Part shown: positions 1 to 54,267 of the stretch, piece after piece
Numbering within the stretch: position 1 is the first letter of the stretch
How the letters are laid out: every line of letters begins with the position of its first letter
The notes under the pieces: model-generated
What the model was told of the DNA's origin: nothing
Seen by the model: only the letters and a program-made list of their open reading frames with translations
Databases searched by the model: none
DNA from: Prevotella sp.
GTDB lineage: Bacteria; Bacteroidota; Bacteroidia; Bacteroidales; Bacteroidaceae
Direction: 5' to 3'
Length of the DNA stretch: 54,267 bases
Assembly: GCA_017483185.1 (NCBI GenBank)
Contig: JAFULM010000042.1
Location: forward strand, 1-54,267
Position numbers and translations under genes: made by a program

Positions 1-87
1 AATCCTTCTCTTCATAAGAGAGGTTGAATTTGAGGAATGATATTACGCCTGTTTGGCGATGAAGAACTATAAATATATAAAGAAATT

Positions 88-759
88 ATGAAGAAATTAG
101 TGCTCTTATTTGCCGCTTCATTATTTGTTAGCGGTGTTGCTTATTCTCAGTCGACTAAAGAGATTAGGGAGGAACGTGAGGCTATTGCAAAAATGTCGAA
201 AGCAGCCTTGAATGACAAGGCTACCAAATCTGCTCGTAAGGAAGCGAAAGAATTGAAGAAGGACGGATGGCTTTCGGCTCCGGGTGCTCTCCCTATAGAC
301 AGGCAGTTGGATCGTTCTTATCTTATGCAGTATGAATATGATGAAAATATGCTTCCCAAATATATTATGGGTGAGGCGATGAGTATAGGACGAAATTATG
401 ATGCTGCAAAGATGCAGGCATTTGAATTGGCAAAGCAAAATCTTGCGGGTCAGATTCAAACGGAAATCACTGCTTTGATAGAAAACACGGTGGCGAATGA
501 GCAATTGGGCGCAGAACAAGCCGAGTCTGTGACCCGTAGTGTGATGGCGGCGAAAAATCTCATTTCCCAAAGTATTGGAAGAACAATTACAGTGGTCGAG
601 GTTTATCGTACACTGTCAAATAAGAATAAGGAAGTTTTGTTGCGTATAGCCTATAACAGTAATATGGCGATGAGTGCGGCAAAGAAAGCTGTCAAAAAGG
701 ATTTGGAGCAGCGTGGTGATAATCTGCATGAAAAGTTGGATGAGATATTGGGTTGGTAA
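88..759 (+). CDS. Exported LPP20-like protein
   Basis: A 223-residue protein with a clear signal peptide (basic start, hydrophobic stretch to about residue 20, cleavage likely after AYSQ-type motif). The middle (about 95-195) has the alternating Ala-rich pattern of LPP20-like domains, starting at GEAMSIGRNYDAAKMQAFELA and running to the hydrophobic strand VLLRIAYN. These domains occur in envelope proteins of unknown role; there is no lipobox cysteine here, so I expect a periplasmic or surface protein rather than a lipoprotein. It is first of nine same-strand exported-protein genes. The following gap to the next gene is 126 bp, the longest in the cluster, so it may be a separate transcript. 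It is AT-richer than genes downstream. Family assignment moderate; function unknown. Confidence 0.7.
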   Translation: MKKLVLLFAASLFVSGVAYSQSTKEIREEREAIAKMSKAALNDKATKSARKEAKELKKDGWLSAPGALPIDRQLDRSYLMQYEYDENMLPKYIMGEAMSIGRNYDAAKMQAFELAKQNLAGQIQTEITALIENTVANEQLGAEQAESVTRSVMAAKNLISQSIGRTITVVEVYRTLSNKNKEVLLRIAYNSNMAMSAAKKAVKKDLEQRGDNLHEKLDEILGW

Positions 760-885
760 GATAACTGTTCTTTGAAAATAGCTGTTCAGCGGCTAAGGCG
801 TTTTTTGTAGTAGGGAGTGCCCTTGTTGGGTGGCGAACTATTATATGATGGGAAGTGAGAAGTTTAACTATAAAATTATGTTAGT

Positions 886-1584
886 ATGAAAAAACTGTTA
901 TTATCTTTAGCTTTTGTCTTTTCTTTCGTTCTGCATGTAGATGCACAGTATAAGATTGGGGATATCTACGATAAAGATGGGATTAAAGGTGTTGTAGTCA
1001 AGGTTGATGAAAAGGGCGAACACGGTTTAGTCATGTCTTTGACTGGATGCGGTGATCGTTGGTGTAAGAATGATGTAAAGACTGCTGTGGGCGCAACTAA
1101 TGAAAATGATGGTGCGGCGAATATGGCGGCAGTCAAAAAGTATATCACAACAAAGAAGTTGTCATGGGACATGTTTCCTTTGTTCAATTGGGCAAAGGAA
1201 TTGGGAGAAGGCTGGTATATACCGGCAAAGAACGAGTTGAAGACCATTGCAGAGAATATCAATGGTGGTAGTCTTGATAAATATAATCAGAAGAATTTTA
1301 AGGCTTTCGACAAAATCCTTAAAAAGAATGAAGGAAAGGGTATGATTGCAAACGGAATGGCAAAATCAAATGACTTCTTGACCATGTATTCTTCTACAGA
1401 ATCAATGCAGAATATGGTAGTTACGCTTGAGTTCTCAGAGAGTGCCGGCAGTTCAATCGCTCAGCTCGGCCTTGGAAAATTTGCTCCCAGAAAGGGTGCA
1501 TTGAAATTTGCGGATGGTCTGAAGAAAATGACCGGTGGAAAAACTTTAGGTAATCAATATTCTCGTGCCGTACATAAATTCTAA
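886..1584 (+). CDS. Exported DUF1566/Fibrobacter-paralogue-like protein
   Basis: A 232-residue protein with signal peptide (residues 1-20, ending HVDAQ). The mature part begins YKIGDIYDKDGIKGVVVKVD, then GCGDRWCK with two cysteines, then a WYIPAKNELKTI motif near residue 110. The last matches the W-x-[LI]-P-[ST/A]-x-x-E-L signature of DUF1566/Lcl-type and Fibrobacter major-paralogous domains, which are extracellular modules of unknown or carbohydrate-related role. The last 40 residues are basic (GGKTLGNQYSRAVHKF). It sits 9-15 bp before the next gene, so the two are surely cotranscribed. The fold call rests on one motif; treat as an exported protein of unknown function. Confidence 0.65.
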   Translation: MKKLLLSLAFVFSFVLHVDAQYKIGDIYDKDGIKGVVVKVDEKGEHGLVMSLTGCGDRWCKNDVKTAVGATNENDGAANMAAVKKYITTKKLSWDMFPLFNWAKELGEGWYIPAKNELKTIAENINGGSLDKYNQKNFKAFDKILKKNEGKGMIANGMAKSNDFLTMYSSTESMQNMVVTLEFSESAGSSIAQLGLGKFAPRKGALKFADGLKKMTGGKTLGNQYSRAVHKF

Positions 1585-1599
1585 AGAACGTCAATGCTT

Positions 1600-2436
1600 A
1601 TGAAATCTATAATCTTTAGTGTCCTCATGCTGTTTGTCAGCTTGAGTACTTTTTCCCAGACCGTGTTTGAAGGCGAAATCAACTATCGCAGTTTTGAGAA
1701 CCACTCAAAGATGGTGAGAAAGTTTAGCAAGGGAATGAGTTATAATGGCGCACGTAATGTGAAAGTCATCATCAAGGGAAATAAGATGAACATCTTGGAC
1801 GAATCTTTGCATCTTAACGTTCTCTTGCTTCCTGACGAAGATTGCTGTATCATATATAATGATCTTTTGAAAAAAGGATTGAAGTGCTCGTTCAGCAATT
1901 ATACGTTGAGTTATATGTCTTCTTTTGGTCCGAAGTGTATTAATTCTACGCAGTCCAAGGAATATTCGTTTGAGCCGACAGGAGAGACCGGGACCTTTAC
2001 GGGAGAAAAGTGCAAAAGGTATAAAGGACTTACCAAGTTGATTGTGTCCAATATGGAACCGAGCACGGTCACGAGTGATGTTTGGTGCGCTACGAAATAT
2101 AAGGTAGATCCGATTTATCAATATTATCTGAATGGTCTCGGAGTCCCAGGTATAGCTATGAAATGGACAATCAGTTCTCATGCGAAAGTGCCTATCATCG
2201 GCAAGATGGATACGTTTGTCGCGACAGAGGTGAAGTCAATAATTCCAAGAAAAGTTGACGACTCAGAGATGCAAATACCTTCTGGCTACGAATTGAAAGA
2301 GACGGATTCGGCATTTAAGATGCTGAAGATATATGGTGATACAAAGAAGTATTTGAAAGCGAACAATATGTATCCGGCTGATGCCGAGAGTGACACGGAG
2401 GTTACTTATCAAATAGAAGAGTCATGGGATTTCTAA
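1600..2436 (+). CDS. Exported protein of unknown function (DUF4412/GLPGLI-like)
   Basis: About 278 residues with a signal peptide (MKSIIFSVLMLFVSLSTFSQ). An ATG six bases upstream (1594) is also in frame; I prefer 1600 because it gives the more usual Met-Lys signal peptide. The mature start VFEGEINYRSFEN, followed by KVIIKGNKMNI and a late T-G-E-K-C-K-R-Y motif, resembles DUF4412/GLPGLI proteins, small exported beta-rich proteins of Bacteroidota with unknown function. It has five cysteines, unusual for the set. The C terminus is acidic. It either overlaps the next gene by 13 bases or ends 8 bases before it, depending on the start chosen for that gene. Exported nature confident; family call weak. 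Confidence 0.65.
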   Translation: MKSIIFSVLMLFVSLSTFSQTVFEGEINYRSFENHSKMVRKFSKGMSYNGARNVKVIIKGNKMNILDESLHLNVLLLPDEDCCIIYNDLLKKGLKCSFSNYTLSYMSSFGPKCINSTQSKEYSFEPTGETGTFTGEKCKRYKGLTKLIVSNMEPSTVTSDVWCATKYKVDPIYQYYLNGLGVPGIAMKWTISSHAKVPIIGKMDTFVATEVKSIIPRKVDDSEMQIPSGYELKETDSAFKMLKIYGDTKKYLKANNMYPADAESDTEVTYQIEESWDF

Positions 2437-3671
2437 GATTCCGCATGAGTAGAATATGCATGGTTGGAGCATTTGTCGTGATGCTCCAACCTGCTTGTGC
2501 TCAGCAGCAAGATGATTACGAGTATGAGCGTGCCTCAATCTGCATGATGTTGATAAAACATCCTGCAAAAAAATTTGGCAATGAGATTCAGTATGTCTTT
2601 TCCCGCATGCAGATGCCTTCAAGATTCAACAATCATGACTTGGGAGTCCGTCTGGTCAGTTTTGCTGAAGACCGGGAGGCAACCAAAAATATAGAGTCTT
2701 TTGCCCGTCAGGTGGCTTTGGGCCGACGTCTCGTCGCCAAGTGGTTTGACCGGGACAAGACTACGGGCAAGATGGACATGAAGCTGATTCAGGAGCGCGG
2801 ATTGTATAATAGCACAAAGTCGGATGTGAACATTGCCCGCAGTCAGTTTAGGGGAAAAGCCTTGCTTGAGGATGCCGGAGAGTTGTTGCTTCGCAATACG
2901 TATTTTGTCATGAATGACATCACATATGTGGACAAGTCCGTAGGATTCGGTATCTTCAAGGATGCGCTGAACGTTACGGCTAATTTAGCCTCGATATGGG
3001 CTGTCAATGTGGATGTGGCCAAATCTGACAATCCATTTGAGAACCCGTCGTTATCTTCCATTAATGCGAAGTTGGATGACCTGAAAGGATTTAAGGTAAA
3101 GATCAAATCCTATCTTTATAGACTTAAGTGGAACGATGATATCGCCAATCAGTTTTATTCCCAATACTATATTGACTCTGACTCATACGACAAGAAAAAG
3201 AAAGTCGGTTTTGAGAATGAGAAGAACTTGTTTGAACTGGAGTATGTCGGCATGGTGGAAAGCAGTCATGCCAATACGACGTTGAGTGGCACGACGACCA
3301 ACGAACAGTTGGTGAGAAAAGTGTGCACACGTGCGATTGATAAAAATCTTGCCGATCTTCAACATCAATTTGTGGAATTCCGTATCAAGGCGCCCCTTGT
3401 TTCTACGGAGCCCATACGTGCCTATGTCGGAATGAAAGAAGATATATCGGAGACGTCCCGTTTTGAGGTTCTGGAGCGTTCGATAACCAAAGACGGCAAG
3501 ATAGAGTACAAGCGTGTCGGTGTCATACGTCCGGTGAAAGGTGAAATATGGGACAACAGGTATTGGGCTTCTGAAGAAAAGACAAAAGAGTCTGTTTTGG
3601 GAGCGACGACTTTCAGTAAAGTGAGCGGTGGTGAATTTTATCCCGGAATGTTAATTCGAGAAATCAGGTGA
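2424..3671 (+). CDS. Exported conserved protein, unknown function
   Basis: A 415-residue protein with an N-terminal hydrophobic export signal ending in PACAQ. The first ATG (2424) overlaps the upstream gene by 13 bases; the ATG at 2445 gives a more typical signal peptide (MSRICMVGAF...) and is an equally good start. I see no enzyme motif. The mature chain has a helical N-terminal half (many Lys/Arg/Asp around YERASICMML, FARQVALGRRLVAKWF) and a more beta-like C-terminal half (VEFRIKAPLVSTEPIRAYVG). It ends next to the following gene with no gap, so it belongs to the same transcript. Not recognised; likely a Bacteroidales-specific envelope protein. Confidence 0.65.
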   Translation: MGFLRFRMSRICMVGAFVVMLQPACAQQQDDYEYERASICMMLIKHPAKKFGNEIQYVFSRMQMPSRFNNHDLGVRLVSFAEDREATKNIESFARQVALGRRLVAKWFDRDKTTGKMDMKLIQERGLYNSTKSDVNIARSQFRGKALLEDAGELLLRNTYFVMNDITYVDKSVGFGIFKDALNVTANLASIWAVNVDVAKSDNPFENPSLSSINAKLDDLKGFKVKIKSYLYRLKWNDDIANQFYSQYYIDSDSYDKKKKVGFENEKNLFELEYVGMVESSHANTTLSGTTTNEQLVRKVCTRAIDKNLADLQHQFVEFRIKAPLVSTEPIRAYVGMKEDISETSRFEVLERSITKDGKIEYKRVGVIRPVKGEIWDNRYWASEEKTKESVLGATTFSKVSGGEFYPGMLIREIR

Positions 3672-3676
3672 ACGAA

Positions 3677-4162
3677 ATGAAACTGTCAAAAATCTTAATC
3701 CTATGTGTCGTTGTCATTACGTCGTTGACAGTAAGGGCACAAAACACTACGTCTGTTCCTCGTTATGATTTGGTAAGCTATGGAACCGGAACAGACAATA
3801 CGTATTCCGCCGAAATCTTTGTGTATCTGCCAAAACCCGACAAGGATGTGGACAACAGCATCCGTAAGTCTGCCGTGCACGGAGTGATATTCAAAGGATT
3901 GGCAGCAGGAAACGGTGGAATCGAACAACGACCGATGACCGACATCTCGACTGAAACAAAATTTGCCGATTTCTTTTCTTCTTTCTTTTCTGATGCCAAG
4001 CGATATTCCGATTTTGTTAATGTCGTGGATGGAACGTTGCGTGTGGAAAAAGTGGAAAAGAAGCTGTACCGTATTCGTGCGATAGTATCTGTTCAGGAAC
4101 ATGCTTTGCGCAAATATCTCGAGCAGCAACATGTCATAGAATCTTTTAACGACCTCTTCTGA
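3677..4162 (+). CDS. Small exported protein, unknown function
   Basis: About 161 residues with a signal peptide ending in VRAQ. An in-frame GTG at 3668 would extend it by three residues and overlap the previous stop; the ATG at 3677 gives the standard signal peptide and is chosen. The mature part has YGTGTDNTYSAEIFVYLPKPD and a repeated FADFFSSFFSDAKRYSDFVN aromatic stretch; no catalytic motif. The stop codon shares one base with the start codon of the next gene (TGATG), so translation of the two is probably coupled. Unrecognised; its place suggests it works with the neighbouring exported proteins. Confidence 0.6.
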   Translation: MKLSKILILCVVVITSLTVRAQNTTSVPRYDLVSYGTGTDNTYSAEIFVYLPKPDKDVDNSIRKSAVHGVIFKGLAAGNGGIEQRPMTDISTETKFADFFSSFFSDAKRYSDFVNVVDGTLRVEKVEKKLYRIRAIVSVQEHALRKYLEQQHVIESFNDLF

Positions 4163-5097
4163 TGAAAAAAACGATTTTATTTTGCTTGTGCGTTATGACA
4201 TCATTGTTTTTGTCCGCACAGAAGATGATGAAACCCAGCGTTATGGTTGTTCCCGGCGACGCATGGTGCAACAACAATGGTTTTATGCAACAGTCCGGCA
4301 AAGAGCGTTATCCCGATTACGCTCGGGCACTGTTGGAGGACCGTGATTTGAACAACGTGATATCCAGAATCAACATTATCATGGCCGACAGGGGATTTCC
4401 GTTGGAAAATCTTGAGACGGCACTGAAGATGCTTAAGACCGAGAACGTGGAGCGCAAGCTCTATACTGCTAAGGATGGCAGCTCGCTTCAATCTACGCCT
4501 CTCGACAAGTTGTATCGTGCGGCAGCTGCCGATATTGTGCTTCAGCTGTCATGGACAATCAACAAGACGGGTCCGAAATATTCCGTCACGTTCAATCTGC
4601 AGGCTTTGGACTCTTATACGACCAAACAGGTCGCCGGAGCCGAGGGCATAGGCGCCCCGTCTTTTTCGGCAGACGTTCCAACGCTGATTGAGGAAGCCGT
4701 CAATTCCCACATGAATAATTTTTGTGACAGATTGATGTGGCACTTCACGGACACACGTGATAAAGGCCGTGAGATATCCATTGATGTCATGTTGGGAAAG
4801 AGTGCCTCATGCGACTTCTCCACGGAATTTGATGATTATGAGCTTGCGGAGGTCATAACACGACAGGTTGCACGCAATGCCGTCAATCATAGTTTCAGCA
4901 AAGGCCCATCCACTGAGACTCTGCTTCAGTATCGCAGAGTGAGAATGCCGGTTGTCGATGCCGATGGCATACCGATGGATGCTTATGCTTTTGCAAGGCA
5001 GATAGGTCGTGCGTTGAAGAAGGCTCCATATAACCTCACGACCAAGGTCATTGCCAAGGGATTGGGAAAAGCAGTCGTCGTCATAGGTGAAGAATAA
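4162..5097 (+). CDS. Exported DUF6175-like (CsgG-related?) protein
   Basis: 311 residues with signal peptide (ending FLSAQ). The mature protein starts with KPSVMVVPGDAWCNNNGF, then a segment RALLEDRDLNNVISRINIIMADRGFPLENLETALK, then AAADIVLQLSWTINKTGPKY. A Val-rich strand leading to P-G/S-D and a later D-[IV]-hydrophobic strand is the pattern of DUF6175 and CsgG-like nucleotide-independent envelope proteins, where the domain forms a GNA-like fold used in outer-membrane assembly. The start overlaps the previous stop by one base and the next gene begins about 12 bases after the stop. I recognise the family only loosely; role in envelope assembly is inference. Confidence 0.65.
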   Translation: MKKTILFCLCVMTSLFLSAQKMMKPSVMVVPGDAWCNNNGFMQQSGKERYPDYARALLEDRDLNNVISRINIIMADRGFPLENLETALKMLKTENVERKLYTAKDGSSLQSTPLDKLYRAAAADIVLQLSWTINKTGPKYSVTFNLQALDSYTTKQVAGAEGIGAPSFSADVPTLIEEAVNSHMNNFCDRLMWHFTDTRDKGREISIDVMLGKSASCDFSTEFDDYELAEVITRQVARNAVNHSFSKGPSTETLLQYRRVRMPVVDADGIPMDAYAFARQIGRALKKAPYNLTTKVIAKGLGKAVVVIGEE

Positions 5098-5109
5098 AGT
5101 CGTGTGAAA

Positions 5110-5625
5110 ATGAGACAGATACTGTTCTTTTTATTTATTGTCCTTTTCTGTGCCGATTGTAAGGCACAGACCGTGGAGGCCGCTCAGGACTCCATCGAGA
5201 TCACTTTTGCTGTTGTCACTCCCAAGGAGTGTTCCTTGACTTCCGTTCAGCGGAAGGAGCTCAAGCTCATGTTGGAGAAAGTCCTTGCGCGGACCCAGTC
5301 GGCTGGAGTGCCAAACAGGACCCCCTTTGTCATTGTGCCGGATGTGACAGTCAAGACCATTGACACGACGTCCGGTGCCAAAGAGACATTCACACTGATA
5401 GATGGCGAATTGTCGTTGGTCGTGAAAAATCAATATGACGGGAGTGTTTATAATGAAATTACCATCCCTCTGAAAGAACTGACGGAGACCGGACGTGTCG
5501 ATGATCCCAAACTTGTGCTGATTCGGAAAATCAATCCACGGGACAGACAGTTTGTGCGTTTCGTCAGAACGACCAAAGACCGCATTGCCGGCAAATATTC
5601 CGGTAAGGTGGTTGACGTCCCATAA
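5110..5625 (+). CDS. Exported protein, unknown function
   Basis: A 171-residue protein with signal peptide ending in CKAQ. An in-frame GTG six bases upstream (5104) is possible. The mature part reads as a compact beta-rich domain: ITFAVVTPKECSLTSVQRKELKLML, then PFVIVPDVTVKTIDTTSG, then KNQYDGSVYNEITIPLKEL and RFVRTTKDRIAGKY at the end. This resembles the first half of curli-assembly-like domains in which a helix between two strands is followed by a long hairpin; the match is by pattern only. Gap to the next gene is 87 bp. Probably part of the same envelope set. Confidence 0.6.
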   Translation: MRQILFFLFIVLFCADCKAQTVEAAQDSIEITFAVVTPKECSLTSVQRKELKLMLEKVLARTQSAGVPNRTPFVIVPDVTVKTIDTTSGAKETFTLIDGELSLVVKNQYDGSVYNEITIPLKELTETGRVDDPKLVLIRKINPRDRQFVRFVRTTKDRIAGKYSGKVVDVP

Positions 5626-5712
5626 CGTCGAAAACGAGGTTTTCACAATGCGCTTGTACAGGAGATGCTACATGCGTATGATACTGTATGGACCATAAAA
5701 TGAGATCTTGCG

Positions 5713-6630
5713 ATGAATGAAAGACGATTATATATATTAGTGCTGTTGGTCGGTATGAGCCTGTCCTTGTCGGCCCAGCATGTTGTGGACCGCAGCTCGT
5801 CCCGACGTCCCGATTGGTTCGGACAAGTGGTGGAAAACCATCTTGTCACTTCGGCCGTCGGCAGGACTATTGATGAAGCACAGAGGAAGTGTCTTGATGC
5901 GGTGAAAGTGCAAATGCTTGAGTCTGTCGCTCAAAATATAGAATACTCTACGGAGACGGTTGTCCAGCAGCTCACTCACAATCAGGACGTGCAATCGGAC
6001 ATCTCTTTCCGCCAAAGGAGCAAGACGGGCGTGGCCAATCTGCCTTACCTCTCGGGTGTGTCACTTGCCAAAGCCAAAGGCTCCTATTGGGAATGTGTCC
6101 GCGATGGCCAAAGTGGTGCGCTCAGCTATGTCTATTCTTTGCTTTATCCTTATCCGGAGTCCGAATATCAGTTGCTCAAATCCGAATTTGACAAGCTGGA
6201 TGCGGCAATGACAGAGATCGTGCGGAGAGAAGAGGCGCGTTTGTCAGACGTCGGCAGCATAGACACGCTCGAAGCTGCCATCGCCAATCTTGAGATGGCG
6301 GAAAACTACTTTTTTGACCGGCATCGCAAGGATAAGGCAAGGGATGTGATCAAGAAGTATGAAAATGTTTTCGGACTGTTGAATGTCGAGAGCAAGCGGA
6401 TTGATCGGTGCAAGTTCAGATGCTGGATCACATGGAACGGCAACGTGATGGAATGTTCGTCTCTACCCAAATGCAAGTCGGATGCGGCGACGAAAATCAG
6501 ATGTGCCGTTGACGGCGGGAGCTATGTCATCACCTTTTCGGACGAGGACTGTATCGGTGATGACGACAATCGAATCGACGTGACGTTCCGATTTAAGACC
6601 AAAACACTCAAGCACGTACTACATTTCTAA
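5713..6630 (+). CDS. Exported LPP20-like protein with C-terminal extension
   Basis: 305 residues with signal peptide ending LSLSAQ. After a short RPDWFG segment (a common lead-in of LPP20 proteins, 'PxWF') comes VTSAVGRTIDEAQRKCLDAVK, the LPP20-like domain of about 30-150, then a helical region (about 155-220) and a C-terminal beta domain with five cysteines (CKFRCWITWNGNVMECSSLPKC). It is a paralogue in pattern of the first gene of the cluster, so the cluster begins and nearly ends with LPP20-like proteins. A 20-bp gap leads into the transglutaminase-like gene. Exported state confident; function unknown. Confidence 0.68.
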   Translation: MNERRLYILVLLVGMSLSLSAQHVVDRSSSRRPDWFGQVVENHLVTSAVGRTIDEAQRKCLDAVKVQMLESVAQNIEYSTETVVQQLTHNQDVQSDISFRQRSKTGVANLPYLSGVSLAKAKGSYWECVRDGQSGALSYVYSLLYPYPESEYQLLKSEFDKLDAAMTEIVRREEARLSDVGSIDTLEAAIANLEMAENYFFDRHRKDKARDVIKKYENVFGLLNVESKRIDRCKFRCWITWNGNVMECSSLPKCKSDAATKIRCAVDGGSYVITFSDEDCIGDDDNRIDVTFRFKTKTLKHVLHF

Positions 6631-6650
6631 TTCTGATAAACTACAGCCTT

Positions 6651-8360
6651 ATGAGCAAGAAGACCAATATCTGTTTTTCCATTAGCCTTTTTCTGCTGTC
6701 GGTATCCGTGCAGGCCCAAAACAACAACCCGCGTGCCGCTTATGACACATTTAAGAAGCAGGCCCGTCAGCGTTATGAAGATTTCCGCTCAAAGGCCAAC
6801 AAGCAATATGCGGATTTTCTGGCGCAGACATGGAAGTCTTTCAATGTGTCCGCCCCTGTACCTAAGCCGATAGAGAAGGATGTCACTCCTGTCAAGTACG
6901 ACGAGGAGTCATATAGGAATCATCGGAGGAGACCACAGCTGAAGGAAGGAGAGAAAGAATATGAAGAAGACAAGGACCACGGCAAGCATGTCGTTGTCGT
7001 GCATCATGGACGGGACGGCAAAGCGGTCATAAACGATGACGACGGGAGAGAAGCGGATGAGAAACTGAAGGAGGAACAGGACAAGAAGCAGAAGGAGGAA
7101 CAGAATAAGAAACTGAAAGAAGAGCAAAAAGAGGAGCAAAAGAAAGAGCAAGACAAACGGGAAGACGACAACCGCCGGATTGAGATAGACGAGGTCATAA
7201 CTCCTCCCGCCCCTCAACCGCAGCCCAAACCGGTGAGCCCTATTTATGAACAGGACGGTTCGCAAGAGTCTTTTCCAGTAACCTTTTTCCGGTTGACATG
7301 TCCTGTGAGGTTGACTGCCGGACAAAAGACCGGCTTGAAGGGAGTTGACGAACGCTCCGTCTCTGCCGCATGGAGCAGATTGTCCGAGAACGGTTACGAC
7401 AATGCCATCCGCGACTTGTTGGAATTGCGTCTCAAGTATGACCTTTGTGACTGGAGCTACCTGTTGCTCATAGATCAGGTAGCACAGCAATTCTGCGGAA
7501 AAAACACCAATGAGGCCGTGTTGCTCATGGCTTATCTCTACTGTCAGTCCGGCTACAAGATGCGACTGGCGTCAGATGGCTCGCACCTGTACATGCTTTA
7601 TGCCTCGCAACACATGATATACAATAAGAGGTATTTTTATATAAATGGAACAAGTTTCTATATTTACGGCGATTGCAATGCCTCTTCTTTGCACATCAGT
7701 GATGTCTCATTCCCGTCGGAGACTCCTCTGTCGCTGATTGTCGGCAAGGAGCAAAAACTTGGCGTCGACATGTCGGTTACCCGTCAGCTGACTTCCGGAC
7801 AATATCCGGCTGTCAGCATCACGTTGAGTGAAAACAAGGCTTTGATGGACTTCTATTCCACTTATCCCACCTCAAAGTTGGGTGACAATGATGTCTCACG
7901 TTGGGCTTTGTATGCCAACACACCCATATGCCGGCAGACCCGTGAACAGTTGTATCCTGCTTTGCGGCGTGCGATTGGCGGCAAGACGACATTGCAGCAG
8001 GTGTCGATGATTCTCAATTGGGTGCAGACCGCTTTCGTCTACGAATATGACGATAAGGTATGGGGAGGCGACCGGGCTTTCTTCCCGGATGAGACACTCT
8101 ATTATCCGTATTGCGACTGCGAGGACCGGAGCATCCTGTTTTCAAGGATAGTCCGTGACCTGTTAGGACTGGAGGTCGCGCTTCTTTATTATCCCGGCCA
8201 TCTTGCTGCAGCCGTCTGTTTCAAAGAAAATGTCAACGGAGACTATCTGATCATTGGCGGGAAGAAGTTTGTCGTAACCGATCCGACGTATATCGGGGCG
8301 CCGGTGGGGGCGACAATGCCCGGGATGGACAATAAGACAGCCAAGGCGATAGTGTTGTAG
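6651..8360 (+). CDS. Exported transglutaminase-like cysteine protein with charged linker
   Basis: 569 residues: signal peptide (to about 23, VQAQ), a Tyr/Lys/Arg helical segment (27-60), a highly charged low-complexity stretch of Lys/Glu/Gln (about 133-177), a Pro-rich hinge, then a large C-terminal domain. Near residue 488 is C-D-C-E-D-R-S, followed by PGHLAAAV (His about 518) and VTDPTY (Asp about 544): the Cys-His-Asp order and spacing of a transglutaminase-like/cysteine-protease fold. Such domains in Bacteroidota are usually exported peptidases or cross-linking enzymes; the substrate is unknown. It closes the nine-gene exported cluster and may act on its products. Catalytic triad is seen by motif; activity is inference. 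Confidence 0.75.
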   Translation: MSKKTNICFSISLFLLSVSVQAQNNNPRAAYDTFKKQARQRYEDFRSKANKQYADFLAQTWKSFNVSAPVPKPIEKDVTPVKYDEESYRNHRRRPQLKEGEKEYEEDKDHGKHVVVVHHGRDGKAVINDDDGREADEKLKEEQDKKQKEEQNKKLKEEQKEEQKKEQDKREDDNRRIEIDEVITPPAPQPQPKPVSPIYEQDGSQESFPVTFFRLTCPVRLTAGQKTGLKGVDERSVSAAWSRLSENGYDNAIRDLLELRLKYDLCDWSYLLLIDQVAQQFCGKNTNEAVLLMAYLYCQSGYKMRLASDGSHLYMLYASQHMIYNKRYFYINGTSFYIYGDCNASSLHISDVSFPSETPLSLIVGKEQKLGVDMSVTRQLTSGQYPAVSITLSENKALMDFYSTYPTSKLGDNDVSRWALYANTPICRQTREQLYPALRRAIGGKTTLQQVSMILNWVQTAFVYEYDDKVWGGDRAFFPDETLYYPYCDCEDRSILFSRIVRDLLGLEVALLYYPGHLAAAVCFKENVNGDYLIIGGKKFVVTDPTYIGAPVGATMPGMDNKTAKAIVL

Positions 8361-8384
8361 AACCGACCCCGGCCTTCCCCAAGG

Positions 8385-8532
8385 CTACTCTCTGCACACA
8401 TCTTTATTCTGGGTTTATACTAACATAACAAGCTCATTTGGACGTCTTTAAGTGTGGTAATCTCACTTAAAGACTTCCAAATGAGCTTGTTACGTTGTTT
8501 CCAATAAGACAAAAAATGTGTGCAGAGAGTAG
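8385..8532. mobile_element. MITE-like 148-bp palindromic insertion
   Basis: The element starts CTACTCTCTGCACACAT (8385-8401) and ends with its exact reverse complement (8516-8532). Inside is a second inverted repeat, 8422-8454 against 8464-8496 (33 nt, two mismatches, 9-nt loop). An 11-bp direct repeat, CTTCCCCAAGG, flanks it on both sides (8374-8384 and 8533-8543), as a target-site duplication would. It sits in a copy of the CCCTCCCC repeat family. No room for a transposase, so mobilisation would be in trans. Alternative: a recombined terminator. Confidence 0.6.
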
Positions 8533-8568
8533 CTTCCCCAAGGGGAGGGTGCCTGCGGGATGAAGGGC
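8533..8568 (-). repeat. CCCTCCCC-family interspersed repeat (copy 1, interrupted)
   Basis: Reads on the minus strand as GCCCTTCATCCCGCAGGCACC followed by CCTCCCCTTGGGG. The other half of the copy appears to be CCCCGGCCTTCCCCAAGG just left of the inserted element (8367-8384). Three same-type copies lie at 11123, 11273 and 39482. Confidence 0.7.
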
Positions 8569-8788
8569 ATAGGCATAATAAATTGAAAAACATAACCATG
8601 ATGTCACTCATGCCTTTGCGTACTTCCATATGCGCGTGCGTCATTTTTGTTGCGTTCGGAATTAGTTTTTCGCGAGATAGACGGTTTGCAAGCCGGAAAT
8701 TAAAAGATTATGGTTTGTGGAGTATCTTCAGACTGATGAAGGTTGATGAAAACAAAGAAAAACTCCATTCTACCGGATAATTCGGAAT

Positions 8789-8804
8789 TATCTTTGTATA
8801 TTTG
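8789..8804 (+). promoter_or_regulatory. Putative -7 boxes of the helicase gene
   Basis: TATCTTTG (8789-8796) and TATATTTG (8797-8804) both match the Bacteroidota TAnnTTTG -7 element, 34-42 bases before the chosen ATG at 8838. No TTTG at the matching -33 distance is visible. Confidence 0.45.
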
Positions 8805-8837
8805 CATTATAAACAAATAGCGAAAAACAGAGAGAGA

Positions 8838-11045
8838 ATGGAAGATAATGCAGAATTGCGGATGGCGTGGCAGTTGGTGGAGAAAACCGGTTGCAACGTC
8901 TTTTTGACAGGTAAGGCCGGTACGGGCAAGACAACTTTTTTGCGCGAGTTGCGCGACAAGTCGCCCAAGCGGATGGTCGTATTGGCGCCGACGGGTATAG
9001 CGGCCATCAATGCCGGCGGCGCGACGATCCATTCCTTCTTTCAGTTGCCGCTATCTCCGTTTGTTCCCGGTGCGACATTTGGCGGCCGCGAACAGAAGCG
9101 CTATCAGTTCGGCAAGGTCAAGCGCAGCATCATAAAGACGCTCGACCTGCTTGTCATAGACGAAATCAGTATGGTCAGAGCCGACCTTTTGGACGCTGTC
9201 GACTCGGTCATGCGGCGTTATCGTGTCCACAACCAGCCTTTCGGCGGCGTCCAACTGCTTCTCATCGGTGACCTTCAACAGCTGGCTCCGGTCGTCAAGG
9301 ACGGCGACTGGGAGATGATGAAGGAATACTATGACACACCTTATTTCTTCTCCAGCCGTGCCCTTCGCATGGCCCAATATCAGACGGTAGAGCTGCGGCG
9401 TGTCTACCGCCAGCAGGACGACACGTTCGTCAGGCTGCTCAACCGCATACGCGAGAACCGTGCCGACGACGAAACACTAGCCGCACTCAACCGCCGTTAT
9501 ATCCCCAATTTTGTTCCACCGCAGGGCAGCGACTATATCCGCCTCACCACCCACAACTATCAGGCCCAGCGCATCAACGACGCCGAGCTTGCCGCCTTGC
9601 CCGGCCGTGAGCATACCTATCGTGCCGTGGTCGAGGGAACGTTTCCCGAGACATCCTATCCGGCCGACGAGCGGCTCACGCTCAAGGAAGGGGCGCAGGT
9701 CATGTTCATCAAGAACGACCCCGATCACCGCTACTATAATGGCATGATTGGCGAGGTGGCATACGCCGACGCCGAGTTGCTGAGAGTCCGCAGCCGCGAC
9801 ACGGGCGAGATGATAGAGCTCGGGCCGGCCGAGTGGACCAATTCAAAATATGCGATAGACAACCGCACGAAGGAGATTACGGAGACCGTCGAAGGCGTGT
9901 TCCGTCAGTATCCGCTGCGTCTGGCATGGGCCATCACGATACACAAGAGTCAGGGACTGACGTTCTCCCACGCGATAATCGACGCGTCGCAGTCGTTTGC
10001 CCACGGCCAGACATACGTCGCTCTGAGCCGCTGCAAGTCGCTCGAAGGCATGGTGCTCAGCCAGCCGCTCGGCCGTTCGGCCGTCATCAGCGATGATACC
10101 GTCGACGAGTTTACGCGGCAGGCAGAAGAAAACCGGCCCACGGAGGCCACGCTGACGGCCTTGGAGCACGAATATGTCGTGAGGATGCTGGACGAACTGT
10201 TCTCCCTCGATATGCTCCTTCAGGCCACGGAGATGATGGTCCGCACGCTTTCCGAGTATTTTTACAGCAAGTGCCACACGCTCCTGACCGAGTATGTCAA
10301 GGTGCAAAAAGCGTTGAAGGACATGGCCGACGTTGCCGCCCGCTTCGGCACGCAATACCGCAACATACTCTCCGCCTCGTCCGATACATCCGTCGGTCTG
10401 CTTCAGGAGCGCATACATGCCGCCGCGGCCTATTTCCTCAAGGCGCTCACCCCGGTGCAGGCTCTGCTGACAAAGACGCGCGTGGAGACCGGCAACAAGA
10501 TGGTCCGGGCACAGTTTGACGAGCGTCACGCCACGCTCAGCGAGGAACTCATGCTCAAGCTCCGCCTCTTCGACTATGAGAGTCGCCCCGCGACCGTGTT
10601 CACCACGGGCGACTATCTGCGTCGCAAGGCCGTCATCATCCTTGGTGACGACGAGCGCGAGGACGCCGCAAAACCGTCAGGCGAGCGACGCAAGCGTCAG
10701 CCGCGGGCACCGAAAGAGCCCAAGGCGCCCAAAGCACCCAAGACTCCGTCCCATCAGATCAGCCACGAGATGTTCACGTCGGGCATGACCATCGAACAGA
10801 TTGCCACCGAACGGCGCATCGCCGTGAGCACCGTCTTCTCCCATCTGTCGCAGTACGTGGAGAACGGAAGCCTGCCCATCGACCAGCTCATGCCGCAGGA
10901 CCACATCGACGAGGTCCTCAACTGCGCCCGCCGCTATCCGCAGGGCATCACCTCGCGCGACATAAAAGAGGCCGTGAGCGACGAAATCACATACAGCGAG
11001 ATTATGCTCGTCAAGCGCACGCATGACATCGGCGACCCCGAGTAG
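8838..11045 (+). CDS. PIF1/RecD2-type superfamily 1 DNA helicase with C-terminal HTH
   Basis: A 735-residue ATP-dependent 5'-3' helicase of the PIF1 type. Walker A is GKAGTGKTT (about 25-33), Walker B VIDEISM (106-112), then GDLQQLAPV (about 145), and late motifs IHKSQGLTF (about 367) and YVALSRCKS (about 392). The C-terminal third has a Lys/Pro/Ala-rich linker (KEPKAPKAPKTP) and a helix-turn-helix module, GMTIEQIATERRIAVSTVF (about 650), as in Bacteroidota PIF1 proteins with an HTH_40/HRDC-like end. The frame opens at 8802, but that ATG overlaps the promoter boxes; 8838, preceded by AGAGAGA, is preferred. The TAG stop lies inside the first arm of a palindromic element. Role: genome maintenance (G-quadruplex or replication-fork processing) by family. 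Confidence 0.9.
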   Translation: MEDNAELRMAWQLVEKTGCNVFLTGKAGTGKTTFLRELRDKSPKRMVVLAPTGIAAINAGGATIHSFFQLPLSPFVPGATFGGREQKRYQFGKVKRSIIKTLDLLVIDEISMVRADLLDAVDSVMRRYRVHNQPFGGVQLLLIGDLQQLAPVVKDGDWEMMKEYYDTPYFFSSRALRMAQYQTVELRRVYRQQDDTFVRLLNRIRENRADDETLAALNRRYIPNFVPPQGSDYIRLTTHNYQAQRINDAELAALPGREHTYRAVVEGTFPETSYPADERLTLKEGAQVMFIKNDPDHRYYNGMIGEVAYADAELLRVRSRDTGEMIELGPAEWTNSKYAIDNRTKEITETVEGVFRQYPLRLAWAITIHKSQGLTFSHAIIDASQSFAHGQTYVALSRCKSLEGMVLSQPLGRSAVISDDTVDEFTRQAEENRPTEATLTALEHEYVVRMLDELFSLDMLLQATEMMVRTLSEYFYSKCHTLLTEYVKVQKALKDMADVAARFGTQYRNILSASSDTSVGLLQERIHAAAAYFLKALTPVQALLTKTRVETGNKMVRAQFDERHATLSEELMLKLRLFDYESRPATVFTTGDYLRRKAVIILGDDEREDAAKPSGERRKRQPRAPKEPKAPKAPKTPSHQISHEMFTSGMTIEQIATERRIAVSTVFSHLSQYVENGSLPIDQLMPQDHIDEVLNCARRYPQGITSRDIKEAVSDEITYSEIMLVKRTHDIGDPE

Positions 11046-11207
11046 GGTCGCGACCTGTCGCGACCGCCTCCTTGTCTCGCGTGTTGACTTGCACGGTTGA
11101 CGTTATATGTATGTCAAATGTCAGAGCTTTCGCCTTTCATCCCGCAGGCACCCTCCCCTTGGGGAGGGCCGGGACACCGAGGCGGTCGCGACGGGTCGCG
11201 ACCCTAC
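11042..11207. repeat. Palindromic element starting at the helicase stop codon
   Basis: 29-nt arms 11042-11070 and 11179-11207 are reverse complements with one mismatch; both contain the core GGGTCGCGACC-YG-TCGCGACC. The left arm includes the TAG stop of the helicase gene. A CCCTCCCC-family repeat lies between the arms. The same core is at 38910-38933. Confidence 0.8.
11123..11173 (+). repeat. CCCTCCCC-family interspersed repeat (copy 2)
   Basis: Contains AGAGCTTTCGCC, TTCATCCCGCAGGCA and the palindromic CCCTCCCCTTGGGGAGGG. About 60 bp align with the copy at 39482, with only a few differences. Confidence 0.8.
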
Positions 11208-11272
11208 TTTGAACTATCTTTACAAAATTACATCCGCCCAAACTCTCCGAATTTCTCATTTTCCGCTCCTTT

Positions 11273-11320
11273 TTCATCCCGTAGGCACCCTCCCCTTGGG
11301 GAGGGTCGGGGTGGGGCCGG
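11273..11320 (+). repeat. CCCTCCCC-family interspersed repeat (copy 3)
   Basis: TTCATCCCGTAGGCA, then CCCTCCCCTTGGGGAGGG, then TCGGGGTGGGGCCGG. Same orientation as copy 2. It lies 26 bp past the 3' end of the convergent thioredoxin-like gene. The whole 11046-11345 gap is occupied by such repeats and no gene is visible. Confidence 0.8.
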
Positions 11321-11345
11321 TGGCACAGTGGTCATCTCTTCCACG

Positions 11346-12863
11346 TCACTTCCCTACCGCCTTCATCAACTCGCGTCTCATCTCCGCCACGCTTCCGAAT
11401 CCGGTCCATGCGCGCTGTATGTTTCCGTCGCGGTCGATGACGACGTATGCCGGAGCACTGGTGCCGGGCAGACCGGCGTGGCGTTGCAGCGCGGTCCATT
11501 GTTCAAAGGACAGGCGGTAGTGCTCACCGCTGAGCTTCGGGACCATGTTCTGCCATGCCTCTGCGGACGATTTATTGTCACAGATGTGTATATACACGAT
11601 GTCGTGGTCTTTCAGTTCCTCCTTCATCGGCTCCATTTCCCTGAGTGCCATCAGACATGCACCGCACCATGTGCCCCAGAAGTCTATCAGCTGGACTTTG
11701 CCCGGATAGCGGCCGACGATGGTCCGGAACATGTCCGGGGCGCTCATGCTGTCAATCTCGTTGATGTGATATGCTTTCTTCTGGCGGGCTTCCTCTATGT
11801 TTCGCACCATCTGGCTGTTCTCGTATTCAATCATGCTGCGGTAGCCAGACGGCAGTCCGATGAGGTCGTTGTAGCCCATCTGGTCGAGCGTATTCATCCG
11901 AGAGAAGCCGAGATGGTAGGTGAGGGCTCGCTTGAAATCGAAATACGGGCCGCTGGAGGTGCCCATTAGGCGTTCGGCTTCGTCCTCCGGACATGCACTG
12001 GAGGCGCCGTAATAGTATTGTGACAACTGTGCGCGGCCGTCGTTGAGCATCTTCAGCTCCTCCATTGCGGCTGTGCGGGTCATGAGACTGTCGTACAGCA
12101 GGTCGCCTTCGTCAACGGACATGGGCTTGCCTATTTTACTGCGGGCGTCGCTTATGTAATATCTGCCCGTCGCTATGTAGCTGAGCATCTCCATGTTGAC
12201 GTCCAGCTCGGCCAGCATGAGCGTGGCCTTGCTGAGCGGAAGCGACCGCCATGCGGACAGACGGCGGTCGCGCAGGTCACGCTGATAGGCCACATAGCTG
12301 TCGACGTTCATCGCTGCGATGGCTTCCAGCGGGGCGGTCGGGACGCTTTCCTCCACGTCTTGACAGTTGTCGCAGTATTCGCGGGCGATGCGCTCCAGCG
12401 GTCCTTTGATGTCCACGAGCAGACTCCGCTGGTCGTCGGCGCCGTCTGTAGCCGCGGTCTTCCCCTTGCGCCGCAGGAGTTCCTTCATGTCGAGTCGTAC
12501 GACGGTAGTGTCGCCCGGAGACACGAAGAACTCCGCCCGATACCGCGGAGAGCGCCATATAATGGTGGCGGGAGTCAGTCCGGCCACGGGAAAGCTCACC
12601 GTCATGCTGCCGTTGGCTCCTATCCGTGCTTCGTCCGGCATGCGGTTGACGGCAAGAAACGCGCCATCCTGACCGTACGTCACTTCCTTTCCGACCATGT
12701 CGGGCGTGTAGTTTACGAGCTGCAGTTTCAGAGTGGTGAAGCCGAAACGGTCGGCCGTCGGTGAGGGCAGCGTGTCGTTGTCTTCCGCTGCGGCTGCGAC
12801 GGGCGCTATGCAGCAGAGGATGACTGTTGCGAGGAAGGTCTTTGCTTTGTTCATATTCATCAT
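11346..12863 (-). CDS. Exported TlpA-like thiol-disulfide oxidoreductase
   Basis: 505 residues: signal peptide (to about 25, PVAAAAE), a long N-terminal region of about 330 residues typical of Bacteroidota TlpA-like proteins (DUF4369-like beta domain, then helices), and a C-terminal thioredoxin domain. The active site is WGTWCGAC near residue 396, with the cis-Pro loop in TSAPAYVVIDRDG about 460. Such proteins reduce or oxidise cysteines in the periplasm or at the surface. Two more Met residues near the start (MMNMNK) leave the exact start within three codons. It stands alone, with the tRNA terminator upstream and a repeat just downstream. Domain confident; partner unknown. Confidence 0.88.
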   Translation of the reverse strand: MMNMNKAKTFLATVILCCIAPVAAAAEDNDTLPSPTADRFGFTTLKLQLVNYTPDMVGKEVTYGQDGAFLAVNRMPDEARIGANGSMTVSFPVAGLTPATIIWRSPRYRAEFFVSPGDTTVVRLDMKELLRRKGKTAATDGADDQRSLLVDIKGPLERIAREYCDNCQDVEESVPTAPLEAIAAMNVDSYVAYQRDLRDRRLSAWRSLPLSKATLMLAELDVNMEMLSYIATGRYYISDARSKIGKPMSVDEGDLLYDSLMTRTAAMEELKMLNDGRAQLSQYYYGASSACPEDEAERLMGTSSGPYFDFKRALTYHLGFSRMNTLDQMGYNDLIGLPSGYRSMIEYENSQMVRNIEEARQKKAYHINEIDSMSAPDMFRTIVGRYPGKVQLIDFWGTWCGACLMALREMEPMKEELKDHDIVYIHICDNKSSAEAWQNMVPKLSGEHYRLSFEQWTALQRHAGLPGTSAPAYVVIDRDGNIQRAWTGFGSVAEMRRELMKAVGK

Positions 12864-12992
12864 GTCAGTGGTTTATGTACGTTGTTTCTGTTGTCTGTTC
12901 ACCTTTATATAATACGCGCGAGGTGGCCCGATGTTAAATCCGTATGCGCCATTTTCCTGATGTTCCCGCGGCCGCAAATGGCTATATAAAGC

Positions 12993-13032
12993 AAAAGGAG
13001 GATGACCACGAAACGTATGTCATCCTCCTTTT
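12993..13032 (-). terminator. Terminator downstream of tRNA-Gln
   Basis: Perfect 14-bp arms, AAAAGGAGGATGAC (12993-13006) and its complement (13019-13032), 12-nt loop, with T-run on the minus strand. It lies 6 bp past the tRNA 3' end. Confidence 0.85.
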
Positions 13033-13038
13033 ACGGTG

Positions 13039-13109
13039 TTGGACCAACGGGACTCGAACCCATAATGACAGAACCAAAACCTGTAGTGTTACCATTACAC
13101 CATGGTCCA
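13039..13109 (-). tRNA. tRNA-Gln (anticodon TTG)
   Basis: 71-nt cloverleaf on the minus strand: acceptor TGGACCA pairs with TGGTCCA; D arm GTGT/ACAC; anticodon arm ACAGG-TTTTGGT-TCTGT with anticodon TTG; T arm ATGGG-TTCGAGT-CCCGT; discriminator A. CCA is not encoded. It has its own promoter and terminator. No integrase or repeated tRNA 3' end is seen nearby, so this tRNA does not appear to serve as an attachment site. Confidence 0.95.
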
Positions 13110-13126
13110 ATACCTAAAATCCGCTG

Positions 13127-13158
13127 CAAAGGTAGTGGTTTTTTGCGCCATTACCAAA
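13127..13158 (-). promoter_or_regulatory. Promoter of tRNA-Gln
   Basis: On the minus strand TTTG (13158-13155), 20-nt spacer, TACCTTTG (13134-13127): a full match to the Bacteroidota TTTG-N19-21-TAnnTTTG promoter, 18 bases before the tRNA. Confidence 0.75.
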
Positions 13159-13177
13159 TTTTGTGCACTCTTTTTCT

Positions 13178-14476
13178 CTATTTCACCGTGATGAGATAGT
13201 AGTTCTTCTTGCCGCGCTGGACGAGCAGATACTTCCCGTCGATGAGATCGTCGGCCGTGATCGGCTGGTCGAAGGCGGCGAGCTTCTCCTTGTTGAGCGA
13301 CACGCCTCCGCCCTGGACAAGCTTGCGCATCTCTCCCTTGCTGGCGAAGACGGCGGCATCCTGCGTGAACAGTTCCACCGCGGGCTGGCCCAAGCGGTTG
13401 GCTGCGACGTCAAACTGCGGCACGCCCTCGAAGATGTCGAGCAGCGTCTGCTCGTCGAGCTTCTGAAGACTTTCCTTCGTCGACTTTCCGAAAAGGATGT
13501 TGCTGGCTTCGATGGCCATGTCGAGAGCTTCCTTCGAGTGGACCATCACCGTCACCTCCTCGGCCAGACGCTTCTGGAGCGTGCGGCGGCCCGGGTCCTG
13601 ACGGTGCTCCTCGACGAGGGCGTCGATGACCTCGCGGTCGAGGCTGGTGAATATCTTGATGTAGCGTTCGGCGTCGTCGTCGCTGACGTTGAGCCAGAAC
13701 TGATAGAACTTATACGGTGTCGTGCGCTTCGGGTCGAGCCAGATGTTGCCGCTCTCGGTCTTGCCGAACTTCTTTCCGTCGGCCTTCGTGATGAGCGGGC
13801 AGGTGAGGGCGTATGTCTCGACATCGTTGCCCAGCGTGCGGCGGATGAGCTCCGTTCCGGTGGTCATGTTGCCCCACTGGTCGTTTCCGCCGAGCTGGAG
13901 CTTGCATCCCTTGTGCTCGTAGAGGTGGAGGAAGTCGTAGCCCTGGAGCAGCTGATAGGTGAACTCGGTGAACGACAGGCCGTCGCGCGCCGTACCGTTG
14001 AGGCGCTGCTGGACGCTCTCCTTGGCCATCATGTAGTTGACGGTGATATGCTTGCCGACGACGCGGGCAAAGTCGAGGAAGGTGAAGTCCTTCATCCAGT
14101 CGTAGTTGTTGACCATTTCGGCTGCGTTCGGCTCCTTGCTGTCGAAGTCAAGGAACTTGGCGACCTGCTGCTTGATGCACTCCTGATTGTGATAGAGCGT
14201 CTTGTCGTCGAGCAGGTTGCGCTCCTGGCTCTTGCCGGAGGGGTCGCCGATCATACCCGTAGCGCCTCCGACGAGGATTATCGGCTTGTGGCCGCAGCGC
14301 TGCAGGTGGCGCAGCATCATGATGCCGCAGAGGTGGCCGATGTGCAGGGAGTCGGCCGTGGGGTCAGTGCCGAGGTATGCCGTGACCATCTCGCGCTGGA
14401 GGAGTTCCTCCGTTCCGGGCATTATCTGGGCGAGCATACCGCGCCATTTCAGTTCTTCAACAAAGTTCTTTGTCAT
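13178..14476 (-). CDS. tyrS: Tyrosyl-tRNA synthetase
   Basis: 432 residues from the chosen ATG. It charges tRNA-Tyr with tyrosine in the cytoplasm. Class I signatures are present: SLHIGHL (the HIGH motif), the tyrosine-binding [11 protein letters not shown], and KFGKTE in the place of KMSKS. The C terminus is an S4 RNA-binding domain ([15 protein letters not shown] to the end). The frame extends 14 codons upstream, but [13 protein letters not shown] is the normal start. It is the last gene of the metK > tyrS run, 38 bp after yidD. Length and motifs are standard for the bacterial TyrRS-I type. Confidence 0.97.
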
Positions 14477-14514
14477 TGTGTATATCTGTTTTTTGATTTC
14501 TTCTTTATCTTCTT

Positions 14515-14793
14515 TCAAGGCACCGGGTCATATCCGCTTCCGCCCCACGGGTGGCATCTGAGGATGCGCCTCACGGCCAGCCACAATCCTTTCAGCGGGC
14601 CGTGGCGCACGATGGCCTGACGGGCATATTCCGAACAGGTCGGTGTGAAGCGGCATGCCGGCGGCGTGAAGGGCGAGATGTACCGCTGATAGAAAATGAT
14701 GGGCAGACAAAGTGCCCATACGGCGTACCGTCTCAGCCATCTTGCGAGTGTTCTCAGGACCGTCTTCCCCTTGTTGCCGCAACTCTCATCCAT
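14515..14793 (-). CDS. yidD: Membrane protein insertion efficiency factor YidD
   Basis: About 92 residues. The family signature is plain: FYQRYISPF, then [35 protein letters not shown] and GGSGYDPVP. YidD is a small membrane-associated protein that helps insertion of inner-membrane proteins with YidC. The chosen start (MDESCGNKG) overlaps the rnpA 3' end by 8 bases, the usual rnpA-yidD coupling. A longer frame to 14868 would lie inside rnpA and is rejected. Confidence 0.95.
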
Positions 14794-15265
14794 CGTTTTC
14801 CGTAGCTGTTGTCGGTTCCGTTTTCGGCTTGTCGGAGCAAGCTGCGTGCCTTTCCAATCTTTCGGCAAGCCGTGTCAGCAAGGCCTGCATGGCGGCGTTG
14901 ACTTCGGCTGTGTCGTATAGTCGGTCGGCCTGCCAGATGAACGCCACGGCCAACGCCCGGTCCGGGGTCGGCGTCAGAGCGTCGTAAGCAAGTGACTTGT
15001 TGTTTCTGTAAGCCTCCCGAATCTGTCGTTTGACGCGGTTGCGCTTGACGGCCCGTTTGAAGTGGCGTTTGGAGACGCTGATGAGCACCTGTACCGGTGC
15101 GTCGTGGGAACCGCGTTCCATCACGGTATAGACCGCCCGCAGTGGAAAAGACGACATGGAGCGGCTACTGCCTCCTCCGAAGAGGCGGTCCATAAGCCGG
15201 CGGCTGACGATGCGTTCGCGTTTGTCGAATGTGGCCGGCATGTTGTGTGCTGCTTCTGCCATCAA
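14786..15265 (-). CDS. rnpA: Ribonuclease P protein component
   Basis: About 159 residues; protein subunit of RNase P, which trims the 5' leader of pre-tRNAs. Seen: [17 protein letters not shown] at the start, [24 protein letters not shown] (the RNR signature) near residue 75, and a variable C terminus. ATGs at residues 1, 2 and 9 are all possible; [11 protein letters not shown] would give a length closer to the family. The acidic/Thr tail ([14 protein letters not shown]) overlaps yidD. Gene order hemD-rnpA-yidD is typical of Bacteroidales. Confidence 0.95.
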
Positions 15266-15329
15266 GCCTGTGTATAAAAAGTGTGGGTAGGTTCGGTCTA
15301 TATATTATAAAGGTGTGCGTGGCTTCTTG

Positions 15330-16079
15330 TCAGCCCTCCTTCTCGGTGAGATAATGGAGCAGGGCACTGGTCATCGACGGATACTTCTCCGACGGCGCTT
15401 CGAGATCGAGTCTCAGTCCGGCGTCTTTGACGGCCTTGGCCGTTGCCGGGCCAAATGTCGCTATGGCGATGTGCTTCTGGTCGAAGTCAGGGAAGTTCTT
15501 GATGAGAGACTCGATGCCGGCCGGGCTGAAGAAGATGAGCATGTCGTAGTCGAATGTTTTAATCTCTTCGGCTGTGAAGTCGTTGCTGACCGTGCGGTAC
15601 ATGACGCACTCTTTGTGGGTGAGCTTTTTGGATTCGAGCAGGTCGCTCACGGCGTCGTTGTGGACGTTGCTCATCGGGACGAGATATTTTTCCGTCTTGT
15701 GCTTGATCATGTGCGGGATGAGGTCGTCTATCTTGCCCGTGTTGCCGAAGAAGACTTTGCGCTTGCGGTACTGGACATACTTCTGTATGTATAGCGATAT
15801 GGTCTCTGTCACGCAGAAGTACTTCATGTCTTCCGGTATGGTCACTCTCATTTCCTTTGCCAAAGAGAAGAAGTTGTCTATGGCGTGTCGCGAGGTGAAG
15901 ACCACGGCCGTATAGTCGAGGATGTTTATTTTCTGCTGACGGAACTCTTTCGGCGTGAGTCCTTCGACTTTGATGAAAGGACGGAACACCAGCTCCACGC
16001 CAAATCTCTTTGCGATGTCGAAGTACGGCGACTTCTCGCTTGCGGGTTTTGGCTGGGAGACCAAAATCTTCTTAATCAT
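15330..16079 (-). CDS. hemD: Uroporphyrinogen-III synthase
   Basis: 249 residues; closes hydroxymethylbilane into uroporphyrinogen III in tetrapyrrole synthesis. The HemD two-lobe pattern is visible: ILVSQPKPASEKSPYFDIAK at the start, VVFTSRHAIDNFF in lobe 1, VPMSNVHNDAVSDLL across the hinge, and FFSPAGIESLIKNFPD with ATFGPATAKAVKDAGL in lobe 2. It starts 7 bp after the DUF4271 gene and so belongs to the same operon. The enzyme family is poorly conserved, but the Bacteroidales context supports the call. Confidence 0.9.
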   Translation of the reverse strand: MIKKILVSQPKPASEKSPYFDIAKRFGVELVFRPFIKVEGLTPKEFRQQKINILDYTAVVFTSRHAIDNFFSLAKEMRVTIPEDMKYFCVTETISLYIQKYVQYRKRKVFFGNTGKIDDLIPHMIKHKTEKYLVPMSNVHNDAVSDLLESKKLTHKECVMYRTVSNDFTAEEIKTFDYDMLIFFSPAGIESLIKNFPDFDQKHIAIATFGPATAKAVKDAGLRLDLEAPSEKYPSMTSALLHYLTEKEG

Positions 16080-16086
16080 CTGTTTC

Positions 16087-17112
16087 CTATAAATTTATAT
16101 TCAAACGGTTGCCGGTTATGATCAATGCGCCCCAGAAGGCGGCGATAGGCATTATTTCAAGGGCACAAAAGTACAAAATTATTTGCAGAAAACGGCCTGT
16201 ATGGCGGAAAAAGATGAAAAGGCACTTGTAAAATGTCAGTGATTTGATGAATATCAGTACAATTAAGAAGTAAATGACCGTGTTTTGTATCGGTAAGTCA
16301 AAATAAACTTGCAGCAATATCACGGGGAAGAGCAACAGTCCTTCGGTTGATGTGACGAAGAGCTGCGACTTCAGCCACTGCATGTTTTTTCTGGAGCCGA
16401 AGAATACGCTGTTGACCGCCGTGTAGAGTAGCCCCTTCGCTATGAAGTAGGCGGTGAACATGCCGAAGAAGATGGCTATCAGCAGATACTGGGACTCCAG
16501 AATAAAGGTGTCCCCGATATAGTGCTGGGTGTAGAAGTATTGGAAGATGGAGAATTGGAGGCAGGTCTGCAGCACAAGAAACAGCTGGAAGCGCACCTCC
16601 GACGATGTCTCCGTGATGGATGTCTCGCTGTCGCGCGGTATGTAGACGAACGTCTTCAACTGGCGTGTGATAAAGCGGCGCGACTTGGCCATCGAGACGG
16701 CCACGAGCACCATGCAGGTCAGCAGCAGTCCGGTGATGAGATCGTCGCCGCGCACGGTGTAGGGGACGGGGTCGCCGGCCACTCCGTTGACGCTGCCGGC
16801 TATCGTGGCGTATGACAACGTGTCGGTCCGGGCGAACATGTCGTCGGAAAATCCGAGGCCGCCCGTTGTCTTCGGTGTCTCCTCGCCGGCCGTGTAGCCG
16901 GGGAGGCCGAGTGTGTCGGGGCAGTCGCTGTAATGGATTTCGCCCGGTTGAAACGCTGCCTGTATGGCCGAGTCCTGCTGTGCGGGCGTGGCGTCGTCAG
17001 GCAGCATGTCCAGCACGTCGGCCGGAGTGAGCCGATGTGCCGGGCGGAAGCTGTCTGCACGGGCGACATGGCTGTCGGCCGTGTGTGTCGTGATGGTGTC
17101 CTGCTGGAGCAT
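16087..17112 (-). CDS. DUF4271 integral membrane protein
   Basis: 341 residues. A polar Thr/Asp/Pro-rich N terminus (1-120) precedes six or seven hydrophobic segments: ITGLLLTCMVLVAVSMA, LFLVLQTCLQFSIF, YLLIAIFFGMFTAYFIAKGLL, LLLFPVILLQVYF, YFLIVLIFIKSL, and two at the C terminus. This is the DUF4271 family, found in Bacteroidota beside hemD and here between metK and hemD with 7-bp gaps each side. Function unknown; a link to haem synthesis or transport is suggested by context only. Confidence 0.85.
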   Translation of the reverse strand: MLQQDTITTHTADSHVARADSFRPAHRLTPADVLDMLPDDATPAQQDSAIQAAFQPGEIHYSDCPDTLGLPGYTAGEETPKTTGGLGFSDDMFARTDTLSYATIAGSVNGVAGDPVPYTVRGDDLITGLLLTCMVLVAVSMAKSRRFITRQLKTFVYIPRDSETSITETSSEVRFQLFLVLQTCLQFSIFQYFYTQHYIGDTFILESQYLLIAIFFGMFTAYFIAKGLLYTAVNSVFFGSRKNMQWLKSQLFVTSTEGLLLFPVILLQVYFDLPIQNTVIYFLIVLIFIKSLTFYKCLFIFFRHTGRFLQIILYFCALEIMPIAAFWGALIITGNRLNINL

Positions 17113-17119
17113 AAGCGGG

Positions 17120-18376
17120 CTACAGACCGAACTCGCGCTTGATGTCGTCCACGCGGTCGAGTTTCTCCCACGTGAAGAGTTCGACGTCTATTGTCTTTGT
17201 CTCGTGATAGTGGCTTGTGAAAGTCTTCTTGACCACCTCCGGCCGACGGCCCATGTGTCCGTAGGCTGCTGTCTCGCTGTACATCGGCTGGCGCAGTTTG
17301 AGAGTGCGCTCGATGGCCTTCGGACGGAGGTCAAAGAGTTTTTCGATGCGTCTTGCTATCTCGCTGTCGGCCATGTTGACACGGCTGCGTCCGTAGGTGT
17401 TGACGTAGATGTTCATCGGGTGTGCCACACCGATGGCGTAGCTGATCTGCACGAGCATCTCGTCGGCCACGCCTGCGGCCACCATGTTCTTTGCGATGTG
17501 GCGTGCGGCGTAGGCTGCCGAGCGGTCCACCTTGCTGGAGTCCTTTCCGCTGAAGGCGCCACCGCCGTGGGCACCTTTGCCTCCGTAGGTGTCGACGATG
17601 ATTTTGCGGCCGGTCAGTCCGGTGTCGCCGTGAGGGCCGCCGATGACAAACTTGCCCGTCGGATTGACGTAGTACTTGATGTCCGGACCGAACAGGGCGA
17701 GCACTTTCTCGGAGTGTATCTGCGCCTTGACGCGCGGCATGAGTATGCCAAGCACGTCATCCTTGATTTTTGCCAGCATGGCCTCGTCCTCGTCGAAGTC
17801 GTCGTGTTGGGTCGAGACGACGATGGTGTCGATGCGCTCGGGCACACCCTCGTCGCTATACTGCACAGTCACCTGACTCTTGGAGTCGGGGCGGAGGTAG
17901 GTCATGACTTTTCCCTCCTTGCGGATGTCGGCCAGCGTGCTCATGATGAGATGCGCCAGATCGAGCGACACGGGCATATAGCTCTCCGTCTCGTTGGTCG
18001 CATATCCGAACATCATGCCCTGGTCGCCGGCTCCCTGCTCCTCCTCGTTCTCACGGTCGACACCACGGTTGATGTCGCCGCTCTGCTCGTGGATGGCGCT
18101 GAGTATGCCGCAGGAGTTGCCGTCAAACTGATATTCGGCTTTGGTGTAGCCGATGCGCTTGATGGTGTTGCGGGCTATGGTCTGCAGGTCGATATAGACG
18201 TCGCTGCGCACCTCACCCATGATGACGACCTGTCCCGTGGTGACGAATGTCTCGCAGGCCACGCGGGCCTTGTCGTCGTAGGCCAGAAACTGGTCGAGTA
18301 TGGCGTCGCTGATCTGGTCGGCCACTTTGTCGGGATGGCCCTCAGACACTGATTCTGATGAAAAGAGGTATGACAT
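17120..18376 (-). CDS. metK: S-adenosylmethionine synthetase
   Basis: 418 residues; makes S-adenosylmethionine from ATP and methionine in the cytoplasm. Signatures: [19 protein letters not shown] at the start, [12 protein letters not shown], and [19 protein letters not shown] with the P-loop-like glycines and Lys. The chosen start MSYLFSSES is preceded by a frame extension of 13 codons lacking homology, which is rejected. First gene of the metK > DUF4271 > hemD > rnpA > yidD > tyrS run. I looked for a SAM riboswitch in the leader and saw none. Confidence 0.97.
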
Positions 18377-18412
18377 ATTCTTATCGTTGTTTGTTCCTTT
18401 GGTTTGAATGTG

Positions 18413-18420
18413 CAAAAGTA
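18413..18420 (-). promoter_or_regulatory. Putative -7 box of metK operon
   Basis: TACTTTTG on the minus strand, about 37 bases before the metK ATG. A second TTTG lies only 3 bases further upstream; no -33 element at the usual distance is clear. Confidence 0.45.
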
Positions 18421-18624
18421 CAACAAAATCATGAGATTACGCGCGATGGGATGAAGAAAATGAGAAAACCGGCGGATGTTTCACCTGAAAAAGCGTTCCA
18501 CCCTTCTTTCGTCAGTCATCTGGCTTCGTGTCGGTTGCGCTTGAGGGGCATTTCGACGCGACAGGTAGGCGTGCCGCTCTCGAGCTACCGGTCCTTGAAG
18601 TGTTGTGCCGGCGCGGGGGCTTGT

Positions 18625-18846
18625 TTACCCGAAAATCCAGAGGAACAGCTTGATGACGAGATAGAACATCGTGCCGTACAAGAGGATATAGAACAATAAT
18701 ATCGCGCATCCGCCGCCACCGCCCAGACATCCGGCAACAGCACCTTCAACGGCGCTTCCCTCTTTGTCGTCGATGGCTCCACCGATGAAACCAATGATGC
18801 CGCCGATGACGGCAACTACCAAGATAATTACTAACCAATTTGGCAT
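18625..18846 (-). CDS. Small glycine-rich membrane protein
   Basis: 73 residues with two or three hydrophobic segments: WLVIILVVAVIGGIIGFIGGA, then a Gly-rich turn (GCLGGGGGC), then AILLFYILLYGTMFYLVIKLF. No family recognised. A TATCTTTG -7 box lies upstream on the same strand (18918-18911), about 65 bases before the ATG, supporting expression. It may be a small inner-membrane protein; function unknown. Confidence 0.6.
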   Translation of the reverse strand: MPNWLVIILVVAVIGGIIGFIGGAIDDKEGSAVEGAVAGCLGGGGGCAILLFYILLYGTMFYLVIKLFLWIFG

Positions 18847-18978
18847 ATTCGTAAAGTTTTAAAGTTGAATATATACTTTGACATCCGACCAATCCATGAC
18901 AGATGTGATGCAAAGATATATCTTCTTTTTCTTATACCGATGACAAACGGTGGCTGCAAGCCTTGTAGAACCATTGTT

Positions 18979-20169
18979 TTACACCTCCCATACGATGAGT
19001 TCCGGCGGCAGGAGGATGCGCTTGGGTTCGCCGCGCTTGCCCGTTATGTAGTAGTGGCAGGCCATCGACTCGTGGAATCTGGTGAGAAAGGCCTCTTTGA
19101 TCCTTGCGCACTTCTCGTTGATGGAGTTGTTGAGCGGGTCGGTGACGTTGATGATGTTGTCGCAGTAGCGCCTGATGCCGAGAAATGTCCGCGAAGAGTC
19201 GGTCGTGCTCTTTATGGCGTCGTAGATGGCGGCCAGTTCGCGGCGATAGTCGGGGAGGTGCTTGAAGACGATGCCCTCGGGATGGCGGAGGAAGAGGAGA
19301 TAGACAGCCTTGACCAGCGGTGTCATCGCAATCTCCATGTTGCCGTAGTCGGGCAACAGGATGGTGTAGTCCTTGCGTATGACGATGCGGCTGAGCTTCA
19401 CTTCGGGTTCGACGAGCTGGCGGAGGATGACCTCGCTGATGCCCTTGCGCCGGAGCAGTTCGATCTCGTATCTCACGTTGGCCAACAGCTTCTCCGTGTC
19501 GCACTCGAAGGCGTCGTCGGCATCGTCAAATGTCTGTTTCCTCAGACAGCAGTAGCCGGACCACCAGAACAGTTTGCCAGAGACATAGTCACAGATGCTC
19601 TCGACATAGTCCCTCGCGTCCGTGGCCTGACCGACATCGAAGGTGAATGTGTCGAAGATGTTGTCCCATCGTTCGACGTGCTCCTTCGTATAGGCGTCGA
19701 AGTCGATTACCGAATAGTTGTAGCGGGCGAAGCACGGCGTCATCTTGTCCCGGTTTTCCGGGCTCTTCATGTGGTCGAGCAGGAAGTCGCTCCTCAGTGG
19801 CGGCAACTCGCCCGCGCTCTCCGTCGGCCCGTAGGGTTTGCGGTAGCGCCACACCTTTTCGTCGGCGAGGTCGCGGCCGAGGAGGGGGAGATAGACAAAG
19901 ACAAGATTGTGTTTGGCAAAACACTCGCGCAGCAGGCCGATGTTGTCGACGATAAAGCGGTTGGTCGGCCCGTCGTAGTCGTTTTCGACATATATCACTT
20001 CGTTGTGGGACGGCTCGAATGGCAGGTCCTGTATGCTGAAACCGTGATGCACGGACGTATATTTGCAAGGCTTTTCCGAGTCTTTCGTCATCGAGTAGTC
20101 AAAGACATCCTCGCATGGCAGCGGTTCGTATTCTCTGCGTTTGAAAGGATTTCTGAACATTGTTGTCAT
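18979..20169 (-). CDS. Conserved Bacteroidales protein, unknown function
   Basis: 396 residues, soluble, no signal peptide. Not recognised as an enzyme. Notable segments: HNEVIYVENDYDGPTNRFIVDN (about 58), FVYLPLLGRDLADEKVWRY, ARYNYSVIDFDAYTKEHVERW, and ALTPLVKAVYLLFLRHPEGI-like text near residue 280 followed by FKHLPDYRRELAAIY. The last motif recurs in other Bacteroidales proteins of unknown role. Its 5' end overlaps by 4 bases the stop of the small membrane protein gene upstream (20166), so the two are probably coupled. Confidence 0.75.
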   Translation of the reverse strand: MTTMFRNPFKRREYEPLPCEDVFDYSMTKDSEKPCKYTSVHHGFSIQDLPFEPSHNEVIYVENDYDGPTNRFIVDNIGLLRECFAKHNLVFVYLPLLGRDLADEKVWRYRKPYGPTESAGELPPLRSDFLLDHMKSPENRDKMTPCFARYNYSVIDFDAYTKEHVERWDNIFDTFTFDVGQATDARDYVESICDYVSGKLFWWSGYCCLRKQTFDDADDAFECDTEKLLANVRYEIELLRRKGISEVILRQLVEPEVKLSRIVIRKDYTILLPDYGNMEIAMTPLVKAVYLLFLRHPEGIVFKHLPDYRRELAAIYDAIKSTTDSSRTFLGIRRYCDNIINVTDPLNNSINEKCARIKEAFLTRFHESMACHYYITGKRGEPKRILLPPELIVWEV

Positions 20170-20465
20170 TCCTCTTTCTCCTTTCTTTCCTTCAACATTA
20201 TCACAATCAGCAGTGCGGCGACCGCCACATCAACGATGTTCCACATCGTGCGACCGAGGGCTATCTTGAAGAACGGTTGGAACAGGACGGCCAGCACGCC
20301 GCACGTCACCATCAGACCGTCCTTCCTGGCCTCATGATAACCGTATGCCATAGCGCCGAAGATGACCATTGCGACGACGCGCACTATTTCGTAATATCCG
20401 TAGGGCATCGGGGCGAGACACAACAGGAGCATGACAATCAATATCGGTCTGAGATATGTATTCAT
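20166..20465 (-). CDS. Small membrane protein, DUF6804-like
   Basis: 99 residues with four hydrophobic segments and the motif PYGYYEIVR, then LFQPFFKIALGRTMWNIVD, which I recall from DUF6804 small membrane proteins of Bacteroidota. The tail is charged (KERKEKEE). Function unknown. It overlaps the next gene start by 4 bases (ATGA-type), suggesting the pair is translated together. Confidence 0.7.
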   Translation of the reverse strand: MNTYLRPILIVMLLLCLAPMPYGYYEIVRVVAMVIFGAMAYGYHEARKDGLMVTCGVLAVLFQPFFKIALGRTMWNIVDVAVAALLIVIMLKERKEKEE

Positions 20466-20528
20466 AAAGCGGAATGGTTTGATTATGTCAATAAGATATC
20501 ACAAAGGTACATTTTTATTTTGTTAAAC

Positions 20529-20571
20529 TCAAAAAAAGTGTGCCCTGCAAGTCTTGCAAGGCACACTTTTT
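20529..20571. terminator. Bidirectional terminator-like hairpin
   Basis: Arms AAAAAGTGTGCCCTGCAAG and CTTGCAAGGCACACTTTTT (one mismatch), almost no loop, T-run on either strand. It lies between the pectate lyase palindrome and the DUF6804-like gene. Confidence 0.75.
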
Positions 20572-20690
20572 AAATGAAGAATGAAGAACGAAGAATGAAA
20601 AATTTGCTGCCGCATTTCCAACGTTGGTTCAATCGCAGTTGGAAAGGCGGCAGCAAATTTTTCATTCTTCACTTTTCATTCTTCATTTAA
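20570..20690. repeat. Palindromic element at the pectate lyase stop codon
   Basis: 53-nt arms (20570-20622 and 20638-20690, four mismatches) around a 15-nt loop. Outer module GAAGAATGAAGAACGAAGAA, core AATTTGCTGCCGC. The lyase stop codon (TGA, 20685-20683 on the minus strand) and its last codon lie inside the right arm. The same outer and core modules form the element at 41462-41633. Confidence 0.85.
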
Positions 20691-23679
20691 TTATCCGTTT
20701 CACGGTGACGCAAGAGCCGTCCGAGTAGGTCACACGCTCTATCACCACGCTGCCGCGCGGAGCTGTCTCGATGCGCATGCCCTCGACGGTGAATCTCTCG
20801 CGCTTCACTATCTTGCCGTTGGTGCCGGCCACGGTGCTGATGCCGTCGGTCACCTCCTCGTCCACCGGACTGACAACCCAGCGCAGACGTGTGCGGTCGG
20901 CAGGACCGGCGAAGCTCACCGTGCCTTCCGTGCCGGCCTCGTTGGGTGTGCCCACGTTGAGGCAACGGGTGTTGTCGGGTGCCGTCTCCATGTAGAAAGC
21001 GATTTTGCCGTTGTCCAGCTTGGCGTAATAGGGATAGACGGTGGCGGGACTCGGCGACAGCAGATTGGCAATCTGAAGATATGTCTGCGTGGCGGCGTTC
21101 TTGAAGTAGACGTTGCCGTCCTCGCCGTATGCAATCTCCCATTTTGCCTCTGTTTGCTCGCTCACGGCGTCGATACCGCCGGCGTCGATGTCGGCGTCAG
21201 ACAGTCCGACACGGAATATCAGCGAGTCGGCCGTTCCGTCGGCCGTGGGGATGGCCACGAGATAGCGGCGCTGGATGGAGGCATCGGCAGTGGTGGCCGA
21301 CGAGTTGGAGATGGTTCCGTAGCTGTAGATGTTGTGATAGTAGTCGGTGTCATAGCCGGCGAGGGTCATTATCTGTGACGAGCGGAATGTCTTCAGCGCA
21401 GCGTCCACTTCGGCCTTCACCGAGTCGATCTGCTCCTGTGTGGCCTCGATGTCGACGGCTTCGGTGAGGAACTTCTTTGCCGAGGCTATCGTCGTGTTGA
21501 GCGCTTCCAGAAAGGATGCGGGATAGCAAAGCGTCCTGTTGCCGATCTGTGCCGAAGAGGCCGCGCCCTCGGCTTCTTCCACCGAGCGGCGCAAGGCGCT
21601 GAGGAAGAGCTTGACCATTGAGGCGTCCACCTCGCTGAAGGTGTAGATCATGTCGGCGCGGTCGAGCGTTCCGTTGCCCCAGAGCCAGTCCGAGGGGAAG
21701 TCTCTCGGGCGCAGCTGCTGGTCCTTGTTGGACGGGCTGTTGATGCGGTACATGGATATGTCGCCGTCGACACCCGACAGGGCGCACGAGCGGTCGCCGA
21801 TGTAGTTGATGGTGAATGTGGCAGCATCGTCTGTGGCGACAATCTTTGACGTGCCGTTGACGTCGCTGTTGGCCGGCGAGAAGCATTTGCCGCTGCCGCG
21901 GTTGCGCATGGTCACACCGCCATCGACGGCCGTTATCTCCCAGAGCAGGGCGGGGTTGTCCCACTCGAATGTCTCGACGGAGCCGAGCAGACCGGACGAC
22001 GTTATCGTCAGATACTTGGCCGGACCGGCCAGTGTCGTGCCGGAGTTGTATGCCTTGGTGGCATAGCTGATGATGCGGTAGAGTTTGCCCTCGGCCGGAA
22101 CAAACTCCGTCGTGCCGGGAGCCACACCGCCGCCGGCGCGCATGCCTTCATCGTTGATGGTGACCACGGCCGAATAGAGCGACTCGCGGTCGCCCTTGAC
22201 TACCTTCAGACGGAAGTAGTAGACCTTCTTGGGCACAAGGCCTTCGAGCGTGGTCTCAACGGCAGTGCCGGGGAGAGTGGCTTCCACTTCATACTTCAGC
22301 CCGTCCTCGCTCTTCTCCAGAACCACGGCGTCGGCATCCTCCACTTCGAGCGTCCACGTCAGATGACAGGTCGTGCCGTCGGTCACGACGGCCTTGACGC
22401 CGGTGGGATACATCAGATAGTCGGCCTTTTTGGCGAGACTGTTGACGTAGTCCTCGATGTTGCTGTATCCGTTGCCGTCGCTGTCGCTCATGGCGTCGTT
22501 GACGTTAGGGTCAGTTCCGTTGGCTGTTTCCCATTCGTCGGGCATGCCGTCACCGTCGGTGTCCGTCGGCGCGGTGCCGCCGGAGATGTTGCCGATGCCG
22601 CCGACGTCCTGCTCACTCTCGATGAAGGCGCCCTCGGTTCCGAGCGACGTCAGCTGTGAGATGATGCGGCGGTCGTGGACGTCGCGCACAATCGAGGCGC
22701 CGACATGGTCGACCACGCTGTAGTAGGCCTCCTCGGCTGTCTCGAGATTCATCGGCGCCGTGCACTTCAGATTGGGCTGCTGCATCGGTGTTGCACCGTT
22801 GTAGTCGGTGATGAGCGTGCCGTTGAGCACGCCGTCGTTGTTTCCGTCAGTATAGTTGCCGGTGCTGTAGAGATGGTCGGTCTCGGTCCACTGGTCGAAA
22901 TACTTGTTGGACGAGCCGCTGCTCGGGCCGGTGATGAAGTAGTTGTTCATCAGATCCTGATAGTTGTCGGCCGCCGAGTGGCCGCCGATAGCACCCATGC
23001 CGTAGTTGTAGCACACGTTGTTGTAATACTGTATGGAGCACTTCATCTTCGGGTTGCGGCTCTTGTTGTTGGCCCAGAGACAGTGGCTGACGGTCCAGTT
23101 GCGCGTGCCGTCGGTGATGGCGCCGAAGCGCTGGGGCAGGATGCCCTCACTGATGATGCAGTTCTGCCACGTGATGTTGTTGGCGTTGGCGATGTGGACG
23201 TTGTCCCACGGTCCCCACGAGATGGAGCAGTGGTCGAGGATGAGGTCGGTGCAGTTGTCGAGCGTGAGCGTGCACTTCTTGCTGTTCACGGCCGAACCGC
23301 CGCGCATACGTATGTAGCGGATGATGACATCCGACGCTCCCGAGCAGATCACGCGGCCGCCATAGATCGTTATGCCCTCGCCGGGAGCCGTCTGTCCGGC
23401 GATATAGGTGTTGCTGCTCACGGTGATGGAGGTCCCCGTGATGTCTATCACGCCGCCCACATCGAAGACGACGATGCGGTTGGGCCGACTCACGGCGTCG
23501 GCCAGCGAACCGGCTCCCGAGGCGTTGAGGTTGGTGACGTGGACCACAGTGCCGCCGCGGCCGCCCTTGGCGTATGCCCCGAAGCCCTCTGCGCCGGGGA
23601 AGGCCAGTTGCTGGGCACCGGCCGTCAGCGTCATGCCGGCGGCCAGCAGGCATGTAAGTAACTGTTTCTTCATATTCAT
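20683..23679 (-). CDS. Exported multidomain pectate lyase (PL1-type) with T9SS tail
   Basis: About 998 residues. It cleaves pectic polygalacturonan by beta-elimination, by family. After the signal peptide (MKKQLLTCLLAAGMTLTAGAQ region) comes FPGAEGFGAYAKGGRGG, the hallmark of Bacteroidota pectate lyases, then a right-handed beta-helix with SISWGPWDNVHI about 155. A calcium-binding segment, DTDGDGMPDEWETANGTDPN (about 375), follows, then a fibronectin-like domain (about 425-510), two regions of unknown type, and a C-terminal domain (TVEGMRIETAPRGSVVIERV... VKRII) like T9SS type A sorting signals. Starts at 23694, 23679 and 23673 are possible; 23679 gives the usual leader. The gene ends inside a palindromic element. 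Probably cell-surface or secreted by the T9SS encoded at 32.7-38.8 kb. Confidence 0.88.
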   Translation of the reverse strand: MNMKKQLLTCLLAAGMTLTAGAQQLAFPGAEGFGAYAKGGRGGTVVHVTNLNASGAGSLADAVSRPNRIVVFDVGGVIDITGTSITVSSNTYIAGQTAPGEGITIYGGRVICSGASDVIIRYIRMRGGSAVNSKKCTLTLDNCTDLILDHCSISWGPWDNVHIANANNITWQNCIISEGILPQRFGAITDGTRNWTVSHCLWANNKSRNPKMKCSIQYYNNVCYNYGMGAIGGHSAADNYQDLMNNYFITGPSSGSSNKYFDQWTETDHLYSTGNYTDGNNDGVLNGTLITDYNGATPMQQPNLKCTAPMNLETAEEAYYSVVDHVGASIVRDVHDRRIISQLTSLGTEGAFIESEQDVGGIGNISGGTAPTDTDGDGMPDEWETANGTDPNVNDAMSDSDGNGYSNIEDYVNSLAKKADYLMYPTGVKAVVTDGTTCHLTWTLEVEDADAVVLEKSEDGLKYEVEATLPGTAVETTLEGLVPKKVYYFRLKVVKGDRESLYSAVVTINDEGMRAGGGVAPGTTEFVPAEGKLYRIISYATKAYNSGTTLAGPAKYLTITSSGLLGSVETFEWDNPALLWEITAVDGGVTMRNRGSGKCFSPANSDVNGTSKIVATDDAATFTINYIGDRSCALSGVDGDISMYRINSPSNKDQQLRPRDFPSDWLWGNGTLDRADMIYTFSEVDASMVKLFLSALRRSVEEAEGAASSAQIGNRTLCYPASFLEALNTTIASAKKFLTEAVDIEATQEQIDSVKAEVDAALKTFRSSQIMTLAGYDTDYYHNIYSYGTISNSSATTADASIQRRYLVAIPTADGTADSLIFRVGLSDADIDAGGIDAVSEQTEAKWEIAYGEDGNVYFKNAATQTYLQIANLLSPSPATVYPYYAKLDNGKIAFYMETAPDNTRCLNVGTPNEAGTEGTVSFAGPADRTRLRWVVSPVDEEVTDGISTVAGTNGKIVKRERFTVEGMRIETAPRGSVVIERVTYSDGSCVTVKRIIK

Positions 23680-23809
23680 TTGGTTTTTAATCAATGTAAT
23701 AATAAGGATATGTTAGTTTCGCATGATTTCTATTCTATCTCCAGTTTGTTACAAATTTGTCAATATCGGTTATTGTTTCCATATTAATACAGTAGTGGAT
23801 GAGTTGTGG

Positions 23810-25687
23810 TTATCTGACATCAAAAGGGAATTCTCCTATTATGCTTCTTATTTTATCCCTGTATGCTTCATCAAACTTATTGTTCTTTAAAAGATTGTCA
23901 ATATCCGTTTTATCAACGTCGGTAATGCCGTTATAAAAGCCGATGAAATCTAAAACAGCATCATTGAACGATTCGTTGACAAGTCCTTCGATCTTCTCGG
24001 GGTAGTTCTCGCCTTTCAGGCGTTGCTCGTTACCTGAATTGTAGGAATCTGTCATCTGCCGGTATATCGCGTCAAATATGTCTTTCGTATATGCGTATAT
24101 GTATCCTGCAAGATAGTAGGCGCTTTTCTTGAATATAGGCAGCCTATTTATGTATTCATGCGTGTGCTGCTGTATCAGTTCTCTTGTCTCGTTCAGTATG
24201 CTGTTGGCGATGATAAACCTGAAACACAAATTGTTCAGTTCGGACTCGTTGCCTGTATCCAATAGACTGCTATTGAAGATACGTTCGTATTCTGCTTTTT
24301 GGAATACACGTGACTTCCCAAGTCCTGAACGCAGCGAGCAGGCCATGAAGAGATAGACGGCACGATATGCCAGCGCCACATTGATCATGCTGATGATTTT
24401 CTGTCCCTCTTTGATATTTTTGCCTTCTCCTTTACGGTCGTAGATGATATCAAACTTCTTTAGTACCTCGGCTATCTTTATCTGTATGGGGTCATTTGCC
24501 ATCAGAGAGTAGCTTTTTACAGCATTCTGATTGTTGGTGGCCTTAATGATATTTGTTTTGAAGTCAGTCTGTTCAGGACTGATTTCATATATGCGTACCA
24601 TAACATTAGCAGGTCGGAAATTATCGCTGGTGTTCTCTCCGTATTTTGCGCTATAAAGGGCGTTGACTGTCTGGCAGCCATTTATAATCTGCATGTTTTC
24701 TAAAGTTAGATTCTGAGTCTTTTTCTTTACGTTTACATTGCCTATTGTGAGCCTGTCGCATATAATGCTGATGCCGTTGTTCATGTATGGAAACCACAGG
24801 CTTTCGGAACTTGTAATAGTAGCGATAATGTCTTTATTGACATTTCCGCGGTCACCGAGATAGAGTCTGATGTTCTCTGTATAAAGTTGATTGTGATGAT
24901 ATTTGTTCTGCAGACGTATGAATTCGTTTATGTTACACATTCCAACGATTGCTTTCTTTGGTAATCCAAGGCTTTCACGTTTGGAGTTGTCCTCCAACCG
25001 GTATGAATACATTCCTTCGTTTACAATATCCAAAAATTCCTCACCGATCTGTATCTTTCCTTCTTTTGACAGCTCAGCAATCTCCTTTGCACCATATATC
25101 TGAATGGAGAAACCCAGATGTTGTCTGTCTTGCTCAAATCGGGCAAGAACATTGCTTATCTCCTTTTCATTGTTCCGGTATATGCCGGTGGCATTGTTTA
25201 TGTAGTGACAATATACAACGATGCGGTGCCCTCTTATGGATAGGAAATCCTCGCATTTTTGTTTTATTTCAACGACAATCTCATTGTCGGACGGCTTGTC
25301 AAGAAATTCAGGGTGTACAAAGTTGTTGTTTATAAACGTGGCAAAGTTCATCAATTCAACCGGTGACGCGCTTTTATTATCGCTTTCATACAGTTTAAAT
25401 TGGAATATATGCAGCTGCTTTATCCTTGTACTTTCAGTGTTAATTAGGGCATAGGCATCAATCAGAAGTTCGTTCCTTCCGGTTATGCTTTTGTCTGTAA
25501 CGACAAAATCCTCAAAGAAACCGTCTTCGGAATGGTCCATGACTAAAGATGCGCTCATTGCGTAGTATAGCAATTCATTGGGCGCATCCTTGACTTTAGA
25601 TGTCGCTTTGCCCGCTTCTATTTGAAAAGATTCGTTTGTTCTTCTGAAAAGATCAAGTTCTTTTTGCAGATCTTCATTTATATACAT
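23810..25687 (-). CDS. AIPR-family protein (abortive infection phage resistance)
   Basis: 625 residues, soluble. The AIPR signature is clear in the middle: TENIRLYLGDRGNVNKDI (about 270), LWFPYMNNGISIICD (about 297), MQIINGCQTVNALY (about 330), and IIKATNNQNAVKSYSL (about 375). The family was named after an abortive-infection phage-resistance protein; members often sit near restriction or defence genes. The N-terminal 150 residues (VVTDKSITGRNELLIDAY...) have a PD-(D/E)XK-like look but I cannot assign residues. The gene is AT-richer than neighbours and is followed by a homing endonuclease and a toxin-antitoxin scar, consistent with horizontal gain. A TAATTTTG -7 box is at 25779-25772. Confidence 0.85.
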   Translation of the reverse strand: MYINEDLQKELDLFRRTNESFQIEAGKATSKVKDAPNELLYYAMSASLVMDHSEDGFFEDFVVTDKSITGRNELLIDAYALINTESTRIKQLHIFQFKLYESDNKSASPVELMNFATFINNNFVHPEFLDKPSDNEIVVEIKQKCEDFLSIRGHRIVVYCHYINNATGIYRNNEKEISNVLARFEQDRQHLGFSIQIYGAKEIAELSKEGKIQIGEEFLDIVNEGMYSYRLEDNSKRESLGLPKKAIVGMCNINEFIRLQNKYHHNQLYTENIRLYLGDRGNVNKDIIATITSSESLWFPYMNNGISIICDRLTIGNVNVKKKTQNLTLENMQIINGCQTVNALYSAKYGENTSDNFRPANVMVRIYEISPEQTDFKTNIIKATNNQNAVKSYSLMANDPIQIKIAEVLKKFDIIYDRKGEGKNIKEGQKIISMINVALAYRAVYLFMACSLRSGLGKSRVFQKAEYERIFNSSLLDTGNESELNNLCFRFIIANSILNETRELIQQHTHEYINRLPIFKKSAYYLAGYIYAYTKDIFDAIYRQMTDSYNSGNEQRLKGENYPEKIEGLVNESFNDAVLDFIGFYNGITDVDKTDIDNLLKNNKFDEAYRDKIRSIIGEFPFDVR

Positions 25688-26086
25688 GATTCCAATGTCT
25701 TATTAAATAATATGTATGGTGAATGTGATGGCATATTGGAAAATATGTCTCGGATAATATTGCCTCAATCGCAAAATTACGCAAAAATTCTGATATTTTT
25801 AGCTTTCGATGTATAAAAAGTTAATATCATACCATTTTTATGGTCTGTTTTTCGCCATCAGCGCGTTTTTTCTGGGACCGGATGTCCGCTGGAAGTCGAC
25901 GCAGCGGGAAGAGTTATAAATATATGACATCTTTATAGGACGGCCAAACGAATTCGTGGAGTCGAAGGTCTATCATGTGCCCAATAGAAATAGAGAATAG
26001 GAGCCTGATTATTTATGAGGTAGGTTGCAACAATTAGTTATACTTTGGACGCGGAAGCATGGAGAATCGTTACTGTCGGTCTTAAG
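25688..26086. other. Intergenic: promoter region and toxin-antitoxin scar
   Basis: 399 bp, AT-rich. The left third holds the AIPR promoter (-7 box at 25772-25779, minus strand). The right half (25920-26060) holds a degenerate DUF3791-DUF3990 remnant; otherwise nothing is seen. Confidence 0.6.
25925..26060 (+). pseudogene. Scar of a DUF3791-DUF3990 toxin-antitoxin pair
   Basis: In one frame the sequence reads Y-D-I-F-...-V-E-S-K-V-Y-H (to 25976), matching the junction D-D-I-T-...-L-E-S/M-K-V-Y-H of the intact pair at 43.86 kb; 13 bases (AAGGTCTATCATG) are identical. After E-P-D-Y and a stop, a shifted frame gives L-Y-F-G-R-G at 26038-26055, like the DUF3990 motif L-D-F-G-R-G. Stops and a frameshift show decay. 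Short, so alternative chance similarity cannot be excluded. Confidence 0.5.
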
Positions 26087-27148
26087 TCATTTAAAAATAT
26101 CTTCTAATCTCTTTTTCAGTATCAAATATTTTCTTCCATTTTTCTTGGTTGGCACTCCGTGCGTTTTTATATGATAATAAATCACATTCCTTTGTCTGCC
26201 GAATAACGATATGGCTTCACCCGTGGTAATCCATTCATCATCATTTAAGTCATCAATAGTATAAGTTGGTGATTCTGAATATTCCCATTTGTACCCTCCT
26301 GCAGACTTTCTTTTACCTTTACAGCACTTAACTATGCAACTGCCGTCAATACCGATTGTCTTCCCTGCCAATGTTGGTGAATCATATTCTGCGATGAAGG
26401 TCCCATCTGATGAAATTTGTTTTACTTTAACCTTAATGCGTTCACTTATTTTCTTTCTTGTCTCATCCGAGACCCTGTGGTTTCTATGATATTCCAAACT
26501 TGAATTTCGGATTTTGTTTCTATAAGAATCACTTAAAGATTGACCAAATCGACAGTGTTTTTCTCCAGCCTTCGAAGATGACATCTTTTCTCTTGAAACC
26601 TTGGAATGTCTCTTACCATACATCCCATTTTTTTCTCCGCTTAAACTTTTGGAAACTTTCCTCTTGTGTTCTTCCAAGGCATTAATTTGTTCTCGGAGTT
26701 CTCGATATTCTTTAGAGGCCCATCGTTGCTTCATTATTCGGCTATGGTAAGCTTTTTCTTCTTCTGTTCTTGGTCTCAATTTTCTGCCTGTTCGTTGACG
26801 AGATAATTCAGCCTTTTGTTCGGCAGAAAATCGGAATCCACGAGTCGTGAACCCACCATAAGTCATGTTGTATCCTCTTTTGAAGCTATCATAATATCGA
26901 ATATAAAATTCTTCAAGTTCATCAAGTTTATCACGAGCTTCTGAAGAATCGCTAAAACTTATTCTTTCCAAAACTTCATAATTAAAATTGGCTGGCCCAT
27001 ATTTCGCTCTTGCTCTATCTATTTTGTCACCGCCATATGTCTTATTTAAATTCATGAAAGTTCTTCTGCGACGCTTTTCATCTGTCGTTTGTCCAATATA
27101 TACTTTACCAACAGGACTTGTATATTTATATATAATACCAATCAGCAT
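26087..27148 (-). CDS. Freestanding GIY-YIG homing endonuclease with NUMOD domains
   Basis: 353 residues. N-terminal GIY-YIG nuclease: GIIYKYTSPVGKVYIGQT (4-21), with a later FKRGYNMTYGG. The centre has three NUMOD3-type repeats (HSKVSREKMSSS, SLSDSYRNKIRNSS, HRVSDETRKKISER) for DNA contacts, then a NUMOD1-like block (FIAEYDSPTLAGKTIGIDGS... GGYKWEY, about 245-295), and a C-terminal helix-turn-helix-like segment (TGEAISLFGRQRNVIYYHI). It cuts specific DNA sites to promote its own spread. No intron or intein is apparent around it, so it is freestanding. AT-rich and flanked by defence-type genes, so recently acquired. Confidence 0.88.
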   Translation of the reverse strand: MLIGIIYKYTSPVGKVYIGQTTDEKRRRRTFMNLNKTYGGDKIDRARAKYGPANFNYEVLERISFSDSSEARDKLDELEEFYIRYYDSFKRGYNMTYGGFTTRGFRFSAEQKAELSRQRTGRKLRPRTEEEKAYHSRIMKQRWASKEYRELREQINALEEHKRKVSKSLSGEKNGMYGKRHSKVSREKMSSSKAGEKHCRFGQSLSDSYRNKIRNSSLEYHRNHRVSDETRKKISERIKVKVKQISSDGTFIAEYDSPTLAGKTIGIDGSCIVKCCKGKRKSAGGYKWEYSESPTYTIDDLNDDEWITTGEAISLFGRQRNVIYYHIKTHGVPTKKNGRKYLILKKRLEDIFK

Positions 27149-27343
27149 ATTGTCTTAGATGATTTGTTATATGATATATTTGCCGTAGTAGTTGTTAAAT
27201 CAAATAGTCCATACGCTATTTATGCAAGACGCTTAACGTTAAAAATAATAATGTCTATTTTTTAGTGTAAATGAAAAAGCCGTGGCGGCATGGGGAAAAG
27301 GCTGCTTCATCAGTCCTTTGGATGTCATCTTTGATGTCTTGTG

Positions 27344-27784
27344 TCATAAGACGACCAACCGGGATTCTGCGACCAACAGTGATGCAAAAATCATGAAATC
27401 AGGGTCATAACATTCTCCCACGACCGGTGTGCCATCTTTGGTATAATATATTCCGGCATGGAAATGGTCCTTTGATTTCACCCTTACACGCCCGGAGTAG
27501 CCCTCATGGCTTATCTCATGGCATTTCCTCACGTGCAAATCGGCATAGCCATACAGACTGTCCTCTGGTTTGCGCGGTCTGAATTTCACGTTGTCTTTGG
27601 CCGGGGTCTTTAGCTTTGTGCGCCATACGGACAAATAATCCTCTGGCGTTCCGGAGGCTAACCTGACCAGACTGAATGCCGTAAAGGTCAGTTCGCCATC
27701 AACGACCATAGACGGTGAGAATATTATCCGTGCGACATGCTCATCATCATCAACCTGAATTAAGTTTGAGCCGCTTTGCTTCAT
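27344..27784 (-). CDS. Third gene of an unassigned three-gene cassette
   Basis: 146 residues, soluble. Not recognised. It has one short motif worth noting, K-S-K-D-H-F-H-A-G-I-Y-Y (about 103), where D/H/H could be a site, and a C-terminal hydrophobic helix (MIFASLLVAESRLVVL). Its ATG overlaps the previous stop by four bases (ATGA, 27784-27781), so it is translationally coupled to the second gene. As I recall, small proteins with a D-x-x-H-A motif accompany TIGR04255 proteins in other genomes; this is unverified. Confidence 0.65.
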   Translation of the reverse strand: MKQSGSNLIQVDDDEHVARIIFSPSMVVDGELTFTAFSLVRLASGTPEDYLSVWRTKLKTPAKDNVKFRPRKPEDSLYGYADLHVRKCHEISHEGYSGRVRVKSKDHFHAGIYYTKDGTPVVGECYDPDFMIFASLLVAESRLVVL

Positions 27785-28362
27785 ACTTCAAGGAATGATA
27801 ATATGTTGTCAACGACTTTTGCCGCTCTTGCCGGATTGAATGACTCCATGCCTGTCATCTTTGATGATTTCATCATCGCCGCATACGAGAATCCGTTGTT
27901 GCCCACACTGACAGAAGCTATTCTTTTTCCTTTTGCGGACAACAGAAAGGTGCCGTTGGGGCTTGGGAACAGATTCCATGAACGCAGTTGAGAGCCGGTC
28001 AGCTGCGATAACAGAGATTTCATATTGCGATATGACTCCGCTTCCATCGGATGGGCGTCATATCCGTCCCATCCTTGTGTGTTGAGGTCTGCATACAACT
28101 GTTCGAGACGCTTCAGCATGTTCGATTTGACGTTGAACTCTTCCTTAAACATGTTTGCCGTAGATTCGGACAGGGCAAGTTGAGTCTCTTTTGAATCATA
28201 GGCAGATATGCCGGTCTCGGCCGGAATGGCTTGTCCGCAAGCCTCCGGCAGCCCCGCCGTCAAGGCAAATGCGCATGACATCGTGTAGACTAAAGCCTTT
28301 CGCCCGTTCCCACCTGATTTTTTCAGGGGCTCTTCTATCTGAAACTTTGGCTTTTCCATCAT
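27781..28362 (-). CDS. Second gene of an unassigned three-gene cassette
   Basis: 193 residues. A polar N terminus (1-22) precedes one hydrophobic segment (ALVYTMSCAFALTAGLPEA, about 23-42) that could be a membrane anchor or export signal. The C-terminal half holds GWDGYDAHPMEAES (about 95) and LFPSPNGTFLLSAKGKRIASV (about 133). W-D-G-Y-[DG]-A followed by a P-x-x-G-hydrophobic strand is a pattern I associate with partners of TIGR04255 proteins. ATGA overlaps on both sides join it to its neighbours. No known function. Confidence 0.65.
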   Translation of the reverse strand: MMEKPKFQIEEPLKKSGGNGRKALVYTMSCAFALTAGLPEACGQAIPAETGISAYDSKETQLALSESTANMFKEEFNVKSNMLKRLEQLYADLNTQGWDGYDAHPMEAESYRNMKSLLSQLTGSQLRSWNLFPSPNGTFLLSAKGKRIASVSVGNNGFSYAAMMKSSKMTGMESFNPARAAKVVDNILSFLEV

Positions 28363-29093
28363 TGTTTTTCCATTAAGGCAATCACGTCATCAGAGACCAT
28401 GTCATGGAACGCTCCATAGATCACGTCGTTCAACGTCGAGGCGTATTGCAGGAGGTCGCGTGCCGGGACGTCTTTTGCCTCTGCGACCAAATCCAATGTA
28501 AGGACTATATGTTCATTGTCAACAATCTCGGCTGAGAATATGACCTTAAGACTCCCGCCCTCCAGGCCGAGATTTGCCTCGCGGCTCAGTTTCACAGGCC
28601 AAGGGCCATCGGGCACTTCGATGCTGGTGATGTCATGTATGTTCTTTTCCTTGAACGTGTATAGGATGGCCTCCTTGTATACGCTCAGCGCGTTTTCGGT
28701 ATTTATTTTCCACTGATTGCGCTTTGTCAGACTCAAAGTCTTTAGTTCATCAACTTTTCTTATACTCAGGAACGTTCCGATCTTTCCTAAATCAGGCAGC
28801 ATCGTACTTGCAAATGACTTGTAGCTTTTTGCGTCTATACTGACAGACGCTGCACCGGTTGAGAAGGAGAAAGAAAGGCCGTTGTCTTTCGATGCCACCG
28901 TTATAGTGGTAAGTTCCTTATCATCCTGAGGCTTAAAGAGAACATTGAAATTGTCCTTGAAGTATGAGACCAATCCCTGCGCATCGGCAGACAATGGTTT
29001 GTCCGCAAACGACACGCCAGCAGAGACATTAAGCAGGAAAGTTCTGTTATAAACTTTATGCTCGTGATTGTTGTATGGATTATTCAAGGCCAT
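28359..29093 (-). CDS. First gene of an unassigned three-gene cassette (TIGR04255-like?)
   Basis: 244 residues from the ATG at 29093 (MALNNPYNNHEHKVYNRTF); the frame runs on to 29177 but that part overlaps the promoter. The N-terminal half is beta-rich (TFLLNVSAGVSFAD), the rest helix-strand mixed with EVPDGPWPVKLSREANLGLEGG and VLTLDLVAEAKDVPARDLL. Size, beta-rich start and a terminal segment of the type LHDVIYGAFHDMVSDDVIALME recall the sporadically distributed TIGR04255 family, whose role is unknown. A TAACTTTG -7 box with an ATTG 19 bases upstream (29145-29115) fits a promoter for the three-gene unit. Confidence 0.65.
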   Translation of the reverse strand: MALNNPYNNHEHKVYNRTFLLNVSAGVSFADKPLSADAQGLVSYFKDNFNVLFKPQDDKELTTITVASKDNGLSFSFSTGAASVSIDAKSYKSFASTMLPDLGKIGTFLSIRKVDELKTLSLTKRNQWKINTENALSVYKEAILYTFKEKNIHDITSIEVPDGPWPVKLSREANLGLEGGSLKVIFSAEIVDNEHIVLTLDLVAEAKDVPARDLLQYASTLNDVIYGAFHDMVSDDVIALMEKQ

Positions 29094-29114
29094 GATACAT
29101 AGATATGCTGGTTG

Positions 29115-29145
29115 CAAAGTTAACAAAAAAACGTCAAATAGCAAT
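29115..29145 (-). promoter_or_regulatory. Putative promoter of the three-gene cassette
   Basis: On the minus strand ATTG (29145-29142), 19-nt spacer, TAACTTTG (29122-29115), 22 bases before the ATG at 29093. One mismatch to the Bacteroidota consensus. Confidence 0.55.
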
Positions 29146-29482
29146 GGCATGGTCAGACGTACTTTTCTAAAAAACACAAAAAGCCGACGTCACAGGCTTG
29201 GATTATCTAAAAATCTGCAAAAATCTGATGGTTGCTCGTTGAGGATAATCTGCTTGAAATCAGACTGTTATGTTCGTACATCCCGCCCTGCGTCCCGCGA
29301 CTCCGAAATCGAGTTGTTGGGAAAATGGTCGGTCGTAACGGCCGTGTTTCGGCTGTTGTCAAAGGGCTAAACAGTGAGCCGGGAGGCCCTTACGGGTGGC
29401 AAAACCGGGGGCTGACACGGGGAAAATGACGGGAAAAAGGGGTGGATGTGGCGAAATTCGGAAAAAAGCGGACAAAGCGATC

Positions 29483-29529
29483 GCAAAACTCGAGAATTTC
29501 GGACCGCGGCGTTTTTATTTTCAAATTCT
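29483..29529 (+). repeat. 47-bp repeat shared with 39319-39365
   Basis: Starts GCAAAACTCG and ends ATTTTCAAATTCT. Aligned without gaps, 36 of 47 positions match the copy at 39319-39365. Confidence 0.6.
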
Positions 29530-29630
29530 CGAGTTTTGAGCGTGCAACCGTAACATACTGGCGGTCAGCCGGATAACCCCTATTTCGAGGCAAGTGTGCA
29601 GTTTCTGACGTCGTTTTTCGCCCGAAAACG

Positions 29631-29743
29631 CTTGCCGTAAGGCCCTCCCGGCATCGCAACAAGCATACCGTTGTCCTCCAACGGGGCTGCCGCTGCAATG
29701 CAACGGCGGCCCCGTTGCAACCCCGGGAGGGCCTTACGGCAAG
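29631..29743. repeat. GC-rich palindrome, CTTGCCGTAAGG family
   Basis: Perfect 21-nt arms, CTTGCCGTAAGG... (29631-29651) and its complement (29723-29743). The inside holds further self-complementary text around CAACGGGGC. A related sequence is at 39131-39241 (GCAACGGGGCTG, GGGCCC, CCTTACGGCAAGAC). Confidence 0.75.
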
Positions 29744-29948
29744 ACGGCGGAGATTTTTCGGTGACAAAACGGGCATGAAAATGCAAAATCCCGCCGGCCG
29801 CGTCTCAATTTTGAAAGTGCCGAAATTCAGAATTTTCAGGACATAATGATGTCTCGACGGCATATATGGGAACTGTATGGCGATGAGGCTTTCTTGCGAT
29901 TGGGATAGAGGGATGGAGGGATGGAGGGTGGAGGAGGTGCGGAGTTAT

Positions 29949-30145
29949 GAGGGTGTATCAAAATGCAGGGGAAGCACATTGTAGGGACATATTTTTCGCT
30001 ATGCTCAACAACTTGTCTTGTATTTGTCCGCCTGTAACGTGTTGATATTCAATGGACGTTTGGCGGACAAATACAAGACGAGTTGTTGAGCATAGCGAAA
30101 AATATGTCCCTACCAAGCATCATGTGCCCATTTTGATACACCCTC
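29949..30145. repeat. Nested palindromic element with 17-bp terminal repeats
   Basis: Outer perfect 17-bp repeats GAGGGTGTATCAAAATG (29949-29965) and its complement (30129-30145). Inner 52-nt arms 29981-30032 and 30062-30113, one mismatch, 29-nt loop. Modules: GTAGGGACATA, TCGCTATGCTCAACAAC and GTCTTGTATTTGTCCGC. No coding capacity. Two-tier build like 8385-8532; no target duplication is obvious. Confidence 0.8.
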
Positions 30146-30251
30146 TTAGATAAGTTGCATGATATGTCGCCGCAGTTGTGTGTCTGTGGTGCTTCTTTCC
30201 GCCGCCGGAAGTATTGGCGTGGCGGTTAGTGACGGGCATCATTATAAAGCA

Positions 30252-30283
30252 AATGAGGCTGACACCACCGTGTCAGCCTCATT
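30252..30283 (-). terminator. Terminator-like hairpin downstream of the DUF2795 gene
   Basis: Arms AATGAGGCTGACA (30252-30264) and TGTCAGCCTCATT (30271-30283), six-base loop, 39 bp past the stop of the minus-strand gene. Confidence 0.65.
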
Positions 30284-30321
30284 ATCTGGATTTCCGGAAT
30301 GGTTGATTTCGGAATGAATAA

Positions 30322-30543
30322 TCAATATTCGTCCTCGTTGAAGAGGAAGTCTTCTTTGGTCGGGTAGTCCGGCCAGATGTCTTCTATACTTTCGTAGACG
30401 TCACCTTCGTCCTCGATTTCCTGCAGGTTCTCCAGTACTTCGAGGGGTGCGCCGGAGCGGGTTGCGTAGTCTATCAGCTCGTCTTTGGTGGCGGGCCAGG
30501 GTGCATCTTCCAGTTTGGAAGCCAATTCAAGTGTCCAATACAT
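30322..30543 (-). CDS. DUF2795 small acidic protein
   Basis: 73 residues, strongly acidic: YWTLELASKLEDAPWPATKDELIDYATRSGAP, then VLENLQEIEDEGDVYESIEDIWPDYPTKEDFLFNEDEY. This is the DUF2795 family, very conserved in Bacteroidota, thought from its size to be a regulator or protein-binding partner, function unknown. A TACTTTTG -7 box (30586-30579) lies 36 bases before the ATG, so it has its own promoter although it follows the adenosyltransferase gene by 55 bp. Confidence 0.9.
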   Translation of the reverse strand: MYWTLELASKLEDAPWPATKDELIDYATRSGAPLEVLENLQEIEDEGDVYESIEDIWPDYPTKEDFLFNEDEY

Positions 30544-30578
30544 AGTCGTTATGTTTTAATCAGTTATCAATGTTGGCG

Positions 30579-30586
30579 CAAAAGTA
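30579..30586 (-). promoter_or_regulatory. Putative -7 box of the DUF2795 gene
   Basis: TACTTTTG on the minus strand; a CTTG lies 19 bases upstream (30609-30606) in place of TTTG. Confidence 0.5.
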
Positions 30587-30598
30587 ATTAAATAATTC

Positions 30599-31183
30599 TT
30601 ATTTACAAGGGTTATGCCATATTTTTTCACTCTCTCCGGCCATAAAATTGAGTTTTTTAGCTAAAACGAAGAGGTAGTCGGACAATCTGTTCAGGTAAGT
30701 CTGTATCTCCGGGCCTACTTCGGCTTCGGCGGCAAGTGCTACGACGCGGCGTTCGGCGCGGCGGCAGACGGTGCGGCAGATGTGGGCCTGTGCGGCGGCG
30801 ATGGTGCCTCCGGGGAGGACAAACCCTTGGGCTTCGGGGAGCATTGCGAGCGCGTGGTCTATCTCGTCTTCGAGTCGGGTGATGGCGTCTTCGGGCAGAC
30901 GGGCGGAGGGGTAGAGGGGTGTCTGGGAGAGGTCGGTGGCCAGGTGGGTGCCGATGTTGAAGAGGATGGACTGGATCTGCTCTATTGTCCGGCGGTCGTC
31001 GCCGTCGGGGAGGTTTTTGTCGCCGGCGGGGAGGTGGGCGGCGAGGAGTCCGAGGTGGGAGTTGAGCTCGTCAACGGTGCCGTAGGCTTCGAGCCGGATG
31101 TCGGCTTTTCCGATGCGGATGCCGCCGACAAGGCTTGTCGTTCCTTTGTCGCCGGTTCGGGTGTAGACTTTGGTTATCTTCAT
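30599..31183 (-). CDS. Cob(I)yrinic acid a,c-diamide adenosyltransferase (PduO type)
   Basis: 194 residues. It transfers the adenosyl group of ATP to reduced cobalamin, giving coenzyme B12. Signatures: the N-terminal ATP loop TRTGDKGTTSLVGG, VDELNSHLG, and the helix LPGGTIAAAQAHICRTVCRRAERR; ending LSDYLFVLAKKLN. Length fits the family. It follows the methyltransferase-like gene by about 85 bp, with no B12 biosynthesis genes seen here. Confidence 0.95.
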   Translation of the reverse strand: MKITKVYTRTGDKGTTSLVGGIRIGKADIRLEAYGTVDELNSHLGLLAAHLPAGDKNLPDGDDRRTIEQIQSILFNIGTHLATDLSQTPLYPSARLPEDAITRLEDEIDHALAMLPEAQGFVLPGGTIAAAQAHICRTVCRRAERRVVALAAEAEVGPEIQTYLNRLSDYLFVLAKKLNFMAGESEKIWHNPCK

Positions 31184-31268
31184 GTTGTTGATGGGTGGTT
31201 TTTTATGGGAGGTTATGGGAGGGATGGGAGGATATGGGAGGTTATGGGTGGGATGGGAGATCGCCGGA

Positions 31269-31865
31269 CTAAAAGCAGACGGTGTAGTGCTGCGGATAGC
31301 GGTTGGGCGGGAAGAGGATCAGGCCGGCGTAGTGGAGATCGAAGGTGATGACGGCGTGTTTGTCCTGCCGTATGCTGCGCCAGAAGGCGCGTGTGGCGCG
31401 GTTGCGGTTGATGCCTTCGAGGATGACGATGGAGCCGGGACGGGCTGTGGCGATGGCGTTGCGGGTGATGGCGGCATAGCCGTCGGTGTGGGTTGTGTCG
31501 TCGGAGATGGTGATGCGGAGCATGTCGGCACGGGATATGTCGGCTGTGTCGTGGGTTATGACGGCGCGGCGGCATCCGGCGTGCATGTATGCGGCGTATG
31601 CGTCGGTGGCCGGCCGGATGTCGGCGATGAGGGCGGGCTGGAGGTGGTTGGCTATGCGGAAGTAGAGACGGCCGAGACGATGGGCGAGGGGACCGGCGTC
31701 GGGCATGGCGCGGCGGAGGCCGGTGTAGGCGTAGTAGGGGTAGTGTTCGTTGATGACATAGCGGATGAAGCTGTAGTCGGACGGCGACTGGACGCCGAAA
31801 CCTCTGCAGCGGTGGAATCTGGTCAGCCAGATATATATGCGGCTTGCATGATATGTCATCTTCAT
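31269..31865 (-). CDS. Methyltransferase-like conserved Bacteroidales protein
   Basis: 198 residues from the ATG at 31865 (an upstream in-frame ATG at 31892 adds a basic tail of nine). The N-terminal motif FHRCRGFGVQSPSDYSFIRYVINEHYPYY resembles the H-G-V-H-S-P-F start of a class I SAM-methyltransferase-like family in Bacteroidota, and later segments (IVILEGINRNRATRAFW, VITFDLHYAGLILF) match the C-terminal strands of an O-methyltransferase fold. The usual glycine-rich SAM loop is weak, so it may be inactive. Rich in Arg and Ala. Confidence in the family moderate. Confidence 0.65.
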   Translation of the reverse strand: MKMTYHASRIYIWLTRFHRCRGFGVQSPSDYSFIRYVINEHYPYYAYTGLRRAMPDAGPLAHRLGRLYFRIANHLQPALIADIRPATDAYAAYMHAGCRRAVITHDTADISRADMLRITISDDTTHTDGYAAITRNAIATARPGSIVILEGINRNRATRAFWRSIRQDKHAVITFDLHYAGLILFPPNRYPQHYTVCF

Positions 31866-31943
31866 AGTCTTGTGGCGGTGGCGTGCTTTCACCTTGATTA
31901 TATATGTGTCTTCACCTTAATTATATGCGCGACTTGACGGAAA

Positions 31944-32026
31944 AGGGACATATCCTTGTGGCGGCATTGTCACCGGCGACTGACGGTCAGCGCCCGGTCG
32001 GTGTGTCGACGCAAGGGTATGTCCCT
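31944..32026. repeat. Short palindromic element, AGGGACATA type
   Basis: 15-nt arms AGGGACATATCCTTG (31944-31958) and CAAGGGTATGTCCCT (32012-32026), one mismatch, with a small inner hairpin CTGAC-G-GTCAG. It lies 56 bp past the stop of the barrel gene (minus strand) and may act as its terminator. Same end module as 29981 and 54232. Confidence 0.7.
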
Positions 32027-32082
32027 GTTGGTTGTTTATGCAGTGTCACGCATCCTTGTGCTGATGAATGACGGGCTTGTTA

Positions 32083-32697
32083 TCAGAAGTAGTAGGCGGC
32101 TGAAACCTGCCATGAGTTCATGCGGCTGCCCTTTGAAAAGATTTGGTTGCCGGCTGCGTCGATGACGTTGAATTCGCCTGTCTTGCCGCAGGCGATGTTG
32201 TATGTCGCTCCGATCTCGAACTTGCTCAACAGTGTGACGCCGGCGCCGACGTTGACGCTGAAGTTTGACTTCTTCAGCTCGAAGCCTCCGGCTCCTTCTT
32301 CGTCGACATAGCTGAACACGTTTTTGTCACCGATGTTGTAGCCGAACTGTGGACCGGCAGCCAGATAGATGGCGGCCAGACTGCTCAGACCGAACGTATA
32401 GCGCACGTTGATCGGGACGTTGATGCTGCGCAGCGACACTTTCTTTTCGTCGAGTTTTGCGTCACGCTGGTCGTAGAGAGCCGAAGCGTCGATACCCAAT
32501 CCCACGATGGGCAGGGTGACCTTGATGGTCGGACCGACGAAAAATCCGGTTTTGTTGGACGGGTCCACAACTTCCTTGCTGAGGCTCATGTCGGTCACGT
32601 TGAGACCTCCTTTGAGACCGAACTTGACCTGTGCCTGTGACGGAGCGGCCGTGAGCAGGGCTACGATGAACATGAATGTGGTAAAAACTTTCTTCAT
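32083..32697 (-). CDS. Outer-membrane beta-barrel protein (PorT/OMP_b-brl_2 type)
   Basis: 204 residues with a signal peptide (ending PSQAQ). The mature part is a series of alternating amphipathic strands: VKFGLKGGLNVTDMSL, TGFFVGPTIKVTLP, AIYLAAGPQFGYNIG, FSVNVGAGVTLLSKFEIGATY, ending with the aromatic SWQVSAAYYF, as in outer-membrane barrels with a terminal Phe. This is the small PorT-like/OMP_b-brl_2 barrel family. It starts 45 bp after gldN on the same strand and may be part of the T9SS transcript. A role in T9SS assembly is suggested by position only. Confidence 0.85.
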   Translation of the reverse strand: MKKVFTTFMFIVALLTAAPSQAQVKFGLKGGLNVTDMSLSKEVVDPSNKTGFFVGPTIKVTLPIVGLGIDASALYDQRDAKLDEKKVSLRSINVPINVRYTFGLSSLAAIYLAAGPQFGYNIGDKNVFSYVDEEGAGGFELKKSNFSVNVGAGVTLLSKFEIGATYNIACGKTGEFNVIDAAGNQIFSKGSRMNSWQVSAAYYF

Positions 32698-32742
32698 AAG
32701 CGTTTCGTTATTAATTGATTGTAAAAATAGAGTGGTCTCTCA

Positions 32743-33777
32743 TCAGTGTCTTTGACGTCTTACCGACACGCGCGGGGCACTTCCTCCGCCTGACGATACG
32801 CGCGACTTGGGAGCTTTGGCCACCTTTGTCGTGGCACGGCGGTTGCGCTTCGCGGCTTTTGCGGCGGCCTTGGCGGCCTTCGGGTCGAGACGTGCTATGC
32901 TGTCGAGCGAGTCCTTCTTTTCCGGCATGCCGAAGATGTTTTTCTCAAATGCTTGCAGTTCGGCTTCGATGCGGCGTTGCTCTTTCGTCATGGCCGAGTC
33001 GGTCGTGCAATACTGGGCGAGCGTGCGGCCGAGCATGTTGTTGGTCTTGTAGATCTTGCCGTCGTAGCGGTTGAGCGTGAAAAAGTCGTTCATCGTCATG
33101 ACCGAGGCATTGTTCAGATTGCTCGTCATCACGGTCTGGCGGTTCAGATAGGGTTCCAAGTCGCTGTAACGGACCCAAAACAGGGGATATTTGGCTGCCT
33201 CGCCGCCGAAATCGTCCTCTCTCATCATCACCGGACAGAGGGCTATCACCTTGCGGTGGAACGTGGAGTTGGCCTGGTCGTAGTATGCGCTCTCCTTCAG
33301 GTAGTAGAGCTTCACCTCGGCCGATGGTATGTCGCTGTTGTCTACGCGCAGTCTGTTGTTCTTCGACTCATAGTAGATGTGATAGTTGTCGAGGATGGTC
33401 TTCATGTTCACGCGCGCCGAGTCGGTGAACGCCTCGTTGCCGTCCAACCGATATTCAAAGACCGGGATGTAGCCTCCCAAGGCCAGTTTGAAGATGTAGG
33501 TGAACAGGTTCAGCTGTCTGTCGATGGGCTCGACGGGGTAGTAGAGGCCGGAGTTGGCATCCGTGTTGAGGTCTACCTCGCGATAGATGTCCCTGCGCCA
33601 CACCACGTCGGATGGCATGTCGATGGCCGTGGGGAACATGATCTGCGCGCGGCGTGTCATCTGTTGTCCCGCAGTCTGTGCGTTCTTCTGCGCGGCGGCG
33701 TTGCGGCGGGCCTTCGGTTGTGCATAGGCCGAGATGCCGGCGAGCGCTATGGTCAATATCAACAAAAGTCTTCTCAT
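32743..33777 (-). CDS. gldN: T9SS protein GldN/PorN
   Basis: 344 residues with signal peptide (ending SAYAQ). GldN forms the periplasmic ring of the type IX secretion core with GldK. Seen: DVVWRRDIYREVDLNTDANSGLYYP (about 58), GGYIPVFEYRLDG, LYYLKESAYYDQANSTFHRKV and ALCPVMMREDD. The C-terminal 45 residues are a basic Ala/Lys/Arg tail (KAAKAAAKAAKRNRR... RVSVRRQRH), longer than I expect for the family. Last gene of porP-gldK-gldL-gldM-gldN. Confidence 0.93.
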   Translation of the reverse strand: MRRLLLILTIALAGISAYAQPKARRNAAAQKNAQTAGQQMTRRAQIMFPTAIDMPSDVVWRRDIYREVDLNTDANSGLYYPVEPIDRQLNLFTYIFKLALGGYIPVFEYRLDGNEAFTDSARVNMKTILDNYHIYYESKNNRLRVDNSDIPSAEVKLYYLKESAYYDQANSTFHRKVIALCPVMMREDDFGGEAAKYPLFWVRYSDLEPYLNRQTVMTSNLNNASVMTMNDFFTLNRYDGKIYKTNNMLGRTLAQYCTTDSAMTKEQRRIEAELQAFEKNIFGMPEKKDSLDSIARLDPKAAKAAAKAAKRNRRATTKVAKAPKSRVSSGGGSAPRVSVRRQRH

Positions 33778-33822
33778 ATCTCTTATGCTTGTTTTCGTTT
33801 GTATTTCACAATCCCATCGTTG

Positions 33823-35388
33823 TTATTTCACTATCACTTCCATCGACGCTTTCAGCTTGCGCTGTATTCCGTCGGGGCCTACAGCCGTGATGCCGGAGAT
33901 GTAGAAGCGGCGGTTGCGTGTGAGTTTGCGGAACGTCTCCTTCTGTCGTGCGGAGAAACGGTCGCCCTCGCTGACCATCGGAACGGCGTTGCCCATGTTG
34001 TCGAAGAACACCGTCTCGAAGCTGACGACGCGGAACGCTATGTCCAGTATGCCGTCGTCGATGGCCGCGCCGATGCCGCCGGCCCCCATCAGCTGCGCCT
34101 TGGCGAGTCCGCCGCCCGTATATCGGGTCGGATTGCCGTGTTCGTCGGCCATCGCGATGTAGGGTGCGGGGTCGGGGAGCTTGCGCACACGGAATGTGTA
34201 CTGTCCCATCTGCTGTGTCCGTCCCGTGTTCGTCGATGTCACGGTGATGGTCACGTCCTTGCCCACGGCGGCCGGTCTGGCTATGTAGCGGCCTGGGCCG
34301 ACGGGCTGGAGAGCGCCTCCTGTCATGATGGCCTGCACCTTGTTGAGCGGCACGCCGGGCACACTGATGCTGATCGGGTTGCTGTATCCGGCGTAGAGGA
34401 CGTTCATGAGGTCGGCCGAAACGGTCGCGCTGGGGTCCACCACTGTATATTTCTGGCTGAAGTCGCGGCGTATGCGCTCGCCTCCACCGTTGACCATCTC
34501 GATGTGTCCGGCCAGAGTGAAGTCTCCGGTGCGGCCGCAGATGGTCTCATAGAGACCGTTGGTGAGGTTCACTTTGCGGTCACCTATATATATGTCGGGC
34601 ACCTGTGTCGTGTCGACGGCGGCCATGACGATGTGCGCCGAGAACTTGTCGCCGCGCACGATGGTCTGAGAGTTGGGTATGACGAAGGCGTTGAGAGCGT
34701 TGACGCGGATATCCTTGACGTCGATGTTGGACACTAACGTGTGGAGCACTTCGCCTTCGGCGTAGCGTATGTCGCTCTGCAACTTCGACAGCAGGGTCAC
34801 GGCCGCGGCCACGGGCATGCCCTCGAACATGTATTCCTGCCAGTTCTTGCCCATTGCCACGGCATTGCGCGGTATGCGGGTAGACAGGTTGTCGGCGATG
34901 ATAGCCCTGCGGGTGCTGTCCGGAACCATCGTCAGGATGCGGTCGCGGAATGAGTTTATCGCTTTATAGAGAGCCTCGCCGCGTCCCCGTCCCGGTGCGA
35001 GCATGACCTGGGTTGCCGCCTCAAGGTCCTCCTTGTTGACGATGTTGGCCACGTCGGCCTTCTTTCCGTCAGCCTCGCGGACGATTGCCAGTTTCAGTTC
35101 GCCGGCTAAGTTGTAGAGTGAGTCGCTCATCCGCTTGACCTCCTGCGCTTTGTCGAACCACATCTTCACCTTTGCGGGGTTGGCCTTCATCTGCGCTTCA
35201 AAGTCGTCATATATCACCCGGTTCTCTTTCGTGGAGCTGGCTGTGGTGCGGTTGAGGCTTTCCTCCACGATGGAGAAGCCGTTGAGCACCTCCGTGGAGA
35301 CGTTCAGCGCGAGCATTGCCATGAGGACGACATACATCAGGTTGATCATCTTCTGGCGTGGGGATGCCGGTCGTTTCTTTATTGCCAT
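33823..35388 (-). CDS. gldM: T9SS motor protein GldM/PorM
   Basis: 521 residues. GldM pairs with GldL as the proton-driven motor; its large periplasmic part reaches the GldK/GldN ring. Seen: a cytoplasmic start rich in Arg/Lys (AIKKRPASPRQKMINLMYV), one transmembrane helix (LMYVVLMAMLALNVS, about 16-30), then four periplasmic domains with PGVPLNKVQAIMTGG and a conserved C-terminal GPDGIQRKLKASMEVIVK. Length is typical. Between gldL and gldM are about 100 bp with 9-bp tandem repeats. Confidence 0.95.
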   Translation of the reverse strand: MAIKKRPASPRQKMINLMYVVLMAMLALNVSTEVLNGFSIVEESLNRTTASSTKENRVIYDDFEAQMKANPAKVKMWFDKAQEVKRMSDSLYNLAGELKLAIVREADGKKADVANIVNKEDLEAATQVMLAPGRGRGEALYKAINSFRDRILTMVPDSTRRAIIADNLSTRIPRNAVAMGKNWQEYMFEGMPVAAAVTLLSKLQSDIRYAEGEVLHTLVSNIDVKDIRVNALNAFVIPNSQTIVRGDKFSAHIVMAAVDTTQVPDIYIGDRKVNLTNGLYETICGRTGDFTLAGHIEMVNGGGERIRRDFSQKYTVVDPSATVSADLMNVLYAGYSNPISISVPGVPLNKVQAIMTGGALQPVGPGRYIARPAAVGKDVTITVTSTNTGRTQQMGQYTFRVRKLPDPAPYIAMADEHGNPTRYTGGGLAKAQLMGAGGIGAAIDDGILDIAFRVVSFETVFFDNMGNAVPMVSEGDRFSARQKETFRKLTRNRRFYISGITAVGPDGIQRKLKASMEVIVK

Positions 35389-35411
35389 AGTTATTTTCTG
35401 TTGTTAGAATC

Positions 35412-35472
35412 CTAAGGGACTTTAAGGTCTTTGAAGTCTTTAAGGTCTTTAAAGTCTTTAAGGTCCTGAAGG
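35412..35472 (-). repeat. 9-bp tandem repeats between gldL and gldM
   Basis: On the minus strand six to seven imperfect 9-nt units of the type CTTAAAGAC / TTTAAAGAC run in succession. No coding frame or hairpin. Position is between the stop of gldL (35490) and start of gldM (35388). Confidence 0.8.
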
Positions 35473-35489
35473 TCTTGACAGTTCTTTTG

Positions 35490-36302
35490 TCAGCTCTGCA
35501 CTTTGTTCATGTTGACCGTCATCGCCTCTATCATGCGGGCATAGATGCGGTTGAGTTCAGCTATCTGTTCTGCCATGCGGCGGGACTGTTCGTTGATCTG
35601 GTCGATTGTGCCGATCTGTGCGCTTGCGCCCTTGAGCTGCATCTCGTAGACCTTGCAGATGCCGGTCAGTGTGCGGTTGAGGTTTTCCATCTCCTCGGAG
35701 TCGCGTGTGAGTCGCTGACTCTGTTCGGACACTTTGGAGAGCATCTCGGTCAGTCGGTTGAGCTCATCCACATAGTTGGAGGTTGCCTCTTCCATCTCCG
35801 GCGATACCTGCTGCTGGCCCTGCACCCATCCCGGCACGGCACTTCCGCCGATGACTGTCGTTCCTGCCGTTCCTGTCGCGGTCTCTCCGCCGGCTGCCGC
35901 CACGGTGTTGTCGCCACTCGGCGAGCCGCCACCTATTATAATGGTGCCGCTCGCTATGCCACCGCCGACCACTTGTGTGCCGCCGGCAGCCGTGTCGTCC
36001 GTCGTGCTGTCCGCTGCCGTTTCATCCTCATCGTCCTCCAGATGGGTGGGCAGGTCCTTGCCGATGGCCGTCTTGTCGAAGGGTCGGTCGAAGGCCGAGA
36101 TGAAGAACACGATGACCTCCGTGCCCATGCCGAGGTAGAGCATGATGTTGGCACCGGGGAGGTGGGTCAGCTTGAAGAGTGTTCCGAGGATTACGACGGA
36201 TGCGCCCCAGCTGTAAGCGTAGTTGAGGAAAGTCTGACCCGGCACGCTGTCGAGCCACTTCTGCAGCTGATATATGATGTTGAACTTACTGTAGACTGTC
36301 AT
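35490..36302 (-). CDS. gldL: T9SS motor protein GldL/PorL
   Basis: 270 residues. The membrane half of the T9SS motor. Two transmembrane helices are visible near the N terminus: FLNYAYSWGASVVILGTLF (about 25-43) and NIMLYLGMGTEVIVFFISAF (about 52-71), with the Glu of TEVIVFF expected to be the proton-carrying residue by family. A Gly/Thr-rich linker (GGGIASGTIIIGGGSPSG) and a C-terminal coiled coil (about 185-260) follow. It starts 3 bp after the gldK stop. Confidence 0.95.
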   Translation of the reverse strand: MTVYSKFNIIYQLQKWLDSVPGQTFLNYAYSWGASVVILGTLFKLTHLPGANIMLYLGMGTEVIVFFISAFDRPFDKTAIGKDLPTHLEDDEDETAADSTTDDTAAGGTQVVGGGIASGTIIIGGGSPSGDNTVAAAGGETATGTAGTTVIGGSAVPGWVQGQQQVSPEMEEATSNYVDELNRLTEMLSKVSEQSQRLTRDSEEMENLNRTLTGICKVYEMQLKGASAQIGTIDQINEQSRRMAEQIAELNRIYARMIEAMTVNMNKVQS

Positions 36303-36305
36303 GGC

Positions 36306-37760
36306 TTATTTCTTCTTCGATTTTGTTTTCTTTGACTTGTCGCTCGTGGTGTTGGCCAGACTGCGTACGCAGCGGAAGCCGATGAACGATCGCGGCTGGT
36401 TCTGATATTCGGCAGAGCGCCATGCCGAGCGTATGTATGACTCCGGGTCTTTCCATGATCCGCCGCGCACGCTCTTGCGTTTGAGGCGGTAGGGGTCTTC
36501 CTTGGCCGCATTGTAGCGCAGCTGCGGGTTGATGTCGTTCATGGATTCGACGCCGGCTTCGGTGTATGTCGTGCTGGTCCATTCGGCCACGTTGCCGGCC
36601 ATGTCGTAGAGGCCGTTGGAGTTTGCCGAATAGATGCCGACCTTGCTGGTGATGAGGTTGCCGTCCTTGGTGTAGTTGCCGCGGTCAGGCTTGAAGTTGG
36701 CGAAGAAACATCCGCTCTCGCTTGCCGTCTGTGCCTGTTCCCAAGGGAACTCGTTCTGATTCTTTCCGCGTGCGGCATATTCCCACTCAGCCTCTGTCGG
36801 CAGACGGTAACGCTGGACATATCGTGCCGCAGCACCGAGTCCCTTGAGCAGATATTCCGTGCGCCAGGCGCAGAAGGCGTTGGCCTGTTCCCATGTGACG
36901 CCGACGACCGGATAGTCGTTGTATGCCGGGTTGCTGAAGTAGAGGCGCATGTAGGTCTCGTTGTCGGCGTTGGGGAAGTCGTTGACCCAGCACGTCGTGT
37001 CGGGGAAGATGTTGACGATGTAGGTGTTGAGGAAGTCCCACGGACCTGTCAGCTGCCGTTCGATGGTCTCGCTGACGATGCGTCCCTCATCGTCGATATA
37101 GGCCGTGTCTTTCGATATCCACACCTCCTCGTTGGGGTTGACCGTCACGTCGGTGTTGAGATTGCGTTCCTGCGGTTTGATGCGGTTGCGGCGCAGGGCG
37201 GCCGTGGTGTAGTCGTAGACCTCATAGCGGAAGTTCATCTGCGAGGCGTCGAGCATCTTCTCGCCCGTGACGGGGTTGACGGTGTAGACGCTCTCGATGG
37301 CGCGCTGCTCGTCTTCGTTGGGTTTGCGGGGCAGCGGTTTCTTCCAGTTGAGGTGCGGTTTGACGGGGTCACCGTTTTTGTCCTCCTCTATCTTGTATGT
37401 CTCATCGCCGCCGTAGGCCGGGTCGGCGAGGCGTTCGCGTATGATGGAGTCGCGCACGTAGTTGACAAACTGGCGGTACTGCGAGTTTGTGATTTCCGTC
37501 TCGTCCATCCAGAATCCCTCGACCGAGATATCCTTCACCGGCGTCTCTTTGCCCCAGAGGCTGTCCTGCCGCTCGATACCCATGCGCAGATGTCCGCGCT
37601 TGATGAGTGTCATGCCGTAAGGCGTAGGTTCCGAAAATGCCTTTCCGCCTGCTCCCGTGACTTCGCCGCCCGAGGCAGAGGCCGACTTGCCGCCGAAGCA
37701 ACCCGTCAGCGTGATGAGGCTGATGAGACAGAGAGCTATGCTACATCTTTTCTTGCACAT
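36306..37760 (-). CDS. gldK: T9SS lipoprotein GldK/PorK
   Basis: 484 residues with a lipoprotein signal (LITLTGCFGG, Cys about 21). GldK forms the outer-membrane ring with GldN. It has the formylglycine-generating-enzyme-like fold: GFWMDETEITNSQYRQFVNY, GVTWEQANAFCAWR, RLPTEAEWEYAARG, YDMAGNVAEWT and RGGSWKDPESYIRSAWR, ending IGFRCVRSL. The C-terminal tail is very Lys-rich (KSKKTKSKKK). It follows the PorP gene and precedes gldL by 3 bp. Confidence 0.95.
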   Translation of the reverse strand: MCKKRCSIALCLISLITLTGCFGGKSASASGGEVTGAGGKAFSEPTPYGMTLIKRGHLRMGIERQDSLWGKETPVKDISVEGFWMDETEITNSQYRQFVNYVRDSIIRERLADPAYGGDETYKIEEDKNGDPVKPHLNWKKPLPRKPNEDEQRAIESVYTVNPVTGEKMLDASQMNFRYEVYDYTTAALRRNRIKPQERNLNTDVTVNPNEEVWISKDTAYIDDEGRIVSETIERQLTGPWDFLNTYIVNIFPDTTCWVNDFPNADNETYMRLYFSNPAYNDYPVVGVTWEQANAFCAWRTEYLLKGLGAAARYVQRYRLPTEAEWEYAARGKNQNEFPWEQAQTASESGCFFANFKPDRGNYTKDGNLITSKVGIYSANSNGLYDMAGNVAEWTSTTYTEAGVESMNDINPQLRYNAAKEDPYRLKRKSVRGGSWKDPESYIRSAWRSAEYQNQPRSFIGFRCVRSLANTTSDKSKKTKSKKK

Positions 37761-37842
37761 ATATTTATATATAGGATTTGTCGGGAGCTTTAGGATCCGT
37801 GCCGTGGCCGGGTCCGTCTCCGCTGTTGTTTTTATCCGGTTA

Positions 37843-38781
37843 TTATAATAATCTCACACTCTTATGTCTGTTGCGACCTTTCTTCTGAAAGTCTATGTCG
37901 GTCTGGTAGCCGATGAATATCTCGTGGCTGCCGTTGCCGAAACTGATGGCCGAGGTGTAGAACTCGTAGCTGTAGCCGAGACATACTCCGTGGAAGTTGC
38001 CGCCGACGAGCAGCGTCACCGAGTTGGTCGGGCTGTATCCCGCGCCGACGTAGATCATCCGCTTCTCGTATGTGTAGCGCACCCGTGTGGTCACGTCGAC
38101 CCGCCATGCCGTGGCATCGGTGCGTGCGAGCACACTGGGATGTATTGTTAAGAACGGATTTCTCAGCCGAATATTGTATCCTCCTGTCAAATAATATGTC
38201 GGTTCGATCTTGAACGACTGCCTCTCTCCGAGTTCCACCTCCGGCGCGTTGAGATGGAGGGCCGACGCTCCGACATACCACGGACCGTGCGTGTAGTAGA
38301 GTCCTGCGCCGAGGTCAAAGCCCGTGCCGGTGGCTTCCGACGAAGGGAAGGCGGGGTCGTTGGGCGTCTCCGTGTCGACCTTGGAGCCGTCGAATGTCTC
38401 GCTGATCAGCCCGAGGTTGATGCCGCCGGCGATGCGCCCGCCGAGGAGCTTCATGCGGAACGCATATTGGATGGCGAAAGTCTTGTGGGAGAAGAGGCCC
38501 AACTCGTCGTTCACGAACCGTGCGCCCACGCCGTGGAATGACTTCAGAAAGTAGAACGGCAGGTCTCCGGCGGCATACATCGTCCGCGGATTGTTCTCAA
38601 ATCCGGTGAGGGTCATGTTGTATGCGCCGACGACGTTGATCTTGTTCTCCTTGCCGACGGCAGCGGGATTGAATGACGGCTCCATCGCCCAGTAGTGGGC
38701 GAACGAGGGGTCATATTGCGCCACGGTCCCGACGGAGACCATGAGCATCGTCGTCAATATCGCGATGTAATGTTTAAACAC
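37843..38781 (-). CDS. porP: T9SS outer-membrane protein PorP/SprF family
   Basis: 312 residues with signal peptide (ending TVAQ). PorP/SprF proteins are outer-membrane barrels that bind the T9SS and, in some species, anchor adhesins. Seen: YDPSFAHYWAMEPSFNPAAVG at the start (the family's N-P-A hallmark), YAAGDLPFYFLKSFHGVGARF, and FLTIHPSVLARTDATAWRVD with regular alternating strands to the end. First gene of the operon. Confidence 0.93.
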   Translation of the reverse strand: MFKHYIAILTTMLMVSVGTVAQYDPSFAHYWAMEPSFNPAAVGKENKINVVGAYNMTLTGFENNPRTMYAAGDLPFYFLKSFHGVGARFVNDELGLFSHKTFAIQYAFRMKLLGGRIAGGINLGLISETFDGSKVDTETPNDPAFPSSEATGTGFDLGAGLYYTHGPWYVGASALHLNAPEVELGERQSFKIEPTYYLTGGYNIRLRNPFLTIHPSVLARTDATAWRVDVTTRVRYTYEKRMIYVGAGYSPTNSVTLLVGGNFHGVCLGYSYEFYTSAISFGNGSHEIFIGYQTDIDFQKKGRNRHKSVRLL

Positions 38782-38842
38782 GTATATAATAACGTGCGCG
38801 ATATGATATTATTGTGCGGGGTGGGAGAAAAATACAATAAAA

Positions 38843-38999
38843 AGCCCAATACCCAAATCTCCCAACCCTCCCAGAGAGGGAGCTTGAATACCATAATGCA
38901 CTTCAAGTTGGGTCGCGACCCGTCGCGACCCTACGGTGGAATGTGTACGTCGGGCTTAGGCATATCAAGCTCCCTCCCTTTGGGAGGGTTGGGGTGGGC
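38843..38999. repeat. Palindromic element with TCGCGACC core
   Basis: Left part AGCCCA...CAACCCTCCCAG...GGGAGCTTGAATA and right part CATATCAAGCTCC...GGGAGGGTTGGGGTGGGCT are imperfect reverse complements. Between them (38910-38933) is GGGTCGCGACCCGTCGCGACC, the core of the helicase-stop element. About 60 bp past the PorP start on the outer side. Confidence 0.7.
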
Positions 39000-39130
39000 T
39001 AAATGTAAGAAAAACTATCAAGAATTTAACACTTCAAAATCGCTCAAAACTTTGTCCGAAAAAGCGAAAAATGCCATTTCATATCACCATTTCCACGCTT
39101 CGGCATCGTCGTTTTCGACCCGTGGCCGAC

Positions 39131-39241
39131 CAACGGGGCCCTTACGGGGTCGCAACGGGGCTGTCGTCGCACTCCAACGAGCACGCCGTTGCGATGCAAC
39201 GAGGGCCCCGCGGCGAGGTCGTAAGGCCCTTACGGCAAGAC
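39131..39241. repeat. GC-rich palindromic repeat, CCTTACGG family
   Basis: Contains CAACGGGGCCCTTACGGGG, GCAACGGGGCTG, GATGCAACGAGGGCCCC and CCTTACGGCAAGAC; related to 29631-29743. The order relative to the 47-bp repeat is reversed between the two regions. Confidence 0.6.
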
Positions 39242-39318
39242 CTCGGCGGCGATTTTATTGCACACTTTCTTTGTTTTTGTCGTAACGTCTTGCGGCTCAG
39301 ACGATAAAAGATGCACGC

Positions 39319-39365
39319 GCAAAACTCGCAAATTTGCGACCAAAAGATTTTCATTTTCAAATTCT
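39319..39365 (+). repeat. 47-bp repeat shared with 29483-29529
   Basis: GCAAAACTCG...ATTTTCAAATTCT, 36 of 47 positions the same as the other copy, no gaps. Confidence 0.6.
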
Positions 39366-39481
39366 TCACGTACGCGAGCCTTCTTGTAAAAATTATTCCG
39401 AATTGTTAAAATCCGTCCGTCATCTCGGAAAACTTGTTGTAGTCCGCCTGTCTCCAAGCCTTGTTGATGTCAGATGTCAGA

Positions 39482-39556
39482 TGTCAGATGTTAGAGCTTT
39501 CGCCCTTCATCTCGTAGGCACCCTCCCCTTGGGGAGGGCCGGGGTGGGGCCGCCGC
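39482..39556 (+). repeat. CCCTCCCC-family interspersed repeat (copy 4)
   Basis: TGTCAGATGTTAGAGC, TTTCGCCCTTCATCTCG, then CCCTCCCCTTGGGGAGGG and CCGGGGTGGGGCCG. Longest copy; about 60 bp align with copy 2 at 11123. Confidence 0.8.
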
Positions 39557-39572
39557 TTTTATGTGTTTTTAT

Positions 39573-39603
39573 TTTGCCGGAAGACAAATAACCGCTATAT
39601 TTG
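39573..39603 (+). promoter_or_regulatory. Promoter of the PL11 lyase gene
   Basis: TTTG (39573-39576), 19-nt spacer, TATATTTG (39596-39603): a full Bacteroidota promoter match, 40 bases before the ATG at 39644. Confidence 0.75.
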
Positions 39604-39643
39604 TAACTGCAAACTATTTAGGTATTACGTAAAAAGATAAACC

Positions 39644-41464
39644 ATGATAGAACAATCAAAAAACCGTTTCATGACATTGCTGTTGCTGCTTAGCGCAGTT
39701 ATGCGGATTTACGCGCAAGATCCGCGCGAGAGAACTTACTACTATGAGATACTCGAGCCGAGGCATGAACACAAGGAGAAGGTAGCGGGATATGCCGCCG
39801 AACGTGTGAAGGAAAATCTCGGCCGCGGGCTTGTTGCCGTATCGGCCGATGAGGGGCGGAGCGTATATCTCAGTTGGCGACTGCTCGACGACGACGCCTC
39901 CGATGTCGCGTTTCACGTGTATCGCGAGTCCGAAGGCAAGACGCGCCGCCTCACCGGCAAGCCCGTGACCCGCACGTGCGACTTCACCGACCGCAAGCCT
40001 GTGTCCAAGGCCGTCTACACCGTGAGACCCGCGAAAGGCCAAGGGGCCGCGGGCACGGTGGCGGTAGAGCTGGCCTCGCTCCAAAACTACACCTCCATAA
40101 AGCTGAAGGACGGCGACTGTGCGGGCAAGATTGCTCTGGCCGATCTCAACGGTGACGGCGTCTACGACTATATCGTGCGCACTCCCGCGTCAAACGTAGA
40201 CCCCGGAATGCCCGCCGACAAGACCGGTATCACATATAATATATCGGCCTATCTCAGCGACGGCACATATCTGTGGACCGTCGACCTCGGCCACGGCATA
40301 GAGCCGGGCGTGTGGTTCTCGCCTTTTGTGGCATACGATTTCGACGGCGACGGCCGTGCGGAGGTGGCATTGAAGACCGCTGGCGACGACTTCGTGAGAG
40401 ACGCGAGAGGGCATGTCTGCGGCGGAAGCGAGTCGATGACCGTGCTCGACGGAATGACGGGAAAGGTCATTGCGTCCGTCCCCTGGCCCGAACGTAACTA
40501 TCGTTACGGCGATGTCAACAGGCAGAACCGCAACCAGATGGGTGTGGCTTTTCTCGATGGCAAGACGCCGTATATACTTGCCGCCCGCGGCACATACAAG
40601 CTGATGACGGTCGATGCGTGGATGCTCCGCGACGGAAAACTCACCCGCGCGTGGCGTTGGGACGGCGACGAGGAAAATCCTCTGGTGCGCAGCATGGGCG
40701 CACACAGTATGGTCACCGGCGATGTTGACGGCGACGGGCGCGACGAGATACTGCTCGGCTCGTGCATGCTCGACGACAACGGTACGCTGTTGTGGTCGTC
40801 GGGACTCGGACACAGTGACAAGGCTTATCTCTGCAAACTGCGTCCCGACATCGAGGGCTTGCAGGTCTTTCTCGCTCTTGAGCCGAAGAACGAGCAGGGA
40901 CGTGGTGTGTGCGTGGTTGACGCTAAGAGCGGACGGCAGATATGGGGCATCGGTCACACGACATATCATGTGGGTAGCGGCATGGTGGCCGACTTCAACC
41001 CCGAGTGGCCGGGACTGGAGTGTTTTGCCGGCGAAGACCGTAAGGGCGGCAGCTCCGCCAAATATCTGTTTACGGCCGACGGCAGGAAGATGGACGTAGA
41101 GCCGGGTGACGTGCCCGGATGCCACCCGTGGGTGTGGTGGGACGGCGACCTGCTGCGCGAGACATTTACACGTGGCGGCGGCAAAGGCCGTTATCGCGGA
41201 CAAAGCGTGTGGAAATGGAAAGGTGAAGTGCTCACCGATGGCATCGAGGGTGGTGTGATTGTCACTGCCGATGTCGACGGCGACTGGCGCGAGGAGATAA
41301 TAACCTCACTGCCCGGAGAGCTCCGCGTCTACCGCACAAGCATCCCCGCACTCGACCGCCGCGTGACGCTCATGCAGGACCCGCTGTACCGCAGCTACAT
41401 AATGCACGGCAGCATGGGATATCCCCAGTCGCCCGTCACGTCATATTATCTGGGAGAAAAGTAA
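39644..41464 (+). CDS. Rhamnogalacturonan lyase, PL11 family
   Basis: 606 residues with an N-terminal signal (MTLLLLLSAVMRIYAQ, from residue 10 of the frame). It cleaves rhamnogalacturonan I by beta-elimination. The PL11 eight-bladed propeller shows in repeated calcium-binding DxNxDG/DxDxDG motifs: ADLNGDGVYDY, YDFDGDGRAEV, GDVDGDGRDE, DVDGDWREE; with GSGMVADFNPEWPGLECF and HPWVWWDGDLLRE. Its stop codon is the first triplet of a 67-bp perfect inverted repeat. It precedes kduI/kduD by 300 bp, so the three likely serve one pectin pathway. No T9SS tail is seen. Confidence 0.92.
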   Translation: MIEQSKNRFMTLLLLLSAVMRIYAQDPRERTYYYEILEPRHEHKEKVAGYAAERVKENLGRGLVAVSADEGRSVYLSWRLLDDDASDVAFHVYRESEGKTRRLTGKPVTRTCDFTDRKPVSKAVYTVRPAKGQGAAGTVAVELASLQNYTSIKLKDGDCAGKIALADLNGDGVYDYIVRTPASNVDPGMPADKTGITYNISAYLSDGTYLWTVDLGHGIEPGVWFSPFVAYDFDGDGRAEVALKTAGDDFVRDARGHVCGGSESMTVLDGMTGKVIASVPWPERNYRYGDVNRQNRNQMGVAFLDGKTPYILAARGTYKLMTVDAWMLRDGKLTRAWRWDGDEENPLVRSMGAHSMVTGDVDGDGRDEILLGSCMLDDNGTLLWSSGLGHSDKAYLCKLRPDIEGLQVFLALEPKNEQGRGVCVVDAKSGRQIWGIGHTTYHVGSGMVADFNPEWPGLECFAGEDRKGGSSAKYLFTADGRKMDVEPGDVPGCHPWVWWDGDLLRETFTRGGGKGRYRGQSVWKWKGEVLTDGIEGGVIVTADVDGDWREEIITSLPGELRVYRTSIPALDRRVTLMQDPLYRSYIMHGSMGYPQSPVTSYYLGEK

Positions 41465-41633
41465 GTGAAGAGTGAAGAACGAAGAATGAAGACGTGTTGA
41501 TGAGCGTAGCGAGTAATTTGCTGCCGCCTTTCAATTCCCTTCACCCTATATCTGTCCCAAGTACATGGCGGCAGCAAATTACTCGCTACGCTCATCAACA
41601 CGTCTTCATTCTTCGTTCTTCACTCTTCACTTA
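41462..41633. repeat. Perfect 67-bp palindrome starting at the PL11 lyase stop codon
   Basis: Arms 41462-41528 and 41567-41633, 67 of 67 matching, 38-nt loop. The left arm starts with the TAA stop. Modules in order: GAAGAACGAAGAATGAAG, GACGTGTTGATGAGCGTAGCGAGT, AATTTGCTGCCGCC. The first and last are shared with 20570-20690, the middle with 29991-30015. Confidence 0.95.
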
Positions 41634-41686
41634 ATTTTCGTTCTTCACTCTTCACTTAATTTTCGTTCTTCACTTTTCATTTTTTA
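41612..41686 (+). repeat. 25-bp direct repeats downstream of the palindrome
   Basis: Two exact units of TTCGTTCTTCACTCTTCAC plus TTAATT (41612-41636, 41637-41661) and a partial third. The first unit lies in the right arm of the palindrome, so the duplication arose from it. Confidence 0.85.
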
Positions 41687-41720
41687 AGCCTTGCGGCACA
41701 TGACATTCGATAAAAGTTTG

Positions 41721-41728
41721 TATCTTTG
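41721..41728 (+). promoter_or_regulatory. Putative -7 box of kduI
   Basis: TATCTTTG, 38 bases before the kduI ATG. No clear -33 TTTG. Confidence 0.5.
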
Positions 41729-41766
41729 CAATCAGACTATAATAAAACGAATTAAAAATAATTGTT

Positions 41767-42609
41767 ATGAAGACAAATTATGAAATCCGCTATGCCTCCC
41801 ACCCGGAGGACGCAAAGAGTTATGATACCGCCCGCATACGCCGCGACTTCCTTATCGAGAAAGTGTTTGCCGCAGACGAGGTCAACATGGTCTACTCCAT
41901 GTACGACCGTATGGTTGTCGGCGGTGCGATGCCCGTGGCCGAAGAGCTGAAGCTCGAAGCAATCGACCCGCTGAAGGCTCCCTATTTCACGACACGCCGC
42001 GAAATCGGTATCTTCAACGTCGGAGGCGAAGGCACGGTGAAGGTCGGAGACGAAGTCTTTGAGCTCGGATTCAAGGAAGCCCTCTATATCGGACGCGGCG
42101 ACCGCGACGTCGTGTTCGCGTCAAAGGACGGCGGAAAACCCGCAAAATTCTACTTCAACAGCGTCACCGCCCACACCGCATACCCCTGCAAGAAAGTGAC
42201 CAAGGCTGACGCCGTCGTGGCACACATGGGTGCGCTGGAGACCAGCAACGAGCGCGACATCAACAAGATGCTCGTCAGTCAGGTGCTGCCCACATGCCAG
42301 CTGCAGATGGGTATGACCGAACTGGCTCCGGGAAGCGTCTGGAACACGATGCCGGCGCACGTCCACAGCCGCCGCATGGAGGCTTACTTCTACTTCGAAG
42401 TGCCCGAGGACCAGGCCGTCTGCCACTTCATGGGCGAGGTCGACGAGACACGCCACATCTGGATGAAGGGCGATCAGGCCGTGCTCTCACCCGAATGGAG
42501 CATCCACTCCGCCGCCGCAACCCACAACTATACCTTCATCTGGGGTATGGGAGGCGAAAACCTCGACTACGGCGATCAGGACTTCTCGCTCATCACGGAC
42601 CTGAAATGA
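41767..42609 (+). CDS. kduI: 5-dehydro-4-deoxy-D-glucuronate isomerase (4-deoxy-L-threo-5-hexosulose-uronate ketol-isomerase)
   Basis: 280 residues, cytoplasmic. It converts 5-keto-4-deoxyuronate, the product of unsaturated pectin breakdown, to 2,5-diketo-3-deoxygluconate. Seen: YDTARIRRDFLIEKVFAADE, MVVGGAMPV, REIGIFNVGGEGTV, and the metal site MPAHVHSRRMEAYFYFEV with its His and Glu residues, then WSIHSAAATHNYTFIWGMGGEN. Length is standard. Followed by kduD after 55 bp; together with the upstream PL11 lyase it forms the pectin catabolic group. Confidence 0.97.
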   Translation: MKTNYEIRYASHPEDAKSYDTARIRRDFLIEKVFAADEVNMVYSMYDRMVVGGAMPVAEELKLEAIDPLKAPYFTTRREIGIFNVGGEGTVKVGDEVFELGFKEALYIGRGDRDVVFASKDGGKPAKFYFNSVTAHTAYPCKKVTKADAVVAHMGALETSNERDINKMLVSQVLPTCQLQMGMTELAPGSVWNTMPAHVHSRRMEAYFYFEVPEDQAVCHFMGEVDETRHIWMKGDQAVLSPEWSIHSAAATHNYTFIWGMGGENLDYGDQDFSLITDLK

Positions 42610-42664
42610 TGAGGTGCAGGATTGAGACGACAATTGAAATATAAACACTTTAAAACATAAAGAA

Positions 42665-43465
42665 ATGAACAATCCTTTTTCATTAGCCGGTAAGAACGCT
42701 TGGATTACAGGCGCTTCCTACGGCATCGGATTCAACATCGCCAAGGCGTTTGTTGCAGCCGGCATCAAGAACATCATCTTCAACGACATCAACGAAGCAG
42801 CCCTTGAGCGCGGACTGGCCAACTACAAGGAGGCCGGCATCGAGAACGTTTACGGCTATGTCTGCGACGTTACGAAGGAAGACGACGTGAAGGCTCTCGT
42901 CGAGAAAATCCACGCTGAGGTCGGACAGATTGACATCCTCGTCAACAACGCCGGCATCATCAAGCGCATACCCATGCACGAGATGAAGCGCGCGGAGTTT
43001 CAGCAGGTCATCGACGTCGACCTCGTCGCACCGTTCATCGTCGCTTCGGCCGTTCTGCCCGAAATGATGGAGCGCCGCGAGGGTAAGATCATCAACATCT
43101 GCTCGATGATGTCGGAGCTGGGCCGCGAGACCGTATCGGCATACGCCGCAGCAAAGGGCGGTCTGAAGATGCTCACACGCAACATCTGCTCAGAATACGG
43201 AGAGTACAACATCCAGTGCAACGGTATCGGCCCGGGCTATATCGCCACTCCCCAGACAGCTCCGCTCCGCGAGAAGCAGCCTGACGGCAGCCGTCATCCG
43301 TTCGACTCATTCATCTGCGCCAAGACTCCGGCCGGCCGCTGGCTCGAGCCCGAGGAGCTGGGCGGACCCGCCGTGTTCCTCGCCTCAAAGGCTTCGGACG
43401 CCGTCAACGGCCACGTCCTCTACGTCGACGGAGGTATCCTCGCCTATATCGGCAAGCAGCCCTGA
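42665..43465 (+). CDS. kduD: 2-dehydro-3-deoxy-D-gluconate 5-dehydrogenase
   Basis: 266 residues, a short-chain dehydrogenase. It reduces 2,5-diketo-3-deoxygluconate to 2-keto-3-deoxygluconate with NAD(P)H. Seen: the cofactor loop TGASYGIGFNIA (about 16-27), NNAGIIKR, catalytic SAYAAAKGG (Tyr/Lys) and GPGYIATPQTAPL. Ends with VDGGILAYIGKQP. A terminator follows at 43495-43541, closing the kduI-kduD unit. Family enzymes may be called gluconate 5-dehydrogenase; the kduI neighbour favours KduD. Confidence 0.95.
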   Translation: MNNPFSLAGKNAWITGASYGIGFNIAKAFVAAGIKNIIFNDINEAALERGLANYKEAGIENVYGYVCDVTKEDDVKALVEKIHAEVGQIDILVNNAGIIKRIPMHEMKRAEFQQVIDVDLVAPFIVASAVLPEMMERREGKIINICSMMSELGRETVSAYAAAKGGLKMLTRNICSEYGEYNIQCNGIGPGYIATPQTAPLREKQPDGSRHPFDSFICAKTPAGRWLEPEELGGPAVFLASKASDAVNGHVLYVDGGILAYIGKQP

Positions 43466-43494
43466 TCATAATTAATAATTAAGAATTAATGATT

Positions 43495-43541
43495 AAAAAA
43501 GATTGAAGTGGCGGTCACCGGCCGCCGCTTCAATCTTTTTT
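43495..43541 (+). terminator. Terminator of the kduI-kduD unit
   Basis: Arms AAAAAAGATTGAAG (43495-43508) and CTTCAATCTTTTTT (43528-43541) with an inner GC stem; T-run at the end. Confidence 0.9.
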
Positions 43542-43597
43542 GTGTCATAATCCAGTTGTTTTCTTTTCTTTCCAGCAATGTTCTGAATTATTTTTCG

Positions 43598-43605
43598 TAT
43601 TTTTG
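43598..43605 (+). promoter_or_regulatory. Putative -7 box of the DUF3791 operon
   Basis: TATTTTTG, 42 bases before the ATG at 43648. No -33 match. Confidence 0.4.
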
Positions 43606-43647
43606 CCGATACTCCGCGGGCGATAAAGCGCGTGCAGAGAAACCGTT

Positions 43648-43866
43648 ATGAACAGGGACGTACTGGAATTTGTCACTTTCTGTATCGGGGCAGTGGCCGG
43701 CCGTCATGGCCTCTCGCGCAACGATGTCTACAGCCGGCTGAAAACTTCCGGCATACTCTATGGCTATATAATACCGAGCTATGACGTGCTTCACACGTTC
43801 AGTTCCGGATATATCGTGGACGATATCACGGACTTTATGAGGAAGAAAGGAGTGTTGGAGTCATGA
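43648..43866 (+). CDS. DUF3791 protein (putative antitoxin, first copy)
   Basis: 72 residues. The DUF3791 pattern is clear: VLEFVTFCIGAVAGRHGLS, YSRLKTSGILYGYIIPSYDVLHTFS, YIVDDITDFMRKKGVL. The family is small, soluble, and regularly encoded beside DUF3990 proteins, so I read it as the antitoxin-like partner. Its stop overlaps the next start by four bases (ATGA, 43863-43866). The second copy follows the DUF3990 gene. Confidence 0.85.
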   Translation: MNRDVLEFVTFCIGAVAGRHGLSRNDVYSRLKTSGILYGYIIPSYDVLHTFSSGYIVDDITDFMRKKGVLES

Positions 43867-44336
43867 AGGTCTATCATGCTTCAAACATGCGTGTGGAATG
43901 TCCGGACACATCCCATTCGCGTCGGGAGCTTGACTTCGGCCGTGGCTTCTACGTCACGACAATACGGCAGCAGGCTGAGAAATACGCTTGGCGTTTCATG
44001 CGCCGTGGTGAACAGGCATGGCTGAATGTATATGAATTGGATGATGACCTTGCCGGATGGGCCGTCAGATGTTTCGACAGCTACGATGAGGAATGGCTCG
44101 ACTTTGTCATCAGGTGCCGCAAAGGTGTGGCCGAAGATGGAGATTATGACATGGTTGTGGGCGGAATAGCCGATGACAAGGTCTTTGAAACTGTCGATTT
44201 GTTCTTTGCCGGACTGTTGCCAAGGGAAGAAGCCCTCCGGCGTCTCGCTTTTGAAAAGCCCAATATTCAGTATTGTATCTGCAGCGATGCCATGCTGAAA
44301 GAAAGTCTGACGTTTATAGAAGCCATAAGATTATGA
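43863..44336 (+). CDS. DUF3990 protein (putative ADP-ribosyltransferase-like toxin)
   Basis: 157 residues. DUF3990 start KVYHASNMRVECPD, then ELDFGRGFYVTTIRQQAEKYAWRF, WLNVYELDDDLAGWAVRCF and a late QYCICSDAMLKESL. The H-x-[S/G]...D-F-G-x-G-F-Y pattern matches ADP-ribosyltransferase-like folds, to which I believe DUF3990 belongs; a toxin role is inference from family context. It overlaps both flanking DUF3791 genes by ATGA, so the three are one translationally coupled unit. Confidence 0.8.
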   Translation: MKVYHASNMRVECPDTSHSRRELDFGRGFYVTTIRQQAEKYAWRFMRRGEQAWLNVYELDDDLAGWAVRCFDSYDEEWLDFVIRCRKGVAEDGDYDMVVGGIADDKVFETVDLFFAGLLPREEALRRLAFEKPNIQYCICSDAMLKESLTFIEAIRL

Positions 44337-44560
44337 AGACAGAGGATAGCGGAAAGCGCATTGTGCTGGATATGAAGATAGCACGCATCATCGATATCTA
44401 CAGCAAGGAGCATGGTGTCCCGCTGGAAGAAGCAGCCGATGATTACTACAAATCGGTCACGGCCGAACTCATCGAGGACGGTGTCGCCGACCTCCATTGC
44501 CGTAGTGACAGATATCTTGCCGACGAATTGTGGATAGAGATGCAGAAAAAGAGGAAGTAA
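44333..44560 (+). CDS. DUF3791 protein (putative antitoxin, second copy)
   Basis: 75 residues from the ATG at 44333, which overlaps the DUF3990 stop (ATGA). An upstream ATG at 44273 is inside the DUF3990 gene and is rejected. Sequence: VLDMKIARIIDIYSKEHGVPLEEAADDYYKS, ELIEDGVADLHCRSDRYLADELW: the same DUF3791-type layout as the first copy but diverged, with few identical residues. Two antitoxin-like genes around one toxin-like gene. Confidence 0.75.
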   Translation: MKTEDSGKRIVLDMKIARIIDIYSKEHGVPLEEAADDYYKSVTAELIEDGVADLHCRSDRYLADELWIEMQKKRK

Positions 44561-44581
44561 ACTCAAACATAAATAAAGATA

Positions 44582-45673
44582 ATGTTGATTATGGAAGACT
44601 GGCATAAGATAATAACGAACTTCCTACGAAGTATTCCTGATTCGGAGAAAGATTATCAAGAGCGTATTGTGTCTTTTCTGATTTCTATAGGATTAGGGTG
44701 GCCGGATGAAGATATAGAGCAGCAGCGTTCAATAAATATCGGTTCTACGCAGCGTACGATACCAGATATTGTCCTGTCCAAAAACGGAAAACCGGAAGTC
44801 GTGATAGAAGTTAAGGTCCACCATCATGTCCAGCTGGAGAAGGACAGGCTGCAGCTGTTATCATATATGAAGCAACTGGAGATAAATACCGGTATCTATT
44901 TCGGTGAGAAGGTGGAAGTCTATTATAAAGAATTAGGACGAGACTTTCCTGAAATAAAGCTGCTTGATATAGGATTGTCAAAGGATGATTCTAATTGGAA
45001 GCAGTTTGTTGATTGGTTTAAATGTGATGCTTTCAGCGCGGAGCGGCTGAAGACGCATTATGAAGATAAGATGGCCGCTTTGCATGATGAGGAAGTTGTC
45101 AACCAGCAGTTGGCTGAATTAACTTCAGCAGTTGGGCTTGATTTTGTGACATGTGCCATAGCCGACCGTCTGAAAAAGTCATGTGTGAGGCAGAAAGCGA
45201 TAGACTTGATTCTGTCTAAGATTAACATAAAAATAGAGCGGACGGACGAGACACAGGATAAACCGGTGTCCCATGAAGCAGTTGTCAGCACGATGCCGTC
45301 ACATAGGAAAAAAGAAAAAAGGCCTCCGGTGTACTTTACTTTTAATGGTAAAGGGCATTATGGAGTCCAAGATTTGGCATTTGAAATTGTATCAAAGGTA
45401 ACGGAATTAAATCCAGATGCTACGTTTGATGAATTGCATCAGATCTTTAGATCAGGTAAAAAAACAGAAATTATAAAACCTCTTGATGAAATACGGCATT
45501 GGAGAGAGGGTAATACTACTGATACTCAGAAAGGGACGCGATGGCTTGAAGATAAGTTTATAACATCCGGCAAAGGAGAAAAATTCGCACTTCATTGTAT
45601 ATGGACACAAGATAATATTATTCCAATTATTGAAATAGGAAAGTCTTACGGATTTGATATAAAACGTATTTGA
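44582..45673 (+). CDS. Orphan HsdR-N-like nuclease with a C-terminal accessory module
   Basis: 363 residues; starts at 44582 or 44591 (MEDWHK). The N-terminal domain has the PD-(D/E)XK pattern of type I restriction enzyme R-protein N-terminal domains: RTIPDIVLSKNGKPEVVIEVK (about 60-77) with P-D and E-V-K, then RLQLLSYMKQLEINTGIYFGE. The helicase part of HsdR is absent. The C-terminal 85 residues (LNPDATFDELHQIFRSG... FALHCIWTQDNIIPIIEI) match a module I recall from other restriction-like proteins in Bacteroidota. No hsdM or hsdS nearby. Likely a standalone defence or DNA-repair nuclease. Confidence 0.7.
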   Translation: MLIMEDWHKIITNFLRSIPDSEKDYQERIVSFLISIGLGWPDEDIEQQRSINIGSTQRTIPDIVLSKNGKPEVVIEVKVHHHVQLEKDRLQLLSYMKQLEINTGIYFGEKVEVYYKELGRDFPEIKLLDIGLSKDDSNWKQFVDWFKCDAFSAERLKTHYEDKMAALHDEEVVNQQLAELTSAVGLDFVTCAIADRLKKSCVRQKAIDLILSKINIKIERTDETQDKPVSHEAVVSTMPSHRKKEKRPPVYFTFNGKGHYGVQDLAFEIVSKVTELNPDATFDELHQIFRSGKKTEIIKPLDEIRHWREGNTTDTQKGTRWLEDKFITSGKGEKFALHCIWTQDNIIPIIEIGKSYGFDIKRI

Positions 45674-45711
45674 TGCGAAGTATTGGTTCTTTAATAGAAT
45701 AATCAAAAGTG

Positions 45712-45750
45712 AGTGAAGAAGCTGGCTGTGTCCGGCTTCTTCACTTTTTT
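45712..45750 (+). terminator. Terminator after the HsdR-N-like gene
   Basis: Arms AGTGAAGAAGC (45712-45722) and GCTTCTTCACT (45735-45745) followed by a T-run. Confidence 0.8.
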
Positions 45751-45899
45751 CTTGCTTTTCTTTTTGTATTATGGCGTAACGGTGCAACTTTCCCATCGTC
45801 ATTGTCTTCGTGGAACGCATGATGAGGCCTATTTTCAGGGGAACAATAGCCCGGCGAGGCTCTTCTTATCGGCTGATTACGCCCTTGAAGTGGGACGTT

Positions 45900-46014
45900 C
45901 CGTCAATTCTTAAAGTGATTTTCCGTCAATCTTTAAAGTAAAACACCGTCAAAGTTTAAAATGAAATCCCGTCAAACTTTAAAGTAAAAAGGCGTCAAAT
46001 CATAAAATTATTGT
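45900..46014 (+). repeat. Five 23-bp tandem repeats upstream of an ATPase gene
   Basis: Units begin at 45900, 45923, 45946, 45969 and 45992, each 23 nt, of the type CCGTCAAACTTTAAAGTAAAA. CGTCAA is kept in all five; the end drifts. They run up to the -7 box TATCTTTG at 46015. No spacers, so not CRISPR. Confidence 0.9.
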
Positions 46015-46022
46015 TATCTTTG
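46015..46022 (+). promoter_or_regulatory. -7 box of the AAA_14/DUF4143 gene
   Basis: TATCTTTG, directly after the last 23-bp unit and 18 bases before the ATG at 46041. Confidence 0.6.
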
Positions 46023-46040
46023 CAGTCTAAAAGCCTGATT

Positions 46041-47312
46041 ATGAGCAAAGAACCGAAGTATATATCGAGAATCAGCGACAGGTTGCTGGAGAAGAAGCTC
46101 CGCTCTTCCGGCGCTCTGTTGATAACCGGATGTAAATGGTGCGGGAAGACGATGAGTGCCGAGCAGCTTGTCAGCAGCGTAATCTATATGCAGGATGTGG
46201 ACAACTCGCGGGCATACATGGCGATGGCCGACACCAAACCGTCGATGCTTCTGAAGGGCGATGTGCCGCGGCTAATCGACGAGTGGCAGATGGCTCCCGT
46301 GCTGTGGGACGCCGTCCGTGCCGAGGTTGACAGACGGCGGATACCGGGGCAGTTTATCCTCACGGGTTCCGCCGTGCCGAGAGACAACGCTACGGCCCAC
46401 ACCGGAACGGGGCGCATATCACGTGTGATGATGCGTACGATGAGCCTGTTTGAGTCCGGAGAGTCTTCCGGAGAAATCTCGTTGGGGCGGCTTTTCGCCG
46501 GCACGCAGGACGACGGGGCCATGTCGGCGTTCTCGATACAGGACATTTCCTATGCAATATGCCGCGGCGGGTGGCCGGCGTCGCTTTCCTTTCCGAAGGA
46601 AGACGCCTTGGAGGTGGCACGAAACTATGTGGACGCGATTGTCGAAGAGGATGTCTCAAGGGTTGACGGCGTAGAGCGCAACCCGCAGCGGGTCTTCAAT
46701 TTGCTGAGATCGCTGTCCCGGAATGTGTGTACGATGGCTTCGAATACGACGATAATCCAGGATATGGCAGCATCGGAAACCTCGATGACAGCCCCCACTT
46801 TCGATTCCTATCTCAACGCCTTGCGCCGCATCTTCGTCATTGATGACACGCCGGCGTGGTCTCCGGCCATGAGGTCGAAGAGCGCATTGCGTACGTCGGT
46901 CAAACGCAACTTTGTCGACCCGTCGATAGCGGCGGCCGTGTTGCGTACGGGGCCGGACAGGCTGCTTGAAGACTTCAATGCGTTCGGCTTCCTGTTTGAG
47001 TCGCTGTGCCATCGTGACATGAAGATATATGCTCAGGCCAACGACGGTGATGTCTTTCACTACCGCGACCGAAACAATCTTGAAGCGGATATGATTGTGG
47101 CGCTCCGCGACGGACGATGGGCTGCCGTAGAGGTCAAACTCGGAAGCCGGCAGATAGAAGAGGCGGCTGAAAACCTGAAAAAGCTGGCGGAAAAGGTGGA
47201 CTCCGATAAGATGGGAGCACCGTCATTCCTGATGGTTCTCACCGGTGGCGAATACGCATACCGTCGCGCCGATGGTGTCTGGGTCGTGCCGGTGGGGTGT
47301 CTCAGGGAATAG
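46041..47312 (+). CDS. ATP-binding protein, AAA_14 + DUF4143
   Basis: 423 residues from MSKEPKYISR (the frame opens at 46011, overlapping the -7 box). Walker A TGCKWCGKT (about 28-36), Walker B-like PRLIDEWQMAP (about 73), and LTGSAVP (about 106) make the AAA_14 domain; the C-terminal DUF4143 has a nuclease-like D...E-V-K: NNLEADMIVALRDG, AAVEVKLGSRQ (about 350). Family members are common in Bacteroidota and associated with mobile or defence regions; function unknown. A hairpin follows at 47431-47467. Confidence 0.85.
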   Translation: MSKEPKYISRISDRLLEKKLRSSGALLITGCKWCGKTMSAEQLVSSVIYMQDVDNSRAYMAMADTKPSMLLKGDVPRLIDEWQMAPVLWDAVRAEVDRRRIPGQFILTGSAVPRDNATAHTGTGRISRVMMRTMSLFESGESSGEISLGRLFAGTQDDGAMSAFSIQDISYAICRGGWPASLSFPKEDALEVARNYVDAIVEEDVSRVDGVERNPQRVFNLLRSLSRNVCTMASNTTIIQDMAASETSMTAPTFDSYLNALRRIFVIDDTPAWSPAMRSKSALRTSVKRNFVDPSIAAAVLRTGPDRLLEDFNAFGFLFESLCHRDMKIYAQANDGDVFHYRDRNNLEADMIVALRDGRWAAVEVKLGSRQIEEAAENLKKLAEKVDSDKMGAPSFLMVLTGGEYAYRRADGVWVVPVGCLRE

Positions 47313-47430
47313 TCGGACGTTTTCCTAATCTTACGTCGGCCCCACGTTAATTAAGAAAGGATAAAGATAAACCGGCCCGTTTCTTCCATTATGATATCCA
47401 ACGGCGGTCTTAAAACGTATTATTGGTAAT

Positions 47431-47467
47431 AATCCCCGAAATTTGTATAACGGCAGTTTCGGGGATT
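47431..47467. terminator. Terminator-like hairpin
   Basis: Arms AATCCCCGAAA (47431-47441) and TTTCGGGGATT (47457-47467), 15-nt loop; lies after the ATPase gene. Confidence 0.55.
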
Positions 47468-47525
47468 TGTCGTTATTTTGCAGTGCAGACGTCAGGCTTA
47501 TGCGGCCGTCCTGCTGGCCATTCCG

Positions 47526-48002
47526 GCAGCGGCACAGGCCGTCCACGACTATTTAGGCGGGAAGGTGCTCTACATCAATGTCATGAACAACCTGTCCGTC
47601 GACTGCGACTGTGACGGCAATCCGTCGAAGCCGCAGGTGGCTGACGTCGGCATCCTTGCCTCGACCGACCCTATCGCGCTCGACAAGGCGTGTCTCGATC
47701 TCGTCTTCAACCACGACAACACCACCGGCGACACCGCCGTGCCGCTCCAGAAGCGCATCAACGACCGCCACGGCACGTGGACGGTGGAATATGGTGAGCA
47801 GATCGGACTGGGAACGCAGGCTTACAATCTCATTGACTTCGACAACCAGACTTCCGTCGACAAGACTATCAGCGACAAGGGTACACCGATATATAATGTA
47901 TATACCGTCGACGGCAAGCGCGTCCTTTCGATGGCCACGGCCATAGATTCGCTAAAGGCCGGGGTATATATCGTCAATGGTCAGAAGCAGGTTGTGAAAT
48001 AG
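47526..48002 (+). pseudogene. Truncated DUF362 protein gene with T9SS tail
   Basis: Reads AAAQAVHDYLGGKVLYINVMNN, then SVDCDCDGNPSKPQVADVGI, LASTDPIALDKACLDLVFNH, and a T9SS-type C-terminal domain (PIYNVYTVDGKRVLSMATAIDSLKAGVYIVNGQKQVVK). This is the C-terminal half of an exported DUF362 protein with a cysteine pair for metal binding; the first ~200 residues, signal peptide included, are absent and no ATG starts it (the frame opens with TTG at 47478). A good terminator follows, so the gene was once expressed. Probably a decayed remnant. Confidence 0.7.
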
Positions 48003-48141
48003 AGTGAAGTTCCTCTTGATCCATATAGGGATCGTATAGAGATTGTAAATAGGTAACAGGGTAACTTTAAAACAAAGCGTTTGTGTTTTGATCATAAGCA
48101 GAGCCGACACAACGGGCTGAACAGTCAACTGGCTAAACAAT

Positions 48142-48187
48142 AGGAGCGGAAAATCCATTGCTCGGGATTTTCCGCTCCTTTTTTTCT
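48142..48187 (+). terminator. Strong terminator after the DUF362 fragment
   Basis: Perfect 15-bp arms AGGAGCGGAAAATCC (48142-48156) and complement (48165-48179), then a T-run. Confidence 0.9.
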
Positions 48188-48276
48188 TTTTCCGTCGTGT
48201 CACGTGGCTCTCCTCGGGCATGCTTCCCGCCGTGCAGGGTGTTGGCGTCATAGTGACGGGATGTTGGCGTAACAGC

Positions 48277-48312
48277 AAAAAAGTGAGATTCCGCCCTGTG
48301 GCGAAACCTCAC
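48277..48312 (-). terminator. Terminator of the HU gene
   Basis: On the minus strand a stem GTGAGGTTTCGCC/GGCGGAATCTCAC (two mismatches) followed by six T, 46 bp past the stop. Confidence 0.85.
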
Positions 48313-48357
48313 TCTGTTTCTTCTTCGTTGGTTTCAGAAGAGAAATTTCCGCTTATC

Positions 48358-48630
48358 TTAGTTGATGGCATCAGCCAGTTCAGCGCCGGCCTTAAACTTT
48401 GCAACCTTCTTGGCGGCGATCTGTATCTTCTGCTTTGTAGCGGGGTTGATACCTTCGCGGGCCGGACGCTCGTTGACGCTGAATGTGCCGAAGCCGATCA
48501 GGGCCACTTTGTCACCTGCGATGAGAGCCTCTTTCAGAGCTGCTACCGTTGCATCGAGAGCCTTCTTTGCGTCAGTCTTTGTCAGACCTGAACCGGCTGC
48601 AATCTTCTCGATTAATTCTGTCTTGTTCAT
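48358..48630 (-). CDS. DNA-binding protein HU
   Basis: 90 residues. HU family: MNKTELIEKIAAGSGLTKTDAKKALDA, GFGTFSVNERPAREGINPATKQ with the DNA-intercalating Pro-loop, and KKVAKFKAGAELADAIN. A nucleoid protein that bends DNA; forms dimers. It has a full promoter (48717-48687) and its own terminator. I cannot tell which HU paralogue. Confidence 0.97.
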   Translation of the reverse strand: MNKTELIEKIAAGSGLTKTDAKKALDATVAALKEALIAGDKVALIGFGTFSVNERPAREGINPATKQKIQIAAKKVAKFKAGAELADAIN

Positions 48631-48686
48631 AATCTTCGTTTTAGTTTGATATTAATAATTAGATACGATTTGTCAAAATCTCTTCG

Positions 48687-48717
48687 CAAATATAGAGGAA
48701 ACATTCCGAAAAACAAA
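48687..48717 (-). promoter_or_regulatory. Promoter of the HU gene
   Basis: On the minus strand TTTG (48717-48714), 19-nt spacer, TATATTTG (48694-48687): exact match to the Bacteroidota consensus, 56 bases before the ATG. Confidence 0.8.
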
Positions 48718-48857
48718 CAAAAACGTAAAAAAAATGATATTTTTATGGAAAATTAGTCTGTACAGGGGGCTTTTAGTGCCGTTTGACGGATATTTTTCGT
48801 AATTTTGCGCCCGTAACGAGTATATTCATTGACTAAGAAAAAAGACGTATAATCATC

Positions 48858-49790
48858 ATGTTCAACAACATACCGACGGTGACCAGAAATCTGCTGCTCA
48901 TCAACGTTATCGCATTTCTTGCCACGTTGGTGATGCCCGGACTCACCTCTATCGGCGGACTCCACTTCTTTCTTGCGAGTGACTTCCACCTCTACCAGCT
49001 TCTGACATACATGTTCCTGCACGGCGGGTTCACGCATATCTTGTTCAACATGTTCGCCTTGTGGATGTTCGGACGTGTGATAGAGAGCGTCTGGGGTCCG
49101 CGCCGCTTTCTGTTCTACTATCTGTCGTGCGGCATCGGTGCCGGACTGATGCAGGAGGTGGCCCAGCTGGTTCAGTTCTATGCAATCTTCGCCGAGAACA
49201 GTTCGTCCGCGGGGATGCTCGACATGTTCTCCATGCCTGACTACGTCTCCCGTCAGCTGAATGTCTGGACCACGGTCGGGGCTTCCGGCGCAGTCTATGC
49301 GATACTGCTGGCTTTTGGTATGATATTTCCCGAGGAGCGCATCTTCATCTTTCCTTTGCCCATCCCGGTGAAGGCGAAGTGGTTTGTGACGTTCTATGTC
49401 GTCATCGAACTCTTTTACACTCTCAGCTCTCCGGGCGACGGCGTGGCCCATACGGCCCATCTCGGCGGTATGCTGTTCGGCTTCCTGATGATACGTTACT
49501 GGCGGCGACAGGCCGGTGTCAGCGCGGGTGGCGGCAGCGGCCACGGTGGAAATGTGTTTGACTCCATGCGCCGACGGTTCGGTCGTAGCGGTCCGTCCGC
49601 CGGTGGACACGGTGCCGACATGCATGTCGAGCAGGGCGGCAGCCGCGAATCCGACTGGGAATATAATGCCCGAAAGAAAGCCCGTCAGGACGAAGTGGAC
49701 CGCATCCTGGACAAAATACGCAAGAGCGGATATGACAGTCTGACCAAGGAAGAGAAGAAACGGCTTTTCGACAGCAGCAACAACGATTGA
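48858..49790 (+). CDS. Rhomboid-family intramembrane serine protease
   Basis: 310 residues with six or seven hydrophobic segments. The active site is GASGAVYAIL (Ser about 145) and HTAHLGGMLFGFL (His about 201); HGGFTHILFNM near residue 60 is also a rhomboid hallmark. It cuts transmembrane helices within the membrane. The C terminus is soluble, Gly/Arg-rich and then a charged coiled region (ESDWEYNARKKARQDEVDRIL). A -7-like TAATTTTG (48800) lies upstream. The next gene, 7 bp on, encodes an EEP protein; the pair recurs in Bacteroidota. Confidence 0.9.
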   Translation: MFNNIPTVTRNLLLINVIAFLATLVMPGLTSIGGLHFFLASDFHLYQLLTYMFLHGGFTHILFNMFALWMFGRVIESVWGPRRFLFYYLSCGIGAGLMQEVAQLVQFYAIFAENSSSAGMLDMFSMPDYVSRQLNVWTTVGASGAVYAILLAFGMIFPEERIFIFPLPIPVKAKWFVTFYVVIELFYTLSSPGDGVAHTAHLGGMLFGFLMIRYWRRQAGVSAGGGSGHGGNVFDSMRRRFGRSGPSAGGHGADMHVEQGGSRESDWEYNARKKARQDEVDRILDKIRKSGYDSLTKEEKKRLFDSSNND

Positions 49791-49797
49791 GACGGTC

Positions 49798-50880
49798 ATG
49801 GCCAACATGCTCAAGACGATAACCATCAGGATGATGGCCGGAGCCAATGTGGCCACGGTCATCATCATGCTCATGGTGGGATTTGCCGACTATATCAATC
49901 CCGTCAGCCATCCCTTGCTGTCCTGTCTCGGCATGACGTTTCCCGCCTTGCTGATTGTCAACATGGCCTTCCTCTTCTTTTGGCTGACGTTCAAGAAGCG
50001 CATGGCGTTGATACCGGTGGCCGGTTATGTGCTTGCGTACGTGCCCATACGTATTTATATGCCTGTCAATCTTCCCGAAGATATGCCTGACGGCGTCATA
50101 AAGGTGCTGTCCTACAATGTTCAGGCGTACAACGGCAACTCCCGTTATGATGATACCTCGGACATGATTGTCGACTATATCCGCGACAGTGAGGCCGACA
50201 TCGTCTGTCTGCAGGAGGACATGACCCGGGCCTACATACTGCAGCGCATGGACAGTCTCTATGATCACAGAGATACGGTCCATGTCGGAACGCGCAACAT
50301 GAATGTCCTCGGCATATACTCCCGCTATCCCATTCTCAGCAAGGAACGCATCGGCTATGCGTCGGAAGGCAACGGCAGCGTGGCATTCTTTCTCGACGTG
50401 GATGGCGACACGGTCATCGTCATCAACAACCACCTGGAGACGACCCACCTCTCGCTGGACGACCGCCGCATGTACAAGAGCATGCTCAAAGGTGACGTCA
50501 GGCAGGATACCGTCCGCGAGGAGTCGAAGAAGCTCATCAACCGGCTCGGCGAGTCCGCCGCCATAAGAGCGCCGCAGGCTGACGCCGTCCGAAAATATAT
50601 AGCAGACCATGCCGGCCGGCCCATCATATTGTGCGGAGACTTCAACGACAACCCCATATCCTACGCCCGGCGGACTGTCGCCAAGGGGCTCACGGACTGC
50701 TATGTGGCCACCGGCCGGGGCGTCGGTGTATCGTACAATCAGAGCGGTTTTTACGTGAGGATAGACAACCTGATGTGCTCCGGTGATTTCAAACCTTATA
50801 ACTGCAAGGTAGACAACAAAATAGACGCATCAGACCATTATCCTATCTATTGTTGGCTTAAAAAGCAGGATAAACCTTAA
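49798..50880 (+). CDS. Membrane-anchored endonuclease/exonuclease/phosphatase family protein
   Basis: 360 residues: three hydrophobic segments at the N terminus (about 15-35, 42-60, 68-85), then a soluble EEP domain. Seen: VLSYNVQAYNG (strand plus Asn), IVCLQEDM (catalytic Glu), SRYPILSK, INNHLETTH (the N-x-H), LCGDFNDNP (the G-D-x-N) and SDHYPIYCWL (final Asp-His). The family hydrolyses phosphodiesters of nucleic acids, lipids or inositols; the substrate is unknown. Close pairing with the rhomboid suggests coexpression. Confidence 0.88.
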   Translation: MANMLKTITIRMMAGANVATVIIMLMVGFADYINPVSHPLLSCLGMTFPALLIVNMAFLFFWLTFKKRMALIPVAGYVLAYVPIRIYMPVNLPEDMPDGVIKVLSYNVQAYNGNSRYDDTSDMIVDYIRDSEADIVCLQEDMTRAYILQRMDSLYDHRDTVHVGTRNMNVLGIYSRYPILSKERIGYASEGNGSVAFFLDVDGDTVIVINNHLETTHLSLDDRRMYKSMLKGDVRQDTVREESKKLINRLGESAAIRAPQADAVRKYIADHAGRPIILCGDFNDNPISYARRTVAKGLTDCYVATGRGVGVSYNQSGFYVRIDNLMCSGDFKPYNCKVDNKIDASDHYPIYCWLKKQDKP

Positions 50881-50906
50881 AAAATGAATGAAAAAGGGCA
50901 ATAAAT

Positions 50907-50937
50907 TTTCCATAGTGTAAAAAAATAGCTATATTTG
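50907..50937 (+). promoter_or_regulatory. Promoter of secDF
   Basis: TTTC (50907-50910), 19-nt spacer, TATATTTG (50930-50937), 54 bases before the secDF ATG. One mismatch to TTTG. Confidence 0.65.
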
Positions 50938-50990
50938 CAAGCTAAAATGCCTAATATAGGAAATAATAATTAAAATAACATAATAATAAA

Positions 50991-53900
50991 ATGCAAAACA
51001 AAGGAATTGTAAAGTTTATCGCAGCCGCACTCATGCTGGTGTGTATCTTCTACCTTTCTTTCTCTTTTGCTACCCGCCATTATGAGAATAAGGCGGCCGC
51101 AATGGGCGAAAAAGCAGGTCAGGAGTATCTCGACTCCATCATGAACGAGAAGGTGTGGTTCTTCAACATCTATTCGTTCAAGCAGTGTCGCGAGATGGAA
51201 ATCGGTCTCGGACTTGACTTGAAAGGCGGTATGAATGTCATTCTTGAGGTTTCCGTGCCTGACGTAGTAGCCGTTTTGGCCGACCACAAGACCGACTATG
51301 CGTTCGTAAAGTCAATGCAGGAAGCCAAGAAAGACGAGGAGACGAGTCAGGACGACTTCATCTCGCTCTTCATCAAGCGCTACAAGCAGAACGCACCGGG
51401 CCACCGTCTGGCCGAAATCTTTGCCACTCAGCAGATGAAGGGCAAGGTCAGCACACAGAGCAGCGACGCCGAGGTGGAGCGTGCACTGCGTGAGGAGGTT
51501 CAGTCGGCTGTGGACAACTCGTTCAATGTGGTCCGCAACCGTATAGATAAGTTCGGTGTCGTTCAGCCCAACATACAGAAACTTGAGGGCCAGTCAGGCC
51601 GTATCATGGTCGAAATGCCCGGTATCAAGGAGCCGGAGCGTGTGCGCAAGCTCCTTCAGGGAAGTGCCAATCTGGAGTTCTGGGAGACATTCAACAGTCA
51701 GGACATCGTTCCCCTGCTCTCTCAGCTCAATCAGAAGTATGCCGCTCTCGGTGGTGAAGTGACATCAGAAGCTGTTGCCGACACGACCGCAGCCGCTCCC
51801 GCCGGCGAAAAGGCTGACACTGCCGCAGTTGATACCGCTGCAGCAAAGACCGGCCTCGGAGCCGTGCTCGGTGCGAAGAAGGCTGCCAAGGGTGACGAAA
51901 GCAAGCAGTTGGAGGACATGAAGAAGCAGAACCCGCTGTTTGCCGTCTTCCAGCCCGTACAGGGCCAGGGACTCAGCGTTGTCGGATACGCCATGTCGCG
52001 TGACACCGCCGAGGTAAACAAGATTATCTATTCGGATATCGCCGCTCAGGTGCTGCCCTCAGACCTGAAACTCCTTTGGGGTGCAAAGCCCGCCGAGTTT
52101 GACAAGAAGGGACAAGTATATGAACTTTACGCCATCAAGGTGACCGAGCCTTCCGGCCGCGCTCCGTTGGAAGGCGACGTGATTGTCAGCGCCAAGGACG
52201 GATTTGATCAGATGGGTTCACCCTGTGTGACTATGGAAATGAATACGGACGGTGCCCGTCGTTGGGCTCAGCTCACAAAGATGAACATCGGCAAGGCCGT
52301 AGCCATCGTGCTCGATAACGCTGTCTACAGCGCACCGCGTGTCAACTCCGAAATCACCGGTGGCAATTCGCAGATTACCGGTAACTTCACTATCGAGGAC
52401 ACCAAGGACCTCGCCAACACACTCAACTCCGGTAAGATGCCCGCTCCGACCCGCATCGTTCAGGAAGAAGTGGTCGGTCCCTCACTCGGAGCACAGTCAA
52501 TCCAGCAAGGATTCATCTCATTCGTCGTAGCATTCGTGCTGCTGATGGTCTACATGGTGTTGCTCTACAACTTCATCCCCGGTATGTTGGCAAACATCGC
52601 CCTGCTCTTCAACCTCTTCTTCACGCTCGGTATTCTGACATCCTTCCAGGCCGCGCTGACCATGCCGGGTATTGCCGGTATCGTGTTGACGCTCGGTATG
52701 GCCGTCGATGCCAACGTGCTCATCTACGAGCGTACCAAGGAGGAACTGCGTGCAGGTCTCAATGTCCGCGAGGCGATGAAGAAAGGATACTCCAACGCCT
52801 TCTCTGCCATCTTCGACTCAAACTTGACTTCAATCATAACAGGTATCATCCTCTATGTCTTCGGAACCGGTCCTATCCGCGGTTTCGCCACCACGCTCAT
52901 CATCGGTATCTGCTGCTCATTCTTCACCGCCGTCTATATGACACGCCTTGTGTTTGATCATCAGATGAGCCGCGACAAGTGGCAGCACCTCACGTTCACC
53001 ACCGGCTTCTCGAAGAAGTTGTTCCGCAACACCGATTACAACTTCATGGGCACATCCAAGAAGTCGTTTACCATCTGGGGCGTCGCAGCATTGATCTTCA
53101 TCGCTTCGTTCGCTTTCAAGGGTTTGAGCCAGAGCATCGACTTCACCGGTGGCCGCAACTATGTTGTCAAGCTGGAGAAGAACGTTGAGCCGGAGCAGGT
53201 TCGCGAGGCTTTGCAGGGCGCATTCGGCGATGCCAACGTCAGCGTCATCGCCACACAGAGCGTCATGGACGGCCAGTGCATCCGTATCTCGACGAACTAT
53301 AAGATAGAGTCCAACGATCCGACTGTCGACGACGAGACTGAGAACATCCTCTTCAAGGCTCTCTCTAATGCCGGACTGGTGACACAGAAGAGCGTTGAGG
53401 CATTCAAGAACCCGGACGTACGTGCCGGTGGTTCAATCATCAGCAGTGCGAAGGTCGGTCCGTCGGTGGCTAAGGATATCACATACGGTGCCATCATCAG
53501 CGTCATCTTCGCCCTTATCGCCATCTTCATCTACATCCTCATTCGTTTCCACAACTGGGCCTTCTCGGTCGGTTCTGTCGTTGCACTTGCTTTCGACACG
53601 CTCATCGTCATCGGCTTCTACTCACTGTTGTGGGGCATCGTGCCGATGTCATTGGAGATTGACCAGACGTTCATCGGTGCCATCCTGACCGTTATCGGTT
53701 ACTCGATCAACGACAAGGTGGTGGTCTTCGACCGTATCCGTGAGAACTTCCAGCTCTTCAGCAAGCGCGACCGCAAGGTGCTGTTCAACGACTCGTTGAA
53801 CCAGACGCTGGCCCGTACGATCAACACCTCGCTCTCGACAATGCTCGTGTTGCTGTGCATCTTCATCTTCGGTGGTGACAGCATCCGCAGCTTCTCGTTC

Positions 53901-54014
53901 GCAATGATACTCGGTGTTCTCTTCGGTACGCTGTCTTCAATATTCATCGCAGCGCCCACGGCCTACCTCATCATGGGCAAGCGTGCTGAGAAGAAAGAGA
54001 AGGCAAAGGCTTAA
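50991..54014 (+). CDS. secDF: SecDF protein-export fusion
   Basis: 1007 residues, the fused SecD-SecF that uses proton flow to help Sec translocation. SecD part: LGLDLKGGMNVILEV (about 68), a periplasmic region, and helices around 495-660 with MAVDANVLIYERTKEELR. SecF part begins about 680: DFTGGRNYVVKL (716) and GYSINDKVVVFDRIREN (about 900). An Ala/Thr-rich insertion (about 262-315: DTTAAAPAGEKADTAAVDT...) interrupts the periplasmic domain. The TAA is followed by a terminator. Confidence 0.96.
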   Translation: MQNKGIVKFIAAALMLVCIFYLSFSFATRHYENKAAAMGEKAGQEYLDSIMNEKVWFFNIYSFKQCREMEIGLGLDLKGGMNVILEVSVPDVVAVLADHKTDYAFVKSMQEAKKDEETSQDDFISLFIKRYKQNAPGHRLAEIFATQQMKGKVSTQSSDAEVERALREEVQSAVDNSFNVVRNRIDKFGVVQPNIQKLEGQSGRIMVEMPGIKEPERVRKLLQGSANLEFWETFNSQDIVPLLSQLNQKYAALGGEVTSEAVADTTAAAPAGEKADTAAVDTAAAKTGLGAVLGAKKAAKGDESKQLEDMKKQNPLFAVFQPVQGQGLSVVGYAMSRDTAEVNKIIYSDIAAQVLPSDLKLLWGAKPAEFDKKGQVYELYAIKVTEPSGRAPLEGDVIVSAKDGFDQMGSPCVTMEMNTDGARRWAQLTKMNIGKAVAIVLDNAVYSAPRVNSEITGGNSQITGNFTIEDTKDLANTLNSGKMPAPTRIVQEEVVGPSLGAQSIQQGFISFVVAFVLLMVYMVLLYNFIPGMLANIALLFNLFFTLGILTSFQAALTMPGIAGIVLTLGMAVDANVLIYERTKEELRAGLNVREAMKKGYSNAFSAIFDSNLTSIITGIILYVFGTGPIRGFATTLIIGICCSFFTAVYMTRLVFDHQMSRDKWQHLTFTTGFSKKLFRNTDYNFMGTSKKSFTIWGVAALIFIASFAFKGLSQSIDFTGGRNYVVKLEKNVEPEQVREALQGAFGDANVSVIATQSVMDGQCIRISTNYKIESNDPTVDDETENILFKALSNAGLVTQKSVEAFKNPDVRAGGSIISSAKVGPSVAKDITYGAIISVIFALIAIFIYILIRFHNWAFSVGSVVALAFDTLIVIGFYSLLWGIVPMSLEIDQTFIGAILTVIGYSINDKVVVFDRIRENFQLFSKRDRKVLFNDSLNQTLARTINTSLSTMLVLLCIFIFGGDSIRSFSFAMILGVLFGTLSSIFIAAPTAYLIMGKRAEKKEKAKA

Positions 54015-54072
54015 GCCACAACGGACGCCTATATATAATTAGGTATATAAGACATAAATAAACAAACGTCAG

Positions 54073-54110
54073 ACGGCGGCATCTCCATCGGGGATGCCGC
54101 CGTATTTTTT
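54073..54110 (+). terminator. Terminator of secDF
   Basis: Arms ACGGCGGCATC (54073-54083) and GATGCCGCCGT (54093-54103), then a T-run. Confidence 0.9.
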
Positions 54111-54231
54111 TTATTGCTGTCCGGTAAAAAAAATAACAGAACTCATATCTATCACAAATACATCATGTTACATCAGTTTTGCCAAAAAAGGGGCTTACCT
54201 CCTACCATACATCTGAAAAGCCCAATCTGTT

Positions 54232-54259
54232 GTAGGGACATAGTCTTGTCTTTGTCCGC
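54232..54259 (+). repeat. Left arm of a cut-off palindromic element
   Basis: GTAGGGACATA followed by GTCTTGTCTTTGTCCGC, the two modules of the 29981-30032 arm without the middle module. The window ends here, so the right arm is not visible. Confidence 0.6.
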
Positions 54260-54267
54260 AAGAAAAA

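Follow-up and report, generated by a model that had tools for sequence, protein, structure and literature searches.

A three-gene cassette of Prevotella as a probable toxin-antitoxin-like operon with a divergent relative of TIGR04255 as first gene

The stretch of DNA that was analysed, called the window in the following, is a single contig of 54,267 bases from an assembly of Prevotella sp. (2.47 Mb, 74.7% complete). Three consecutive open reading frames in the order A, B, C lie on its minus strand (Table 1), and both junctions are ATGA overlaps. A first-pass annotation had described three genes without a known function, two 4-base overlaps and a promoter of their own, and all of these points were borne out. 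The pattern TTG-N19-TAnnTTTG, which we take to be the Bacteroidetes promoter consensus, is matched exactly by a promoter-like site ending 21 bases before A; five such sites were seen in the whole window, with 0.41 expected. Neither Pfam nor PADLOC gave a significant match for A, B or C.

Table 1. Features of the cassette and of its surroundings in the window
Feature	Positions	Strand	Details and basis
Gene A	28359-29093	minus	244 aa from ATG 29093; ORF
Gene B	27781-28362	minus	193 aa; ORF
Gene C	27344-27784	minus	146 aa; ORF
WDGYDA motif of B, residues 98-103	28054-28071	minus	alignments A9, A13
Promoter-like site TTG-N19-TAACTTTG	29115-29144	minus	exact pattern match upstream of A
AIPR-domain protein	23810-25687	minus (strand of the cassette)	downstream of the cassette; PF10592 3.7e-38; PADLOC AbiU 1.3e-45
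GIY-YIG/NUMOD3 endonuclease, group I intron-type	26087-27148		between C and the AIPR gene; TIGR01453 2.2e-26

The two neighbours of the cassette, an AIPR protein and a homing endonuclease, had been named correctly. Besides its NUMOD3 segments, the endonuclease has a weak match to HTH_17. A GC content of 0.414 was found across 23810-29093, with 0.573 and 0.563 in the flanks. The AT-rich island reported for this region is clear in the AIPR gene (0.40) and the endonuclease (0.361), but less so in the cassette (0.476). The gene cobO adjoins the cassette; of 30 genomes from the same genus, 20 gave a match to it, and the window's own is one of the 20. The insertion site was compared with tblastn (1e-5) in the five best other cobO genomes of the genus. 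cobO and DUF2795 were matched in all five; A, B, C, the AIPR gene and the endonuclease were matched in none of them in the stretch taken. After DUF2795 (genes named by eye) follow type IX secretion genes in L148 and, behind one small gene, in L146, other genes in L147 and L149, and an integrase-rich stretch in L150. Thus, the cassette region is a variable site. Four long imperfect palindromes occur in the window (8384-8533, 20570-20690, 29946-30148 and 41456-41639), 81-86% identical to their own reverse complement over 121-211 aligned bases, and one of them sits between A and DUF2795. In or beside a low-GC patch at 43863-45673, a DUF3990 gene (2.3e-47; PADLOC candidate PDC-M13B) is followed by an HSDR_N_2/PDC-S57-like gene, another possible defence locus.

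The middle protein B has an N-terminus of its own and a conserved domain (residues about 77-192) with the elements WDGYDA, NGT, ASxSxG and FSY. The W-D-G-Y-D-A motif noticed in the first pass was found again, and all 13 rows of alignment A9 share its W98 and D99. One sub-threshold match (E 0.088) was obtained for B with Pfam, and PADLOC 2.0.0 returned no family for A, B or C at E 1. Of the single hydrophobic segment described for B, a moderate stretch is left (residues 24-42), but not a convincing membrane helix; with a best 19-residue Kyte-Doolittle mean of only 1.24 a membrane role was rejected. The search of solved structures with the B profile gave five short matches of the NGT stretch to designed beta-trefoil structures (best 2.1e-4), which were judged to be repeat artefacts, and nothing else at E <0.01. 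In the text of the papers searched, the matches listed for WDGYG or WDGYD were unrelated by title.

S52 and H109 of C are present in every one of 35 rows, in which R19, F37 and I112 are conserved to at least 90%. The H-F-H-A motif reported for the third protein is thereby placed, as the H of the conserved HA is His109. This conservation suggests that C is an enzyme. C had no match in Pfam, and the profiles of A and C had none among solved structures at E <0.01. The Pfam scan of 19 members of the C family gave four families, each hit by a single member (best E 0.021). With NCBIfam, 35 members matched 13 scattered families, the best at E 2.5e-4 in one member (SaoC) and at 5.7e-4 for a family matched by two members; the window's C matched none. 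On these searches, the C family appears to have no convincing named family or relative of solved structure.

The first pass had noted a resemblance to TIGR04255 neighbourhoods. This family (sporadTIGR04255, NCBIfam) is of unknown function, and neither TIGR04255 nor DUF7689 was mentioned in the text of the papers searched. A reached 17 bits (E 0.004) with the model and is sub-threshold at the curated cut-off of 30 bits; the Pfam scan of A gave no match, and no match to TIGR04255 was found in the window's own genome. Direct homology was not accepted: hhalign gave P 0.011 for window and L002 against 0.05 for the best wrong pairing, and P 0.26 for the window's A alone against the TIGR04255 type. 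A profile of 26 TIGR04255-type rows also misses A among the window ORFs. Alignment A7 misplaces the N-terminus of A, and a bridge test was used in place of the direct comparison. In its first step, A of window and L002 was aligned with A of L056 and L057 (hhalign, E 2.8e-7), and in the second the latter two were aligned with the 26 TIGR04255-type rows (E 2.6e-13). With a profile of L002, L056 and L057, A ranks first among the window ORFs (1.4e-12), and L056 and L057 alone retrieve it at 1.2e-4. The resemblance is upheld in this form: A is a divergent TIGR04255 relative, linked by bridging sequences only. It shares with the family the first position in the operon and the length (244 aa, 252 model positions). 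In contrast, it stays below the cut-off and is without the RYIN motif present in most rows of A7.

Searches with the single sequence of A retrieved two of the 151 genomes of the family, namely the window's own and L002 (28% identity), and in the order only the window's own among 393 genomes. These counts underestimate the spread, since the B search of the same order sample reached three more A-B-C loci (L056, L057 and L059). No match to A was found in viral contigs, and tblastn of A, B and C against plasmids gave none.

Of 395 genomes sampled from the phylum, 23 have a match to TIGR04255. The TIGR04255-type loci examined were taken from these 23 genomes, from 21 loci of several phyla and, in six cases, from viral contigs. 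By eye, the TIGR04255-type gene mostly leads two small genes. Like the window, many of these loci combine a WDGYGA-like motif in the second gene with H[AS]x[IV] in the third. Profiles of the second and third genes (18 rows each, built without the window) were compared with the 234 window ORFs of at least 60 aa, and the best ORFs were B (9.7e-18) and C (7.2e-6), respectively. Alignment to their own families by hhalign gave 4.8e-13 for B (residues 77-192) and 6.4e-7 for C, with wrong pairings at 0.05 to 0.75. For the reverse test, 28 B rows and 25 C rows taken solely from the window's order were made into profiles, which were run at E 0.05 against 250 downstream ORFs of 52 TIGR04255-type loci, of which 49 are distinct (L016/L039, L017/L030 and L019/L047 were each fetched twice). 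B was detected in 26 loci, two of these matches being marginal (E 0.025 and 0.044), C in 21 and both in 16. Thus, many loci carry other or very divergent partners. The profile search proposed in the first pass hence found no Pfam or PADLOC family, while family profiles retrieve B and C. Furthermore, the homologues stay together, as had been asked, in three further A-B-C loci of the window's order and in loci of other phyla; neither unrelated housekeeping roles nor a lack of co-conservation came to light.

The partners that differ include known toxin families. The third gene is PemK/MazF in L011 (2.9e-13) and DUF7689 in L042 (9.9e-23), and in L003 and L037 it is HEPN-like below the Pfam cut-off. 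Second genes are HEAT-like in L010 and L046, also below the cut-off, and those of L003, L011 and L037 have no or a marginal B signal. L002, the closest relative of A, combines a weak B signal in its second gene (hhalign P 0.0037) with a different third gene. A constant first gene with swapped effectors points to a shared control step. A variant TIGR04255 cassette is present in L008, L010, L015 and L021, with a third gene of an unnamed family that starts MFLARKITRAKW or similar. At L033:10001-11245, a single open frame of 414 aa spans both A and B, either through a natural fusion or through an assembly error.

Cassette genes were also identified on IMG/VR contigs: L049 carries A, B and C, L051 by profile B only, and L050, L052 and L053 by profile C only. 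Their viral origin is taken from the collection, and the contigs may include host DNA. The C relative of L050 had two matches, both annotated as hypothetical protein, on two Rhizobium plasmids; in phage records no C relative was found with this one query. The C and the N-terminus of B from L081, as well as the B of L049, gave no matches in plasmids. Such contigs, the AIPR/AbiU neighbour and the cassettes in which PemK, HEPN-like or DUF7689 takes the third place would also be in line with a three-protein anti-phage complex acting by abortive infection. A would then be the phage sensor, B an adaptor rather than a strict antitoxin, and C an effector active only in the complex. Two points speak against this proposal: none of the three proteins fits a PADLOC model, and B and C also occur without A.

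With the B profile, 10 places in 9 of the 393 genomes of the order were detected, the window among them. The entries L001, L025, L055 and L065, which are the window itself or a fragment, were not counted again. A-B-C loci are the window, L056, L057 and L059. B-C pairs without an adjacent A were found in L060, L061, L063 and L064, where the neighbours look unrelated by eye, and L058 has B with a truncated C. In L062:581-1258 the pair stands behind an unrelated-looking first gene of 225 aa without a Pfam match above the cut-off, so a TIGR04255-type gene is not the only possible first gene. The layout of L058 and L066 resembles the insertion of one toxin-antitoxin pair into another: behind the truncated C come a SocA_Panacea gene (PF13274, 1.9e-23) and an unnamed gene of 142 aa. 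The window's B is 32% identical to that of L064 (A9), and its C is 34% identical to those of L061 and L063 (A10) and 39% to that of L081 (A12). The B and C of the window are closest to pairs without A, and thus, judged by these identities, A could be a late, non-essential addition.

In 18 genomes of one genus of the window's order, 48 B were detected in 13 genomes, with up to 11 per genome. All 38 C detected there lie directly behind a B (38/38), and none stands without one (0/38). The dependence of C on B is one-sided in this genus: 10 of the 48 B are without a detected C, although C matches score lower than B matches and some of these cases may be missed C. Among 30 fetched B loci, 23 had a C ORF, two a truncated C (L066, L086) and five none. 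Two of these five, L074 and L090, lie no more than about 310 bases from the end of a contig; the informative orphan loci are L085, L087 and L091. A was found in none of the 18 genomes with B-C pairs, in a search in which no positive control matched. With this limit, the many-copy pairs without adjacent A argue against the abortive-infection complex. They are what would be expected of a selfish addiction module without a role in defence, in which loss of B would kill the cell and A would be an accessory stabiliser. In this one genus the pairs are multi-copy, patchy and differently placed, and an orphan B is kept where C is absent (L085, L087, L091) or truncated (L066, L086). The third gene, found at other loci together with different effector families, suggests a trigger instead, and we regard pure addiction as improbable.

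The N-termini of the B relatives were examined with the modules of L081 and L078, which were searched in the 18 genomes of this genus (E 0.01). The L081 module gave nine matches, itself and eight small proteins, and the L078 module ten, six B loci and four small proteins. These 12 small proteins without a B domain matched at E 1e-6 to 0.01. A gene stands directly behind 11 of the 12 (none behind L169). Ten of these 11 genes were scanned, and two PIN and six RelE were identified above the Pfam cut-off and two RelE below it. Thus, the N-termini of B relatives are modules that antitoxins of known toxin families carry as well. Furthermore, the B of L089 (269 aa), the one locus in which such a fusion was examined, has a Panacea domain (PF13274, 2.8e-16) in front of the C-terminal half of the B domain (1.2e-6), and C follows (5.9e-8). 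The window's B has a different N-terminus with none of the recognised antitoxin modules; the antitoxin-domain evidence reaches it through its relatives. An N-terminal G[ILVMA][SG] motif, looked at also as a possible chaperone-addiction segment, was more frequent in A-linked than in stand-alone B (11 of 26 vs 4 of 31, p 0.017), a difference confounded by ancestry, and was rejected as an A-docking motif on B. L041 and L048 were left out of this count, as were L066, L067, L069 and L079, duplicates of L058, L060, L063 and L064.

Sharing of N-terminal modules and of the Panacea domain with antitoxins speaks against B as an adaptor, and with the pairs described above it makes the abortive-infection complex unlikely. 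If the cassette were a common accessory operon with no link to toxins, serving for instance the envelope or metabolism, overlaps and company would be coincidental. The absence of a known catalytic domain from A, B, C and the scanned C relatives would suit such an operon, but B occurs sporadically (9 of 393 genomes of the order) and third genes are swapped with toxin families. Already disfavoured by the position of C behind B in 38 of 38 cases and by the antitoxin modules on B relatives, this explanation is highly improbable.

We therefore prefer, with a probability of about 0.66, a type II toxin-antitoxin-like operon with B as antitoxin, C as toxin and A as accessory protein. The first pass had suggested a small defence or toxin-antitoxin system, and it is the toxin-antitoxin side that gained from the stand-alone B-C pairs and the antitoxin-type modules on B relatives. 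That C is toxic and is neutralised by B is likely. C would be a toxin, probably enzymatic, that stops the cell. B would be a protein antitoxin, its conserved C-terminal WDGYDA domain neutralising C, while the exchangeable N-terminal part may set dimerisation, regulation or sensing. The third component, A, would be optional, and its most likely task would be to stabilise or license B or to sense a trigger. If A were titrated, for instance by a phage protein, B would fail and C would stop the cell. An anti-phage purpose of the cassette, suggested by the AIPR neighbour, the contigs of the viral collection and analogy, may be given slightly less than an even chance. Control of B by A is put forward tentatively and with somewhat less weight. 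Of similar weight is the idea of a large cross-phylum class of three-component toxin-antitoxin defence systems in which TIGR04255 proteins form the hub and the toxins (C, PemK, HEPN, DUF7689) can be exchanged. This class would be CmdTAC-like with a third component unrelated to SecB, and C would represent a new Arg-Ser-His toxin family.

The novelty of the cassette is a toxin-antitoxin-like pair of undescribed families together with an uncharacterised third component; the B-C pair is possibly listed without a name in the NetFlax or Panacea data sets. TIGR04255, a sporadic family, would receive its first testable role. A role would also be given to the families of B and C, which occur in several phyla without a Pfam entry being found, with as many as 11 copies of B in one genome. 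A toxic C would be the founder of a new toxin family. As the same pair exists with and without A, the contribution of a third component to a toxin-antitoxin pair becomes directly accessible to study.

Among known anti-phage systems, no system model of PADLOC 2.0.0 was matched. The features of type II toxin-antitoxin systems are present in part: B and C are an adjacent, overlapping (ATGA) and conserved pair, C is absent without B in the one genus (0/38), and domains in common with known antitoxins are found in B relatives, not in the window's B. With the PemK/MazF and HEPN-like loci L003, L011 and L037 the cassette shares the type of first gene and the three-gene order; their third genes, in contrast, belong to other families and their second genes have no clear B signal. 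TIGR04255 itself is reached through intermediates, with A under the curated cut-off.

Panacea is described as an antitoxin domain (PMC8832971). In multidomain Panacea antitoxins the non-Panacea domain (Phd-C, PAD1, ZBD) neutralised in the three tested, and Panacea itself was proposed as sensor (PMC10440598). PanAT and the cassette have in common the adjacent antitoxin-toxin pair, and the multidomain antitoxins have a separate neutralising domain (PMC8832971, PMC10440598); the B relative L089 carries PF13274. In contrast to PanAT, the window's B is without a Panacea domain (PF13274), C is without a Pfam family and a TIGR04255 relative stands in front.

The toxin-antitoxin-chaperone system CmdTAC likewise consists of three genes for a toxin, an antitoxin and a third protein. 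According to PMC11618068, the stability of the antitoxin depends there on a SecB-like chaperone and lasts until a phage capsid protein titrates the chaperone. The third protein is related to SecB there, whereas A and the family profiles have no SecB match by sequence; SecB was not among the matches of profiles A1 and A7 in the solved-structure searches, and no chaperone-addiction tail was identified on B. The logic may nevertheless be the same, with a third protein protecting the antitoxin, and we propose by analogy that A could act in the manner of the CmdTAC chaperone.
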